From Mactra quadrangularis (lineage: Eukaryota > Mollusca > Bivalvia > Venerida > Mactridae), in NCBI GenBank assembly GCA_025267735.1, contig CM046307.1, forward strand, positions 310,001 through 374,000: a DNA stretch of 64,000 nt. The letters are read 5' to 3'. Shown in pieces: positions 1-64,000 of the stretch (position 1 is its first letter; every line of letters starts with the position of its first letter). A program made the translations under genes and the position numbers. The notes below the pieces were generated by a model, which saw nothing but the letters and a program-made list of their open reading frames with translations, did not search any database and was not told the origin of the DNA.

Positions 1-715
1 TTGAAAGTAACAGGTTCAAATGCATGCTATTTACTTACTTGTCATCCGATTTTGATAAATTTAATATTTTTGAAAAGGGCATTGTCTCATCTATCAAATG
101 ATACATTAATTATGAATATCCATTCATAAACATTCAAATTAAATGTGAGTCCATTTGCTCCAACAAAAAAATATTGAGTTGAAAGTTGAAAGTTGAAAGA
201 ATACACTTAAATTTGAACGCTGGTAATAGTCGTTTGGATGTACGGATTTTAAACAGTAAAACTTGCAAAAAATATTACATTACGTTAGCTATCAAATGAT
301 GTAGAGTTAATTAAAATAAATCGAGAAATAAAAAAGTTAAGGGGTGGGTATTAGGGGCTATCTAGACGGAGTTGTGTTCAAATACATGCATATCATTTAC
401 GAGATATCATATTTCCTAAAGATTAATTTGTCTGAAAATGGCATTGTCATAACTTTAAAATGATTCTTTTTTTATAATATCCATTGATATATATTAAAAA
501 TAAAGGTAGGTTCATTTGCTACAACAAAAAAAAAACATTATATGCGCAAAAAATATCAAAGAACGCATCTCACATTGAACGTTTGTAGAAATCCTTTATA
601 AATCAGTAAACTGTTGGACACACACGAAAACAATCTAATATACATGTAATCCTAATGGTGTATAGGTGATAAAATATGCTGAGAAATAATAACGTTAAGG
701 GGTGGGTCCATAGAC
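1..715. repeat. Diverged ~360-bp tandem repeat, two units
   Basis: GTTAAGGGGTGGGT occurs at about 335 and 694. GGCATTGTC, AATATCCATT and CATTTGCTCCAACAAAAA / CATTTGCTACAACAAAAA recur at the same ~360-bp offset. The array may extend left of the window. Confidence 0.75.
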
Positions 716-2100
716 CTTTGTGGTACATTTTGGGGGTAAACATGCATGAAAATGTAATTTTCAAACTGATTTATTACATGCTTGTATTTATTGTCGTCAG
801 ATTATTATGTAGTTTACATGTATACTTTTATCACAGTATTTATAAACGCCATGTGTACATATTTGGACCATTCTGATTTGTTTTATTGTGTTTATTTTGT
901 AACTTTCACTGAGAACCCTATATAACCGTACATAGGGTCCATGCTAACACATAAGAAATTCGATGTCCGTCAAGACCAGATGTCGGACAAAATGGCGGCC
1001 AATAAGCCGCTTATCTTAGATAAGCATCAGGGTATCAAATGCCGGGCGCTGATTGGCTAATATGAGCTGTCAATCAAATTCTGGCGTAAGGTCAGTTGTG
1101 TGTGAGCATTAGACTTTATTCCTGTTAGCAATTAAACGCCATTGTCAGAAGCTGGTTCGAACCCATCACATTCATCATTGAGAGGTTGCAGATCGGCCTC
1201 TAAGTCATTTATATCATGGAGGAAGTTAGTTCGATGTGGATTCTATTTTAGATTTGCATATATGCACTGCTATACCGTGGTCACATCGATAAGACACGTG
1301 ATGTTGCATAGATGAAAAAAAAACACAATTCGTTAATCAATATAAACTTTTAATGAAAGAATAATTCACCATAGTAATATCTGTTGAAAAATATCCATAA
1401 AAAAGTCGTGAACACATGCACTTTTTCAGTCTGCTAAATGACCATGGGCTAACGGATATTTCTATTTTAGAGTAAGACACAACCATGTTTAATTACATTA
1501 CTTTTATTGGTTGTTCAATAGTTCAAAGTGAATATCACAAATCATGAATTTACTAATTTAGCATGTTCTCTGAGCTGAGAAGGGAGCGTAATCCAAAAGA
1601 TACTTCACTTTAGAAAGTGAACGATAGTTAAACATACTGTCCATGTGCTAGACAGTACCTCCCTATTTGTACATACATGTATGCTCAAACTTTTCATAGA
1701 TAACTTTTTTAAAATCATGCTGTGTGATTTTTCAATTCTCTGCAACAAGCAAACGATAATAGGATCCCAGGGTAGGTTGCACAGTTTGTCATTCTACCTT
1801 ATGTGGCATCGAATTTGGACTAACGTTAATAAATGAAGTCGACTATGACAGATGTTGAATGACTTAATCGATTAAAAAAGTAACAATATGTTAACTCGTG
1901 GATGACGAATCTAATACTTCGAAGACGTCGCTGGTTATTCCTTTCCATGAAAATTTCAATTGTCGATTTTGCCCGCTGGAAAAATAAATTTATGGACATT
2001 TGTCGACACTGTGGAATGGTAGGTGAGAACTGGTTATATGCAAGGGTAAAGGAAAGCTACCCAAATCAATCAAACTTGTTACTTGTTAATTGTCGGACAT
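715..2100. other. No gene seen
   Basis: AT-rich DNA. A somewhat GC-richer patch near 960-1100 includes AAAATGGCGGCCAATAAG, which resembles a YY1-type site, and a short inverted repeat GCTTATCTTAGATAAGC. At 2005-2065 a piece (GGTAGGTGAGAACTGGTTA) matches part of the SINE at 51720-52008. Short ORFs here look random. Confidence 0.5.
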
Positions 2101-2104
2101 AGAT

Positions 2105-2258
2105 CTACTTATGTCTAACAAGGTCTGCTCTAGATAAGAAGCCATTGCCACAACAGTAGTTTCTATACTGGCCATTGCATCTTCTTTCATGCTCATCAAC
2201 ACATGTTTTGTTTTTGAACATATATCCACACATGTATGTAACACAAAAACGACATTGT
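2105..2258 (-). CDS. Possible terminal exon with zinc-finger-like Cys/His pattern
   Basis: On the minus strand an acceptor-like TATATATTTCAG ends at 2259. It opens a frame with CRFC, CGYMFKNKTCVDEHERRC and CCGNGFLSRADLVRHK, then TAG. Spacing of Cys and His (CxxC, HExxxC, LVRH) resembles degenerate C2H2 fingers. It could be the last exon of a gene or a stray fragment. No other exon is visible on this strand. I do not recognise the protein. Confidence 0.35.
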
Positions 2259-3588
2259 CTGAAATATATAAAAAATAACATCATTGGATTAGTAAACAAT
2301 TTGAGATTCATGTATATATTTTACTACTTCTGGATCGTCATCATTATCTTACTATAGTCTAGGGATCTTATTACCTTGAGTGTACGATATCTCATCATAG
2401 TTATAAATCAAAATAATCAGAGGTTTGCAACATTACACTGTCAGCCGTTTGAAAATGACTCCTTCAGATTGAAGAGATACAGAAACGATACTAAACGATT
2501 CAGAGCGTATGTGTCACAATAGCGCCAGATAATTATGGTACACTTTTACTGCTAAAGTACGTTGGCATTTATAAGACGTTCAAAGATCGATCATAGTTAT
2601 GTTAATTGTTTAACAAAACAAAACAAAAAACTAAGATTCTAAAACATGCAAGATGGTAGTACGACACCGGGATTTTAAAACGGCGTAAAGAAATTGCAAT
2701 ACCATGGATTGCAACTTGGTTCTTATTACGACTGCATATACTTTCTGTTTTGAAATATCTTTGATTGTGAACTTCATTTACTAAAATCTGCAAGGTATTT
2801 AATTAATTGGACTAATTATGTACCTTTTCCATCTCTTAAAGAAACTGTGGTTAGTAAATTGGACAACTCTACGTAGGAAACGAACGTTATCCGGAAAATC
2901 ACGGGCAATGAACGTTATCATTATCCACATTCTCTCATAATTTACAAACTAGCTCTTTTCAAAGATCGTTATCGTATATAGAGGGTTAATTGGAAGTGTA
3001 TATGAAATAAATATACCATGTGCATAACTGTCGGCACAAATTAAGGCATTTAAACACATAAACCGTTGAAATACAATGAACGCTACCCTGACAATTTTAA
3101 TCGCATCGAAATTTGTGTACCAAATTACTCCAAGACGACTAAATATTTCAGGAAAACAATTACTGCAGCAATCATATCTCGTAAGCAGGGGGTTTATGTG
3201 CGTATTCTCGGAAAAAAAACACTACGTGATTAGTAAGAAAAAAGCAAAAAACCTACCTTAGCGAGTGACCTATATTCCAAATATGGTAAAATATACCCGG
3301 ATGAAGTCACGTGGGTTCGCCACCGGGTTATAAATTGTCCAGGGTATTTGTTCCTGAGTTCTTTAAAGTCATTAAAAGCAGATAAAGTATCAGTTTCGGC
3401 GTCTGAACATTCAGAGGACAATACTGATGTACTTGTTGCTATCTAGTATACTTTTACCTATATCATAAAAACATAACATATATATTGTCAGAAGTATACT
3501 ACATGGATTAATTATCAATTCATAACGTAGTTCTAATTGGGATTTGTTTTTGAAAACACTATAAAACAGAGAAATTAAGATACCATTT

Positions 3589-4360
3589 TTGAACAATGGA
3601 ATTTTAAGGACAAACCCCCAAAACGGACTGGGACGCGATTCACTAGAAGCAAATGCCTTTAAACTATTTAAAGTACATGCACAGTTTTTGTTTAGTGGTT
3701 CGTTCGATAAAAAATCTGAGAAGGCCAAATTTATTTATTTCATGTTGCGGATTGGTGAACAAGTCGCCAAAACCTAGACATGGACGATTGTAGGAAAAGG
3801 GTGCAAACAAATTCAAACATACTTCCAAAGTTAGAAAAGTTTTAGTTGGTAGCCCAAAGCAAACATAATTTACAGTAGGTTCATGTTCAAATCACGTAGC
3901 CAAACTGAGGGTGAAGACTTTTAACAGTTTGTCACACAGATTTGTCTTTTGATCAAATACTGTGATTATTCGGACAATATGCAAGATGAAATGATCCGTG
4001 ACCATATTGTGTTTGGTGTAAATTCTATGCAAACAAGGAAGAAATTGATCAGTGAAGGATCAGACCTGTCAATGCATAATTGCATTGACATAGCTAGAAC
4101 ATTAAACTTTCACAGTCTCAGTAAAAAGCCACGGAGAACAAACATGTGCCATTAAAGGGTCAAACACCACCACAATGGAAGAAAGGAATCGAGAAACTCA
4201 TAACGCAAGTGTTACATCCAGTCCAAAGCCATGCAACAAGTGTGGGAACAAGCATGACAATGCTCCAAAGTGCCCAGCAAATGGTTTTCAATGTTTATAT
4301 TGTAATGTACTTGCCATACACAAGATCGTGGAATCTATTACTTCCAAACAGAACTGCATA
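3589..4360 (+). pseudogene. Ty3/Gypsy gag remnant (copy 1)
   Basis: 3589-3777 encodes ANAFKLFKVHAQFLFSG, then KKSEKAKFIYFMLRIGE, the gag N-terminal pattern (alkkFk.h.efmF.Gpl..ks.eek.nylm..iGe). 3949-4155 encodes MQDEMIRDHIVFGVNS and KLISEGSDLSMHNCIDIART. 4175-4300 has the zinc knuckle CNKCGNKHDNAPKCP followed by CLYC. Stops and a frameshift near 4180 break it. No protease, RT or LTR is seen. Confidence 0.82.
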
Positions 4361-4518
4361 AAGCCCATTCTCAATATGTCCATATTTAGTTTTCTATCTA
4401 GTTTAGTGCTTGATACAAAGCTAACTGATCCGTTTTACTACAAAAGTGCAGCACCCAGGCCGTGTTTTGAAGCATCAACCTGCAGTGTAATGTCCTTGTT
4501 TGGGTCACAATATCTCTA

Positions 4519-4803
4519 CTAGCGAAGCTACGTTTTGGCATTTTGCCTATTAGATTTGAAACTGGTCGTTATAACGGAGAACCTTTAAAACGGAGACTAT
4601 GTTTGTTCTGTGATACAAATAGTGTTGAATCAGAGACACATATTTTATTAAATTGTAATTGTTATGACAACATTAGAGATGAAATAGTTCATGGTATATA
4701 CTTAAATAATGACTTTTTAGATTTCAATGATGAAAGTAAGAATAAAACCCTACTTTTAACCCATCCGCGTAAAGTCGCAAAGTATCTAGTGAAAGCATAC
4801 TAA
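4519..4803 (+). pseudogene. LINE C-terminal region (copy 1)
   Basis: Encodes LAKLRFGILPIRFETGRYNG, RLCLFCDTNSVESETHILLN and HPRKVAKYLVKAY. The CxxC...H...C zinc-binding tail (C.FC...ETH.LLNC) is typical of the C-terminus of LINE polyproteins. No RT domain precedes it. Confidence 0.75.
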
Positions 4804-4837
4804 AAATGAGACTTACTGACAATAGATAGTTCTATTA

Positions 4838-6070
4838 GACCTTGAGCCAGTATATGACATTGCTCCCCCCAGGAGGAATTTTCAAGGGTATGATTTTCTT
4901 TACACATATGGTGGTAGGCATTCACTGATGAAAGTTTGCAAAGTTCTGTTGGGGCTTTACAGAGTTATGGGACTTTGAAATATCACCCATTCTCATTTTC
5001 TGGTCAAATCCATAACAGACCTTGAGCCAGTATATGACAATGCTCCCCACACGGGGAATTTTTAAGGGTATGATTTTCTTAACCCATATAATGGTAGGCA
5101 TCTACTGATTAAAGTTTACAAAGATCTGTTGGGGCTTTACAGAGTTATGGGACTTTGAAATATCGCCCATTCTCATTTTCCAGTCAAAACCATCATATCT
5201 TTGAGCCAGTACATGACATTGCTCCCCACATGGGGAATTTTCAAGGGTATGATTTTCTTAACCCATATGGTGGTAGGCATTTACTGATAAAAGTTAACAA
5301 AGTTCTGTTGGGGCACTACAGAGTTATTGGACTTTGAAATATCGCTCATTCTCATTTTCCAGTCAAATCCATAATAGACCTTGAGCAGGTATATGACATT
5401 GCTCCCCAAACGGGGAATTTTCAAGGGTATAATTTTCTTAATCCATATAATGTTAGGCATTCACTGATTAAAGTTTACAAAGTTGTGTTGGGGCTTTACA
5501 GACTTATGGGACTTTGAAATATCGCCCATTCTCATTTTCTGGTCAAATCTATAATAGACCTTGAGCCAGTATATCACATTGCTCCCCACATTGGGAATTT
5601 TCAAGTGTATGATTTTCTTAACCCATTTAGTGGTAGGCATTCATTGATAAAAGTTTATAAAGTTCTGTTCAGGCCTTATGTGACTGAGTTATGTGACTTT
5701 GAAATATCGCCCATTGTCATTTTCCGTTTAAACCATAAGTGCTTTTAAAGCAAGTTTAAGACATTGCTCCTTCCTGGGAGTAATTATCTACGGTATATTT
5801 TTTAAACCCACATGAAAGTAACAGTTCACTGATAAAAAGTTTGCAAAGTTCTGTTGGGGCTTTACAGAGTTATGGGACTTTGAAATATCGCTCATTCTCA
5901 TTTTCCGGTAAAAACCATAAGTGCTTTTAAAGCCAGTATATGACATCGCTCCTCCTGGCAGTAATTATCTATGGTATGATTATAAAACCCACATGGTAGT
6001 TGCAATTCACATATAAAAGTTTGCGAAGTTCTGTTCAGGCTTTACAGAATTCTGGGACTTTGAACTTCAT
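4838..6070. repeat. 180-bp satellite, about seven units
   Basis: CTTGAGCCAG and the following text recur at about 4841, 5021, 5200, 5380 and 5560, a period of 179-180 bp. Two further units (from about 5740 and 5920) are a diverged subtype with GCTTTTAAAG in place of the start. Each unit contains TTACAGAGTTATGGGACTTT. The period is a multiple of three and some frames look open, but every unit has stops, so it is not coding. Confidence 0.93.
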
Positions 6071-7080
6071 GACCCCCCTATGGCCATTTTCTATGCCAAA
6101 AAGTTCTTATTACTGTCCTCCGGTACTTTATTTCGACGCATCTTAATTACGAAGCCATTTTGATTTTGACAACGATTTGGATTTTGGGTTTCCCTGTAAC
6201 GTCATTCCTGTGCATTTCCGATAGTAAGCAGTACGGTGATTTCTTAACTTGGCAATTAAGATGGCTTTTGTCAATGGTCAATGCAAGAATAGTACCTATT
6301 AAGATAGGGTAGTCTGGTAATAACTATACTCTTTGGAATACAACAAACTTACCTATAACAATAAGTGTCAATCAATCGTCCAATGAGTTCTATATATAAC
6401 TGAATACAATATTATATAGTATGTCTCATTTTTGTGGAATATAAACTTTGTCAAATAGAAAATATATACGTAAGCAATGTATCACAAAAGCAACTGCTCC
6501 CCGACTTAGCGCTAAATACATAGCAACTTCGCCCGATTTAGCCTCAATTTTTATGTACAGTGGAGTAAAACGGCGATTTCTCGAAATATGTACTGTTTTA
6601 ATGGCTGCAAATTGACATTATAGTAGAACAAGGACAGCTCTACAAGACAAACACAAAAGTTACACCGTTGGTTACAAAAATGTAGGTAAAAATGACCTTA
6701 AACTTAAAAAAAACGGGTTTTGGATGGTTTCTCTGTCTTTAACTCGCGTTTTCTCTCTTATTTTTTGTTTTTGGAAAATATAAAGCAATGTGCTGAATTG
6801 CCAAGCCCAGCCCGACAGATTGGTGCCACTTTTATAACATAAAAGTAAATATATAAAGAATAATTAACGAAAATCTTACACTGACTGAGATTCCAAAATG
6901 TATCGTATTGGATATCGCCCGAATTAGCCTCGCGCGCCCGATTTAGCGGGTAACCTGGTGTGTAATAACTACAGTTTAAAATCAAAGTTACCATGTAATT
7001 CATGTTTACATTTTCTGCGTTCCATATTTTCTGCTTTGTGAGTATGATGCATGTCTATAGCCATAAATCACACAATGACT
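6071..7080. other. No gene seen; GC-rich motif repeated
   Basis: CGCCCGATTTAGC occurs at about 6531 and 6931, with CGCCCGAATTAGCC at about 6916. These may mark a small repeated element, but I could not define ends. Confidence 0.4.
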
Positions 7081-7083
7081 AGA

Positions 7084-7281
7084 GCCGCCGGGCTAGCTCA
7101 GTTGGTAGCACGCAAGTATACTGATTGAGGGGTCGTGTGTTTGATTCCCGGGCGGGGCATACTTTCGTGGAGTTTGGCCATGAAATTATTTCTACGGCCA
7201 TTCCCCTCCTACCAATGATTTTTAATTATGAAGGGCAGTTGTCAGTCACTGACGAAAGTATGCGCTTAGTAGTTGGTTAAC
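7084..7281 (+). mobile_element. tRNA-derived SINE
   Basis: The head looks tRNA-like, with box A-like TAGCTCAGTTGGTAGCA and box B-like GTTTGATTCC. It is followed by GGGCGGGGCATACTTTCGTG and a body ending TTAGTAGTTGGTTAAC. A partial copy with the same body is at 14002-14170. It is not a functional tRNA: no foldable CCA stem was identified. Confidence 0.78.
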
Positions 7282-8195
7282 GTTAGAGTTGAAACTTTAT
7301 TAATCAATGAGTTGTCATTTTGTTCACGTTTTTGTAACTAGTACTCCGACATTTGTGACAAGAGGGTCGAGTGAACAATCTCAGTTCACGCTAACAAAAG
7401 AACACCTGATTTGGAAAAACCACTCGACAGGCCTCTCAACAGTACGTACATATTAACCTTAGCGAAACTTCATTGACGTAAATTGAAGGCTGTATAGATA
7501 CATGAAGATTTACATGAAGATACACGCTTATAGAAACGTCCGGGTGAGAGCTCGTAATAATATCCCCCTACCATTATTATGTTCTTTTTTTAGACAAGGG
7601 GAATTTTCAATTGTGTCTATTTTTAGCACAATGGCGTTTTGCAGTGGTTCACTGCGTAGAAATATTCAATTTGTATTAATATTCATTGCATTAAACACGC
7701 AATGAACAACTAACAGTAATTGTTTGAGTAATATTAAATGTGCGTAAATTTGTAACAGAACATTTTACGCCTGTACATCAGTCTCAGACTAGAACAATAC
7801 AATGTGGAACTATTTTGAATGGGGCTCCCACAGGAAATCTTCACCGCTGTAAAAACTTTTTGTATAAACATATTTAAAAAATTGAGCCCTTTCATTTACA
7901 CTAAAAAGTAAATTTTGTAGTAAGCTTGCTATACTGATTTTGCAAAATTTGCGTATATATTTGTTCTTTGATCAACTAACCAGACTGAAACTAATACACT
8001 TATATTTTTCCTTAGAATATTATTCAACTTCGTTATATAGCATACATTCATAATAAGGAAGTTGGCACTCAAAATAGCTTTACGTTAGGCATTGTTTGCT
8101 TTAAAAGTATGTATATATCCAACCAACTAGTTCAAGTATCTTTAACTAGTGATTTAAGATTGAATTTAAAACATTTTTATGTATACGTTTTTTGT
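7282..8195. other. 5' flank of convertase gene, no gene seen
   Basis: AT-rich sequence without convincing coding frame or repeat that I could recognise. Confidence 0.5.
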
Positions 8196-8218
8196 CCAAT
8201 CAGTCCGTCTTATATAAG
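8196..8218 (+). promoter_or_regulatory. Possible core promoter (CCAAT and TATA boxes) of the convertase gene
   Basis: CCAAT at 8196-8200 and TATATAAG at 8211-8218 lie about 165 bp before the chosen start codon. A start site near 8245 would follow from usual TATA spacing. This is inferred from motifs only; such motifs are frequent in AT-rich DNA. Confidence 0.35.
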
Positions 8219-8379
8219 AATTTATGGCCAAATAACTGCACACAGTTGTTCATTTTACGACTTGTAATCTTGGCAATCAGTGATATTCTGTTGGGCAGTA
8301 AAGCAAAATTTAAGCAGATTTTAGAAAATTTTGTTAATTCTGAATCCTTCGTAGATAACTTATGACACATCTATTTACT

Positions 8380-8585
8380 ATGGATGAACTTTTATTCAAG
8401 TTGTTTTGTCTAATGACTTTACTTTTTGTTGTGGAGACGAAAGAACAATACAAGGTTCCAAATACGGTCGAAAAAATTGTAGTCAAAGTTCATTTGTGTT
8501 GAAAATAAAAAAATCTGTAGAAGATTGGAATGCTACTGGTGATGACGACATCATCACATCATTAAGAACGATAGGACTCAAGGAA
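8380..8585 (+). CDS. Convertase exon 1: signal peptide and start of prodomain, frame broken
   Basis: The ATG at 8380 has A at -3 and G at +4. It opens a hydrophobic leader ([17 protein letters not shown]) typical of a signal peptide. An in-frame ATG at 8362 in weaker context would add six residues. The leader frame stops at TGA 8500-8502. The frame that splices correctly to exon 2 ([13 protein letters not shown] to TIGLKE, donor GTAAGA at 8586) is offset by one base. A run of six A at 8471-8476 is the natural place for one missing A. With seven, the leader runs straight into the prodomain frame. Confidence 0.75.
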
Positions 8586-11500
8586 GTAAGATTACTTTTC
8601 AAAATTTGAATTCATGTATAATTATAAAACAATTGAATTTAATCAAAATTAAACTTGGTCCGTGGCACGTTAGGCTCCGCGTTGGATTTCTTATCTAATA
8701 TTCAGAAGGGGTTGTTTTTTTAGTCTTATACCCATCCATGAAGAATGGAAAATAATGTCGTTTTCCTCCGTTAACCCTTAATTTACCTTTACCTGGGTGT
8801 AAAGTGATCATTTTTACCTTAACTCGCTAAGGCTATTTCAAGATCCTCTTATTTCTTCACTAATTGATTGAATATATGCAACTTGGCCATGTCATTCTCT
8901 GTTTTTAGAAAATGCCAATTTGACTCCAATCCTAGTTACCATGGCAACGCTCTGTCGGAGCAAATAGGGCAAAAGCAATTTTCTTTCTTTTCACCCCAAA
9001 ATTGGATTTCACTCAGTATAATTTTCCAAAATGAGGTCTTGAGTGCCAGTAATAATCAGAGACTGAAAATATGTTTACTTATCACCATTTTTTCTGCACT
9101 CAGTAGCCCCGAGTTTGTTTGGTGGGGAAAAGGCGAAAAACGGTCATTGTTTGGGAAAACTGTCCTTATGTGAAATTCAACACCAACTTTAAGACCTGTG
9201 ACGGCCGTTTTGAAGGGATGGGACAAGATACGTTAAAATGCAGGAAAAGTCGTCAACCTTGTGGAAGCCAAGTTAGCATTAGTTATGAACAAAGGTCTAG
9301 GAAAGCTATGTAAGGTGAGCTGGTCGGCGTAAAATTGGCATAACTTGGCGTTTACATTAATGAAGACTTTCTCTGAATACGTGTAGAGCTTGTGGAAAAT
9401 GACCGAAAATGGATTTTTACATAACACGTTTTATCTGGTTATTCGTATGCGAACGATTAAAGATTTATATTTTGTCTCAAGTCAAGTTTTACAAACTGAA
9501 ATTTTATAGTATTGTTTTCTTCAATTCCAATCAAAATCAAAGTGAATTCAACCGTTTGTGGCGCATACATTTATCCTTCTGATTTTTATACTCGGATATT
9601 AATTTCATCGATATTCCACGAAGGCTAGAATTAATTGTACGTTGAATTCATTTATTATCATGCTAAACTCTGGTCATTTAATATTTTCAAACGTCAGATC
9701 ACAAAGAATGGCCAATGGTACACATACACGTCTGAATCTACAGGTGAGAAAACTAAAGAGGACACACAGAATGAGTTATGTGAACGCGATGCAAACCTGT
9801 GTGACAAGGTAAGCAATAATAATAACAATGATAAAATCTTTATTTATAGAGGCAACACAATAAGGCATAGCCTTATCTTCCCTGTGAGTCAGTTTGTTAA
9901 GATGTATTGGGCGGTGGAAATATTGCTCTGTACTTGGATTGATTTGTACTAAATCAGTGCTCCTTTTCACAAGAAATCTTATGAATAATGCGATCGATCG
10001 TTAGTCATTTTCATAAATTTTGCAGTTCAAAGTCAAATGGATAATGACGCGCGTCATGACAAAACCTGCATTAATGACGTTGATGACGTTGTCGTGAAAA
10101 TCCTCTTTAAAAATTACGTCATATAATTTTCGCCAGCGTAGATTTGAATTTCTACCTTCATAGAGTTTATAGTTTACTCGTACTCGATGGATTGTTTTTA
10201 AAATGGGAGAGGAACTTGTCGTTAAGTTAATCCTAATATATTATGTTATATGTTAGAGTTAAAATAATTGATTTCATCGGATTATTACACTACTCCTCAC
10301 AATCTTATTACCGGTTAGTTTAAAACATTTTCAGTGATAACATTTTTGTTTTTTTCATGTGTCAAATAAAATTTTGGATCTTGTATTTCGATCCCTGCTT
10401 AGTCAATGCATATATAAAGAAAAGGGATAATAAACTCAAAGTTTTGTGCTCCAAATACGTGTCTTAAATGCAAGAGGAAGTTGTCCAAAATAAAACGGAC
10501 GGGCATTCATTTGTTGTATATTCGTTTTTTTCGTTTCTTCGCCACGAAGTATAACCACCTTATATATGACGTCATTTTCGGTGAAATCAGAATTTGGTAA
10601 ACTTTCCTTGGTCGTTTAAAAGTTCAAAGTAGATGTCAATATCATAAATCGACACGTTGTAAGGCAGCGAGTGAATGTAATGTATTCACCGAGCTGCGAG
10701 GTGAACGCAAATTAAGCAGTTCTCGGCGAACAAGGAACAATATCAAACGATATCAAGTGTTTCGTAATATATTGCATATAATTTATGAACACTTAGACAA
10801 AACGTATGCATGCAGGTCTTTACAAGTGAAGTATCAATATAACAATAAATGTAAACTATCGAAGTTAGATCTAATTCTATTCAGAGTCATAAATTAATAG
10901 CTGAAACGTACCATAGTCTCTGATTTAATCTTTCAGTGATTTACAAGTATGTTTTTGTGGTTTCCAAATGTTGTTGGCGTTCTTATTTCTATTCTGATCG
11001 GAAAGTATTTCTATAATCGATATTAAAGATACATACTCTCATGCACCTCGGTGGAATGTTATACTCTAACGGTATAGAGAATTTTGATAGCCTCTGAGTA
11101 CTGCTGGCGTCACACTGTCCAGAATATGACACTAGATGTGCATACGAATGTGGATTTTCGAATCGCACACGTATTTCGATCCCTGCTTAGTCAATGCATA
11201 CATAAAGAAAAGGGATAATAAACTCAAAGTTTTGTGCTCCATATACGTGTCTCAAACGCAAGAGGAAGTTGTCCAAAATAAAACGGACGAGCGACATATA
11301 AACCGAACGTTTGAGTCGGCGGGAATAGGAATAAAAATCCTTCTTAAATCAACACAATGCGCCTTAAATCATTTAGCAAATCGATTTAGTAAAACATATC
11401 GTTAAATGTGCAAAATTGAGTTAAAAATAACAATCACTCACTTCAAAATCTAAAAGTTTCTCCTCCCAGTTGCGGTGAATGTACATGATAATAAAGTAGA

Positions 11501-14500
11501 CATTTTATGACATCATCAGGCGCGTAGCTACCAGTACGCAGAGTTCGCAGCTGCGTACACATTGGTCCAGAAAATCGTAAAAAGGGAACGTCAAAAATGC
11601 AATAAAACTTAGGTCTGGAGGGGGGCGGGGGTAGGGGTGTATGAAACAAAAATGAGTTTTTTTTTCGCAAAATATCTATGTGAAAATAACTCTACACGAA
11701 TTAGTTGAATAATTAAAACAACAGCTAGTATGACGCTTTTTATCAATTTTAATTCATAAAACTATAAAGCAGCGTTATTTTTGAAACAGATTGGTAAAAC
11801 AAAGTATACCATAAGTACAATCAACCAATGCGAGCGCTCAAAACGCAATGATATTTATTCGCCGCTACATTCATGAATTTGTAATACATTTTCTTCTAAA
11901 AAAATGACCGAGTTTCATAGAAAATGGTCGTTGAGGTAGTGTTTTTGGTGTTGATGTTGATGGTGGTGATAAGAATGGATGTGATACAATATTATACAGA
12001 CTCGAACACAGCTTGAAAAGTCATATTGGACTCACCTATCGGCTCGTCCAATATGGCTTTTCAAGCTGTGTACTCGTCCAAATATATCTCCATATTGTAC
12101 CGTAAACTGTATAATAACCTATAATTCTACTTCTTCATTAAACTTGATACAAAGATACGAGTAACGGCTAATAATAACGTCTTCTATTATCAATTTGTTT
12201 TAAGGTTACACTACAATGGTCCGTATTACAAAGATTTAATTAAGATTTTGTCCTTAATCATTCTATATTATTTTGTTGTATTATGAAACCAATTTTGATG
12301 ATATGCTGCCCAGATGTGGATCGAGTATACATGATAAAAGTATTTCACGACCCTTCCCTGTTGAATTCTAAAGACAATCAAATAGGGAATGGCAGCTTTG
12401 TAGATTTCCATATCTGAATTACATTATTTATTAATTGATTGGTTAATTAATTAGTCAACAATCAAACTCTTAATAGGGGATCTTCTAACTATTACGATAT
12501 TAATATATGAATTCAATAATTTATATTGGGGTTGTACACCAATCATCCTAGACAGATACGATGTATGGATTAAATAACTATAATATATTTAAAATGTAAT
12601 ACAGTAGATCTCAGATAAGCTTATTTTGTGAATCGTTGAACTCTATTCTTCTACGTTATCATATTTCATTGTTTCCTAAATAAATGTTCAACACCAATTA
12701 TGTAAATAGTCCTAAAACAATACTTTATATATTACAAATTCATCAAACTTGTTACAAAGATAACGACGATCAATTGTTTTTAATGGTAATTAAGTTTTGA
12801 AGTTACTGTACAGGGGCCCATATTATAATACGTTTTACGAAAGATTTTATTCCTTAATCATTCTATATTGTTCTGATGTAGTATGAAAATTATTTTGATT
12901 TTATGTTGACCAGATCATGCAGATCGAGTCTATATTAACGTGTTATACGACACTTTCCTTCAAATCAACTTTATAAACAAAATTATATTACGTTTGACAA
13001 CTAAATATCGAACCTGATATGAGTTATATCGGGAAAACTTTCAAAATTTGACCCATTTAGGCCTCAAAACTGCAACTTTCAAGGGTGAGAGGGTCACAGC
13101 CCGGGGTCTGCACTTAATGTATTCATATGGAGCGAAAGAAACGATGTTAAATGTATTTATTATTGGCTTAATGTAAAGATGTTCATTGGAGCGTTTAGCA
13201 CGTTTTTCATGTGACATTGGTGTAGGTTTGAAAGTATTGAGTTTTGAAAACTCATTCGAGCATCGGACAGGACAAAGGACAAAGGAAACATCGTTAATAC
13301 TTTTATCATACTAACCACCCTCCCATCCTCTTCCTTTTTATTTTGTTTCTGTAATGTCTTTGAAATAAAATTATCATGGTTTTTTATCTCTTGCAGATAT
13401 GACTTTTTGTATAGTCACGTTTGGATGAGTAATATCGTTATGATTGTGTTTTTGTGAGAGGGATCTCTTTTCTGTATTGTATTATATTTTAGAAATAATC
13501 ATGTTCTTTATCTTTCGCAGATATGACTTCTTGTATAGTCATTTTAATGCTAGGTTAAAAAGGGAATAGTGGTTCTGGACACTTTTTTACGGAAAAATTA
13601 TTCTCCACACAAAATGTAATAGGACACTGATGCCGATGTTATAGCGTCAATATTTTTTTCAGGAGCCATTGTTTAAGTGCGAAAAAGCTTTTTGAATTAA
13701 ATGTAACAGAACTGAATGAAATAAACCGTACCTGTCCGGGCATACCTATTTATGAGTTTGTTATTTTCTTGAAATGATAATTGAAAATAAATAATCTATG
13801 TTTGGCCTGAAATGATTTGAAGAGAAAACCTATACACAAAATTAGTTAGTCAGACACTTTCTTGTTAAATTTCTCTGTACAAGTAATTGTCGAGGGAATG
13901 ACAGTTTTGGACATTTCTTATGTCCAACTTAAAAATTGGTTTCATTCTGTAAGTATGCGATATACGCTGTGTTTGGTAAAGTATTGCATGATTGTTTAAA
14001 CTTACTACTGATCGAGGGGTCGTGGGTTCCATTCCCGGGCGGGGCATACTTTCGTGGATCTTAGTCATGAAATTATTTTTACGGCCATTCTCCCTCCTAC
14101 CGATGATTTTTAATTATGTAGGGCAGTTGTCAGTCACTGACGAAAGTATGTGCTTAGTAGTTAGTTAACAGCTAAATTAAGAGATTTAGCCTTTCCAGGA
14201 GGAGTGAGTAAATTGATTGACGGTCGTATATGTCCTATACAATGAGTTGCTACGGCATTAAACCAAACAAACAAACAATGCATCCTTGAAAATCCCGTAT
14301 CTTTCACCTCAACACACATTGCATTCGGAACATCCTCGGCCATTCGCTACGAATAACCTCGGACATATTTAGGCGCCATTTTGAAACTATGTAAACAAGT
14401 ACACGATCGTACAGGTCGTCCACGTAAACATTGCGTATATAAACATTGCCGGTTTCACTCATCATCATCATCGGCCTCCGTCCGTCCTTGTACACGATGG

Positions 14501-17500
14501 ATTGCGCACTGTGGTTGTTGAACTTGAGCAACATCTGCAGTGGCTGAATAGATCAATTCTTGAGTGACAGTCTCTGGTGCAGAGATCGCAGATAAATGCA
14601 GAGTCGTTGTTGTTTGTTGATGCCTTTCTTTTCTGTCTCTGAGAGTCTCTTCTTTCTGTTCGACCTTTTTCTGAGCTTTTTACACCAGTTTTGACAGCAT
14701 GCCGCCACTGGCTGCGATCAGATGCTGTAGTTTCCCATGTGTTGAGATCAAATCCGGCTGACATAAGGTCACGCTTGCAGGCGTCTCTGTATCTGAGATA
14801 TGGGCGTCCGACCGGGCGGGTTCCATGCTCTAGCTGTCCGTAGAGTAAGTCATTTGGTATGCGTCCTGTGCCAATTCTTTTGACATGGCCAAGCCATCTA
14901 AGCCGGCGTTCAGTGAGCAACGCTTGGATCGTAACTGTCTTGTCTTTGTTTAGGACATCTGTGTTGGTGACCTTGTCTTTCCATGATATGTTGAGGATTC
15001 TCCGGAGGCATCTCATATGGAAAGAATTGAGTTTGGACTCTTGTCTAGTGTATGTAGTCCAAGTCTCACTTCCATAGAGGAGTGTGCTGATGATGCATGC
15101 TTGGTAGACTCTCAGTTTGGTGTGAAGTGTCAGGTTCTTGTCTCCCACACTCTCCTATTCAGTTTGGACATTACTGTTGAAGCCTTTCCAATGCGGGCAT
15201 AGATCTCGTTGTCAATACTCAAGTTGTCGGAGATGTAGGACCCCAGGTACTTGAAGTTGCTGACAACAGCAAGTGTTGAACCATTTATCGAGATGGTTGG
15301 AGGAATTGGGGTGTCCTGTGCCATCACTCTAGTTTTCTTGATGCTGATGGTCAGTGCGAACTCCTTGCAAGCGTTTGAGAAGTTGTCGAGAAGACTCTGT
15401 AGACCGTCCTGGGTGTGACTTGCGAGGGCAGCATCGTCTGCACTTGAGTTACTTTAGTCTTTGCGCGTAGACGAGCAAGGTTGAAAAGCTTACCATCATG
15501 CCTGGTGTGGATATAGACACCATCGGTACAGTCCTTGAATGCATAGGATAGTAGGAGAGAGAAGAAAATTCCAAAGAGTGTCGGAGCGAGGACACATCCT
15601 TGCTTTACGCCGCTCAGGATGTCGAAGGGCTCTGATGTGTCTCCATCGAAGCTGACTATGCCTTTCATGTTGGTATGGTATGACTCGATAATACTAAGGA
15701 GCTTTGGAAGACAACTAATCCGTTGGAGTAGTTTAAAGAGACCGCTTCGGCTTACGAGGTCGAACGCCTTCGTGAGGTCAACAAAAGCAAGGTAGAGTGG
15801 TTGACGCTGCTCTCGACACTTTTCTTGAAGCTGACGAACAGAGAAGATCATATCTGTTGTTGATCGTCCGGATCTGAAGCCGCATTATGACTCCGGATAT
15901 ACTCGTTCTGCAAGCACCTGAAGTCTGGCTAATGCAACACGAGCGAATACTTTGCCAACTATACTTAGAAGAGAGATTCCACGATAGTTGTTACAATCGC
16001 TTCTATCCCCTTTGTTCTTGTACAGGGTGACTATCTTGGCGTTTCGCATTGCATGGGGACTGCTCCTTTACTCAAGCACAAACAAAGAAGTTGGTGGAGA
16101 TGAGGCACAATGGCGTCTTTTCCCTGCTTGAGAACTTCTGGTGGGATTGAATCTTCACCAGGAGCTTTCCCACTTTTAAGAGCCTTGATAGCTTTTTCAA
16201 TCTCTGTGACAGTTGGTACAGAATCTAGCTCTTCCATCACGTCGAGAACTGGGATGCTGTTGATCGCTTCCTCAGTCACATGATTCTGGTTTGAATACAG
16301 ATCGAGGTAATGTTCAACCCATCTATCCATTTGCTTGTTCTTGTCACAAATAGTGTCTCCGGTTTTAGACTTGAGTGGGGCTGTTTTCTTTACAACCGGA
16401 CCTATGGCCTGTTTGATCCCTTCGTACATGGCCCTGATGTTGCCGTTAAGTGCCGCATTCTCTATGAATGAGCACAGTTGCAGCCAATAGTCGTTGGCAC
16501 ATTTCCTGGCTTTATCTTGACATTTGCCGCTGGCATTCCTCAGAGCGTCCAAGTTTTTCTGGCTTGGGTTGTTCTTGTAGCACAGGTGGGCTTGCCTCTT
16601 AGCACTGATAGCAGGTTCCATAGTTGCAAGGTTGGCATCGAACCAATCGACATTTTCTCGCTCTTTTTTCCCATACGCTTCAATAGCAGACTGGTGGATT
16701 ACAGAACTTAGATAGGTCCATCTTTCTTCTGCTGTTTCGTCAGGTTTTAGAGGGGTTATGTTGCTGATGGAGGTGACGAAGCTCTCTGTTCGCTCTGAAT
16801 CTTCAGTACGGGCAACATCAATCTTTGGGATACCTTTGGTTTTCTTACGGTCTCGTAACCTCTTTGGTTGGTTTGTAATCTTGCTAATGACAAGAGAGTG
16901 GTCAGTGTCACAGTCAGCACTGTGATATGTCCTGGTGTTTTTGGTGGACTGTAGTTGACTTCTTCTGGTGATGATTAGGTCAAGCTGGTGCCATTGATGT
17001 GACCTTGGATGCATCCAGGAGACACGATGTATGTGCTTATTCTCAAAGTAAGTGTTTGTTATGCAGAGATCTCTGGTGCAGCATAGTTCCAGTAGTCTCT
17101 GTCCATTGTCGTTGATCCGCCCTACTCCATGGTGACCTATGCAAGAAGGCCAGTTGTCATGTTCTGCTCCAACCCTTGCATTAAAATCTCCAAGCAGATA
17201 CAGGTTCTCAGTTGCAGGAAGACCATCTAGCAGTTCAGTTAGTTCGCTATAGAACTGGTCTTTAATATCTGACGATGCACTGAGAGTGGGTGGGTAGGCA
17301 GTGATGAGGTTGACTGGTCCATTGCTGGTGTTCAGTCGGAGACGTAGCAAGCGTTCTGTTCCAGGAGAAGGTGGTTCTAGCATCGGTAGAAGTTCTGTCT
17401 TGACTGCAAACCCTACCCCATACTCCCGCTTTTCTTCTTTACTCCTGCCTTGCCAAAAGAATGTGTAGTTCTTCTCTTTGATGCAGCCATTGTCAGCAAG

Positions 17501-20500
17501 TCTTGTTTCTGTAGTGCAGCAATGTCAACTTTGAGTTTGCTAAGTTCGGCGTCAATTATTGCTGTTTTTCTGCTGTTGTCAATCTTCTGTATATCATCTG
17601 AAAAGCCTGGCATCATTGTCCTAACGTTCCAGCTAGCTATTCGAAGTGCTGGAGACTTCGTTTTGTTACTCTTTGAGGTCTTAGGTGCCCTATTTGACAG
17701 TCTGCTCATCAAGTAAGAATATTCTAAGCTCCTTGCACCTAAAGAAGCAGGCAGACCGTGACGGATCAGCACCTTACTGGCTGGGGGCTGCCCAGCTTGA
17801 GGTAGTTGATCAGTGAAGTGCGATGACTTCTCCCACCGTCGAAGGCAACCCGTGGCGTCATTCTCTACGTCAATCAGGCATTAACTTATAACCCGTAACT
17901 GTTGCCTTCCGTGTTGTTTTTCTGTCGTAAAACGAGAATGAAGTGTCCTCTCCATTTGCGCAATTTGCCTGGGCAATTTCTATGGAGACCCTGCGTTGCC
18001 CAGGCTACAGGATCCCCTTCTCGACCTCGCTGATGTAATCCAGAGGAGAGCAGAGCAATACGTCTGGCACCAGGTTGGTTGCAAAAGCTGCCGATAAGGT
18101 TGTCGATTTGGCAAATCTTACCACCTACGGGGCATCACTCCGGGCCTTTCTGTCAGGGAGACCTCCCTTAGCCTTCATCGATCCAACGACAAGACCACAA
18201 GGCAGTGGTGCTATTTGCCCATAGCTGGGGATCTGTTCTTGGGCATCAGGGCGTGCCCACACGCCGGTGGGGCCTGGCATGACGCATGTCAGGGGACAGA
18301 CCACCTCCGAGTCTCCTGCAGTTCAGCTTGAGGCCGCAAGGTACTCAATTTACGTGCGTCGCCACAGGGAGGCACTGCATGGAGCTTGTCTACAGAGAGG
18401 CTATGTACTGGCAGGGGAGACTTACGCTCCCTTTTCGCATGAGCTAGCCAGCGGTAGAGGCTGAAAGCAGAAGGTGAAAAGCACACAACACACAGCACAC
18501 CACACTTTACGCTTCAATAGACCATTTCATTACACACCAATATTTAGGAGTGATATATTTTTACAAATTTATAGTTTAGTTAGTTAACGCTTATTTCATA
18601 AACACATCACCAAATAAAATTTATAATGTGCATATACTCTATTTAAATAAGATGTAAAATATCAAGTGATGCGTTTACATCAAAACATGTTGTTCATGCA
18701 TCAGCTTATTTCACCTATTTAGTGGGCAAGTCCATTGTTAAAAGTACAATAACACGCATGACCTAGAATACGACCTGTATAGGCGATGACTGAAGTTTCG
18801 TTTTTTAGACTGTAAATTTGAAATTACTCATTTCAATGGTACCGATGAACAATATTTGGTTCAATTTAAAATAAATAAATATGTTTAGACAAAGATCTTT
18901 GTGTATACTACAATAACTATTTTGTGTAACCGTTACGTGCTTCGCCTCGCGTAGGTAGTAAAATCACCAAAATCCAGTGAAGACCCCCCACGAATCCTTC
19001 CGAGATTATTCATTCATGAAAGGTCGAGGGTGTTTCGAATGCACACATTGATGTTTCTTAACTCCTCACAGCGGTTACGTCACGCGTTGCTGCCGCTGCG
19101 GGGAGTTTGGGTTGTTTAGAGTCACGGCACTCGTCTTACTCTAGGCTCCGAGGCTCCAGTTACGGTACCGTATTTTTGCCATTGCCTATTTGGACATTCG
19201 GAACTCCTCGCTCATTCACTATGAATAACTTTGGACATATTTAGGCGCCATTTTAGATATACATTTGCAACAGGGATATGTCATGTAACTTTCCTTTGAT
19301 TTTCAAGCATACCGTATATATACATGTATACAAGGGTTACAACCGCGTTAGGTAAACCACTTCAAGAACATTATGTGACACACATTACTGATACTCTGAT
19401 GGCACTTTAGCCCATGTAACCTCACAATTTGATAGATTATTTACTCTTTAATCTACGATGGTTCGTAGTTGCAAAGCGCAGACCGTGAATATGACTAATT
19501 AATCAAAAGTATGCGAGCTTTGTTAACCTCCTTATCATCAAGAAACTAATGAAAAAAAATATTGTTACTAAAAATAACTCAATTCCTATTATTTCACGAA
19601 GGATAAAAGTACGTTTCAATGGGACTTACCTTATGCGAGTCTAGTTTAAGTTTCAATGTTAAATGCAAAATTGGCTCGTACGTTACATACATCAGTTTAG
19701 TCATCTAAACTATTGATAACTAAGTTAAACTGCAAGAATACAACTTACATTGTTGTGTAATTTGTTTTACAATTCAATGTACTTGTGTGTTACATATAAA
19801 ACTACAATAATACCTCTCAATTACAATAATTACGCGAACCATTTTCATTTTTCCAAGAGAACAACATTCAACAATATTGTGACAAGTTTAAGAAAGAAAC
19901 ATAGCAAACTAACACATAAACTAACAAAGGCTAGTATTGAGATTTAGTATTGATTTAGTATTGAGATAACATGTGATTTATAACCATCAAATTATCCGGC
20001 AAATGCATGTTTAGACAATTTTACATTGTCCCGTAAGTTATTGAATAAGTAAAATGATGTATGCAACTGATCAAATTAATGCAGTGTGTGCTAAAATGAT
20101 TCTAAAGTTATAATTTGATCAAACGAGGCATTGTTTTAATTCATTATTTCAAAACTAGATGGTATTCAATTAAGAACAATGCAAACTATTCATCATTTAT
20201 TGCAAATAATAAATATTATGACTTACATTTTCCCGTCACTCCTGTTAGTTACTTTTGATTTTTGAACATCATCAATTTCAATATAATTGCCGTTCCCATA
20301 ATATTTACGTCTGTGAAGGACAAGGGCTTGCCTCTTAGCACTGATAGCAGGTTCCATAGTTGAAGAGTACACAAGGTAAATTAAATAGTCAACACACATG
20401 TGGCCTTATTTTTCGCGTTCTCGTTCCCAGAAGGTATCAATTTTCTAGATTTATTCTTGATAACCTGAGGTACGAGCATGTTTTATCAGGCGTACTTAAA

Positions 20501-23500
20501 ATAAGTTGTTGTCATCCGAAACAGCAAATCCTTAGCTATGCGTGCGAGATCTGTGAAATAATATTATTAACTGACCTCTTATTGAACTTGGTTAAGAAAC
20601 TATTTTTTAGTAATAAACCTTTTTTTGATTTGGGTCCGCGCCGGCCGCCTCTGGACCAAGGTACCTTATTCGTAGTAACATTTGTAATTCCAACAGGTTA
20701 AAGTTGTAGAAGTGGAGAAGGACTGTCGATTTATCATGAAAGCAAAGGTTGTCACCGTAAATGATGCTAAATGGACAAACCAATGGCATTTGGTAAGTAT
20801 TCGTTTGTAAGTCTAGTCAATCAAACACCACATGACTTTAATGGCTTTGATTATACAGTTACTAATTTGTCAATCTTAGTCAACATATGAAAATATGGGC
20901 ATTAATTGGTACCGAAGCCATTTTGGTGTATTTTAAATCTTTGAAGAATAAATAGCAATAAAAAAGTCCAAAATGAAAGTTGCTATAGCGAGAGTTCAGG
21001 GTTTACAATTTAAAAAATAAAATAAAAAGGAAAATGCGTTTTTTTTTAATCTTTCGATTGATAAAAAGTGTTAATCATAGAAACCTCTCAATTTAGATTA
21101 TGGTGAATACAGATTTCGATCTTTATTTGACGGAAATGATTTCGATTTTTATTGGAGGGAAAATAATCCAATATGGCTGACAAAATCCAAATGACCGCCA
21201 AATATTGTAATACACATGTTTAGTGTATTTTTATGCCGAAGGCTTGTGGTTCGCCCTTGATTTCAATTACTTAGATTGCTACTTGATAACGTACAAACAG
21301 TTCTCCAGATTTTACTATTTTATCAAATAACAACAATGTCCAACAACATATATCAATTTTAAATGTCACAGAGTTTAAATACACATAAATCATATAGTCA
21401 CAAAGTTCACTATCAAAAGTTCATCCAAATAATACATGTAATTACAGTCACAAAGATTTTTGTATAGCTCAAAGCTTCAATTCACGTAGAAGTTACTAGT
21501 TGGAATCCTAAATTATAAGTACCTTTTTTATTTCTATAAAACACTACTTCATTACTAAAGAAAGGTGGTGGAGACAATTCTCTTTGGCCAATTAAAATTA
21601 CAGAATATTCACTAAACTGACCTATTGTTCTATAAAAACAGCGGTCATTGTTAAACAAAATAATTGCATTCAGCTAACCTTAAATGTCCATTCTTACTAC
21701 AGAATTTACAGCTTATGAAGTATTAATTGTCTTTAAAAACATAAAGGTTCGATGTTGTCATTTTTGCTGTTGCTGTACGTTTACGATTCATGGTGCATTT
21801 TCTCTGACACCCGAGGCTGTTGAACTCAATGACTTTAATACAAATTATTTGACAACTGCTTGGAGCTATAGAATGCTTTTTATGAGAAAAATATAACTAT
21901 TGATTAAACAAATTCTAATTTATTAATTAACAAGTAACAGTATACTGCCAAATTTCAATAAAATTTGACGCATAAAAGTATCATACGGCCATAACATGTG
22001 CTGTCTGAGGTATTATCAATTCATCACATAAAAGGTGCAGGATAAAAACAATACTCACATAAAGAATCCTTCCCACAATTGGCAATGAAACAATTACGCA
22101 TTTTGTCAAATAGCAAACTTTTTGTATAAAGGTTATGAATTATATCAGGAACGTTTCAAAGTGTGACTAAATTTTGGCTAAAGTTCAATATTTTAGGGAC
22201 AAAGGGTCACAGTCCGCGGTCTGTACATATACGTCCTCATTTAAATCGAACAAAATAAAATTGGATTATTGTGTTTCTTCCAGCAAACGAGTCAAACACC
22301 TAGTATGAATGTTAAAGAAGCATGGGACAAAGGGTTTACTGGTGCAAATATACTAATTGCTATATTGGATGATGGAGTGGAAAGTAGCCATTCTGATCTC
22401 GTAGACAACTATGTAATGTATTTTTTACCTTGTCATTCGGTACTCTTCGGTCATTTGCTCTGAATAACCTCGAACATATTGACGCCATGTTGAAGCTATT
22501 TTTGCATTACCAAAACAAATGCACAAACGGTGTTAAAGTAAACATATCCACGATTATTTATACGAAGATTTAATTTCTCGTTTGTTGTCCATAAATATGA
22601 TATAAACGATTGAATGACATCGCTGAAATAAAATATATATCCACGTATGATAAGCACGGTCTCAGAAGAAGGGAAGCACGGGAGTTTGAATTTAAAAAGG
22701 TCTTAGGCTCGATATCTGGCTGCGTTTTACCCTAATTAGAAATTCGATGTTTAATAACAATCTTGTAAGTTTAGTTAGTACAGGTACTGCTATGAAACAT
22801 AATTAGTTGAGCGTCCTATATAGATCACTTATTAATTGATAAATGAAAGGTCATTGCATAAATGTATCCAATATAATGTAATTCTCAAAACATTGCCTTA
22901 TAAAACCGTATAAAACGCTGTAAAATCTAAATCTTACGTAAAATTGACCCACCTACTCATTGAGAAATAGAACGACACCACTGAGGGCCTCCTGGTCTAA
23001 TAGTGACCGAGAGAAATAACGCCAGCTTAAATTTATATACGTAAAAAGAAACAATTTTATGTAAGGTATAATATTTAATTGTGGTAATTTCAGGTTTCAA
23101 GGAATGCTTATGACTATATCAATTATGTGGCAGATGGTGGACATAAAGATATTTCTGATGGGTAAAAATTATAACTTTCATGTATGGTCTTTAGCAAATT
23201 TATTTCAATTAATGCGAATACACTTCTGAATGAATAGATTTCTCAATACACAGCTGTGTATTGTGCGAATAAACCTTTAAAAAGTGAATAGACAATATAT
23301 AGCTAACTTCACGGACCTATTAATATGGCTTGAACGTACTAGCGACGTATGCTACCGCGTATGACGTCATAATAATATGACCAGGACTGTGAAAATGGGG
23401 CCAAAAGGAGTAAAAATCCCAATCTTAGTTTTTTACACTTTTTGAAAGGTCCATCTTATGAGAATATTTTTGTGAAAATTGATTCGTTTATAAGTTATAG

Positions 23501-26500
23501 GCTTTTATGTGGGGGCAGGTATATGCCAAATAACGTCATTGACGTCATGAAAAAATTGCTGAAATACAGTGCTATATGTAAATGCATTGCTTCTTCCACA
23601 ATACTGGGTATATTTTGTCAGATGTTGTGATTACCATTCTTTAATTGCAACATTGGTTTTAACACATTTTACCAAGTCATTGAATTGACATTTATTGTAC
23701 CATTACCATAGCAGCTGTCATTTATTTTTATCATGGAAATGTGCAGCAAGTACAGCAATTCCAATGATTTGGCTATAATATTTTAATTTGTTAGCCTGTG
23801 AATGCCTATGAATAACATAAGTATGGACTAGATTAAATAACAACTTGAACTGGACTAGTACTAATTAGACCATAGTGCGGATAAATATTAACTGAGTTCT
23901 GCTGAATTGAATAGCAAAGGGTCACAGATAATTTCTGCAGAAATATTCAATTCAATAACCAGAATCATAACTCTTTTTTTTCTGCCGTCAGTTGAAATTA
24001 ATTCCATTTAAAGACAAAAGAATGTCTACTACTTATGTCAGTCACTAATTATGAACTTGCTCAATGACTGTTGAACTTGTAATAACATAATCTCATGACT
24101 AACACCATGGAAACATAAAAAAGACATAGAACTCAAGGGCAATATTTGTATTTATTTATTATAATAACTTTCTACTGATATGTTTGTTGCACAATATGAT
24201 AGAAAAAAGGTAATTGTTACAATTGAAAGTTGATGGTTTTTTTTTAAATTTTTTTACTTGTTGTCACAGAAATAATGAACATCTCTATTTGAAGGCAATA
24301 TCACTTATAAATCATGTATTAATGAACTATATGTATATTGTATATACTATGATATAAAATGAAACTGGTTAACACCAAATTGAATTTACGCTCTATGTTT
24401 ACAGTTAAAAGAATTGCAAGGCAGAGGTTCAACTTCATATTTCCTGATTTTGAATTACATTTTTATAACTGTGAATTCAACATACACACTGTTATATTAC
24501 TTGGCAAAATATTTCTTTTTTTTCTCGTAATATTTGGGGTGTTTCCTAACTAGACCCACGTGGGTCAGATTAGCTAAAATAAATTAGTGTTCTTCTTACG
24601 TTCTTAATACCATTCAAAGACTAAACTTTGTTCTATACTTTTTGCACAGTCATTTGCTGTATATCCCTTTAAAAGATCATAGATATACGAGTAAAGACAG
24701 CAATGTTTACATTTCACCGAAATAGTCGGACGGACTACTTACAGCTTCAATCTTCGAAAGCCTTTGCAATTTTAACGTTTAAAGCTTCCATGTTCCTTAC
24801 AGACACTGTGCGACGATATTTTTTGTTAACAGCAGTTATGAAAACTGTCTTAAACCATGAAGTCATCAAAATATATCATACACACCAAACAAATTAAGCT
24901 TTTTTGCTATCCAAGTATTAGTTTGATTAAGTGCCCATTTCTTAAATACAAGGTATTTTAGAATATGCTCATATAGCTATTTGTTTCTTGTATTCATCGG
25001 AAAATGTGATTCGATTTTATCCTAAAAATGAAGTTTATACCTTTCAGACATGGAACCAACTGTGCCGGTATTGCAGCAGCGACAAAGAACACAGACTGTG
25101 TTGTTGGAACAGCCTATAATGCCAAACTAACAAGTAATTCCTCTTTCACATTTATAGCTCGTCCACTTTACCTATGTCAGTGGCACAGTACGCTATGCAT
25201 ATGATTTCGAATTGACTGTCTCGATGGATAGCTGGTTTGAGGCTTTATAAAAGAAATACCTGAGTCTGCAGGTAGCGTGCCGGGTTTTCGAATTCATTGT
25301 CCCAATCGGGTTGCTGGTACGTGCGTCACTCATAGAAGATTGCTCCGGCGTTCCGAGTGACAAGACGCTCTATACTCAGATAATTATACCAAATCTGGAA
25401 ACATTAAACAAGCCTTATGCGATGCCACACTTAATTTCCGTTTGAAATCGTAACAAATTCGTCTGTACCAATTGCTTACATGAAATAAACAAGTGACTGT
25501 TCTTATTTTTAAAGAAGTGGGAATATTTAGTTCAAAATTTAGATGAACGTTAACTTCTGAACTAGCTGGATGAGTTAAGTACGTCAGTTAAAGCAGATTA
25601 ATGTCGGTGCACGAGGTATTTTACTAGATATCGAATAATTCTGTTTAAACAAACATTTCACTCCAAATAGGCTTAAATCAAAGAAACATTGTACAATAAT
25701 TACAATGGATACCTTTTTTATAGTCGTTCTGTCACATGTATGCTACATAAAGTATCCGAAAATCCAACGAAAAATAGTTTGAAAACATATTTTGGGTTAA
25801 TTCTTTGTCAATTTTAAGTGCACAAAGGAAAATCGACTTCGGTTGACCTATTTAGTACCGAACTCCTTCCAAATTGACCTTCGTTAAAAAATATTAATGC
25901 AAAATAAAAGAAAATTTTGTATCCTGAAGATGCCCTGTGTGGATGCCGCCATTGTTGCGCTTTGCTTTACCCACAAACGATAGTTGTAAGAGGCAGGTAA
26001 TCAAGACTAGATACTTATATACCACGGTCGTATAAACTTATCATTCAGCCAAATAAATCTATTATTTGGCAAAAAATCCCAGTTTTCTCTGTTGATAATG
26101 GTTTTTTCGGTCTCAACAGACAGATTTCTCCCGGTTCATGGTCAGTCTCATTTCCTTAGGGTGAACTCAAGTTATTTCCCTTTATAACGACAATATAAAT
26201 CAACACGTAATATAACCGTTGTTAATTATCATTTCATATTTTTTGCAGGTGTCCGTATTTTGGACAGCGCAGGTGCTACGGCTTCGCAACACGCCCTAGC
26301 TTTAACACACGACCTTTCGTATATTGACATATACAGTAATAGTTGGGGACCTGATGATGATGGTGAAACTTTTTTTGAATTGTTCGGCGTCCATGTAGAA
26401 GCTTTTCAGTCTGGCGTCAAACAGGTAATTTGTATACATTTACCCAATTAACATTCGGAACACCTCGATCTTCGTGTTATTTGAATGTTATCGAATGGTC

Positions 26501-29500
26501 GAGGAGTTCCGAATGACCCAATCACCCCCACAAAGGTTATTTCCCATTATCGAATCAATTAAAATAGCGATGTGTTACGTTACCGCTGTTAAGAGTATCT
26601 CATTAACCATACAGAACTACTTCAATTCGCAGCTATTATATGAATACATTTTGGAGGTTCGGGTGTGCTTTATTCCAGTCTGATTAAAACCGATCAAAAA
26701 TTGTCCGCTCGCATAATCGCTTAATTTAGATCTGGCCGTTTCCATACGAGGGTCACGTTCAGGTGACCTTTTTATTATAATATTCATGACGACATTGTTA
26801 TGTTAAGTAACTAATTTACATTGTATACGCAATTTGAAATGAGCCGTCAATTCACAGCCTGTGAATAATACTGCTTTCAAATAAGCTTACAAACCATGGT
26901 CTAAAATAGAATTTACGAAATCGAAATGCTATTAAAAGTGTTTCGTCCAGATAAAAACTACGCAATGATTGGTCGACATAAGATCATCTCGACGTGACCC
27001 TCCAATGAGATCCTAGAGATCCTGTACGACAAAGTTCTACATGATATCTGTTTACGGAGATTAGTTTTATTCATACCATAGAATATCGACGGGGGGCCAA
27101 CTTCTACGCCAGGTCCCACATCAGGCATCTCTAAACTAGTGAACATCATTGAACTCATTCAACGTACATGTCAATACAAATCAAATTATTATTACAAAAA
27201 GTACATGTACATGAATTTACAGTCTTAATATCCACGCAAATCTTAAACTTAAACTTCTTTATTTGATTAAACGCCTATTTTTATATTACATAATTATTCA
27301 ATGGCGTTGTACAAAACTTGAAAAAGATAAATTATAACAATAATATTAATAAGCAAGTAAAAACCTTCCACCATAAATACATAATATATATCGTCGGTGC
27401 TCCACGAAAACCGCGTAAGTTGGTTTTGGCTAGTTTTCAGGAGGCGAAAAAAACTTAATATTTAATTGATCAAATGTCCGTTTTTATCCGTTATATGTGC
27501 ATTGTTTTTTATTAAAATACATCTTTAACTTGTGAAACTCGATTTTTCAGTCACTTCAGTAATTGAGCTAAACGGACACTTACGCGATTTTGTCATTAAT
27601 TTTCAAAAAAAATTGCTTTACTCGTTTTTTGAAACACTCGTTTCCGCGATTTTTGATTCAATTTGTTAATAATATAGACTTACGCGTTTTTTTAAATTCT
27701 GTAATATTAAATTGCGTTACCCTATTTAATGGCATTAAAGGCAAATAATTATCTAGAATTATTGTTTTAGTTATCCAAAAATTAGTACGAATGAGTACTA
27801 ATATCTAGGATCTCATATTTTATGAAATCAAGTTTTTTTTAGTATCATCCAACAGCAGTCATACTGGTCTGAAATCTGTTCATTTAAACGCATTTGATAT
27901 AAAAGGACAACAAATGTCATGGGTAATGTAAAATGCGTTTATTGTCTGATTTTTCTCAGCTGTCAAAGCTTGAATAATTTCACAGTGACTGAATGCATTG
28001 TTTTTGTACTGGTGGTCACGAATTTTCATTAAATATATCTTGACTAAACATATCATTCGGCATAAGTATATTTACTCGAGTATAATGCACACTTTTGGAA
28101 ACCGATGAATGTATCATGGCGGTGATTCTAACAAACGCATTCACCGTAAAGTTATTCATGTTTTGACAGTTGAGAAAAAACGAACTATAATTGTTAATGA
28201 AAACTAGAAAACATGTCCATTGAAATAAACTTTAATTGAAATGAACCTCAAACATGTTATAATTTTGACTATGTACATTTATCATGAATACAACAACTTC
28301 CTGCATTGCATTGCATAGAATCGAAACAACACTATTTGAAACAGTACAATATCTAACATGATTATTAAAAAAATATTGTCCAAAAAAGACTAAATAGAAC
28401 GAACTTATCGTTATAACTGGCGCAACAAATACTAGTCGAATTTTGACTATACATGTACATTTATCATGAATACAACAACTTCCTGCATTGCATTGCATAG
28501 AATCGAAACAACACTATTTGAAACAGTACAATATCTAATATGATTATTAAAAAAAATTCTTGTCCAAAAAAAGACTAAATAGAACTTATTGTTATAACTG
28601 GCGCAACAAATACTAGTCAAATGTATTTCAACAAAATATTATGGACAATATATTTCACAATGTCAATATCAGGTGCATTATAAATGCTTTAGTGTATCAT
28701 AAAATGGATGATAGTCTTTGGGAATAACAGCTTTCAACTGCTGTAAGTGCTCATATTTAGATTTTTTTATTTGAATAGGCCCTGTGTATAATGGTGGTAT
28801 CACTTCGCGACCAGTCGGCACTGTTGCATTTCTCCGTTTTGGCAAATCTTTGTATTCGTCGGCATATGAAACCTTGTATTGTATAACCCCGTCGGGCGTG
28901 TACTTAAGACTACGGATATCGGTAACCACAGGGTCACCAACCTTAATACCTGGGCGTATCGTATCATAAAATTTCAAGCAACTGTAATTCTTGAAAAATG
29001 TGTGATCAACGTACTCCACAATAAATGGATGTTGTTCACGTACACTTCTCATGACTTCGACATAGTTTGTAGGAGAATAGATGGGTCTGTTTTTGAGGCG
29101 ACGTTCTATTATACTGTGAGTAGAGTCGACCTCCATTTGCGTGTGCCCCTTCTCCAAAAAGTTTTGTTTTATAACAATATTATAGTGCACGGCTAATTTT
29201 AGTAAAGTATTCGATAAGGTTGCATTACGATTCTGATAACAACATCCATCGCTGAACAAAATAATCTCCTCCACACCTGGCTTGATTAATGTGCCTGTTA
29301 GATAATCATTAATACAGGTTGCAAACGAATTTGCCGTCAGTCCACCTTCACCCTCATGCCAGAAATAACATTTAACATCTTTGGTTCCTAAATCGTACAA
29401 AGTAAAATTATGGGAGGCTAATTTCGTTTTGTAATAAATGGCACTCGCTTCAATTCTTGGAGAGAGTAAAACAGCTTGAACATCCATTGTTATGACTTTA

Positions 29501-32500
29501 ACTTTATCCGATGCTCTCTGTTTTTCATTGTCTTTAAACATACGGGCTTCATTTTTACGTGTTATATGGATATTGTAATTTTCGTCACTTACACTTCCAT
29601 GACTATGCCCAACACAAATGTCGCACTGATCTTTTTTAGGCTTAAACAAAGACAAGTTTTTTTGATCAAATATTCTATTTAAACTCATTCTGCTGATAGA
29701 GTTATATCCGTTGTCGCGACAATGCTTTTCATACACACGCATTAGGTCGGCGAATGAGACAAACACTGGTTCCAGATAAATTTTAAAGGTGGATGCCCTG
29801 CAGTAATGCGATTCCATTTTTGGTAAGGAATCCAAGAAAGCCTCGGCATTCTTCCATTCAGTGCTAATTCTTGTAAGAGGTGGTGTCCGTTTACTCACAG
29901 CTTTTGGTTTAGGTAATCCATTGGAGTCAGTGTTTCTATCTAACCAGTCGTACACCATATGCTCACTAATTCCAAGTGTTGATAAGAAAAAATCTTTGCA
30001 TACCCTTACTTTTCTCTCTCCAATTCTAAAGTGATATATATATGTATATTTTCTCCTTCCTTTCGCTGTGCTGTTCTCCTTACTTGTATTTGGCGCAATA
30101 ATTTCATCTTCATGTGTGCTTCCTCTTGTTTTACTATCGGACTTATCACCTTTCTCTCCATCTGTATTAGAAACAATACTCTCTTCTTCAATTTTTCTTT
30201 TTTTACCTTTGCCAATGCTAGAATTAACTTCGGTTCTACAAACTAGACTAGCGACAAACAAACTCTTCTGATTCCAGTCCATGTTTTGCCAAAACGAGTC
30301 AAATATTTCTTTTCTTAATATGTCACTTATTTCAAAACAACATCTAACCCGCTCACATCTTTTCCCACAACTTCTTTCTCCTTGTATCCTCGCCTTCTTA
30401 TCAACAGAGTATGTCTTTTTACCGTCACTTTCTTTAAGCCCCTTGTATGCCTTACCCTCCATTCTTAGTTTTTTATTTAAGTTTTTCTTCCAATTATCAG
30501 GACTTCCCATTCCTTTCTTTGTTCTTGGGTGTTTCTGCTTTCCATCAGATTGATTAGCTTCTTCAGTTGTTATTTCTACTTCTCGAGCAATATCTAATTC
30601 TTGGGTATTAACTTCACTCATCTTTTCATTGTCGTGATCAGTTGCTATCATGTTCACTGCAAGTGACGTTTCCTTGTCAATTAGGTTATCTTCACCTGTA
30701 TCTATCATTTGATAAGCAACGAATGTTTCGCTGTCATTTGCTTGTACTTCTGTCTTTCTACAACCATTGTTTTGCGATTCTTGAACCTCGCTGTTGCCTG
30801 CACTAGATTGGTGTTCATAATTCTGCTTTCGCTTTCGCTTTGGAACTTTATATGGCTTGTTTGAAATACTTATATCAGAATCGTAATCAGATGAATTAGT
30901 ACACTTATTTCGTTTCCTGTATATCTCTTCTTTCCAATCTGGATCTTTAAATGAATCGTCTGAGTCAAAATAATTACTGCTTACTTCACTTTCACTCGAG
31001 ATATCATTATCACTTTCATTGTTGTGGAGTGATCTATCAACAAAATCTTCTTCGTGATTTGAATGTTTATCGTCATCATCTTTATCATCTCGTAATACAC
31101 TATCTATATTAGTAATTGATGTACCCTGTATTCTATACCTATCTAGACTTGAGACCATTGATTGTTCAATTGCGACATTTGCTCTCTGTGTGTCAATATT
31201 TTTTAAATCTTGTACTGTAGTAGGTAAGACACCGCTTTCGAATTCATCGTCAGAAAAATCTATTTCGATATTGTTGTTGCTATCTACTGTGACAGGCATT
31301 TCCCTTTTACGGATTTTCTCTAAAGCTAATTGAACTAGTTGTTTTCCCCTCGAAGACATTTTCAATTGTCCTGTGTTACTGTTAAAATACGTTTAATTGT
31401 ACAAGCTCTATGTTTAAAAATCAGTTCTTTAATTGCATCCTCTGTCTCGCTCACTTTAAAAGTTACTTGTAAATAGAACATGCAAGGCTTTATGATCGTG
31501 TAACATTGTTGTACAGTCACTTCTATACCTGACAAGTCTAACACATTCAATTTCAAAGTTGAACATATATTCACAGCAGTTGCTGGTTTAATATTATTGT
31601 ATGATAGATATAATTGGTCTAAGCTTTTGCCCTTCGATATAACTTTAAAATCAGCATCCACTAAATTTTTACATTGCGAAATGTTAAGGATCTGAAGGTT
31701 TGGCAAAAATTGTAGGAAACACAATGTTGAAATATTACTTCCAGTGATGTCCAGCCAGTATAGCTTTTTGGCATTTTGTAAGTACTTAACAAACAAGAGG
31801 TCTATTTCGAACACTGCGCATGATATTTGAGCATAAGGTATGAAAAGCTGTTCAATTCCCGAAGAATGTTTTAAAACTCGTTTGAGAACGTCATAATTTG
31901 CTACAAATTCACTTTCAAAATCTATATCCTTCCATAACACACTATTTTGTTCCACTATTACATTTAATAGTTTACAAGTTCTATTCACAGACTGTAGAAG
32001 ATGGCTGGTTGGTATGTCTGAGAGTATTTTAACGATGATTTCTGTAGGCAACGAAAGAAAATGGTGCTCCATTTAATGACATTACATGACTGTATCTACA
32101 AAAAACAAAAACAGTCTAAGAAACTTATTACAGTACTATGTATCTAAAATAGAGGGGCGTCAACCGAAAATGGGTCTTAAAGCGATTGCGATCAGTATGC
32201 AGCCTGCGCATCCGCGCAGCCTATTCATGAACTAATTTAGATCTATCAACGAACATATGGATAAGCAGACTGATCTGGACTCATATTGATCACAACCGCT
32301 TTAAGAACTACTTTCGTTTGATGCAGCTCATTTATTCTAATAATTTATGCAATAGAAAAGCATTAATTTGCCAGACCCATCGGACAATTGATTTGCTATA
32401 ATATTGTACCGCAAATAAGCCTTAATATATCTAAGAAATATCATTCTCTTCGATTATATCATAATTACATGACAAAATATTATATTCGAAAAACGCGTAT

Positions 32501-35500
32501 ATCTTTAGAGGAGCAACCCTCATCCAATGAATGGAAATCGCGTATAACAGTATTCAACTTTTAAACACGACAATCCTTGTTCATTTAACATAAACTATAC
32601 ATCATTCAACAATTCAGTGATAACACAAGGAATTTAGGTTACAATAACCTCGTCGTATTGTCTTACCGAGGAAAAATGGGAGCAAAAATTTGACTGATAC
32701 TGTTTCTTACGGAAGCTAGCGTGTTTTAGGAAGTTAAGAATGCAAATAAATGTATCAACAGTACTTTTTATAACACTTACATAAAACTGCATCAATAATA
32801 AAAGGAAATAACTTACATTTTCCAATAAAATCCTTCGAAAATATTCCACACAAACGTCAGTCTGATTTTAAAAATTATACGCGTTTTTCGCTGATAAAAA
32901 ATATCAACCAATGAATATACAGGATTTCGTCACATGGTCATTAAAACAACATCCTATTGGCTAAAATGTCCAGGATTTTCGCAGAAAACGTAGCATGATC
33001 CCGCTTTTCCAACAGTAAACAAAAGTTTTTTGCGCCAAAATGGACTTACGCGGTTTTCGTAGAGCAGCGACGATATACATTTATAAAACAAATATGCAAT
33101 TAAAACAAAATAAGATTTATCACACATGATGTTATTTAGTATGTTTGCGTATTTTGTGGTTTTTATTGTTTTTATTGACTTTCCGTATTTTAAGTTTATT
33201 GGACCTAAATCATTCACATTTCATGATAAAACCTAATTTTACATTTGTTTTCATTTATTGCTATTGAAATTTGGTGTCCTGAACAGTATAACATGAAGCT
33301 ACTGTTACATGAACAGTAGAACATAACGCCACTGTTAACCAGACATTTCCCTAAACGTGTCGAAACATCACCTTTAAAGGGACCCCTTATTTTAAGCAGT
33401 AATGCAGTCATATAAAACAAGGTATTCAATGACAGAGAGCAAGGCAATCCTAATTCTCATGTCATGATGAATTCACTTAATATATTTACCATTGTATGTT
33501 AAGGCATTAACTAGCCCTGTCAATTTTAGAATAGACCCCAAACATGATAATCTTAGTCTTCGAGTTGTTCATTTTTAGTTTATTTTCATTCATCCATGAA
33601 TTTATTGTTACGGTGCACTCTTCAAGATCAGAAATGGCATTTGCTTCTTCATTCTGATTGTTAGGACAGAATTTTGTATTAGCTTTGTGGTCATCTGCAA
33701 AACCATGCGCTGATATATCAGATGGAATGACATCAAATAAGGATCCTGTATAGGTAAGATAAAGCCATGGACCCAAAAAACTACATTGTGGAACACTACA
33801 ATCTAACGGACGTACAGATGATGAACTAGTATTGACGTTGACTCGACTTGCACGTGGACCAAGATATGAGTCAGTCCAGTGAAGTGTACTGTTCTGTAGG
33901 CCATATCGATCATTAAGTACCAATAAAATGTCATGATCAACAGTGTCAAATGCAGATCAATAGCTTTAACGCAGTAACTTCTAGTTTTTTTTCATACCAC
34001 CCAATAGGTCATTAACTATTCTAAGAAGGGCTGACTCACATGAGTGAAAACGTCTATATACAGACTGATTTTCTGATAGAAGATTATTTTCATCAACATG
34101 AATATTTAATCTATTCCAAGCGGCCTTTTCAATTACCTTAGATAAAAAGGACAAATTACTAACCGGTCTATAGTTAGCATATCCCTGATTCAGACCCACC
34201 TTCTTGATAAGAGGCCTAACAACTGCCTCTTTCCACTTGGATGGGAATACACCATGTTTCAATGAGATATTTATTAAATGCGTAATTAGGGGTAATAATT
34301 CTTGTAGGTAAAATTTTAGCAATTTTGTCGGCAATATGTCTAGCTCAGGTAATTTGGTATTTAAACAGCATATAAGATGTCTGACCTCTTTTATAGTGAA
34401 ATCCTTAGAATGGTCAAGACTAGGTACATCCTTCAGTTGGGGTGAATAAGTTGGAAACTGCATCAAGGATTCTCTAATTTTTGAAATTTTATTTAAGAAA
34501 TAAGCAGCAAAATTTTCTGCTAATGGGAGATCAGAATGACCTTTCGGCATTGGATTCTCAGATCTTACTCCTGTCAATTCAGCAACAAATTTATATAATT
34601 GTTTTGTATCACCTTTAGCACCAAGAACACTTCTTGACTAAGTGATTTGACCTTTTCCTCATTCAATTCATAATGATAACGGTTACGCAACCTTGAAAGC
34701 TTCTAATTGTTCAGGCTTTCCATATTTTCTCCATAATCTTTCTTGTTTTTCATCGTTGAATTTTTAAGTAAAACAAGATTTTCTGTAAACCAGTGTTTGA
34801 AGACCTATGAATCTTTGGGTTTTTTTTCAAAATATTGAAGCATTCTTGTCAAGTTTTGACTACAAATATTTACGCAAGAACCATCATCTTCACAATCGAT
34901 AGTAATGTCTTTAAAATCAGAAGCAAAATTTTCATGATTGATTTCTGTAAATTCCAATACAATGAAGGGCAATATTTTTGAAAATCAATTTCTATATACC
35001 AAATTCAAAGCTTCTTGTATCCCCACTCTTAATTTTATTGATGTAACTTGCAATTCGACTAGTTATTGCTACCCCCCCCCCCACACACACACACTTTATT
35101 TTGTCTGTTGGCTACTGTTAATCTGTACCCATTTTGATTTAGATCAGAGGTTTCGATTAAATGTTTTTTTTATCATCTGAAAACAAAGTTTCTGTCAATA
35201 CAGCAAAATCTATTCTTTCCTTCTTCAGATATTGGCCTATAGCAAACTCTTTGTTAACAGCAGATCTACAAATCAAAGTCAAACAATTTACATTTTCACT
35301 TATCTGACTAACAGTATTACATATTTTGGGGTATATTAAGTTGTTTTTCTTAATGCCTTGGGGAGTTTTAACTGAACTCTTTACAATACATCTGTTTTTC
35401 TTTTGTGATCGGTGGGGAGCTAATTTGAGTGAATTAATAATACCTAATGTAGCTTTGTTTTGTTTGTTTGTTTTTGTTGGGTTTAACGCCGTAGCAACAC

Positions 35501-38500
35501 ATATAAGGTCATATAACGGCGGTCAGTCAACCTACTCACTCCTCCCGGAAAGGCTAAATCTCTGGATTCAGCAGCTAATGTAGCAGTATCAACTTTGTAT
35601 AAACATGGATAATTGTACACATTTAAACCTAAATCCAATAATCGATCTCGGTCACATTTCAATTTTTGTATTTTGTAAAATGTTAGATGTTTGATGAAAA
35701 AAATATCAAAAGTTTGAATTTAGTTTTTAAGAATAACTAAACCCATGATTGAAATAATAAAAAATATAATTGAAGATGCACTTAGCTGAAGTGTTCATGA
35801 ACATATACATCCAAAAATATTCACAAAACACTGTAGTTTACTTGAATAAATATCCAAAAACATCAGAGCAAAATAAAGTGTGTCTGGTCTCAGTCGACCT
35901 TCACCTATCTTCATGGGTAGCTTTATTATAAGTGAGGTTAGAAGCTGTGGTCCTGCGGTGGGACTCACTCTTACAAATCAAGTGGCCTCGGGTTCGAACC
36001 CTATCAAGATCACTGCTATTTTCCTTCAGCATGAATTTTACCTGCAGTTGTTTCACTTCTCCTAGGTGTAAATTGGCACTATGTATATGTAAGCAGACTT
36101 TATACTGCACTTTAAGTTTTGTTATTTTTTTAGGGCAGAAATGGTCTAGGCGCTATCTATGTTTGGGCTTCTGGAAACGGTGGTGACGATTATGACGACT
36201 GCAATGCTGATGGGTTTTCCAAGTCTATTTACACTATTGCAATCGGATCAGTGTCTGACAGGGGCTCATTTACTTTTTACTCTGAAAAATGTGCAGCGAT
36301 TCTTGCGGCAACGTTTGGAGGCGCAGATGACATGAGAATAGTAAGCAGACAATTTTTCTACATTTCATGTACATTGACTATTGAATTATTATACTGATGA
36401 TGATGATGATAATAATAATAATGCTGATGATAGTTATGATTATAATAATAATAAGAAGGAAAATTGTGTCTAGCACCTGTGAACCACCACGAATGTATAG
36501 TAATACACAGTGCAAATAGTCAGGAACTACTGCCCATGCTACGCACCTGTTTATAATAAACAATCAGTGGTACAATATCATTGTTCAGTTCTCTTAACCA
36601 AGAATTTTATTGGACAATCCGGAGCGGTAGAGTGAATGGTATTGGTTAGAATATAGTTAAAAATGGCTTAGTTCGCTGCACCGAAAAATCTAAAGGAAAA
36701 CCAACCACTCAAATCATTGTTTTGTGTGTAAAAAGACATCACCTAATGATTTGTTTTGCATACACGTTCAGTACAGCAAATTGATGAACTATATAAACAA
36801 AACGTTTTAAGTGATAATATTAAATAGCAAATTAAATTTTGAATCAACAGAGTGACATGCATTTAGAAAAATTGTAGAATAGAATAACATCGTATTTAAT
36901 TGATAGGTTCAAGTTTAATACTACTCTGAGATTTTTTGTGTATTTTCTTGTCGCCATCGTTTCAGGCAACTACCTATGTTAACGACAATTGTAAGGTCAA
37001 CACTTTTCAAGGGACATCAGCGGCTACACCAATGGCAGCCGCCATAATAGCCCTAGCATTGGAGGCCAAGTATGTTTCGTACTTTATTTTACACCCTACT
37101 ATATTATATTCATCTGTTCATCCGTCCGTTCGTTTGTGCACGATTGTTCGTCCGGATGATGTCTTGAGGGCCCATGTACACACAACTAACCAATGTTATG
37201 CATTGCTAGGTCAATTATAGTTGAAATTTTATGAGAATCGTTTATGATAAAACATAATTCTACATTTGGTTATATTTAGGCTTTCCTCCTATAACACGTG
37301 CATTTGGATATGTATGGCGACGTACATTTGTTGTTTGGGTATTGACCTACACATTGTATATTAACGATTAAATGACCTACTGCACTGGACGTAGCACTTG
37401 CTGATAGTTCAAAGTTTGACCAGAACAATATCTTCCTATAACAATTTAAAGACATGAGGTAGACAGTCAGACAAAAAGTTTGTGCAACATTTCTTTGATT
37501 TTTGGAACGATGTTCTGAACATCGTTCCAAAGTTAACAAACCGTAATTTCAGCTCCAAGCTTTGAATCTAAGCTAAAACCTCGATCCACTCCGCATATCA
37601 TTACTGCAAAATTTGATTTCATATTTTGTAGAATGGACCATGACTAATTCACTGGTAGAGAGAAAACATAGTTCACTGAACTCGTTTTTTCAATAACTGA
37701 CCACCAAATGGCCATGTCGATGCAATAGTTTAAGACTCTTTTTCTAGTTTATCTGAACCCCCAATATACTTCAAAACAGCCAGAAAAAAACAAAACATGT
37801 GACGTACTTCTTTTTTATTTTAAGTCGCATTCATTGGCCAAAGGAAGCAATAGCAAAAAAAATCCATAAGTACAACCATAATCTTTTCTATAATTTGGTG
37901 TTTTTAACGGCACATGCCTTCAAAATTTTGAACATTTTCTACTAAGAATTCCATACATTTTTGTTTAAAAAGTAGAATTCCAAGAATACTGGTCCATCAA
38001 TTTTTTTAAATCTTAATATATTTAAGAAAAATGTTTGTTTACTAGCATGAATAAATGAAAAATATGTAGGGTCACTGAACTCGTTTTGTCGTAAAATGGT
38101 CGTGTGTAAGCCTTCATATGTTCAGAATTGTATGATATTTTCACGGTAAATATGGCTTCATTGAAGAATTTTCAGAATGGCTTCGGTACTTGTCATTTTA
38201 ATATCTGATTTAAAGTGTAAAAACACAATTCAATAGCAAAATAATAAAGCTCTTAGGGATAAAAATTCACAAATCATGACGAAATTTCATAAACACCATG
38301 ATCACTACCCCACCCTTCTATTTTCAACATTAAAATGCAAAAATTAAAATTTGTTTTATTATCAAAACATACTTGAGGAAGCTAATTTATGAGGTTCAGA
38401 ACAGATAAGCTAATTTTGAAATTGTTTACCATATAAATAGTATTCCAGTTGCCATGGCAACTGAATGATCATTTTCCAGAAATGTGCTTGACTTTTATGT

Positions 38501-41500
38501 TAAACAATGTATCAACATGCTTTGCTGCCATAAGGCTTTTCTTCGAAATTGAATAACAATATTATTTTTAAATGGATCGAACACTTTTTATCAACACATA
38601 TTTGGGTCATGGACCATTAACTTTAACCAGTACTGTTAAACCTTCCACAAGGAGCTGACAACATCTCCCTCTGTGCAGGAAAATTTATATTAAAATCAAG
38701 TTCACCAAATAAATTATGCATTATATACAATTGAGCCATTTTATTCAGTTATAACTTCTGAACAATCTTTCAGTAATGTACATTTTATCAAACGTCGCAA
38801 ACAACAAATATATTGGAATGTCATAACATAACAATTCATAATAAAATGTCTCTCAATCATGCTAGATAAGTTGTCATGGTATAATTGTAATCTACTTATA
38901 TATTCATGGTTGTCCTACATAACAAGAACCGTAATATTCTAATTATGTTCAGACAATTAAAGCTGACACACTGGTCAATCATAAACATAGTGTAGTAACT
39001 ACAGGCCTTTTCAGGGTGGAATAATCATCTCAATATTCTTTATCATTCCTAACACACACTTCTCAGATTATGTGGGTGTCATTCTGAAACACAAAATACA
39101 GAAAAAGTTACAATTTACATAAAATGAAACTATTTTAGGGAATTAACCAACTTTGGAAGGAAATAGAGTGAATTCCCTCGTTTATTTGAAAAGCTTATTT
39201 GTCGGACGGATATTTGTTTGCGGATTTTTCATTGAAAATCGCCGAAAACACCACCACTTCTATCGAAATAAAAAAAATTATTCCACGTTGACGTCGTTTT
39301 GAGAGATGCGCAGAATGATGCGCACAAGTTGCTACCGAAAACATCTTTAAGAGGGTATGAAATGGATCTAAAACACTTAAAAACATTGTGTATAGTCACC
39401 TACACGTGTATACGTTTAACAACAGTTATTTATCACATTTAAGCTGATTTGATATGATTTTGTCACTAAATATTGTCATAATAAGTGCAACAGAACCGCT
39501 AATATAACTTTCATTCAGCACTTTCAGTGCTTTGATTTATTTTCAGCCCAAAACTAACGTGGCGAGACGTTCAACATTTAATCGTAGAAACAGCAGACTC
39601 TTCTGGATTACATTCAAGCGTAACAACGTATGTAAATGCTGCTGGGAAAACTTGTAGGTTTATTATAAATTAATATTTCTATCTCAAAACGTTTTGTAAG
39701 CTTAGATAAAGAGCGGTTTGCATTAAATATGAAAAGGACTTTCTTCAGTGAAAATTTGCGAAAAGAAATATTTTTTTGGCGAAAATGACTTTTTTTGAAC
39801 TAAGGCTTATGTGTTCTATTGACCAATAACTGAGTAAATTATGAATTTGACTTGGTCATACCCTGTATAGACTGAATTAAAAAGTCTTAGACTTCCTGCA
39901 AGATTAAATTATCGATATACTATAATGTTGATCAAAATAGAAAATACGGTTGGTATAGTTAATTCCATGTTAAACGATTCAGATAATAATTATGGTATTT
40001 GATGAACTGGATTTTATGTGAGACGATTTACCTACTATGGTAACAAGATCAGTCATTAAAACAAATCATCATACTGTTTTACAAATTTCAGTTAGTCAGT
40101 ATTTTGGTTTTGGATTGATGAATGCTGAAGCAATGGTAGATGCTGCATCCTCGTGGCAGACTGTATCGGAACTTATAACATGTACCACTCTTCCAACGAT
40201 TGTTGACGTGTAAGTTTACAGTTTACAGTTTATTTTACACTCAGCACATGATACATGTGAATAGAGGTACAATTGAAAAAAAACCAGTACATAGATGATG
40301 TATACATGATACCAGGCTATACAGATAAGCTACATGTGATAATATGTATTACACTTAGGTAGGAACCTCTCTCTGTGTCATTCAAAATTGTTATTAATCT
40401 TTGAAGGACGTTAGGAGGCTTCTACATTACAATATTATACAAGATATGTCACGATTATTTAGGGGAAAAGTCAATAAATAAAAGTGAACTAAAGAACACA
40501 TATAAAAGAGAGAGGTAATTAGTTGTTAAAGCCAGGTGGATTGTTGAAAGTTTTCAGAATAATTTTGATAAATTTACTAATTTGAGTCAAGCGATCTACA
40601 TTTTCTTCATTCATGATGCGTTTGAATAATAGGATGTTACTATTTCTAAGATTAACGTAAGTCATACAACACATTGATAGATTCTATGAGGGGATACTGA
40701 ACCACTGGACCAGAAATAAAAATAATAATAACAATGCTAATGTTATCTATTTTTATTCTACGGTTTAACGCCGTGTCAACACATTTAAGGTGTCTAGCGC
40801 ACCTAACCTAGCTTTCTGGACCCTTCTCAATAACTAGTGCTCAATTACCCTTCCACAAGGCCGGAAACTTCTCCATATAACTTCTTAAAGGATGAAAATT
40901 GACAATATTATCAAATATTCATTGAAGGGCATAACCTCCCCGGGTGGGATTCGAACCCGTACCCCCTCGGAACACGAGATTCTAAATTTTGGCGCGCTAC
41001 CAACTGCGCTACTGACCCGGATTAGAATGCTAATGATAGTTATGGTGATGATAATGTTTATTATTATAATGATGATGAAAATAATTTAAAAAAAATGATG
41101 ATAACAATTATGATAACGATACTAATTATAAAAATTATAATTATAATGATAATTGTGGTGGAAATGATAATACTGACGATAATGATGAAATTTATAATAA
41201 TATTGATAATAATTATACATGTAATACATGGAATTACAATAATTGTAATAATAATGTCGATAATGATAATAAGGATGAATCAAATGAATGAAAACTCTGA
41301 ACTTTATTAGGCATTACGGATTATATTGATGATAAAAGTGACATAAGTACTCGCTTAGCTTTAGATGCTAAATTGTCAGCCATCTTATACATAGATAAAG
41401 ACGATTGAAAATAGACACCGACATAGTTAAAACCATTAAACATTCACTTAGATTATCGTTGTAATACTAATTTTTTGTTTTGGCCTAGTCGACCACCATT

Positions 41501-44266
41501 TTTAAAAACAACAATTTTGTTTTTGTAAATGTGACATGGCACAAAACTCTCTTTATAATTCAACTGCCGTTGTAAACAAAAAATGTTTTCAGAAAGAAGT
41601 GCATCGTCATCTGCAAACATAAGTAAAAATAGTTCAATAATATCTGGGTTAAGTTGAAAACCTCATACATTGCTTTCTTGTAAAAAGACATACAATTTGT
41701 TGATAAATATACTAAACAGTATCGGACTCAAACAGCAGCCTTGTCTCAGAGCAACTGGACAGTCAATAATATAGCTTAAATTTTGATTACCATTTCTTAC
41801 CCTGGTTTTAACAGATTGGTAGATAGATTTAATAAATTTAAAAAGGTTACCATTAATACCATGTTTTAACAATGAAAAATATAAATTACATCTTGCTACT
41901 GAATCAAAGGCTTTCGAAAGTCTATAAATGCCACATGCACTTTTTGCCTTTTATACTTAAACATTTACTGATAACAGAATAATAAGACAAATGCATTGTC
42001 AATGGCAAAATATCCTGGTCTATAGGCCCCTGAGGCTCTGATATACTATCATAATTATATCTCAGCATAGAGTGATAGACGTTTGTTAATAATATACATG
42101 TAAAGTTTGCTAAATACATCAATCAATGATATCCCTCTATAATTGTCAGGATTTTTTTATTCAGACTTATACAGAGGATTAAGTATGCTACATTGATATA
42201 TATCGTATATCTCATACGTAGAAGTACAGACTTTATTCATACCTTACATGTTTCAAACTTTTGTAAAATCTATCATGCATTTACTTCTCCCGAAAATGGA
42301 GATTATATAAACAAATAAATTATGTTAATTATAAGAATGATTATAATGATAATAAGGATGATGAGTACACTGATTATAATAATGATGACAATAATAATTA
42401 TAGTTTTGACAATGATGATGATAATGATGATGATGATTTTCATGAGGATGACGACGATGATGATAATAGAAATATTTAAACTGATTTATTTTAATAAGTT
42501 AATTATAATAGGTGTCTTTCTAATCTTAGATGAAACATTTTCAGGTTATCGTACCACGATCCTATTTCAGCCGACCCTGCTATAGAAAACTGTCAAATCA
42601 ATAATCTGGAATGGGTTGAAATTAAGGTAGCTTACAGGGGATACTATAGAGGAGATATACAGTTTGATCTCACATCACCACAGGGTACTACGAGTACTAT
42701 ATTCAGTCGTAGACCCTACGACATTGCGGATTTGTCTGATCCGACTTCATGGAAATTCATGTCCGTGCATTACTGGGGAGAGAAACCAAATGGAAACTGG
42801 ACCCTTACCCTTACAGATGTCAGTACTTCGGAGGGTAATTTTGTTTCTTTTTATCTTTAATATTTAAAAAAATAAACAGTACTTTTTCATGCTAATACAT
42901 AAAAATATGGTGTTTTCGATGGTGAAGGCATAAACTCTGCTTAGAAGAGAAACATATAGTCAATATTATTAGCATCAAAGCACTGAAGTTTAGCGCATTC
43001 AAATTCAGGGTTTAGACACAAGTATCTTCAATTCCTAGATTTAAAATAAATCCGAAGTTTATTCAAAAAGTTGTTACGATGCATTTTGAATAGCAAAATT
43101 TATGTTTGTTCGATTCCAATCATTCCATATTTAGATAATATAGTGTTTAGTTGTTTTGTTTTCTTTCAGATACCAGGATGTACCTGTATTCAATTGAAAT
43201 GATCGTATACGGCACCAAAGGTATTCACACGGATATTTTGTTCAATATTTTTGATTTTTTTTTCTGACAACGTAATATCTAAACATAAACTCATTTTATA
43301 TAAAATAAGATATCAGCAAAACAACATTCATTATTGTATATTGATTTTAATTGAATAAAACCACATTTCACTTAAAAGCATGAAAGAAAACATAACTCAT
43401 AAATCGAATGATTCAAGTACTAGTCTAGTGATAAGACGTGCATTTAGGGATCGAGAGGTCCTGGTATCGAATCCCACCAGCGACACGAATAATTGCTTTC
43501 ATCGAGAAATTTACTTGCGTTTATTTTTTCCCACTCATGCGTAAAGGGTACATGCAAGGATGGCGTAATTCCTTTGCGTCAATATGTCGACTGCTGCACC
43601 AAGTAGGGTAAAGTACTCCCCAGGGTGATTGATAGATATATATCTGTGCAAACCCAATCACAAGGTGAAATAGCTGTAAAGTCGGTGAACCTAATAAAAC
43701 GCCATTACTCTTAGAGCCACGATATGAAGATATTTGCATTTTACAACAGACATTTTGTTTTCTTAGTTTAAATTGACCAAAGGTCCTTTCCTTAAAAATG
43801 GGGCTCCTTTATAAGAGCACATTTTATTCCCTTTTTGTTTTTTTGTGTGTATTTATAGAATTTGGATAAACTTGTTTTCCTGCACAAGACCTTTTCTCAA
43901 ACATATTGGGTTATAATCAATTGTTTTTGGTATTTATAACCAAATTTTACTTTCAGTTTCAGTCTACTCGCTTTGAAATGCAATAAATAACATTAAAATG
44001 TTTTAGTGAAACTTCATTTCGTTAAAAAGTCATATACAATAAAATTCATTTGTACTAGATGTATACATTCTATTTGCTGACGATGGATATTTCTTTTAAA
44101 AAAAAGCTTAACCTATATTACAGATGATGACGACGAGGACAACACTGCTGTGATTGTTGGTGCTGTCATTGGTAGCGTGGTAGGTGTTGCCTTGATAGCC
44201 GGTGTAGCAATATTTGTATATTATAAGTTCTTCAAAGTCTCTGCAGTGGCCCCAGCTCAGCCTTAA
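8380..44266 (+). CDS. Membrane-anchored proprotein convertase (subtilisin/kexin-like, S8), 14 exons
   Basis: Serine endoprotease of the secretory pathway, expected to cleave proproteins after basic residues in the Golgi/endosome system. Joined exons: 8380-8585, 9698-9808, 20697-20792, 22284-22412, 23094-23161, 25048-25133, 26249-26424, 36134-36340, 36966-37069, 39547-39653, 40092-40209, 42545-42834, 43170-43220, 44124-44266. All boundaries are GT-AG and phases agree. With one base added in exon 1 the sum is 631 codons including stop. Catalytic residues by my count are Asp167 (ILDDG), His205 (HGTNCAG), oxyanion Asn306 (WASGNGG) and Ser378 (GTSAATP). The His-Asn and His-Ser spacings match furin to within one residue. 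A P domain (about 430-583), an acidic stalk, one membrane helix (about 592-617) and a 13-residue tail follow. No Cys-rich domain is seen. The family call is firm; which subtype (kexin, furin or PC7 lineage) is not settled. Exon 1 is out of frame as sequenced. Confidence 0.9.
9250..9350 (+). repeat. SINE fragment in convertase intron 1
   Basis: CTTGTGGAAG, then GGTCTAGGAAAGCTATGTAAGG and GGCGTAAAATTGGCATAA follow the same order as the 3' half of the SINE at 51720-52008, in diverged form. Confidence 0.6.
9698..9808 (+). CDS. Convertase exon 2: prodomain
   Basis: The acceptor ACGTCAG and donor GTAAGC bound 37 in-phase codons. The segment includes [15 protein letters not shown] and two cysteines near its end (CERDANLC). 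It is the middle of the propeptide that should fold the protease and inhibit it. It is polar and charged, with no membrane segment. Placement rests on phase, position and order between exons 1 and 3. Propeptides are poorly conserved, so similarity alone is weak support. Confidence 0.65.
10044..10574. promoter_or_regulatory. Cluster of CRE/ATF-like sites in intron 2
   Basis: A perfect palindrome ATGACGCGCGTCAT (10044-10057), TGACGTTGATGACGTT (from 10075), TTACGTCAT (near 10115) and a full TGACGTCA at 10567-10574. Binding by CREB/ATF-type factors is inferred from motif alone. Confidence 0.3.
10383..10504. repeat. Direct repeat, copy 1 (122 bp)
   Basis: GTATTTCGATCCCTGCTTAG and the rest match 11171-11292 with only about five differences; the offset is 788 bp. 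In convertase intron 2. Confidence 0.9.
11171..11292. repeat. Direct repeat, copy 2 (122 bp)
   Basis: Partner of 10383-10504, ending GTCCAAAATAAAACGGACGA. The intervening 670 bp is unique. Confidence 0.9.
12006..12071. repeat. 25-bp inverted repeat (hairpin)
   Basis: The arms ACACAGCTTGAAAAGTCATA.. (12006-12030) and its complement (12047-12071) match at 24 of 25 positions around a 16-nt loop. Confidence 0.88.
12120..12970. repeat. Diverged direct duplication, period about 600 bp
   Basis: CCTTAATCATTCTATATT occurs near 12252 and near 12850, with similar text before (AAACTTGNTACAAAGATA) and after (TATGAAA..ATTTTGAT) at the same offset. Confidence 0.65.
14002..14170 (+). mobile_element. SINE body, partial copy
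   Basis: Matches the SINE at 7084-7281 from GAGGGGTCGTG through ATTCCCGGGCGGGGCATACT to TTAGTAGTTAGTTAAC, but lacks most of the tRNA-like head. Confidence 0.78.
14171..14278 (+). mobile_element. SINE 3' fragment
   Basis: The end TTGCTACGGCATTAAACC plus an (AAAC)n tail matches, inverted, the sequence at 35463-35585. Both share GAGATTTAGCCTTTCC(A/G)GGAG. Confidence 0.7.
14322..14391. repeat. CATTCGGAA dispersed small repeat, copy 1
   Basis: From CATTCGGAACATCCTCGGCC to GGCGCCATTTTGAAACTA. Copies are at 19195-19260 and 22434-22500, and a short inverted form at 26452-26515. Confidence 0.8.
14468..16030 (-). pseudogene. LINE reverse transcriptase and C-terminal region (remnant)
   Basis: Pieces in order on the minus strand: [15 protein letters not shown]; a nonsense codon in the [13 protein letters not shown] block (about 15885); [28 protein letters not shown]; an ADD core near 15430 as (S)[50 protein letters not shown]. 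These are RT and thumb/C-terminal motifs of APE-type LINEs. The frames differ (15351-15851, 15130-15327, 14468-15148), so no single protein is made. Confidence 0.87.
16031..17772 (-). pseudogene. LINE endonuclease and N-terminal RT region (remnant)
   Basis: Two frames cover the endonuclease. The first (17413-17772) holds [11 protein letters not shown] and [10 protein letters not shown], where active endonucleases have LQET; the metal-binding Glu is changed to Lys. The second (16031-17383) holds [11 protein letters not shown] and [10 protein letters not shown] plus [11 protein letters not shown], which match the GDFN, D.I and SDH motifs of exonuclease-endonuclease-phosphatase enzymes. It continues into the start of the RT domain ([16 protein letters not shown]). 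A frameshift near 17400 separates the two. Confidence 0.87.
18481..20320. other. Rest of convertase intron 2
   Basis: AT-rich sequence with no gene seen apart from the small repeat at 19195. The short ORFs have no recognisable motif. Confidence 0.5.
19195..19260. repeat. CATTCGGAA dispersed small repeat, copy 2
   Basis: From CATTCGGAACTCCTCGCTC to ATATTTAGGCGCCATTTT. Preceded at 19158-19172 by AGTTACGGTACCGTA, which recurs in the palindrome at 57686. Confidence 0.8.
20324..20362 (-). repeat. 39-bp orphan copy of LINE coding sequence
   Basis: The stretch GGGCTTGCCTCTTAGCACTG and the next 19 bases match 16588-16626 of the LINE exactly, and similarity ends abruptly on both sides. It lies 335 bp before exon 3 of the convertase. 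Confidence 0.85.
20697..20792 (+). CDS. Convertase exon 3: prodomain end and start of mature enzyme
   Basis: There are 32 codons between acceptor AACAG and donor GTAAGT. The end, [12 protein letters not shown], corresponds to the family signature NDPxWxxQWyL that opens the mature catalytic domain. The autocleavage site should lie just before it. The only basic residues there are in MKAK; no KR, RR or RXKR is present. Confidence 0.88.
22284..22412 (+). CDS. Convertase exon 4: catalytic Asp
   Basis: There are 43 codons, phase 0 at both ends. The exon holds [19 protein letters not shown], then HSDLVDNY. The first Asp of DDG is the catalytic Asp of the S8 triad. A small dispersed repeat begins 21 bp past the donor GTAATG. 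Confidence 0.93.
22434..22500. repeat. CATTCGGAA dispersed small repeat, copy 3
   Basis: Starts 21 bp past the splice donor of convertase exon 4 (CATTCGGTACTCTTCGGTC to GACGCCATGTTGAAGCTA). More diverged than copies 1 and 2. Confidence 0.72.
23094..23161 (+). CDS. Convertase exon 5
   Basis: This is a 68-nt exon ([16 protein letters not shown] to SDG) ending in phase 2 before GTAAAA. The split codon GG|A gives the Gly just before the catalytic His of exon 6. It lies between the Asp and His motifs, where convertases carry a calcium-binding Asp-rich loop. Here the loop reads HKDISDG. Confidence 0.85.
25048..25133 (+). CDS. Convertase exon 6: catalytic His
   Basis: The acceptor is TTTCAG and the exon encodes [15 protein letters not shown], then [12 protein letters not shown]. 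HGTxCAG is the convertase-type His motif. It ends in phase 1 before GTAATT, and the split Ser codon is completed by exon 7. Confidence 0.93.
26249..26424 (+). CDS. Convertase exon 7
   Basis: This exon encodes [18 protein letters not shown], then [17 protein letters not shown]. The [10 protein letters not shown] block is the convertase SaSWGPeDDG substrate-binding segment. It ends in phase 0 at GVKQ before GTAATT. The following intron carries the large antisense DNA transposon. Confidence 0.94.
26452..26515. repeat. CATTCGGAA small inverted-repeat element
   Basis: The ends CATTCGGAACACCTCGA and TCGAGGAGTTCCGAATG are complementary at 16 of 17 positions, giving a 64-bp element. It begins 27 bp past the donor of convertase exon 7. 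Confidence 0.8.
27391..27430. repeat. Left terminal inverted repeat of the transposon
   Basis: 40 bp starting TCGTCGGTGCTCC, with the core ACGAAAACCGCGTAAGT exactly shared with the right end. Mismatches to the right end are at positions 7, 13 and 31-33. Confidence 0.88.
28258..28620. repeat. Two tandem copies of a 182-bp unit, 3' of the transposase
   Basis: The block around CTGCATTGCATTGCATAG occurs at about 28301 and again at 28483, with near-identical flanks. It lies inside the transposon just past the transposase stop, in the expected 3' UTR. Confidence 0.85.
28678..31359 (-). CDS. Transposase-like protein, RNase H/DDE type, about 893 aa
   Basis: ATG at 31359-31357, stop TAA at 28680-28678. 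The first ~300 residues are acidic and Ser/Asn-rich with basic clusters (KVPKRKRK), likely a disordered tail with nuclear signals. A conserved-looking block at about 330-480 ([38 protein letters not shown]) resembles the N-terminal region of a widespread invertebrate transposon protein family. A Cys/His cluster ([10 protein letters not shown]) follows near 570. The presumed catalytic fold then shows VITMDVQ (Asp about 626), [12 protein letters not shown] (Asp about 704) and [15 protein letters not shown] (Asp about 745, Glu about 752), in the order expected of a DDE/D triad. Role: cut-and-paste of the surrounding element. It follows the F-box ORF by 2 nt and is uninterrupted. Family recognition is from motif memory. 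Confidence 0.82.
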   Translation of the reverse strand: MSSRGKQLVQLALEKIRKREMPVTVDSNNNIEIDFSDDEFESGVLPTTVQDLKNIDTQRANVAIEQSMVSSLDRYRIQGTSITNIDSVLRDDKDDDDKHSNHEEDFVDRSLHNNESDNDISSESEVSSNYFDSDDSFKDPDWKEEIYRKRNKCTNSSDYDSDISISNKPYKVPKRKRKQNYEHQSSAGNSEVQESQNNGCRKTEVQANDSETFVAYQMIDTGEDNLIDKETSLAVNMIATDHDNEKMSEVNTQELDIAREVEITTEEANQSDGKQKHPRTKKGMGSPDNWKKNLNKKLRMEGKAYKGLKESDGKKTYSVDKKARIQGERSCGKRCERVRCCFEISDILRKEIFDSFWQNMDWNQKSLFVASLVCRTEVNSSIGKGKKRKIEEESIVSNTDGEKGDKSDSKTRGSTHEDEIIAPNTSKENSTAKGRRKYTYIYHFRIGERKVRVCKDFFLSTLGISEHMVYDWLDRNTDSNGLPKPKAVSKRTPPLTRISTEWKNAEAFLDSLPKMESHYCRASTFKIYLEPVFVSFADLMRVYEKHCRDNGYNSISRMSLNRIFDQKNLSLFKPKKDQCDICVGHSHGSVSDENYNIHITRKNEARMFKDNEKQRASDKVKVITMDVQAVLLSPRIEASAIYYKTKLASHNFTLYDLGTKDVKCYFWHEGEGGLTANSFATCINDYLTGTLIKPGVEEIILFSDGCCYQNRNATLSNTLLKLAVHYNIVIKQNFLEKGHTQMEVDSTHSIIERRLKNRPIYSPTNYVEVMRSVREQHPFIVEYVDHTFFKNYSCLKFYDTIRPGIKVGDPVVTDIRSLKYTPDGVIQYKVSYADEYKDLPKRRNATVPTGREVIPPLYTGPIQIKKSKYEHLQQLKAVIPKDYHPFYDTLKHL
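31362..32072 (-). CDS. F-box and leucine-rich-repeat protein encoded inside the transposon, 236 aa
   Basis: ATG at 32072-32070, stop TGA at 31364-31362. Residues about 6-50 form an F-box ([15 protein letters not shown], then [20 protein letters not shown]), which in known proteins binds Skp1 in an SCF ubiquitin ligase. Residues about 95-200 contain LRR-like units ([46 protein letters not shown]), a likely target-binding surface. It lies within the terminal repeats and just ahead of the transposase on the same strand. A splice-acceptor-like stretch ending TTTTTTGTAG is about 25 nt before the ATG, so a 5' UTR intron is possible. Whether it aids transposition or is a captured host gene is inference. 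Confidence 0.82.
   Translation of the reverse strand: MEHHFLSLPTEIIVKILSDIPTSHLLQSVNRTCKLLNVIVEQNSVLWKDIDFESEFVANYDVLKRVLKHSSGIEQLFIPYAQISCAVFEIDLLFVKYLQNAKKLYWLDITGSNISTLCFLQFLPNLQILNISQCKNLVDADFKVISKGKSLDQLYLSYNNIKPATAVNICSTLKLNVLDLSGIEVTVQQCYTIIKPCMFYLQVTFKVSETEDAIKELIFKHRACTIKRILTVTQDN
32161..32320. mobile_element. Small inverted-repeat element (MITE-like) nested in the transposon
   Basis: The ends (CTTAAAGCGATTGCGATCAG from 32176; its near reverse complement ending at 32305) form an imperfect inverted repeat of roughly 45 bp around a core with CTGCGCATCCGCGCAG. I recall similar CTGCGCATCCGCGCAG repeats from bivalves. It interrupts the region upstream of the F-box ORF. Confidence 0.6.
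33034..33073. repeat. Right terminal inverted repeat of the transposon
   Basis: The reverse complement starts TCGTCGCTGCTCT and contains the same core ACGAAAACCGCGTAAGT. TATA follows directly. Confidence 0.88.
33500..35330 (-). pseudogene. LINE remnant (CR1/L2-like RT)
   Basis: Minus-strand pieces: a degenerate endonuclease start (about 35330-34900, with IDFAVLTET), a linker, [48 protein letters not shown] (33981-34577), then after a frameshift near 33950, [23 protein letters not shown] and [12 protein letters not shown] (33507-33923). The GFADDH core replaces the usual YADD. Several stops and an internal endonuclease deletion mark it as dead. It abuts the right end of the DNA transposon by about 430 bp and lies in convertase intron 7. 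Confidence 0.85.
35074..35097. repeat. C run followed by (AC)n
   Basis: About 13 C followed by CACACACACACAC. It interrupts the degenerate LINE endonuclease region. Confidence 0.9.
35463..35585 (-). mobile_element. SINE 3' fragment in intron 7
   Basis: On the minus strand it ends TTGCTACGGCGTTAAACCC. It matches 14171-14278 on the other strand, including the CCGGGAGGAGTGAGTAG-like block. Confidence 0.7.
35935..36110 (+). mobile_element. tRNA-derived SINE next to exon 8
   Basis: The box A-like region GCTGTGGTCCTGCGGTGG and box B-like GGGTTCGAACCC are followed by CACTGCTATTTTCCTTC and TAGGTGTAAATTGGCAC. The same plan is seen at 59133-59330. It ends about 25 bp before the exon 8 acceptor. Confidence 0.7.
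36134..36340 (+). CDS. Convertase exon 8: oxyanion-hole Asn
   Basis: There are 69 codons, phase 0. [17 protein letters not shown] carries the oxyanion-hole Asn (GN), then [19 protein letters not shown] matches the family DsCNcDGYtnSIYTlsI block. Compared with furin, the segment before FYSEKC is altered: the usual GnvPWYSE reads SFTFYSE. A SINE ends about 25 bp before the acceptor. Confidence 0.95.
36396..36460. repeat. (ATG/ATA)n simple repeat
   Basis: TGATGATGATGATGATAATAA and degenerate continuation, 55 bp after exon 8. Confidence 0.85.
36966..37069 (+). CDS. Convertase exon 9: catalytic Ser
   Basis: The exon encodes [20 protein letters not shown], holding the nucleophile Ser of GTSAATP, then LEA. 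It ends in phase 2 (AA) before GTATGT. The completed codon gives Asn of the family EANPxLTWRD block. Confidence 0.95.
37501..37531. repeat. Near-perfect hairpin around GGAACGAT
   Basis: Arms TTTGGAACGATGTT and AACATCGTTCCAAA flank a 3-nt loop. A shorter hairpin with the same GGAACGAT ends is at 44649-44668. Confidence 0.88.
37560..39515. other. Most of convertase intron 9, no gene seen
   Basis: AT-rich, no recognisable repeat or coding frame. Confidence 0.5.
39547..39653 (+). CDS. Convertase exon 10
   Basis: The exon encodes [16 protein letters not shown], matching the helix after the Ser in convertases (NPnLTWRDmQHivv). It ends in phase 1 before GTAGGT. The 30 bp before the acceptor include a 22-bp sequence that recurs exactly at 46874-46895. 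Confidence 0.92.
40092..40209 (+). CDS. Convertase exon 11: end of catalytic domain, entry to P domain
   Basis: The exon encodes [18 protein letters not shown] (family hsyGFGLlnAkalVdlA) and then [10 protein letters not shown], where the P domain begins. Donor GTAAGT at 40210 leaves phase 2. Confidence 0.92.
40756..41021 (-). mobile_element. tRNA-derived SINE in intron 11
   Basis: On the minus strand the head is GGGTCAGTAGCGCAGTTGGT with AGCGCGCC, then box B-like GGGTTCGAATCCCACCCGGG. The tail ends ACACGGCGTTAAACC. A full relative lies on the + strand at 51720-52008. Confidence 0.85.
41030..41285. repeat. (GATAAT)-type degenerate simple repeat
   Basis: Long run of GATAATGAT/ATAATTATA words directly beside the SINE. 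Open frames here are Ile/Met artefacts of the repeat. Confidence 0.85.
41300..42200 (-). pseudogene. LINE RT fragment
   Basis: 41663-41872 encodes [18 protein letters not shown] and then [20 protein letters not shown], the RT block around motif B (family GvrQG..LSP.LF..f). Towards 41400 the minus strand still shows a degenerate ADD region and KIVVFKNGG, then [10 protein letters not shown]. Many stops and frameshifts. It lies in convertase intron 11 between AT-rich simple repeats. Confidence 0.75.
42320..42475. repeat. (GATAAT/GATGAT) simple repeat before exon 12
   Basis: A degenerate run including ATGATGATAATGATGATGAT, about 70 bp upstream of exon 12. Open frames are repeat artefacts. Confidence 0.85.
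42545..42834 (+). CDS. Convertase exon 12: P domain
   Basis: This is the largest exon (290 nt). It encodes [30 protein letters not shown], then [20 protein letters not shown]. It matches the P-domain pattern (rGdlqi.L.SPsGT.s.L, WGE.p.G.WtL). The P domain stabilises the protease and is needed for its folding. Acceptor TTTCAG and donor GTAATT agree in phase with neighbours. Confidence 0.95.
43170..43220 (+). CDS. Convertase exon 13: end of P domain
   Basis: A 51-nt exon encodes [14 protein letters not shown], the last beta strand of the P domain (family l.sW.L.lyGT). Phase 1 at both ends, with acceptor TTTCAG and donor GTATTC. Confidence 0.85.
43414..43740 (+). mobile_element. tRNA-derived SINE-like element
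   Basis: TAGTCTAGTGATAAGACGTG (box A-like) and GGTATCGAATCCCACC (box B-like) open the element. A unique body follows, with AAGTACTCCCCAGGG and AATAAAACGCCATTAC. It lies in convertase intron 13. No second full copy in this window. Confidence 0.6.
44124..44266 (+). CDS. Convertase exon 14: stalk, transmembrane helix, short tail, stop
   Basis: The exon starts with an acidic stretch (DDDDEDNT). It continues into a helix of about 25 residues rich in Gly and Val with two overlapping GxxxG steps ([16 protein letters not shown]). The tail is [13 protein letters not shown] and ends at TAA 44264-44266. Direct coupling of the P domain to a membrane helix without a Cys-rich region recalls Kex2/PC7 layouts. 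No canonical AATAAA is seen in the next 250 bp. Confidence 0.88.
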
Positions 44267-45463
44267 AAAGTCATATCACTGAACAGTAACCGTATACCAT
44301 CCTCCGTATTTTGATAATTCAAGTGTTAGAAATAAGTGTTTGACTTTACTAGTAAATTTTAGTTTCCTGAACTATACATGTGTTCTTTTACTTGATATGA
44401 TTTTATGAGATTGTATGTTTTGTGTTATGTTTAGCCATATGCATGGTTCATAAAGTGAAGGAACATTGTATGTTTATGTTTCTCTTAATATAATACTTGT
44501 TAAATTTTTAAAGGAAAATAACCTACATCTTCATATTTACTTACCATTCACACACATGTATATTTACTAACACTCACTATAATTAACAGTTCAATGTTAA
44601 GGCTTCCAACAGTAAACATCTAAGTTATATATAAGATAAGAAAATTTTTGGAACGATTTATCGTTCCAGAGACATGACAAATCTTAAAACCATTCTGACT
44701 CATAAATATTCATATTTCCACGCCTCTCAACAAAGACAAAGAAGCGTAATCTAAGCCTACTGGCTCATTATCATATAACTATACGGAGCTAGGTTGTCTC
44801 CCCTACAAACGGAAATTACCGAACAACTCCGAAACGACGCAAACTAGTCAATAGTAATTATACTCATTAATTCCCGTGGTGTATATAAACACATTAATAT
44901 TTCATACGAACTTTAACCCGACCTTATTATTTATTCTATACCGTTGGTTCCCGGCTTATTCTGCTTGTGAGCTACCTAGAACGAAAAAGCAGGGTACTAA
45001 ACTTTACAAAATGGCGACTTCCGTTTGTAAACTATTCGTCAGTTGAGATTGTTAAACCTCGAAAAAAGTCATGTTTTGACAACATATATTTCTCTTGACA
45101 GCATAAAAAATGAATTTGCACAACATTGCATATGTATAGACTGCAAATGAAGCATAATACTAATCGTGGAAACGTCTTATCTCAAAGCAGAAGAATGACC
45201 TAGTTTCGGAAAGGTAGCGAACGATTCGCACCCACTTACATTCACTCGTAGACGATTCGCCAGTAGACGATTCGCTCGCACAATAAGGGCGGTTCATCTC
45301 CATTTATTTAACCAGATATTGTGACTATAACGTTGCAAATCCATTAGTTTTTGCACTTTACTTACACTTTATCATTATAAAGCACCCCGAATGTGGACAA
45401 CAGACTTTCACAAGTGATTAATAAACGGCATGTCACCCTTTCTTCTTCGACGACAATTGACCG
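44267..45463. other. 3' flank of the convertase gene
   Basis: Holds the short GGAACGAT hairpin at 44649-44668 and, near 45215-45275, several spaced copies of GACGATTCGC or CGATTCGC. No gene seen. Confidence 0.5.
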
Positions 45464-45472
45464 CTTCCATTG

Positions 45473-46220
45473 GAGTCTGGTACAACTCAACCTGAATCCA
45501 ACTCAACCCGTGGACAACTCAACCCGTAAAATATATTATGATAGTTTGATATATAATCTAATTGGTTATTTATCATAAAAATATGTATTAACAATTAAGA
45601 GTGAAATTGAATATATTTCTATCAAGAATGGAAGATATTTGAGGATAAAATACAGTAATAGTACTTAGAGATTGCATAAGTATTGTGTCAATTGTATTGT
45701 ATGTATTGTATACAAAATATGTAGTAATCATATACTGAAAGGCTCAGCACATGTTTAACCAATTATTGAACATTACTTTGTAATTAATCTTCAAATTGAT
45801 TGTAAAAATTGTGTGATGTGAGATAAACAAAATAGAATTGAGCGTCTATATTTTCTGATTTTAAAGCGCGAAATTGTTAGACAAACTGTTATATCGAATT
45901 AATTCGAAAGTGATTATTGATACATTGTACTTGTAAATGCAATTAATCATACTTGTATAACTAGTATGTCGAACCGTCAAAATAAACTTCTTGAAGATAT
46001 AATTATGATTGAAGTGTGGCGAAACCATTCGACTTATATCAAGATTAAAGAATTTAAATTGCTATAATTGTTGATCACACATCATTTATGATGAATAACT
46101 AATTATATATCATACAGGTTGAATTGTCCACGGGTTGAGCTGTCCACGGGTTGAGTTGTCTGGGCTTACGGGTTGAGTTGTCCCGGGTTGAGTTGGATTT
46201 GGGTTGAGTTGTCCCGGTTC
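45473..46220. mobile_element. MITE with 9-bp target duplication, 748 bp
   Basis: CTTCCATTG stands directly on both sides (45464-45472, 46221-46229). The ends are imperfect inverted repeats of about 38 bp built from iterated ACAACTCAACC units: the left begins GAGTCTGGTACAACTCAACC, the right (complement) GAACCGGGACAACTCAACCC, and both continue AATCCAACTCAACCCG. No transposase inside. The 8-9-bp duplication fits hAT-like or MULE-like elements, not decided here. Confidence 0.88.
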
Positions 46221-46229
46221 CTTCCATTG

Positions 46230-47260
46230 TAACCTAAAAGGGACAAAACGTTGTCTCACGCCTCCAAATCTATGCGTGAAATGAAGGACTAATGACTTTT
46301 AAGTAATATGCGCAATTTCATGAAACAATATGGACTACCTAAAATATATACATCATTTTGGCGATACCACTGATTCTCAAAATAGTGCTACTTTTTAAAG
46401 CAATTTTTGGAAAATTTGTTTCATTAAAATGGTTATTTTTCACATTTATAATTTGATGGTATCGATCACTAAATCTTGGTGTAAAAGTGAACATTTTGAT
46501 ATATATAAATTCATACAAATAATTTCGTGCTAGACTTTCAGCAAATCTTTGACTTTAATTCCCCAAAACCTATATCATCCATGTAAGTATTTGCTAGAAG
46601 TTCAACATTACTTAGCAGCATCAAGATAAAAGTTTGCAGAGAATCTATCTCAAAGTTCTACAGAAGAGCAAACTAGTCACAGCACATCTTAAGAAAAGAC
46701 AATTACTAAATTTAAAGTGTATAGTTTTGTTGTGTATTTTACTTTCAATACCTTTAAATTTGCAAGTTGTTTTTGGATAATATTATGTTCTAGATCTAAC
46801 AACTTATTATTTATGTTAATTAAAAAAGTATATCTTAGACATGGTACCTACACGCTTTCATGAATCGTTCCTGCAGCACTTTCAGTGCTTTGATTATTTT
46901 AAGTCGGCAAGATAATATAACAATAAACATAAGCTTGTGTAAGCTTTTACAACCGACTATAACATATTATTATAAGTTAAACAGAATAAATACAAGTCAA
47001 ACAAATTTAAATATGGCTAAATTAAAATGCCACGATACAATTATTTTAAACTGAAATTGATCGGATATCACATACTACAAATGATATAGATATAAAACAT
47101 TTTCATCGAAATGAATAAATATATAAATACACAGACAATTTAAATGTTATATAACAAATTATGAAATAAAAATGCCATGCCACAGGACAGAAATTAAAAT
47201 TTGATAAAATATAAGTATGGAAAATAAGAAGTTTATTAGTAATACTTAATTGTTTACCAA
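46230..47260. other. No gene seen
   Basis: AT-rich. Contains the 22-bp CAGCACTTTCAGTGCTTTGA sequence (46874-46895) also found before convertase exon 10. Confidence 0.5.
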
Positions 47261-47269
47261 TTATCTTTA

Positions 47270-49720
47270 AAATATTAATTTGAGTGGCAGCCTTTTTACA
47301 TATACCCTTTTTTACTACCCTTTCACAAGTTATTGTGGCGTCCTCTACTTTAAAAGAATTATTTTTTGTAAAAGTTTTACCAAGAGCAATAGATTGGAAT
47401 TTTTCGGGGTTCGCTTGCTTTTGTTAATTTTAAACCATTCTAAAAGAACATTACTATCTGATTGTAAAACATTAATAAGTTCATTAAAATTAGAAGAAAA
47501 AAATGAAAGGGTATTGTCATCTGCATAATTATACAAAGTAGACCTTTTAATGAAATAAAAATCATTGATAAAACATGAAAAAGCAGGGGTCCAAGGATGA
47601 ATCCTTGGGGTACACCTTTAGTTATAGTAGCCCAAAAACTAACCGTTTGACCTATCTTAATTTGTTGTTTTCTACCAGACAAATATGATTTAAGTAAGCT
47701 TGAAGCAGACTCTGACAGACCATATGCAGATAACTTAGATAGAAGAATGTCATGTGGTAGGCAGTCAAAGGCCTTAGATAGACCCATTAGAATTGCAGCT
47801 ACATATTGGTTGTTGTCCAGAGCCTGCTTCCAGTCTTCAAGTAATTTCAGTAGAGTGGTTTGGCAACCATGTCCCCTCATGAAAGCACATTAAAAATGAT
47901 TAAAAATAGTATCAAAATGATGTGTAAGTTGTTCAGCAATTATTTTTTCAAATATTTTCGAAATCATTGGTAAAACACTCACTGGTCTATAATTGGATTA
48001 ACAAAGAGAATATTTTTTCTTAAATAGAGGGATAACTTGGGCCAGTTTTAGATTATCTGGGAATGTATTTGTACTTATAGTAATATTGACAAGGTTTGTA
48101 AGTGGTTCAGTCTTCTGACTTTTAACAGTTTAGCAGATATGGTATCAACTCCGGAAGTTTCTTTGAATTTAATAGATTAATTGCTTTGGAAACATCAGAT
48201 ATGTCAACTGTTTAAAATCAAATGTTATAACATGGGGGTTATTTTCTTTAATTTTGTCTAAACTTAGATAGCATTCTGGGTTAAACACATAATCTTTTCC
48301 AAAAGACTCGCTACGTTTGCAAAATATGAATTAAAATTAGAAATTGTTTTGTTGTTCTCATTTAGAACAAGTTTTGTAATTCTGTACATGATTTGTTTGA
48401 TAAAAATGGCTTAATCGTTTCCCAAAAATCTGAAGATTTTGCCCCACCTATACATCTTTCTTGAAAATATTGATTTGCAGATTTATGTTTTATGCTGTTT
48501 ACTAAATTTCTTTGTTTTCTATATTTTTCCCAGTTTTCAGATGTTCTGTATTTTTGGAATTTATGTAATAACATTTTTTTTCAAGTATATGGCTTTGCGT
48601 AGTTTTTGTTCATAAAAGGTAATGGTTTATTTCGTCTATATGACTGCTTAATTCGCGCATGAGTATTAAAAACTTCAGAAATATCAGATTCAAAATTTTC
48701 ATACAGAGAATTTACTAAATTATTATTAGAATAAAATTCATTAACAGGTGGCACTTTAATATTGGACAGGTCAACATTTAATGCATTAACATCAAGATTT
48801 TTAAAACTTCTGTAGTTATTTTTAAGCTTTTAATGCTTCGGTGTCGAGTTGTTGATACCAGTACATATAAGATTATGACAATCACAGATGCCAGATGGAA
48901 AATTTTGAGTCTTCATACATAATGTTTTTGAATTTGTTAAAATTGCGTCAATTAAAGAAGGAGTACAATTTTTCGTAAAACATGTTGGTTTATTAATTAA
49001 ACAGTGCAAATCGAATATTTCATTAAAGTCTAAAAGCTTACGACATTTATCACATAAGAGATCATATTTCAAATCACCAATGATCATGAAGTGGTCAAAT
49101 TTGGTTAAAATAAGATCCGATATTGTGGTTAATTGTTTAAAAAAGTCACCATCTTTCATATTGGGTAGTCTATAAACACACGACATAGCCCATTTTGAAT
49201 TATTCAATATGACCTCATATGATATGTTTTCGAGATATTTAGACTCCAGGTCATTACGGCGACGTGCAGGTATGTCTGCTCTGGTGACGGTTGCTATTCC
49301 TCCTCCTCGACTGTCTCTGTCTCGTCTTTCCAGATTGTAACCTGGTACTTAAAATAAGTCATTGCGAAATGATGAATCAATTTTAGTTTCCGAATTAAAC
49401 AATAGATTTACTAATTTAAGCTCTAAAATCTCATGAAGTTCATTAAATGTATGTCTAATACTATTTATGTTAAGATGAGCAGTTATGAATTTTCTAGGGT
49501 ATTTGTTCCTGAGTTCTTTAAGGTCATTAAAATTAGGTAAAGTATCAGTTTCGGCGTCTGAACAGGCAGAGGACAAAACTGATGTACTAGTTGCTATCTA
49601 GTATACTTTCACCTATATCATAAAAAGATAACATAGTGTCAGAAGTATACTACATGGATTAATTATCAATTCATAACGTAGTTCTAATTGGGATTTGTTT
49701 TTGAAAACACTTTAAAACAG
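47270..49720 (-). pseudogene. LINE remnant with endonuclease and RT pieces
   Basis: Reading from 49576: SSACSDAETDTLPNF, TAHLNINSIRHTFNELHEI (endonuclease start), then CVYRLPNMKDGDFF and FMIIGDLKYDLLC (GDxN motif decayed) at 48830-49207. Then ENWEKYRKQRNLVN at 48362-48574. RT follows: LMGLSKAFDCLPHDILLSKL, TKGVPQGFILGPLLF (47440-47880), then after a frameshift YNYADDNTLSFFSS (YADD catalytic core) at 47345-47536. Frameshifts and stops interrupt it. Its 5' end is joined to an antisense gypsy-gag mosaic. Confidence 0.86.
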
Positions 49721-49739
49721 AGAATTGACGCGATTGACT

Positions 49740-50500
49740 AAGCAAATGCCTTCAAACTATTTAAAGTACATGTACAGTTTATGTTTAGTGGTCCGTTAGA
49801 TAAAAAATCTGAGAAGGCCAAATGTAATCATTTCATGTTGCGGATTGGCGAAAAGGTCGCCAAATATTCTCGACATGGACGATTGTAGGAAAAGAGAGCA
49901 AACAAATTCAAACATACTTCCGAAGTTTGAAAAGTGTTGGTAGCCAAAGCAAACATAATTTACAGTAGGTTCATGTTCAAATCACGTAGGCAAACTGAGG
50001 GTGAAGACTTTTAACAGTTTGTCACACAGTTTAGTCTTTCGATCAAAGACTGTGATTATTCGGACAATATGCAAGACGACATGATCCGTTACCATATTGT
50101 GTTTGGTGTAAATTCTATGCAAACAAGGGAGATATTGATCAGTGAAGGATCAGACCTGTCACTGCATAAGTGCATGGACATAGCTAAAACATATGAACTT
50201 TCACAGGCTCAATTAAAAGTCACGGACGACAAACCTGTGCCATTAAAGGGTCAAACACCACCACAGTGGAAGAAAGGAATCGAGAAACTCAAAACGCAAG
50301 TGTTACATCCAGTCCAAAGCCATGCAACAAGTGTGGGAACAAGCATGGCAATACTCCAAAATGCCCAGCAAATGGTTTTCAATGTTTGTATTGTAATGTA
50401 CTTGCCATACACAAGATCGTGGAATCTATTACTTCCAAACAGAACTGCATAAAGCTCTTTCTCAATCTGTCCATATTTAGTTTCTATCTAGTTTAGTGCT
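49740..50500 (+). pseudogene. Ty3/Gypsy gag remnant (copy 2)
   Basis: The same gag pieces as at 3589-4360: FKVHVQFMFSGPLDKKSEK, MQDDMIRYHIVFGVNS, KTYELSQAQLKV, and after a frameshift near 50270 the zinc knuckle CNKCGNKHGNTPKCP with CLYC. The 50069-50452 frame is longer than in copy 1. No pol or LTR accompanies it. Confidence 0.82.
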
Positions 50501-50609
50501 TGATGCAAAGCTAACTGGTCCGTCTTACTACAGAAGTGCAGCACCAAGGCCGTGTTTTGAAGCATCAACCTGCAGTGTAATGTCCTTATTTGGGTCACAA
50601 TATCTCTAC

Positions 50610-50920
50610 TAGCGCAGCTACGTTTTGGCATTTTGCCTGTTAGAGTTGAAACTGGTCGTTATAACGGAGAACCTTTAAAACAGAGACTATGTTTGTTCTG
50701 TGATACAAATAGTGTTGAAACAGAGACACATATTTTATTAAATTGTAATTGTTATGACAACATTAGAGATGAAATATTTCATGATATATACTTAAATAAT
50801 GACTTTTTACAATTCAGTAATGAAAGTAAGAATAAAACCCTACTTTTTACCCATCCGCGTAAAGTCGCAAAGTATCTAGTGAAAGCATACTCAAAGATGA
50901 GACTTACTGACAATAGATAG
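50610..50920 (+). pseudogene. LINE C-terminal region (copy 2)
   Basis: The same tail as in copy 1 (PVRVETGRYNGEPLKQRL, ETETHILLNCNCYDNI, then KYLVKAYSKMRLTDNR and stop at about 50920). It is slightly longer because copy 1 has an earlier stop. Confidence 0.75.
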
Positions 50921-51004
50921 TTCAATGTATTTATTTATATTGTACATACATTTAGATTAACATAATGACTTGTAGGTCCATATGGCCGGGTGTATATTTT
51001 GTAC

Positions 51005-51080
51005 TTATATTTGTTTGTTTGTTTGGGTTTTACGGCGCACCAACACAAAAAGGTCATATCGCGCCGAAAGCAATGTTTGT
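51005..51080 (-). repeat. SINE/LINE 3' tail fragment
   Basis: GTTTGTTTGGGTTTTACGGC, then GCACCAACACAAAAAGGTCAT resembles, on the minus strand, the (AAAC)n-ended tails at 14278 and 35463. Confidence 0.55.
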
Positions 51081-51719
51081 TTGTGTTTGTACTTATATTA
51101 CTTTGTTCTTTATACATATGTATTGTATCTTACACATGACACTTTAATTTAAAAAAACTTACTATTTCAACACTTGTCCAGGTTCCTTCGTAATGATGAC
51201 TTTCACTTTTTAAAGCGCATCCAAAACAAATTCTGCATTATTTGTCAATAATTGTCGCATTGGCCTTTGTAAATAGGTAACCATACCTAATATAGTTTCT
51301 AGCTCGGACTTACTAGTCGGTGAAGGCATTTATTTTACTACCTTGCCTTTTTTCGGGAATATTTTTTGACAAGTCGATGTCAATAGGTGACCGAAAATGG
51401 AATCTCTGTCTGAGATACTATTGTCTTATCAGGGTTTTACTTTATTCCATTTTCTCTGCATCTTTGCATTAATTTGTCAACGTTCGCGTCGTGTTCGTTC
51501 TGCGTACGACCGAAGCATACTGCGTCATTAACAATGGCTCGAACCCCTAGTAGGTTTTCAAGGCATTCTTCCATTTCTGTTGAAACATGTCACTTGAACG
51601 AAGTTTTTAAGGGTGGTGTATAACCCTGTATTTAGTGCAGATTCAAAATAAGAATACGGAAGTCTACAGTGCTGTACTCTCAAAACTTGCTTATTCATTA
51701 AATTGTAAAGGGATTTAAC

Positions 51720-52008
51720 TCGGTCTAAACAGTGGTAGTTGGTAGCGCGCCGGGATTTGGAATCTCGTGCCCGAGGGGTGCGGATTCGAATCCCACCCGG
51801 GGAGTTTATACCCTTCCATAAAAATTTGACAATACTGTCGATTTTCCTCCATTGATTAGATAATATGGAGAAGTTTCTGGCCTTGTGGAAGGGTAGGTGA
51901 GAACTGGTTAGAGACAATGGTCCAGGAAAGCTAGGTTAGGTGCGCTGGACGCCGTAAAATGACCTAAATGGTGTTGACACGGCGTTAAATCTATAAAAAA
52001 AAACTAAA
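51720..52008 (+). mobile_element. tRNA-derived SINE, apparently complete
   Basis: The head is AGTTGGTAGCGCGCCGGGAT with box B-like GGATTCGAATCCCACCCGGG. The body contains GGTAGGTGAGAACTGGTTAG and TGACCTAAATGGTGTTGACA, and it ends CGGCGTTAAATC plus poly(A). Partial copies are at 2005-2065 and 9250-9350, and a reverse copy at 40756-41021. Confidence 0.87.
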
Positions 52009-54005
52009 CAGTGGTAAAGTATGAATATATTTTATTACCGTTCAGTATGCCCCGAGTGGATCTATATTGATAATTGATACAAAATGATAGTCAATGTAAT
52101 GTTGCTGGAATTAAGCATGCCACTTGTTGATTTCTTACAGGACTCTTTATTGCACACGCAATTTTATAATAATTGTAGATCACAGAACACAGCTTATGTA
52201 CGTAGATACAACGTTTTAATAATCATAGATCTATATAAATACATGTATATAGATCTATACATACAGAGAGAGGGAGAGAGAGAAATGTAACTGATATATG
52301 GTAATTACGATAAGTTGGAAAGAGTTTTCTTTCTTTGACTATTGACATTATCTATACAATCAATATACGTCAAAATTATTTTAAAGACTAGTTGCTGACG
52401 ATACCCGTGTCTGAAAGGTCTTTCATTTCTATCATCACGTCGCATGATTATATTTACCTCCGCAATAAAATTTGTAGTTCTGTAATATTGTCTTTCGATT
52501 GTAAATTCTACCTGTATAGGTTATGTTGTTATTATTTTGTCAAAGCATTAGTACACTGTCACATCTACATTGTAATTTCGAGTATAGACTGACTCGATTT
52601 TTACACAAAAACATACTTACCGACGAACATCTATGTTTTTGTTTGAAAATGCATTATAGGATTGCAATCAGATATTTAGTTTGTAAACGAACACCAAAGT
52701 ACTCAATACAGTCAACTGAGCAACAACAAAAAAACTTATTTAATTGCGACACAATATTATTGACATTGTTTTGGTACGAAAATTTCAGTACGAATTTCAC
52801 ACGTGGAGTAATTTTTTGTTCTAGCTCATGGTATGTATTCGTAAGTATTTTTTCTACTAAACATTTAGCTAACAGAATAGCACAATAACATTATATATTG
52901 CAGAACTTGCATTGAAATATTTCGGTGTCTCGGGTACATGTGTACCCATTGAATGTGTGTTTCAAGGGCCGGTAACACAATAAGCCAGAAAAGAGTACGA
53001 TTTGATCCGGAGAAAGCTGTTTCGTTCATTTTCTTATATAAAAATGTAAAAAGTTCCGTATTTTCTTATTTACTTTGCAGAAATCAACAACGAATGTAAT
53101 GTATACACTTTAATGCTATCATTTATCCAAGACAATATTAAGATAATACGATAACTGCAGGGTTCCACACTAACATTTTCCTGAAAATTTTCCACAAAAA
53201 AAAATACTGAACAGAAAACATGTGTTCAATCTCTGTCTAGTACTGGGAATTATCACTGAATGAAATGCAAATTTGTGTTGAAAATAGCGAAATTGCATTT
53301 TGTCCTTTTGCCCCGCCCCAGCGTTGCCATGGAATTTGAGATGGGTGCTTTAAAACGCAGTCACCCGGGCCGGTATTATCAAGCATCTTACGATTGATTT
53401 TAGTCGTAAATCAGCCTATATTGTTATGTTAAATTGACGTAAGATTTGTGATAATATGCTACCCCGGAGATTAAATTGGTCAAGTTTCATATCTGTAAAT
53501 TAGTAATGAAATAAGAGCATCTTGAAATAGCCCTAGCGCGTGAAGATGAAAAATTGGCCACTCCACCAATGTCGCAACCAGTTAAGTGTTGAACTGTCCT
53601 TTTCTCATTTGAATTTGAGAAAGTAAATATAGGGTATTTGATTTGAGTTTAAGTATAGCTCTTAACACAATTTTATAAACAAATCTGTACCCAAAATCCT
53701 GTTTTTTACTGAAGGAATACTGTTTTTGATAAGGATGTCTTTCTGGATAACTCATTAGGGAGTCCTTAGGGGGCCCTGATATAATTAAGTAGTAAATGTC
53801 AAGCCCTGTTAAACACAGATTATAAATGTTTTATCAAGCTGATGAGATATGTAAAATGAAACTTCTCCACCATTTGACAAAATATGTCAGGTCTCATAGT
53901 GCATAAACTTTGTTCATTACCAAGACAGAACTAGGTGATATTTTACTAAGTTTTAACATACATACATGATGAGAATTAAACAGAAAAGAATGTACATGTA
54001 CACTA
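52009..54005. other. No gene seen
   Basis: AT-rich DNA with a short (GA)n run at 52262-52285. ORFs such as 52523-52888 are low-complexity frames without recognisable domains. Confidence 0.5.
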
Positions 54006-54190
54006 TGTAGGGGAGGACGGGGTAAGTTGAGCCACCCCCTCTCAGGCAGCTAATAAAAACAGAACTATCATGAGACTGTAATTAAAACATGTCTAGTAAC
54101 ATGACATAAACTTTCCCCATATTGTTTTTGATAAACCTATACAGAAACAAGAAATGTCTTTAAAAATAGACAAACGGCGTCGATTTAAAA

Positions 54191-54623
54191 ACAAGAGGGT
54201 CCAAAGGGCCCTGGGTGCTCACCTGAGGAAAAGGTCAAAGGTCACAGAAGAGCCATTTACAGAGGACCACTAATGTTAAAACCTATTTTTTGACCCAGTG
54301 ACCTACTTATCCAACCAATCAGACCTATTTGAACAATTTTGGTAGGAAACCACCCACGGACCATTCCTGTTGAGTTTGGGCAAATTATCATAAACGGTTC
54401 AAGGGAAGATGTTGTTTGAACTTTTCCTTATATAATTCAATGTAATATTGTGATTCATGGGGTGGGGTCAATTTTGACCCAGGGGCATAATTTGAACAAC
54501 TGTGATGGAGGACCTCTAGATGATGTTATATACCAAATATGAAAGCTCTAGGCCTTGTAGTTTCAGACAAGAAGATTTTTGATAATTGCATTGTGAAAAC
54601 CTATTTTTTGATTCCGTGACCTC
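54191..54623. repeat. Dispersed repeat starting ACAAGAGGGTCC
   Basis: Begins ACAAGAGGGTCCAAAGGGCC, then CTGGGTGCTCACCTGAGG. I recall this opening as a common bivalve repeat. It includes two copies of AAAACCTATTTTTTGA (about 54279 and 54596). Confidence 0.6.
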
Positions 54624-54883
54624 CGTTAGTATTTGCTCATACAAGTTGTGACCACGCATCATCACTTCATCAACAACATTTGCAGACCAGTTTCGCAGAC
54701 TTGGCACATGATTGTCTACCGTAAACAGTATAACAGCCAATTGCAATTTCCGTACACTGATAACCTGCAGCTTGTGAGCATATCTGACCTTGGTGAAATC
54801 GACCGTTAATAATCCTTACCATTGTTTTGATCTCCGTTGCCCGTTCAATGTTGTTTAGAGTCAGCTACCTATGCTCGGTCACT

Positions 54884-55249
54884 ACCAATGCTCGGTCACC
54901 CCTAGCAAATTTCGATTAATTAAAAAGGGGACCTCGCGTATTGTTTCTAATTTTAGTCATACCTGTCAAACGCTCGCGGAAAACCCCAAATCATGATCAT
55001 CTAGACGCTTATCTGTTTATGCAGACGATAGATACGAGCGCACCTGCTGTTTTTCGCTAGAAAATCCTAGAGGCTAGAAAATCGAATTTGGACAGCCTTG
55101 TCTTTTTCACTTATAATTATTATAATAATTCAAGAAGTATTATGATTTATTTAAATTTATAATATTTATACAATAATCTTATCAATTGTAAATAAAAATC
55201 TCACATATTTATGTATATTCTAAGTAAAACAAGGTGACCGAGCACTGGT
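54884..55249. mobile_element. Nested 366-bp inverted-repeat element
   Basis: The ends ACCAATGCTCGGTCACC and GGTGACCGAGCACTGGT are complementary at 16 of 17 positions. An extra TGCTCGGTCAC stands just before the left end. AT-rich interior, no ORF. Confidence 0.7.
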
Positions 55250-57685
55250 CCGAAATTTTCCAAAAAATACCGTGTTTTACGTATTACACTCCGCGCCGAT
55301 TTTATCCAATAATCGGGATCGTCAGACGCTTGTTTTTCTGTAAACAGAAGTAGGTCAACATGTAGACGATAATGCGTAATGAATTTGACATGAATTGACA
55401 GAATACAGTTAACCCGCTTCGATTTTGATGTAAATGTGACCGAACAAAAATTATGAATTTATTCTTAAAAGTTACGTACCAATAACTCTGCAGATTAATA
55501 AATATATGTGGAGCTGTGACTCTCAAAGTGTAAACCCCGGAAACTGGACGTAGTGAGGCTAACTCAATAATTATTGGGTAATATGTCAGACTTTTTACTA
55601 GAAACCGGTTCACATCTGGAGACGTAATTCATTTTACCCATAAAATATTGTGTTTGACACGTAACTTTTTATTGTTACATTTATCTGCCGTTACAATAAT
55701 TTTCCTCTTATGTAGTAAGTAAGAAATTAAAAGAAAAAGGTCAATCTAGGTCCCAATTGTGTGATGGAGCGGACGTCTGAAGTTGTTGATGGTTACATTG
55801 AGTGTGGAACAGCTAAATATTATTCAGTTGATAGAATTAACACTTAAATCATATTTCAAATATTTCCAAATAATTTGGAAATAAAGTAATTCAAGAATTT
55901 AATGGCTGTGATGGTGTGACTTTTCGTCAGGGCTTGCTCTCTCCTTGTATGAAACTCACGATTCCTAAATTACATTGCTAGAGTAGGTGCACTTGATAGA
56001 CGGGTGTTTCTGTATAAAATTACCAGAAATGTTGGAACAGATAAACCAGTATTACTTTGTTTCTAACACAAATGTTTGATAAAGCAGCCTTTGAGTTAAA
56101 AAATGTCCTGCTTGCCACAACATAATAATGCTGCCAGTTATGCTTTTTAGGTGAAATTATGTATAAGTTGGTCCGCTGCGTAAAAACTGCTGAAATTATT
56201 TCTAGATCCAACTTTTTTGGAATCTTAATATTTTAGTTTGCTTGTGTAAACTTACTTTTATTATAGGAATATGTAACAAGTGTTTAGTTTCTTTTGCAAA
56301 GCATATAGGCCTAAAAGCTATGTGTTTGACAAAATAGTCTAAATTTGATGATATCCAAATCTACCTTAAATGTTCCTTATGATTTCTAAGTTCTTAGCAG
56401 AATGTGTCTATTCTGTTTAATGTTCAGTATAATGATTATTAAGTCCTAAGTAAAACATGAGTCCAGTAAGAATTGTCTGTTTGTACCTTTAATTTTACTA
56501 AAGATCAACTTACCCCATATGGCACAACTTACCCCGGAGGGTGGATCAACTTACCCCACATGTGACTTACGTTTTTTAAACGTTAATGGTGACTAATTGT
56601 GAGATGATAATGTAACAAAATATTCTATTATATGTCCAAAAGATTAAATTTTATGTTCAGATAAAAGTTCAGCCAAAAGTAGTCTAGGCCTACCATTACG
56701 AGTCCACTGGACAAAAATCAAAATTTGGCTCAACTTACCCTGTCTTCCCTATACAAGGCAAGTATTACAAGTACAGTTTATATAACTTATTTATTTTCAA
56801 TTATTAACTTTATGGTCATTGACTTTACTAAGTTAAGTATTTAGATATCAACAACCGATTATCAATTCATCTCACATATGAGTGTATGTCTATGCGTCTA
56901 CTCATTACTAAACACGCTTAGTCACGGAGGTCTACGTGTATCCGTGACCATACCTTTCATCAATTATTCCACTCTCAAACTTGTAGAAACCTATTAGATG
57001 ATGAAATGTATATTATAATTGTTACTTGATCATACATTGGTTTAAGCCCTTAGAAATAGCTAAATGTTATTGTATTTAGCTAGAACAAGAGACATAGGGT
57101 GCTTAAGCAAATCGCTACGTATCGCTTTTTGTCCTGGTACCCAAAACTTGATGTCACACAGTCATTCCTTTTGTTGTTAGAAGGGTACCAGGACTTAAGC
57201 AACGCACCCATTGATAACTTAACTGAGCGTTCTTTTAGACTACCCGTTCCGGTCTGTTGGCCGTCAGGTTTGGTTTTTATACTTATCCACAGTTATTACT
57301 TCCCTTGACAATAAGAGAACTCGCGCGCTCAACAATAACTACTGAGAAAAAATGGACATTTGACAGATGCTTTGTCATTTAAGGCTAAGATTCTTATCTT
57401 CAAACCTTCTTAGTAAGTATACTTTATTTTGAAACGCTGGAATAGAGACAATATAGACTAATTATTGTTGATGATACGTGAATGATGAATTATGGACGAT
57501 TCGTCCCCTGTATAATTCGGCCTCGAGCGATTCGCTCCACAAATTTGCATACATTTTAGGTTAGCCTGGAACCCCGTCGGATTTCCCGTACGCACAAATT
57601 TGTACGTTTTGACGGATATTTTCGGCAAAAGACCAGTAAAATGAACTTTTACTGTGACACACTGGACGAACAAAATAGGCAGTGG

Positions 57686-57711
57686 CTAGAGTTACGGTAC
57701 CGTAACTCTAG
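57686..57711. repeat. 26-bp perfect palindrome
   Basis: Centred on GGTACC with the core AGTTACGGTACCGTAACT. The half AGTTACGGTACCGTA also occurs at 19158-19172, and CAGAGTTACGGA follows a few bases on. Confidence 0.92.
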
Positions 57712-57944
57712 ACCCAGAGTTACGGAAGTCAAATAACATGCGTATGTGTCAACATTTTAACATCGAAAAACTTGTTTATATTCATTATTACTCGAAATAA
57801 ACAAAGATTTATCGACGTGACTTATTCAATTGTTATTACACCCGCCATTTTGGATATGACTAATTAGGATGGAGTTCGGTAATATCGCGGTACTAACAGT
57901 TTCAACAAAAACAATAAAACAATAATAAGTTACTTTTAAAATAT

Positions 57945-58139
57945 TTATGTATTATCATTTTGTGTCATCTTCCCTCTATAACTGGCAGCAATCGTTTTAA
58001 AATCCATGTCAATAAAGCGTGGGAATTTCCAGAAATCGACAGCCATATTTGACCTACTCACATAATCTTCGAGTTCTTTAATATCGCGGCATTTCGTTGA
58101 GGCCCTTCCAAATGTTGATCCACGTAAAAAATTGAACAA
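57945..58139 (-). CDS. Hypothetical small protein, 64 aa or first exon
   Basis: ATG at 58139-58137, stop after TQNDNT. Residues include FGRASTKCRDIKELEDYV and DFWKFPRFIDMDFKTIAASY, with a composition like a real soluble protein rather than an AT-rich artefact. A GTGAGT follows ELEDY in frame, so this may instead be a first exon with donor near 58064. I do not recognise a family. About 300 bp separates it from a possible + strand first exon. Confidence 0.35.
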   Translation of the reverse strand: MFNFLRGSTFGRASTKCRDIKELEDYVSRSNMAVDFWKFPRFIDMDFKTIAASYRGKMTQNDNT

Positions 58140-58524
58140 AGTTGATTAAAAGAAGTAACAGATTATCGCAAAAAAAGTTTAAAACACCTTGGAAGAACTT
58201 TTAAAGGTCCCATTTCACGTTTGACTCATTGTAAACAATCTATGTGCTTATTTTTACTCAGCTTTTGATGAGTAAGTGTTTTGAAGCATTACACAGTGAT
58301 ATTTTTCGCAATAAATGAGAAATTTGCAAAAATATGGCCAAATTACGGTAAAAAATTTTGGTGCGCCGGGAAATACCTGATTAAAAATAGATTTGGCGGG
58401 AATGTATGCCACTCCAGTCACATGATAAACTCTTCAGTAAAGAGTATCAAAAGTATTCGGTCTTTCTCCGCTACTATCGTTATCCGTGCATTCATACAAG
58501 CAGGTTGACGAAACGAAACTAATC
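58140..58524. promoter_or_regulatory. Possible bidirectional promoter and + strand 5' UTR exon
   Basis: The pyrimidine-rich CGGTCTTTCTCCGC near 58458 resembles a TCT-type start site. It is followed by a stretch ending CTAATC before a consensus donor GTAAGT (GT at 58525). Divergent orientation to the ORF at 57945-58139. Inferred only from motifs. Confidence 0.25.
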
Positions 58525-58964
58525 GTAAGTATTCTGATTGTTTGTGCAGAATCAAGTTTGATTATTTTAATTTTTAAAGATGATTATAATGTTAATAAGG
58601 TTTGGTTTTGCTTGAAAATAGGAATGAGTTGTCTTCTATTTGAGTAACCGACCGACCACGACCTTAGAAGTTTCGCCCCGACTCGGTCCGAGGCATTATG
58701 TATTTTTGCCAATTTTGTCCCGAGGTTGTATTTGATTTTTAATTAATTGTGTTACCATTCAATGGAAAGAGAAAATGCTTTGGTTCTGTAAAGAGCATCA
58801 ATTCATTACCATACAACACAACTTTTAGTTTAAATTGGAGCATCTGCAGGTCTTATGTAATGCAGTAAACAATCATAGAAATTAGAGGTTTGAACCCATG
58901 CAATGAATCATTGTAATTTGTAGCAAAGGAGTATACAGAACTTGTACTCCTTTGCCTTCAAGCT

Positions 58965-59050
58965 AGCTTTCATGGCCACGTGGTAGAGAGTCCGCTTATG
59001 AATCAAGAGCTTGTTGGTTCAAATCACAGTTTGGACCATGGATTTTTATT
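58965..59050 (+). repeat. tRNA-like SINE head fragment
   Basis: GGCCACGTGGTAGAGAGTCC (box A-like) and GTTGGTTCAAATCACAG (box B-like) are spaced as in a tRNA-derived promoter. No clear tail. Confidence 0.4.
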
Positions 59051-59132
59051 GGATAATATCATAATGAATTTTCAATAGATTTATCTTGAAGGCAAGACTC
59101 CACGAGGGTTCCATGGAGGGAGGCTCAAATGC

Positions 59133-59330
59133 AGGAGCTGTGGTCTAGTGGTTAGATACATGCTTAGAGTTGAGCAGTCCCTGGTTCGAAACCCTCTAGG
59201 GGCACTGCTAGTTTCCTCGAGCAAGAAACTTACTTACAATTTTTCCTCTCCACCACCCAGGGCCAGGTGTAAATTTGTCTCTGTAAATGGGTACTGTGAG
59301 TGTTAGGAATAAGCTGCCTGAACTTGGTTG
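59133..59330 (+). mobile_element. tRNA-derived SINE
   Basis: GCTGTGGTCTAGTGGTTAGA (box A-like) and CTGGTTCGAAACCC (box B-like), then GGCACTGCTAGTTTCCTCG, CAGGTGTAAATTTG and GTAAATGGGTAC. It shares its plan with the SINE before exon 8. Confidence 0.75.
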
Positions 59331-60449
59331 AAGGATATATAAATGATCAGGAGTTGTTGTACAAATATTGTTACGTCTGCTGAATATGTACAGTACTTCA
59401 CTTTATTTCTTAACTCATTCACTTGGTTGAAAATATATGCGTGTGGAGAATTTTTGAGATCTCTATTATTTAAGTTGGACCTGAAGGGCCTTTCCGTTTC
59501 CCTGAAAAACTTTCACGGCAAGTTTAGGTTCTGTTTAAGGATCCCAATTGAAGGGCTGTGAAGTGGTATTTTTATTGCATTTTAATTTTTGAAATTATGT
59601 TTGAACTTGGAGCAAAACATTAGATATAAGCAATATTTTAGCTTTATGTGTCTTTCATGTATAATTTTTTTCAGATCTTAGTTGGGCTTAGAATGTTAAA
59701 ATGAATGTGCAAAAGACGTGACAAAAATGTACTTTTGAGGGGTTTTAATCTTTTCAGTCTGGAAGGTATGATTTTTTAAATGAATTTCAGTGCTACAATT
59801 GCATATATGATATTGGTTGTTGGTCTAATTCAATGTTATTGTGCTAATTTTGTTAAGACTATTTGAACATATAGGTCACAACATTTATAGTAAGTTTATT
59901 CTACAAATTTAAAGATTTTAGATTTTCAATCTAAGTTCAATATGATGATAATGAAGTTTTAATGTTTATGTATCAGTTTTAGAATGGTTTAAATTGTGTT
60001 ATGTCATGACTATGCCCAACTGTCCTATGACAATTGCTTGTCCAGATGATAACTTTGAAACATTGCCACTTATCAAATTAAAGTGTCATTGATGACCAAG
60101 GGTGAATTTGAATCAAAGTTCATTGAGGCTTGAAATGAAACACCATTTTCTGATGATGAATTGCCAGTCTTTGACTCTGGACTTACCATTTTTTTCTTTT
60201 CAAGCACCAATAGATCAATGGTGATATTGATTTTTGGGCCACAAATCAGAGGTCATCTGATTTTTCTAAACAGAACCTTTGTAATGTTCTTAGGTTGACT
60301 TGATCTTTTATATTTGAAGTTATTATTTTTTGTGCCCTAGGTCATTTGCCTAGGTGAAAATTTTGCATGCTCAGCTCTTTAGACTTAACTGCAGGATTAA
60401 AGGGCATCATAAAGGAATGGTAAGTAATGTATGGTGATTTACTGAGCAG

Positions 60450-60554
60450 TGGCTCAAACTGGCGTACTTGATACAGAGGCTGGAGGAAGAATGGCGTCAG
60501 AAAAAAATGAAACAACTTCAGATGTATGAAAGTCCCACCAAGAAGTTAAACTGA
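60450..60554 (+). CDS. Possible short terminal exon or microprotein end (34 codons)
   Basis: After the acceptor-like TTACTGAGCAG an open frame reads WLKLAYLIQRLEEEWRQKK to YESPTKKLN and TGA. It has a charged, helical look. Upstream, a piece ending GGAATG at 60419 is followed by consensus GTAAGT. Splicing would put that ATG in frame, predicting a 35-aa product. No family recognised; both the exon and its use are speculative. Confidence 0.25.
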   Translation, partial: WLKLAYLIQRLEEEWRQKKMKQLQMYESPTKKLN

Positions 60555-60559
60555 CCAAC

Positions 60560-63500
60560 CCTTGATTGTCATATGACAAAAAGAGAATTAGAGCATATAT
60601 GCATATTAAATTGATTATTATACATAAATTAATATTGTTATTAATATGTTTCAGTTTTTGGTCACTGTCAGTCTAAAGGTTGAGACAAGAGTGGTCAGAT
60701 TCTGATGATGAAGTACATATAACATAGTTAGAGGTAAACTTACTTTTAAAATTCGTTAAAGAGATTGATCTGCCAGACTGGCTTGGTTAATAGAGCATCT
60801 CACAGCAATTCCCTGATAGGATATACATATCTTTGCAGAGTTAAGTTTAACCATGACCTATTATCTACTCCCACCACCTATCAAGTGGGAAGTTGTGGCC
60901 TCTGACAAGGATTTGTGCTTAGTACATGTTACAACCTTATGTCCCTAGATATACATGTATACCTGTCCTGGGTCAGCATGTAAAACAATTAAACACCTTA
61001 GTAAAACAGAAACAGAAAGATGGGCTAAGCATGACACTAAGCTTGATGTGGTTGTCCACTACAGGCGCCTTTTGCTACATTTTTTCAGTAATATTCTGGT
61101 TGCCTGAAATTTTTAGAGACTACTTTTGATTGATAGACGGACATGACATTTGTTTTTGTCATTTCTTAATACTGATAATACACCTGTATATATGTGCTCC
61201 TGATTATTATAATTTTTAATTAAAAGTGTCATTCGTTTCTTTTTACAGGTATAAAAAGAGAATACTGATAGAAGAGAACAGAATGCATCAAAAGGACTTT
61301 TTATGTGACTCTCAGAGTGAATTCTTCATTTTTAGACTGCTGTCAAGAAGCAGCAAGTTTTGTCTGAAGAAATGCCACCATTCCTGTACCTACATATTTA
61401 AAATTGTGATGATGTACATAGTGCTTTCTATGACACAGATGCTTATTACAACCTTGAGTGATTGGAAGCAAAAATTACAATTGATATTCATATCCAGGAC
61501 ATAGACCAATGTTTGGGCTGAAAAAACTGTTTTCCGATCAAACTGAAGTCTTGGTCACTCATGTTATGCCATAATTCACAATAACAATGCTCTAAGTCCA
61601 TAGAAGCTCGTTCGAACATTGCTCTTTCTCCTTTTGTCCAGTCAGAGTACACAATTTGATTAATGTTTTGCTCTCCAGTGACATCTTAGTTTCAGTGTAT
61701 ACCAAAATGAATATGTATGCTGCAACATAGGCAGTGTTATAAAACTCAACATTATAGAAAATGTGCACAAATACCATTATATTGTCTCCATGGAGATAGC
61801 GCAATGTTAGAACGAGATGCATTAACCAGAATAAGTGAATTTTGGTCCATCTCCAAACACAATTTTGCAATTTTCAGCATTTTTATTCATAATATTTCAA
61901 TCATATTCTTCAGATATGTGTTGAATATCATTGTTAGTGGGCCTACCAAGTCTCATGTCTATACAGACTGAAACAACCAAGATATAGCATTTCAAACTTC
62001 TGAAGTCAATTTCCCAAAAATAAAAATTAGGTATTCTGTCCAATGTAATTCCTTGATAAAATAATAATAATATATAAGTAAATAATTTCTTGATAAAGGC
62101 TTCGGCCAAAATATTGAAAACCTAGTTAGCTATCTTTTTATAAAAATTTGGTAGTTGCATTGTAGAGCATTGTTACATTGGCAATGATATGCTCAGCCAA
62201 GAAATTTCAATAATGTTGTGATGTCATATTGTATAATAATGATGTATTGAAAAAGTCTTTGTGTAGTTAAAATATTTTAGATATTTTGTTGTAAAAAGTT
62301 TAAAAAGGGACATTAGTCAGTTATCACCCTTGGTATACTCTTCAAATAGGTAGTTCTAATTATTTAGATAGCTCAGATTTTACTCTTTTCATTGTCCAAT
62401 TAGCCATGATAATACAGTAATAACTTTTTGTAAATTAATAGTGATTGGGTAAAGAACTGTCTAAATTTTATCACTACTGTTAATAGCTTAATTAACAAGA
62501 AAGATATTAGATGAAATAAATTAAAATCCCAACATAGGACGTCTATGATAAAATCCAAGGATTGCATCTAATAGGATCTACTTACCAATTGGATTGCTTT
62601 AGATTTAATAAAGGAAAGATAATTAACAAAAGTCTCTCATTGATTGTTGGCACAATACAACCATTTCAAAAAGTAAACATAATGGGCAATATCATGCATA
62701 CACTTTACGATCAATGTCAGTAAAGACTATAAAAATATAAGGTTACCCTATTGGATTCCATATCGATATGAATTTAATTGCAGAGCCTGATTTTTACTAA
62801 GGGTTTTGCTTTTTGAGAATGTGAGACAATTAAGTTTACAAGGTATAACAGATAAAGCATTTTACTCTTTAAATTGTCAGCCTTTGTAAATTTATAAATT
62901 CAACCTGTTGATTGAGCACTACATGCAATCTTTATAATTTATAGGGGTGTTATGGTTAACCGATATACTGGTTAATATTGCATGAGAGTTCTGACGGTTT
63001 TTAACCGGTTCTTTTTCCTTGAACCGGTTTTTGTAGTTAAGTGTCATACTGCTTGTTTTTATCAGAATCTGATAGTTAAATGTTAAAAATGAACCAAATA
63101 CTCGCAATACTCTTATTGTGCTTTTAAACGTTTAACATTTAGTCAATTGACAGAAAAATATCTTCAAGAGTCTGTTTCAAACCATGCATTTTTACTTTTG
63201 TAATTCAAACATTTGGATAAGAGATCATTTGAAAATACTCATATGTGTGCTATGCTGATCCAATTAGGACAGTGTACCTGCATTGATTAATGCTTTCCAT
63301 GTCTAAGCGAAAAACTGGTACGTATTGCAATATATTGCAATACGGGTTCTGCATATTGCAGTATATTGCAATACGCTTTTACCGTATTGTTACACCCCTA
63401 ATAATTTATGATAGTCACTGTTTGTTGTACATCAATTTGCCTGATGAATTAACATGTGTACAAACACTGTGAAGCTTTTGTTGTGATTAAAATTCTCTTT

Positions 63501-64000
63501 AAATATGTATCACCACTGAATGACTAGACAATTAATGTTGATGAGTTGTAATAATATGTCAAGAAATAATGAGTAGCTTTTTACTTGAAGTAAAATGCCG
63601 ATTTCTCATTGTTGTTTTTTAATACTTTAAATAATGAAACAATGATTAAAAATGTCAAATTAAATGAGTTAACCTAAGGCTAATGAGTAGAGAATAAGAC
63701 TGAACTGTTAAAGATTTTTATCTTCTATTTTCTATCAAGTTTCGTGACTTTTTTATATATTATTAATAAACATTAGTGCCTGACTCTATAACTTATGGTT
63801 TACCCAAAACTATTATTTGATAATGATTTGTGTAGAGCTATCACTCTGCATCAATACTTTTAATCAGATATACATGTATCTGGTTCTGCTTCTTAAGTAT
63901 CAATATTTACCGTTCAGTATACTGTATTTGTAATTTTTAGACTTACGGCAAAATCGCCGAAAAGCTTAAGTTTTACCACAAGTCAAAAACTTATCGACAA
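60560..64000. other. No gene or element recognised
   Basis: AT-rich sequence to the window end. The frames at 61226-61504 and 61592-61870 follow no recognisable family. An acceptor-like TTTCTTTTTACAG ends at 61248 but no supported exon follows. Confidence 0.5.

Follow-up and report, generated by a model that had tools for sequence, protein, structure and literature searches.

The presence of an F-box/leucine-rich repeat (LRR) gene next to a transposase gene, between a single pair of inverted ends in the genome of the bivalve Mactra quadrangularis, raises the question of whether the F-box gene is a working part of a transposon or a host gene riding along in it and, if the former, what a mobile element might gain from it. 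F-box proteins bind Skp1 via the F-box, and a second domain brings a substrate to the SCF ligase. The element occupies positions 27391-33073 of the window, by which we mean the whole 64,000-nucleotide stretch that was analysed (contig CM046307.1, positions 310,001 to 374,000 of the forward strand). The original prediction of an intact-looking DNA transposon with inverted ends, two same-strand ORFs and an Asp/Asp/(Asp or Glu) layout was borne out at precisely this place, where we recognize the following features:

27389..27390, no strand: target duplication, left copy (TA)
27391..27419, plus strand: left terminal inverted repeat, beginning TCGTCG
27939..28190, no strand: nested MITE-like short inverted-repeat element of ~250 bp in the 3' non-coding part
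28271..28622, no strand: tandem duplication of ~182 bp in the 3' non-coding part
28678..31359, minus strand: ORF2, DDE transposase of 893 aa, DUF7869
29026..29502, minus strand: RNase H-like catalytic core of ORF2, residues 620-778, with D626, D704 and E743/D745
31357..31364, minus strand: junction TGA-AA-ATG (ORF1 stop, 2 nt, ORF2 start)
31362..32072, minus strand: ORF1, F-box/LRR protein of 236 aa, intact
31515..31772, minus strand: leucine-rich repeats of ORF1, residues 101-186, where the family is most conserved
31917..32057, minus strand: F-box region of ORF1, residues 6-52 (PF12937, 33.4 bits against a cut-off of 24.3)
33045..33073, minus strand: right terminal inverted repeat, ending CGACGA
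33074..33075, no strand: target duplication, right copy (TA)

The inverted ends, the target duplication, the RNase H-like DDE transposase and the dispersed copies described below are together the hallmarks of DDE cut-and-paste elements, and by its looks this is a cut-and-paste DNA transposon, autonomous in appearance. A DNA search of the 979-Mb genome of the same species, in which the best 40 of 2883 candidates were scored and the copy count is accordingly a lower bound, recovered at least 10 coding copies: four of full length at 99% identity or more, five at 94-99% and one old copy at ~88-92%. Such near-identical copies suggest that the element was recently active. The F-box sequence is present in all 10 coding copies, with an open frame in six, and the transposase frame is open in four; L004 and L006 combine a broken transposase with an open F-box frame and none of the ten shows the reverse, numbers too small to infer anything from. 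A copy with the same ends that had lost its F-box gene was thus not encountered among the coding copies, and six short deleted derivatives that we fetched (L011-L016) have the left end in common and lack the coding part altogether. The ~182-bp unit is tandem in the full-length copies L001-L004 and single in L005-L009, which divides the copies into two subfamilies; L008 (C2) and L009 (C1) share an identical internal deletion and an identical right flank, and are hence probably parts of a larger duplicated segment. A further 18 places in the genome match element positions ~548-803, corresponding to the nested MITE-like unit, at 86-91%, and a second short inverted-repeat unit with 48-nt arms that are 79% complementary lies at 32152-32329 in the leader that precedes the F-box ORF.

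The target duplication was scored in the 16 copies whose TCGTCG termini were identifiable on both sides, eight from the family of the window element (family A) and two and six from the related families B and C introduced below; L008, L010, L046, L047 and L048, with one or both ends not found, were left out. The flanking dinucleotides are equal in 14 of the 16, indicating a target duplication of 2 bp, and the two exceptions are L005, with an altered right end, and L045, with a changed left end that agrees if the boundary is shifted by one base. The TATA at both flanks had been taken for a 4-bp duplication; this reading is ruled out, as four flanking bases agree in just 2 of 16 copies. A length of 4 bp is that of the Sola type, and it is seen in these same 2 of 16 copies. 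The predicted catalytic fold of ORF2, taken by itself, is Mos1-like. Tc1/mariner elements duplicate TA, and an assignment to that group was rejected since the 2-bp duplications include TT, AA, CA and CT besides TA. Kolobok, defined by a TTAA target duplication and RR...YY ends (PMC9587614), was likewise set aside in view of the 2-bp duplication and the TCGTCG...CGACGA ends.

The ORF1 product has the F-box/LRR layout, with an N-terminal F-box followed by an LRR arc. Its predicted model (mean pLDDT 88.8, best of five) has its closest folds in FBXL17, FBXL2 and Skp2, and the profile of its family aligns by sequence to the F-box of Skp2. From these FBXL proteins it differs in being short (236 aa), in being 18-19% identical to them in alignments and in being encoded by a transposon. 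Mean pairwise column identity over 16 sequences of the family is 0.54 in the LRR, 0.46 in the F-box, 0.37 in the linker and 0.24 at the C-terminus. Of 28 proteins of this family recovered from the databases, two have a named source organism, one being an uncharacterised locus of Mercenaria and the other a protein of a Sedimenticola MAG; in an F-box tree of 28 rows no end branch was flagged and the backbone was mostly unresolved.

When the F-box protein was used to search the Mactra genome, all 38 candidates were scored, and 23 matches at 21 loci resulted. Ten of these are family A, and at ten of the other 11 (L040-L050) the F-box gene is followed, on its own strand, by a homologous transposase; a transposase adjoins the F-box gene at 20 of the 21 loci, the exception being L047, a truncated family B copy. 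Besides L047, family B comprises L040, L043 and L048, and family C comprises L041, L042, L044, L045 and L049 along with the more decayed L046 and L050. Both families possess their own ends, starting with the same TCGTCG as family A, and 2-bp duplications. L042 is matched over ~4.94 kb by four other family C copies with an identity of 99% or more; both frames are open in L041, L042, L044 and L045, and a one-base insertion in the F-box gene of L049 produces the reverse state, an open transposase with a broken F-box frame. At the ORF1/ORF2 junction the two frames lie 2 nt apart in family A and overlap by 4 nt in B and by 14 nt in C. When the genome was searched in six frames at E <=1e-3, no F-box relative turned up outside such elements. 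The claim that the F-box/LRR gene belongs to the element is upheld by its presence in every coding copy recovered and by the homologous ORF pair of families B and C, and a match to a single-copy, intron-bearing host gene was not among the 21 loci. As two distant families carry a homologous pair, the F-box gene looks like a retained working part of these transposons.

The transposases of the three families are far apart. ORF2 of the window matches DUF7869 (PF25273) with 26.9 bits against a curated cut-off of 26.0, and a piece of the family B transposase scores 26 bits against a cut-off of 26; the family C transposase has no match to PF25273 at E <=0.1, but nonetheless aligns to the transposase family profile over 542 columns with an E of 2e-60. 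By sequence the transposase has no match in the PDB at E <=10. The element proteins have annotated relatives in Patella, Mytilus, Gigantopelta, Mya and Mercenaria, with more distant ones in insects and fish. In a quick, unrooted transposase tree of 55 rows, including 52 of the 120 listed relatives, the family C transposase falls on the A/B side, separated from a 29-row set to which the fish and insect rows belong; its end branch, at 5.7 changes per site, was flagged as long and unsure.

The F-box proteins are 37-41% identical in residues between families A, B and C, and in the A-C comparison the F-box protein retains 37% identity against 28% for the transposase. Between-family identity of F-box codons is 0.59-0.65 at position 2 and 0.38-0.39 at position 3, and the four-fold sites that are identical number 7 of 27, 9 of 26 and, in the A-C pair, which is highest, 12 of 22. 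With 37-41% of residues kept against a third-position identity of 38-39%, we read the third positions as near saturation and the protein as probably held by purifying selection over a long time. This reading uses codon-position identities rather than a formal dN/dS, and changes among the young copies are uninformative for selection. Two histories would fit: passage of the F-box module from one transposase lineage to another, or an old module, slower-evolving than the transposase, that was lost in places.

The module is evidently optional. A search of the genome with the transposase, in which the best 51 of 538 candidates were scored, returned 71 matches that were grouped by position into at least 41 loci: 13, all of families A and B, with an F-box match within 10 kb and 28 without one, although some of the latter are fragments and the seven family C transposase loci are absent from this search. 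Upstream DNA (814-1920 bases) was read for four of the 28 loci, which represent three families at 33, 46 and 52-53% identity; two of them (L053 and L054) form a single F-box-less family, 98% identical over 697 upstream bases. The F-box profile detects no F-box frame in these four pieces (best score 5.0 bits, lowest E 0.055), whereas eight control pieces with an F-box score 148-314 bits on the same profile. In two of the four a TA-preceded TCGTCG occurs 0.77-0.79 kb before the transposase start, against an expectation of 0.15-0.19 per piece; a second TCGTCG lies elsewhere in one of the two, and the remaining two pieces contain none. The right end of F-box-less family D was not found in its two small pieces. 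Judged by sequence, elements of the same kind exist without an F-box gene, which argues against a necessary catalytic role for it and for an accessory one. Presence in at least three families and absence from sister families point to a unit that is gained, lost or exchanged as a whole. Thus, in the explanation that we hold, in its entirety, to be probably correct, the F-box gene is a retained accessory module of at least three deeply separated families.

What this module does can be approached through its conservation. We consider it reasonably likely that the transposon encodes an SCF substrate adaptor, kept across lineages, that would redirect host ubiquitination to aid the element. The original suggestion, that the F-box gene might govern the turnover of the transposase, of a host repressor or of a repair factor, is a reasonable one. 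The F-box would bind host Skp1, and the short LRR domain would hand a substrate to the host's SCF ubiquitin ligase. The LRR persists between families with transposases that are 28% identical, and this very domain would be expected to change if the adaptor were in an arms race with a rapidly evolving host protein or aimed at the transposase; this favours a conserved host target, and the substrate would most likely be not the transposase but a conserved host protein that limits transposition, for instance one acting in silencing, repair or checkpoint control. The opposite possibility, that the F-box protein delivers its own transposase to SCF and so provides a copy-number brake from the same mRNA, gains from the coupling of the ORFs by overlap or a 2-nt gap in all three families, and from the long, acidic and serine-rich transposase N-terminus that could hold a degron. 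We nevertheless regard such self-limitation as unlikely, as the slower divergence of the F-box protein and the superior conservation of its LRR misfit a ligand as variable as the transposase, and sister families manage without a brake. A role of the Skp1-bound protein that involves no degradation, say as an architectural subunit or one that docks to chromatin, appears improbable given that its best fold matches are SCF adaptors, although fold alone is indecisive. Least probable is a captured host F-box gene carried as a useless passenger. Transposons do acquire host genes, and the absence of the F-box from some sister families would fit such a history; however, the same ORF pair, order and junction recur in three far-diverged families whose third codon positions have become 38-39% identical, and none of the 21 genomic loci is an F-box relative outside such elements, which together disfavour the passenger that was originally offered as the alternative.

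The favoured reading of an accessory adaptor further presumes that two separate proteins come from one mRNA. Leaky scanning to ORF2 is unlikely, as the transposase start is preceded, counting the start of the F-box ORF, by 14, 11 and 9 ATGs in families A, B and C respectively; given these ATGs, ORF2 is probably translated by stop-and-restart (termination-reinitiation) at the junction. This model would be wrong if splicing or frameshifting fused the F-box to the transposase or if an alternative 3' splice site dropped the F-box, and candidate acceptors do exist: family B has the acceptor-like stretch tctctatttatttacag directly before the transposase ATG, and CAG motifs in family A end 11 and 19 nt before it. 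Yet the frame offsets differ between the three families (2, 2 and 1 modulo 3), which rules out fusion by a shared frameshift, and the start motif SRGxxxxxLAL, which also occurs in F-box-less families, directly follows the ATG in the A and B transposases. We therefore give a failure of the two-protein model a low probability, with alternative splicing that removes the F-box as a possible form of it. The overlapping ORFs would also allow coupled translation to be put to the test in a eukaryotic transposon. Encoding SCF adaptors as a counter-defence is a strategy of viruses and of bacterial effectors. We tentatively propose, as a possibility that we would not yet call likely, that these transposons carry a portable counter-defence module, namely an SCF adaptor in a translationally coupled slot that is passed between far-diverged lineages and removes a conserved host restraint. 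If so, animal transposable elements would, like viruses, counter host control by having proteins destroyed, and the conserved LRR would be a direct handle on its ligand, which should be a transposition-limiting host factor and possibly a new restriction factor.

Within the open-licence literature, as distinct from subscription journals, Repbase reports and supplements, our searches brought up neither a DNA transposon that encodes an F-box protein of its own nor any mention of DUF7869. A two-gene DNA transposon with an accessory gene is of a known kind, and the F-box/LRR gene as the accessory is new in the literature searched. The nearest parallels, as given in the available portions of the respective papers, are: 1) Fungal DNA transposons, of which several lineages carry TET/JBP genes that have passed between them and are thought to aid escape from silencing (PMC12730594); as here, an accessory gene is carried by several DNA transposon lineages, but there it is a dioxygenase acting on 5-methylcytosine, in fungi and in other lineages, instead of a ubiquitin-ligase adaptor. 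2) Kolobok elements, including the bivalve KolobokP, which likewise combine a DDE transposase with a lineage-specific second protein and are rich in bivalves, but differ in their ends, in their duplications (TTAA, or 3-5 bp for the solo repeats of KolobokP) and in their accessories (a nuclease, a helicase or KolX); F-box as a term is absent from the text of this paper (PMC9587614). 3) F-box genes of Caenorhabditis and zebrafish with captured TE domains, in which F-box and DNA-transposon domains also meet, but in the opposite direction, with the host gene taking a TE domain into one polypeptide, whereas here the F-box gene is separate and mobile (PMC12062965). 4) VANDAL elements, in which a second protein encoded by the transposon, VANC, similarly acts against host control, but does so in Arabidopsis by sequence-specific anti-silencing, with no ubiquitin-ligase link seen in those portions (PMC5735166, PMC10398659).

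Beyond animal genomes, the alignments gave 134 pattern matches for the F-box protein and three for the transposase in viral contigs, none of which was confirmed, and bacterial and archaeal genome contigs contained one weak transposase locus (L051, in a Gemmataceae MAG) with 31% identity over residues 516-632. A DUF7869 transposase and an F-box protein of the ORF1 family are deposited as Sedimenticola MAG proteins (P0011, P0143). Sedimenticola live with bivalves, so host DNA in the MAG bins is likely. Elsewhere in the window, reverse transcriptase or endonuclease-like ORF pieces at 14468-17383, 33981-34550 and 47440-47880 look by eye like LINE remnants, the first of them sitting within a stretch of higher G+C.
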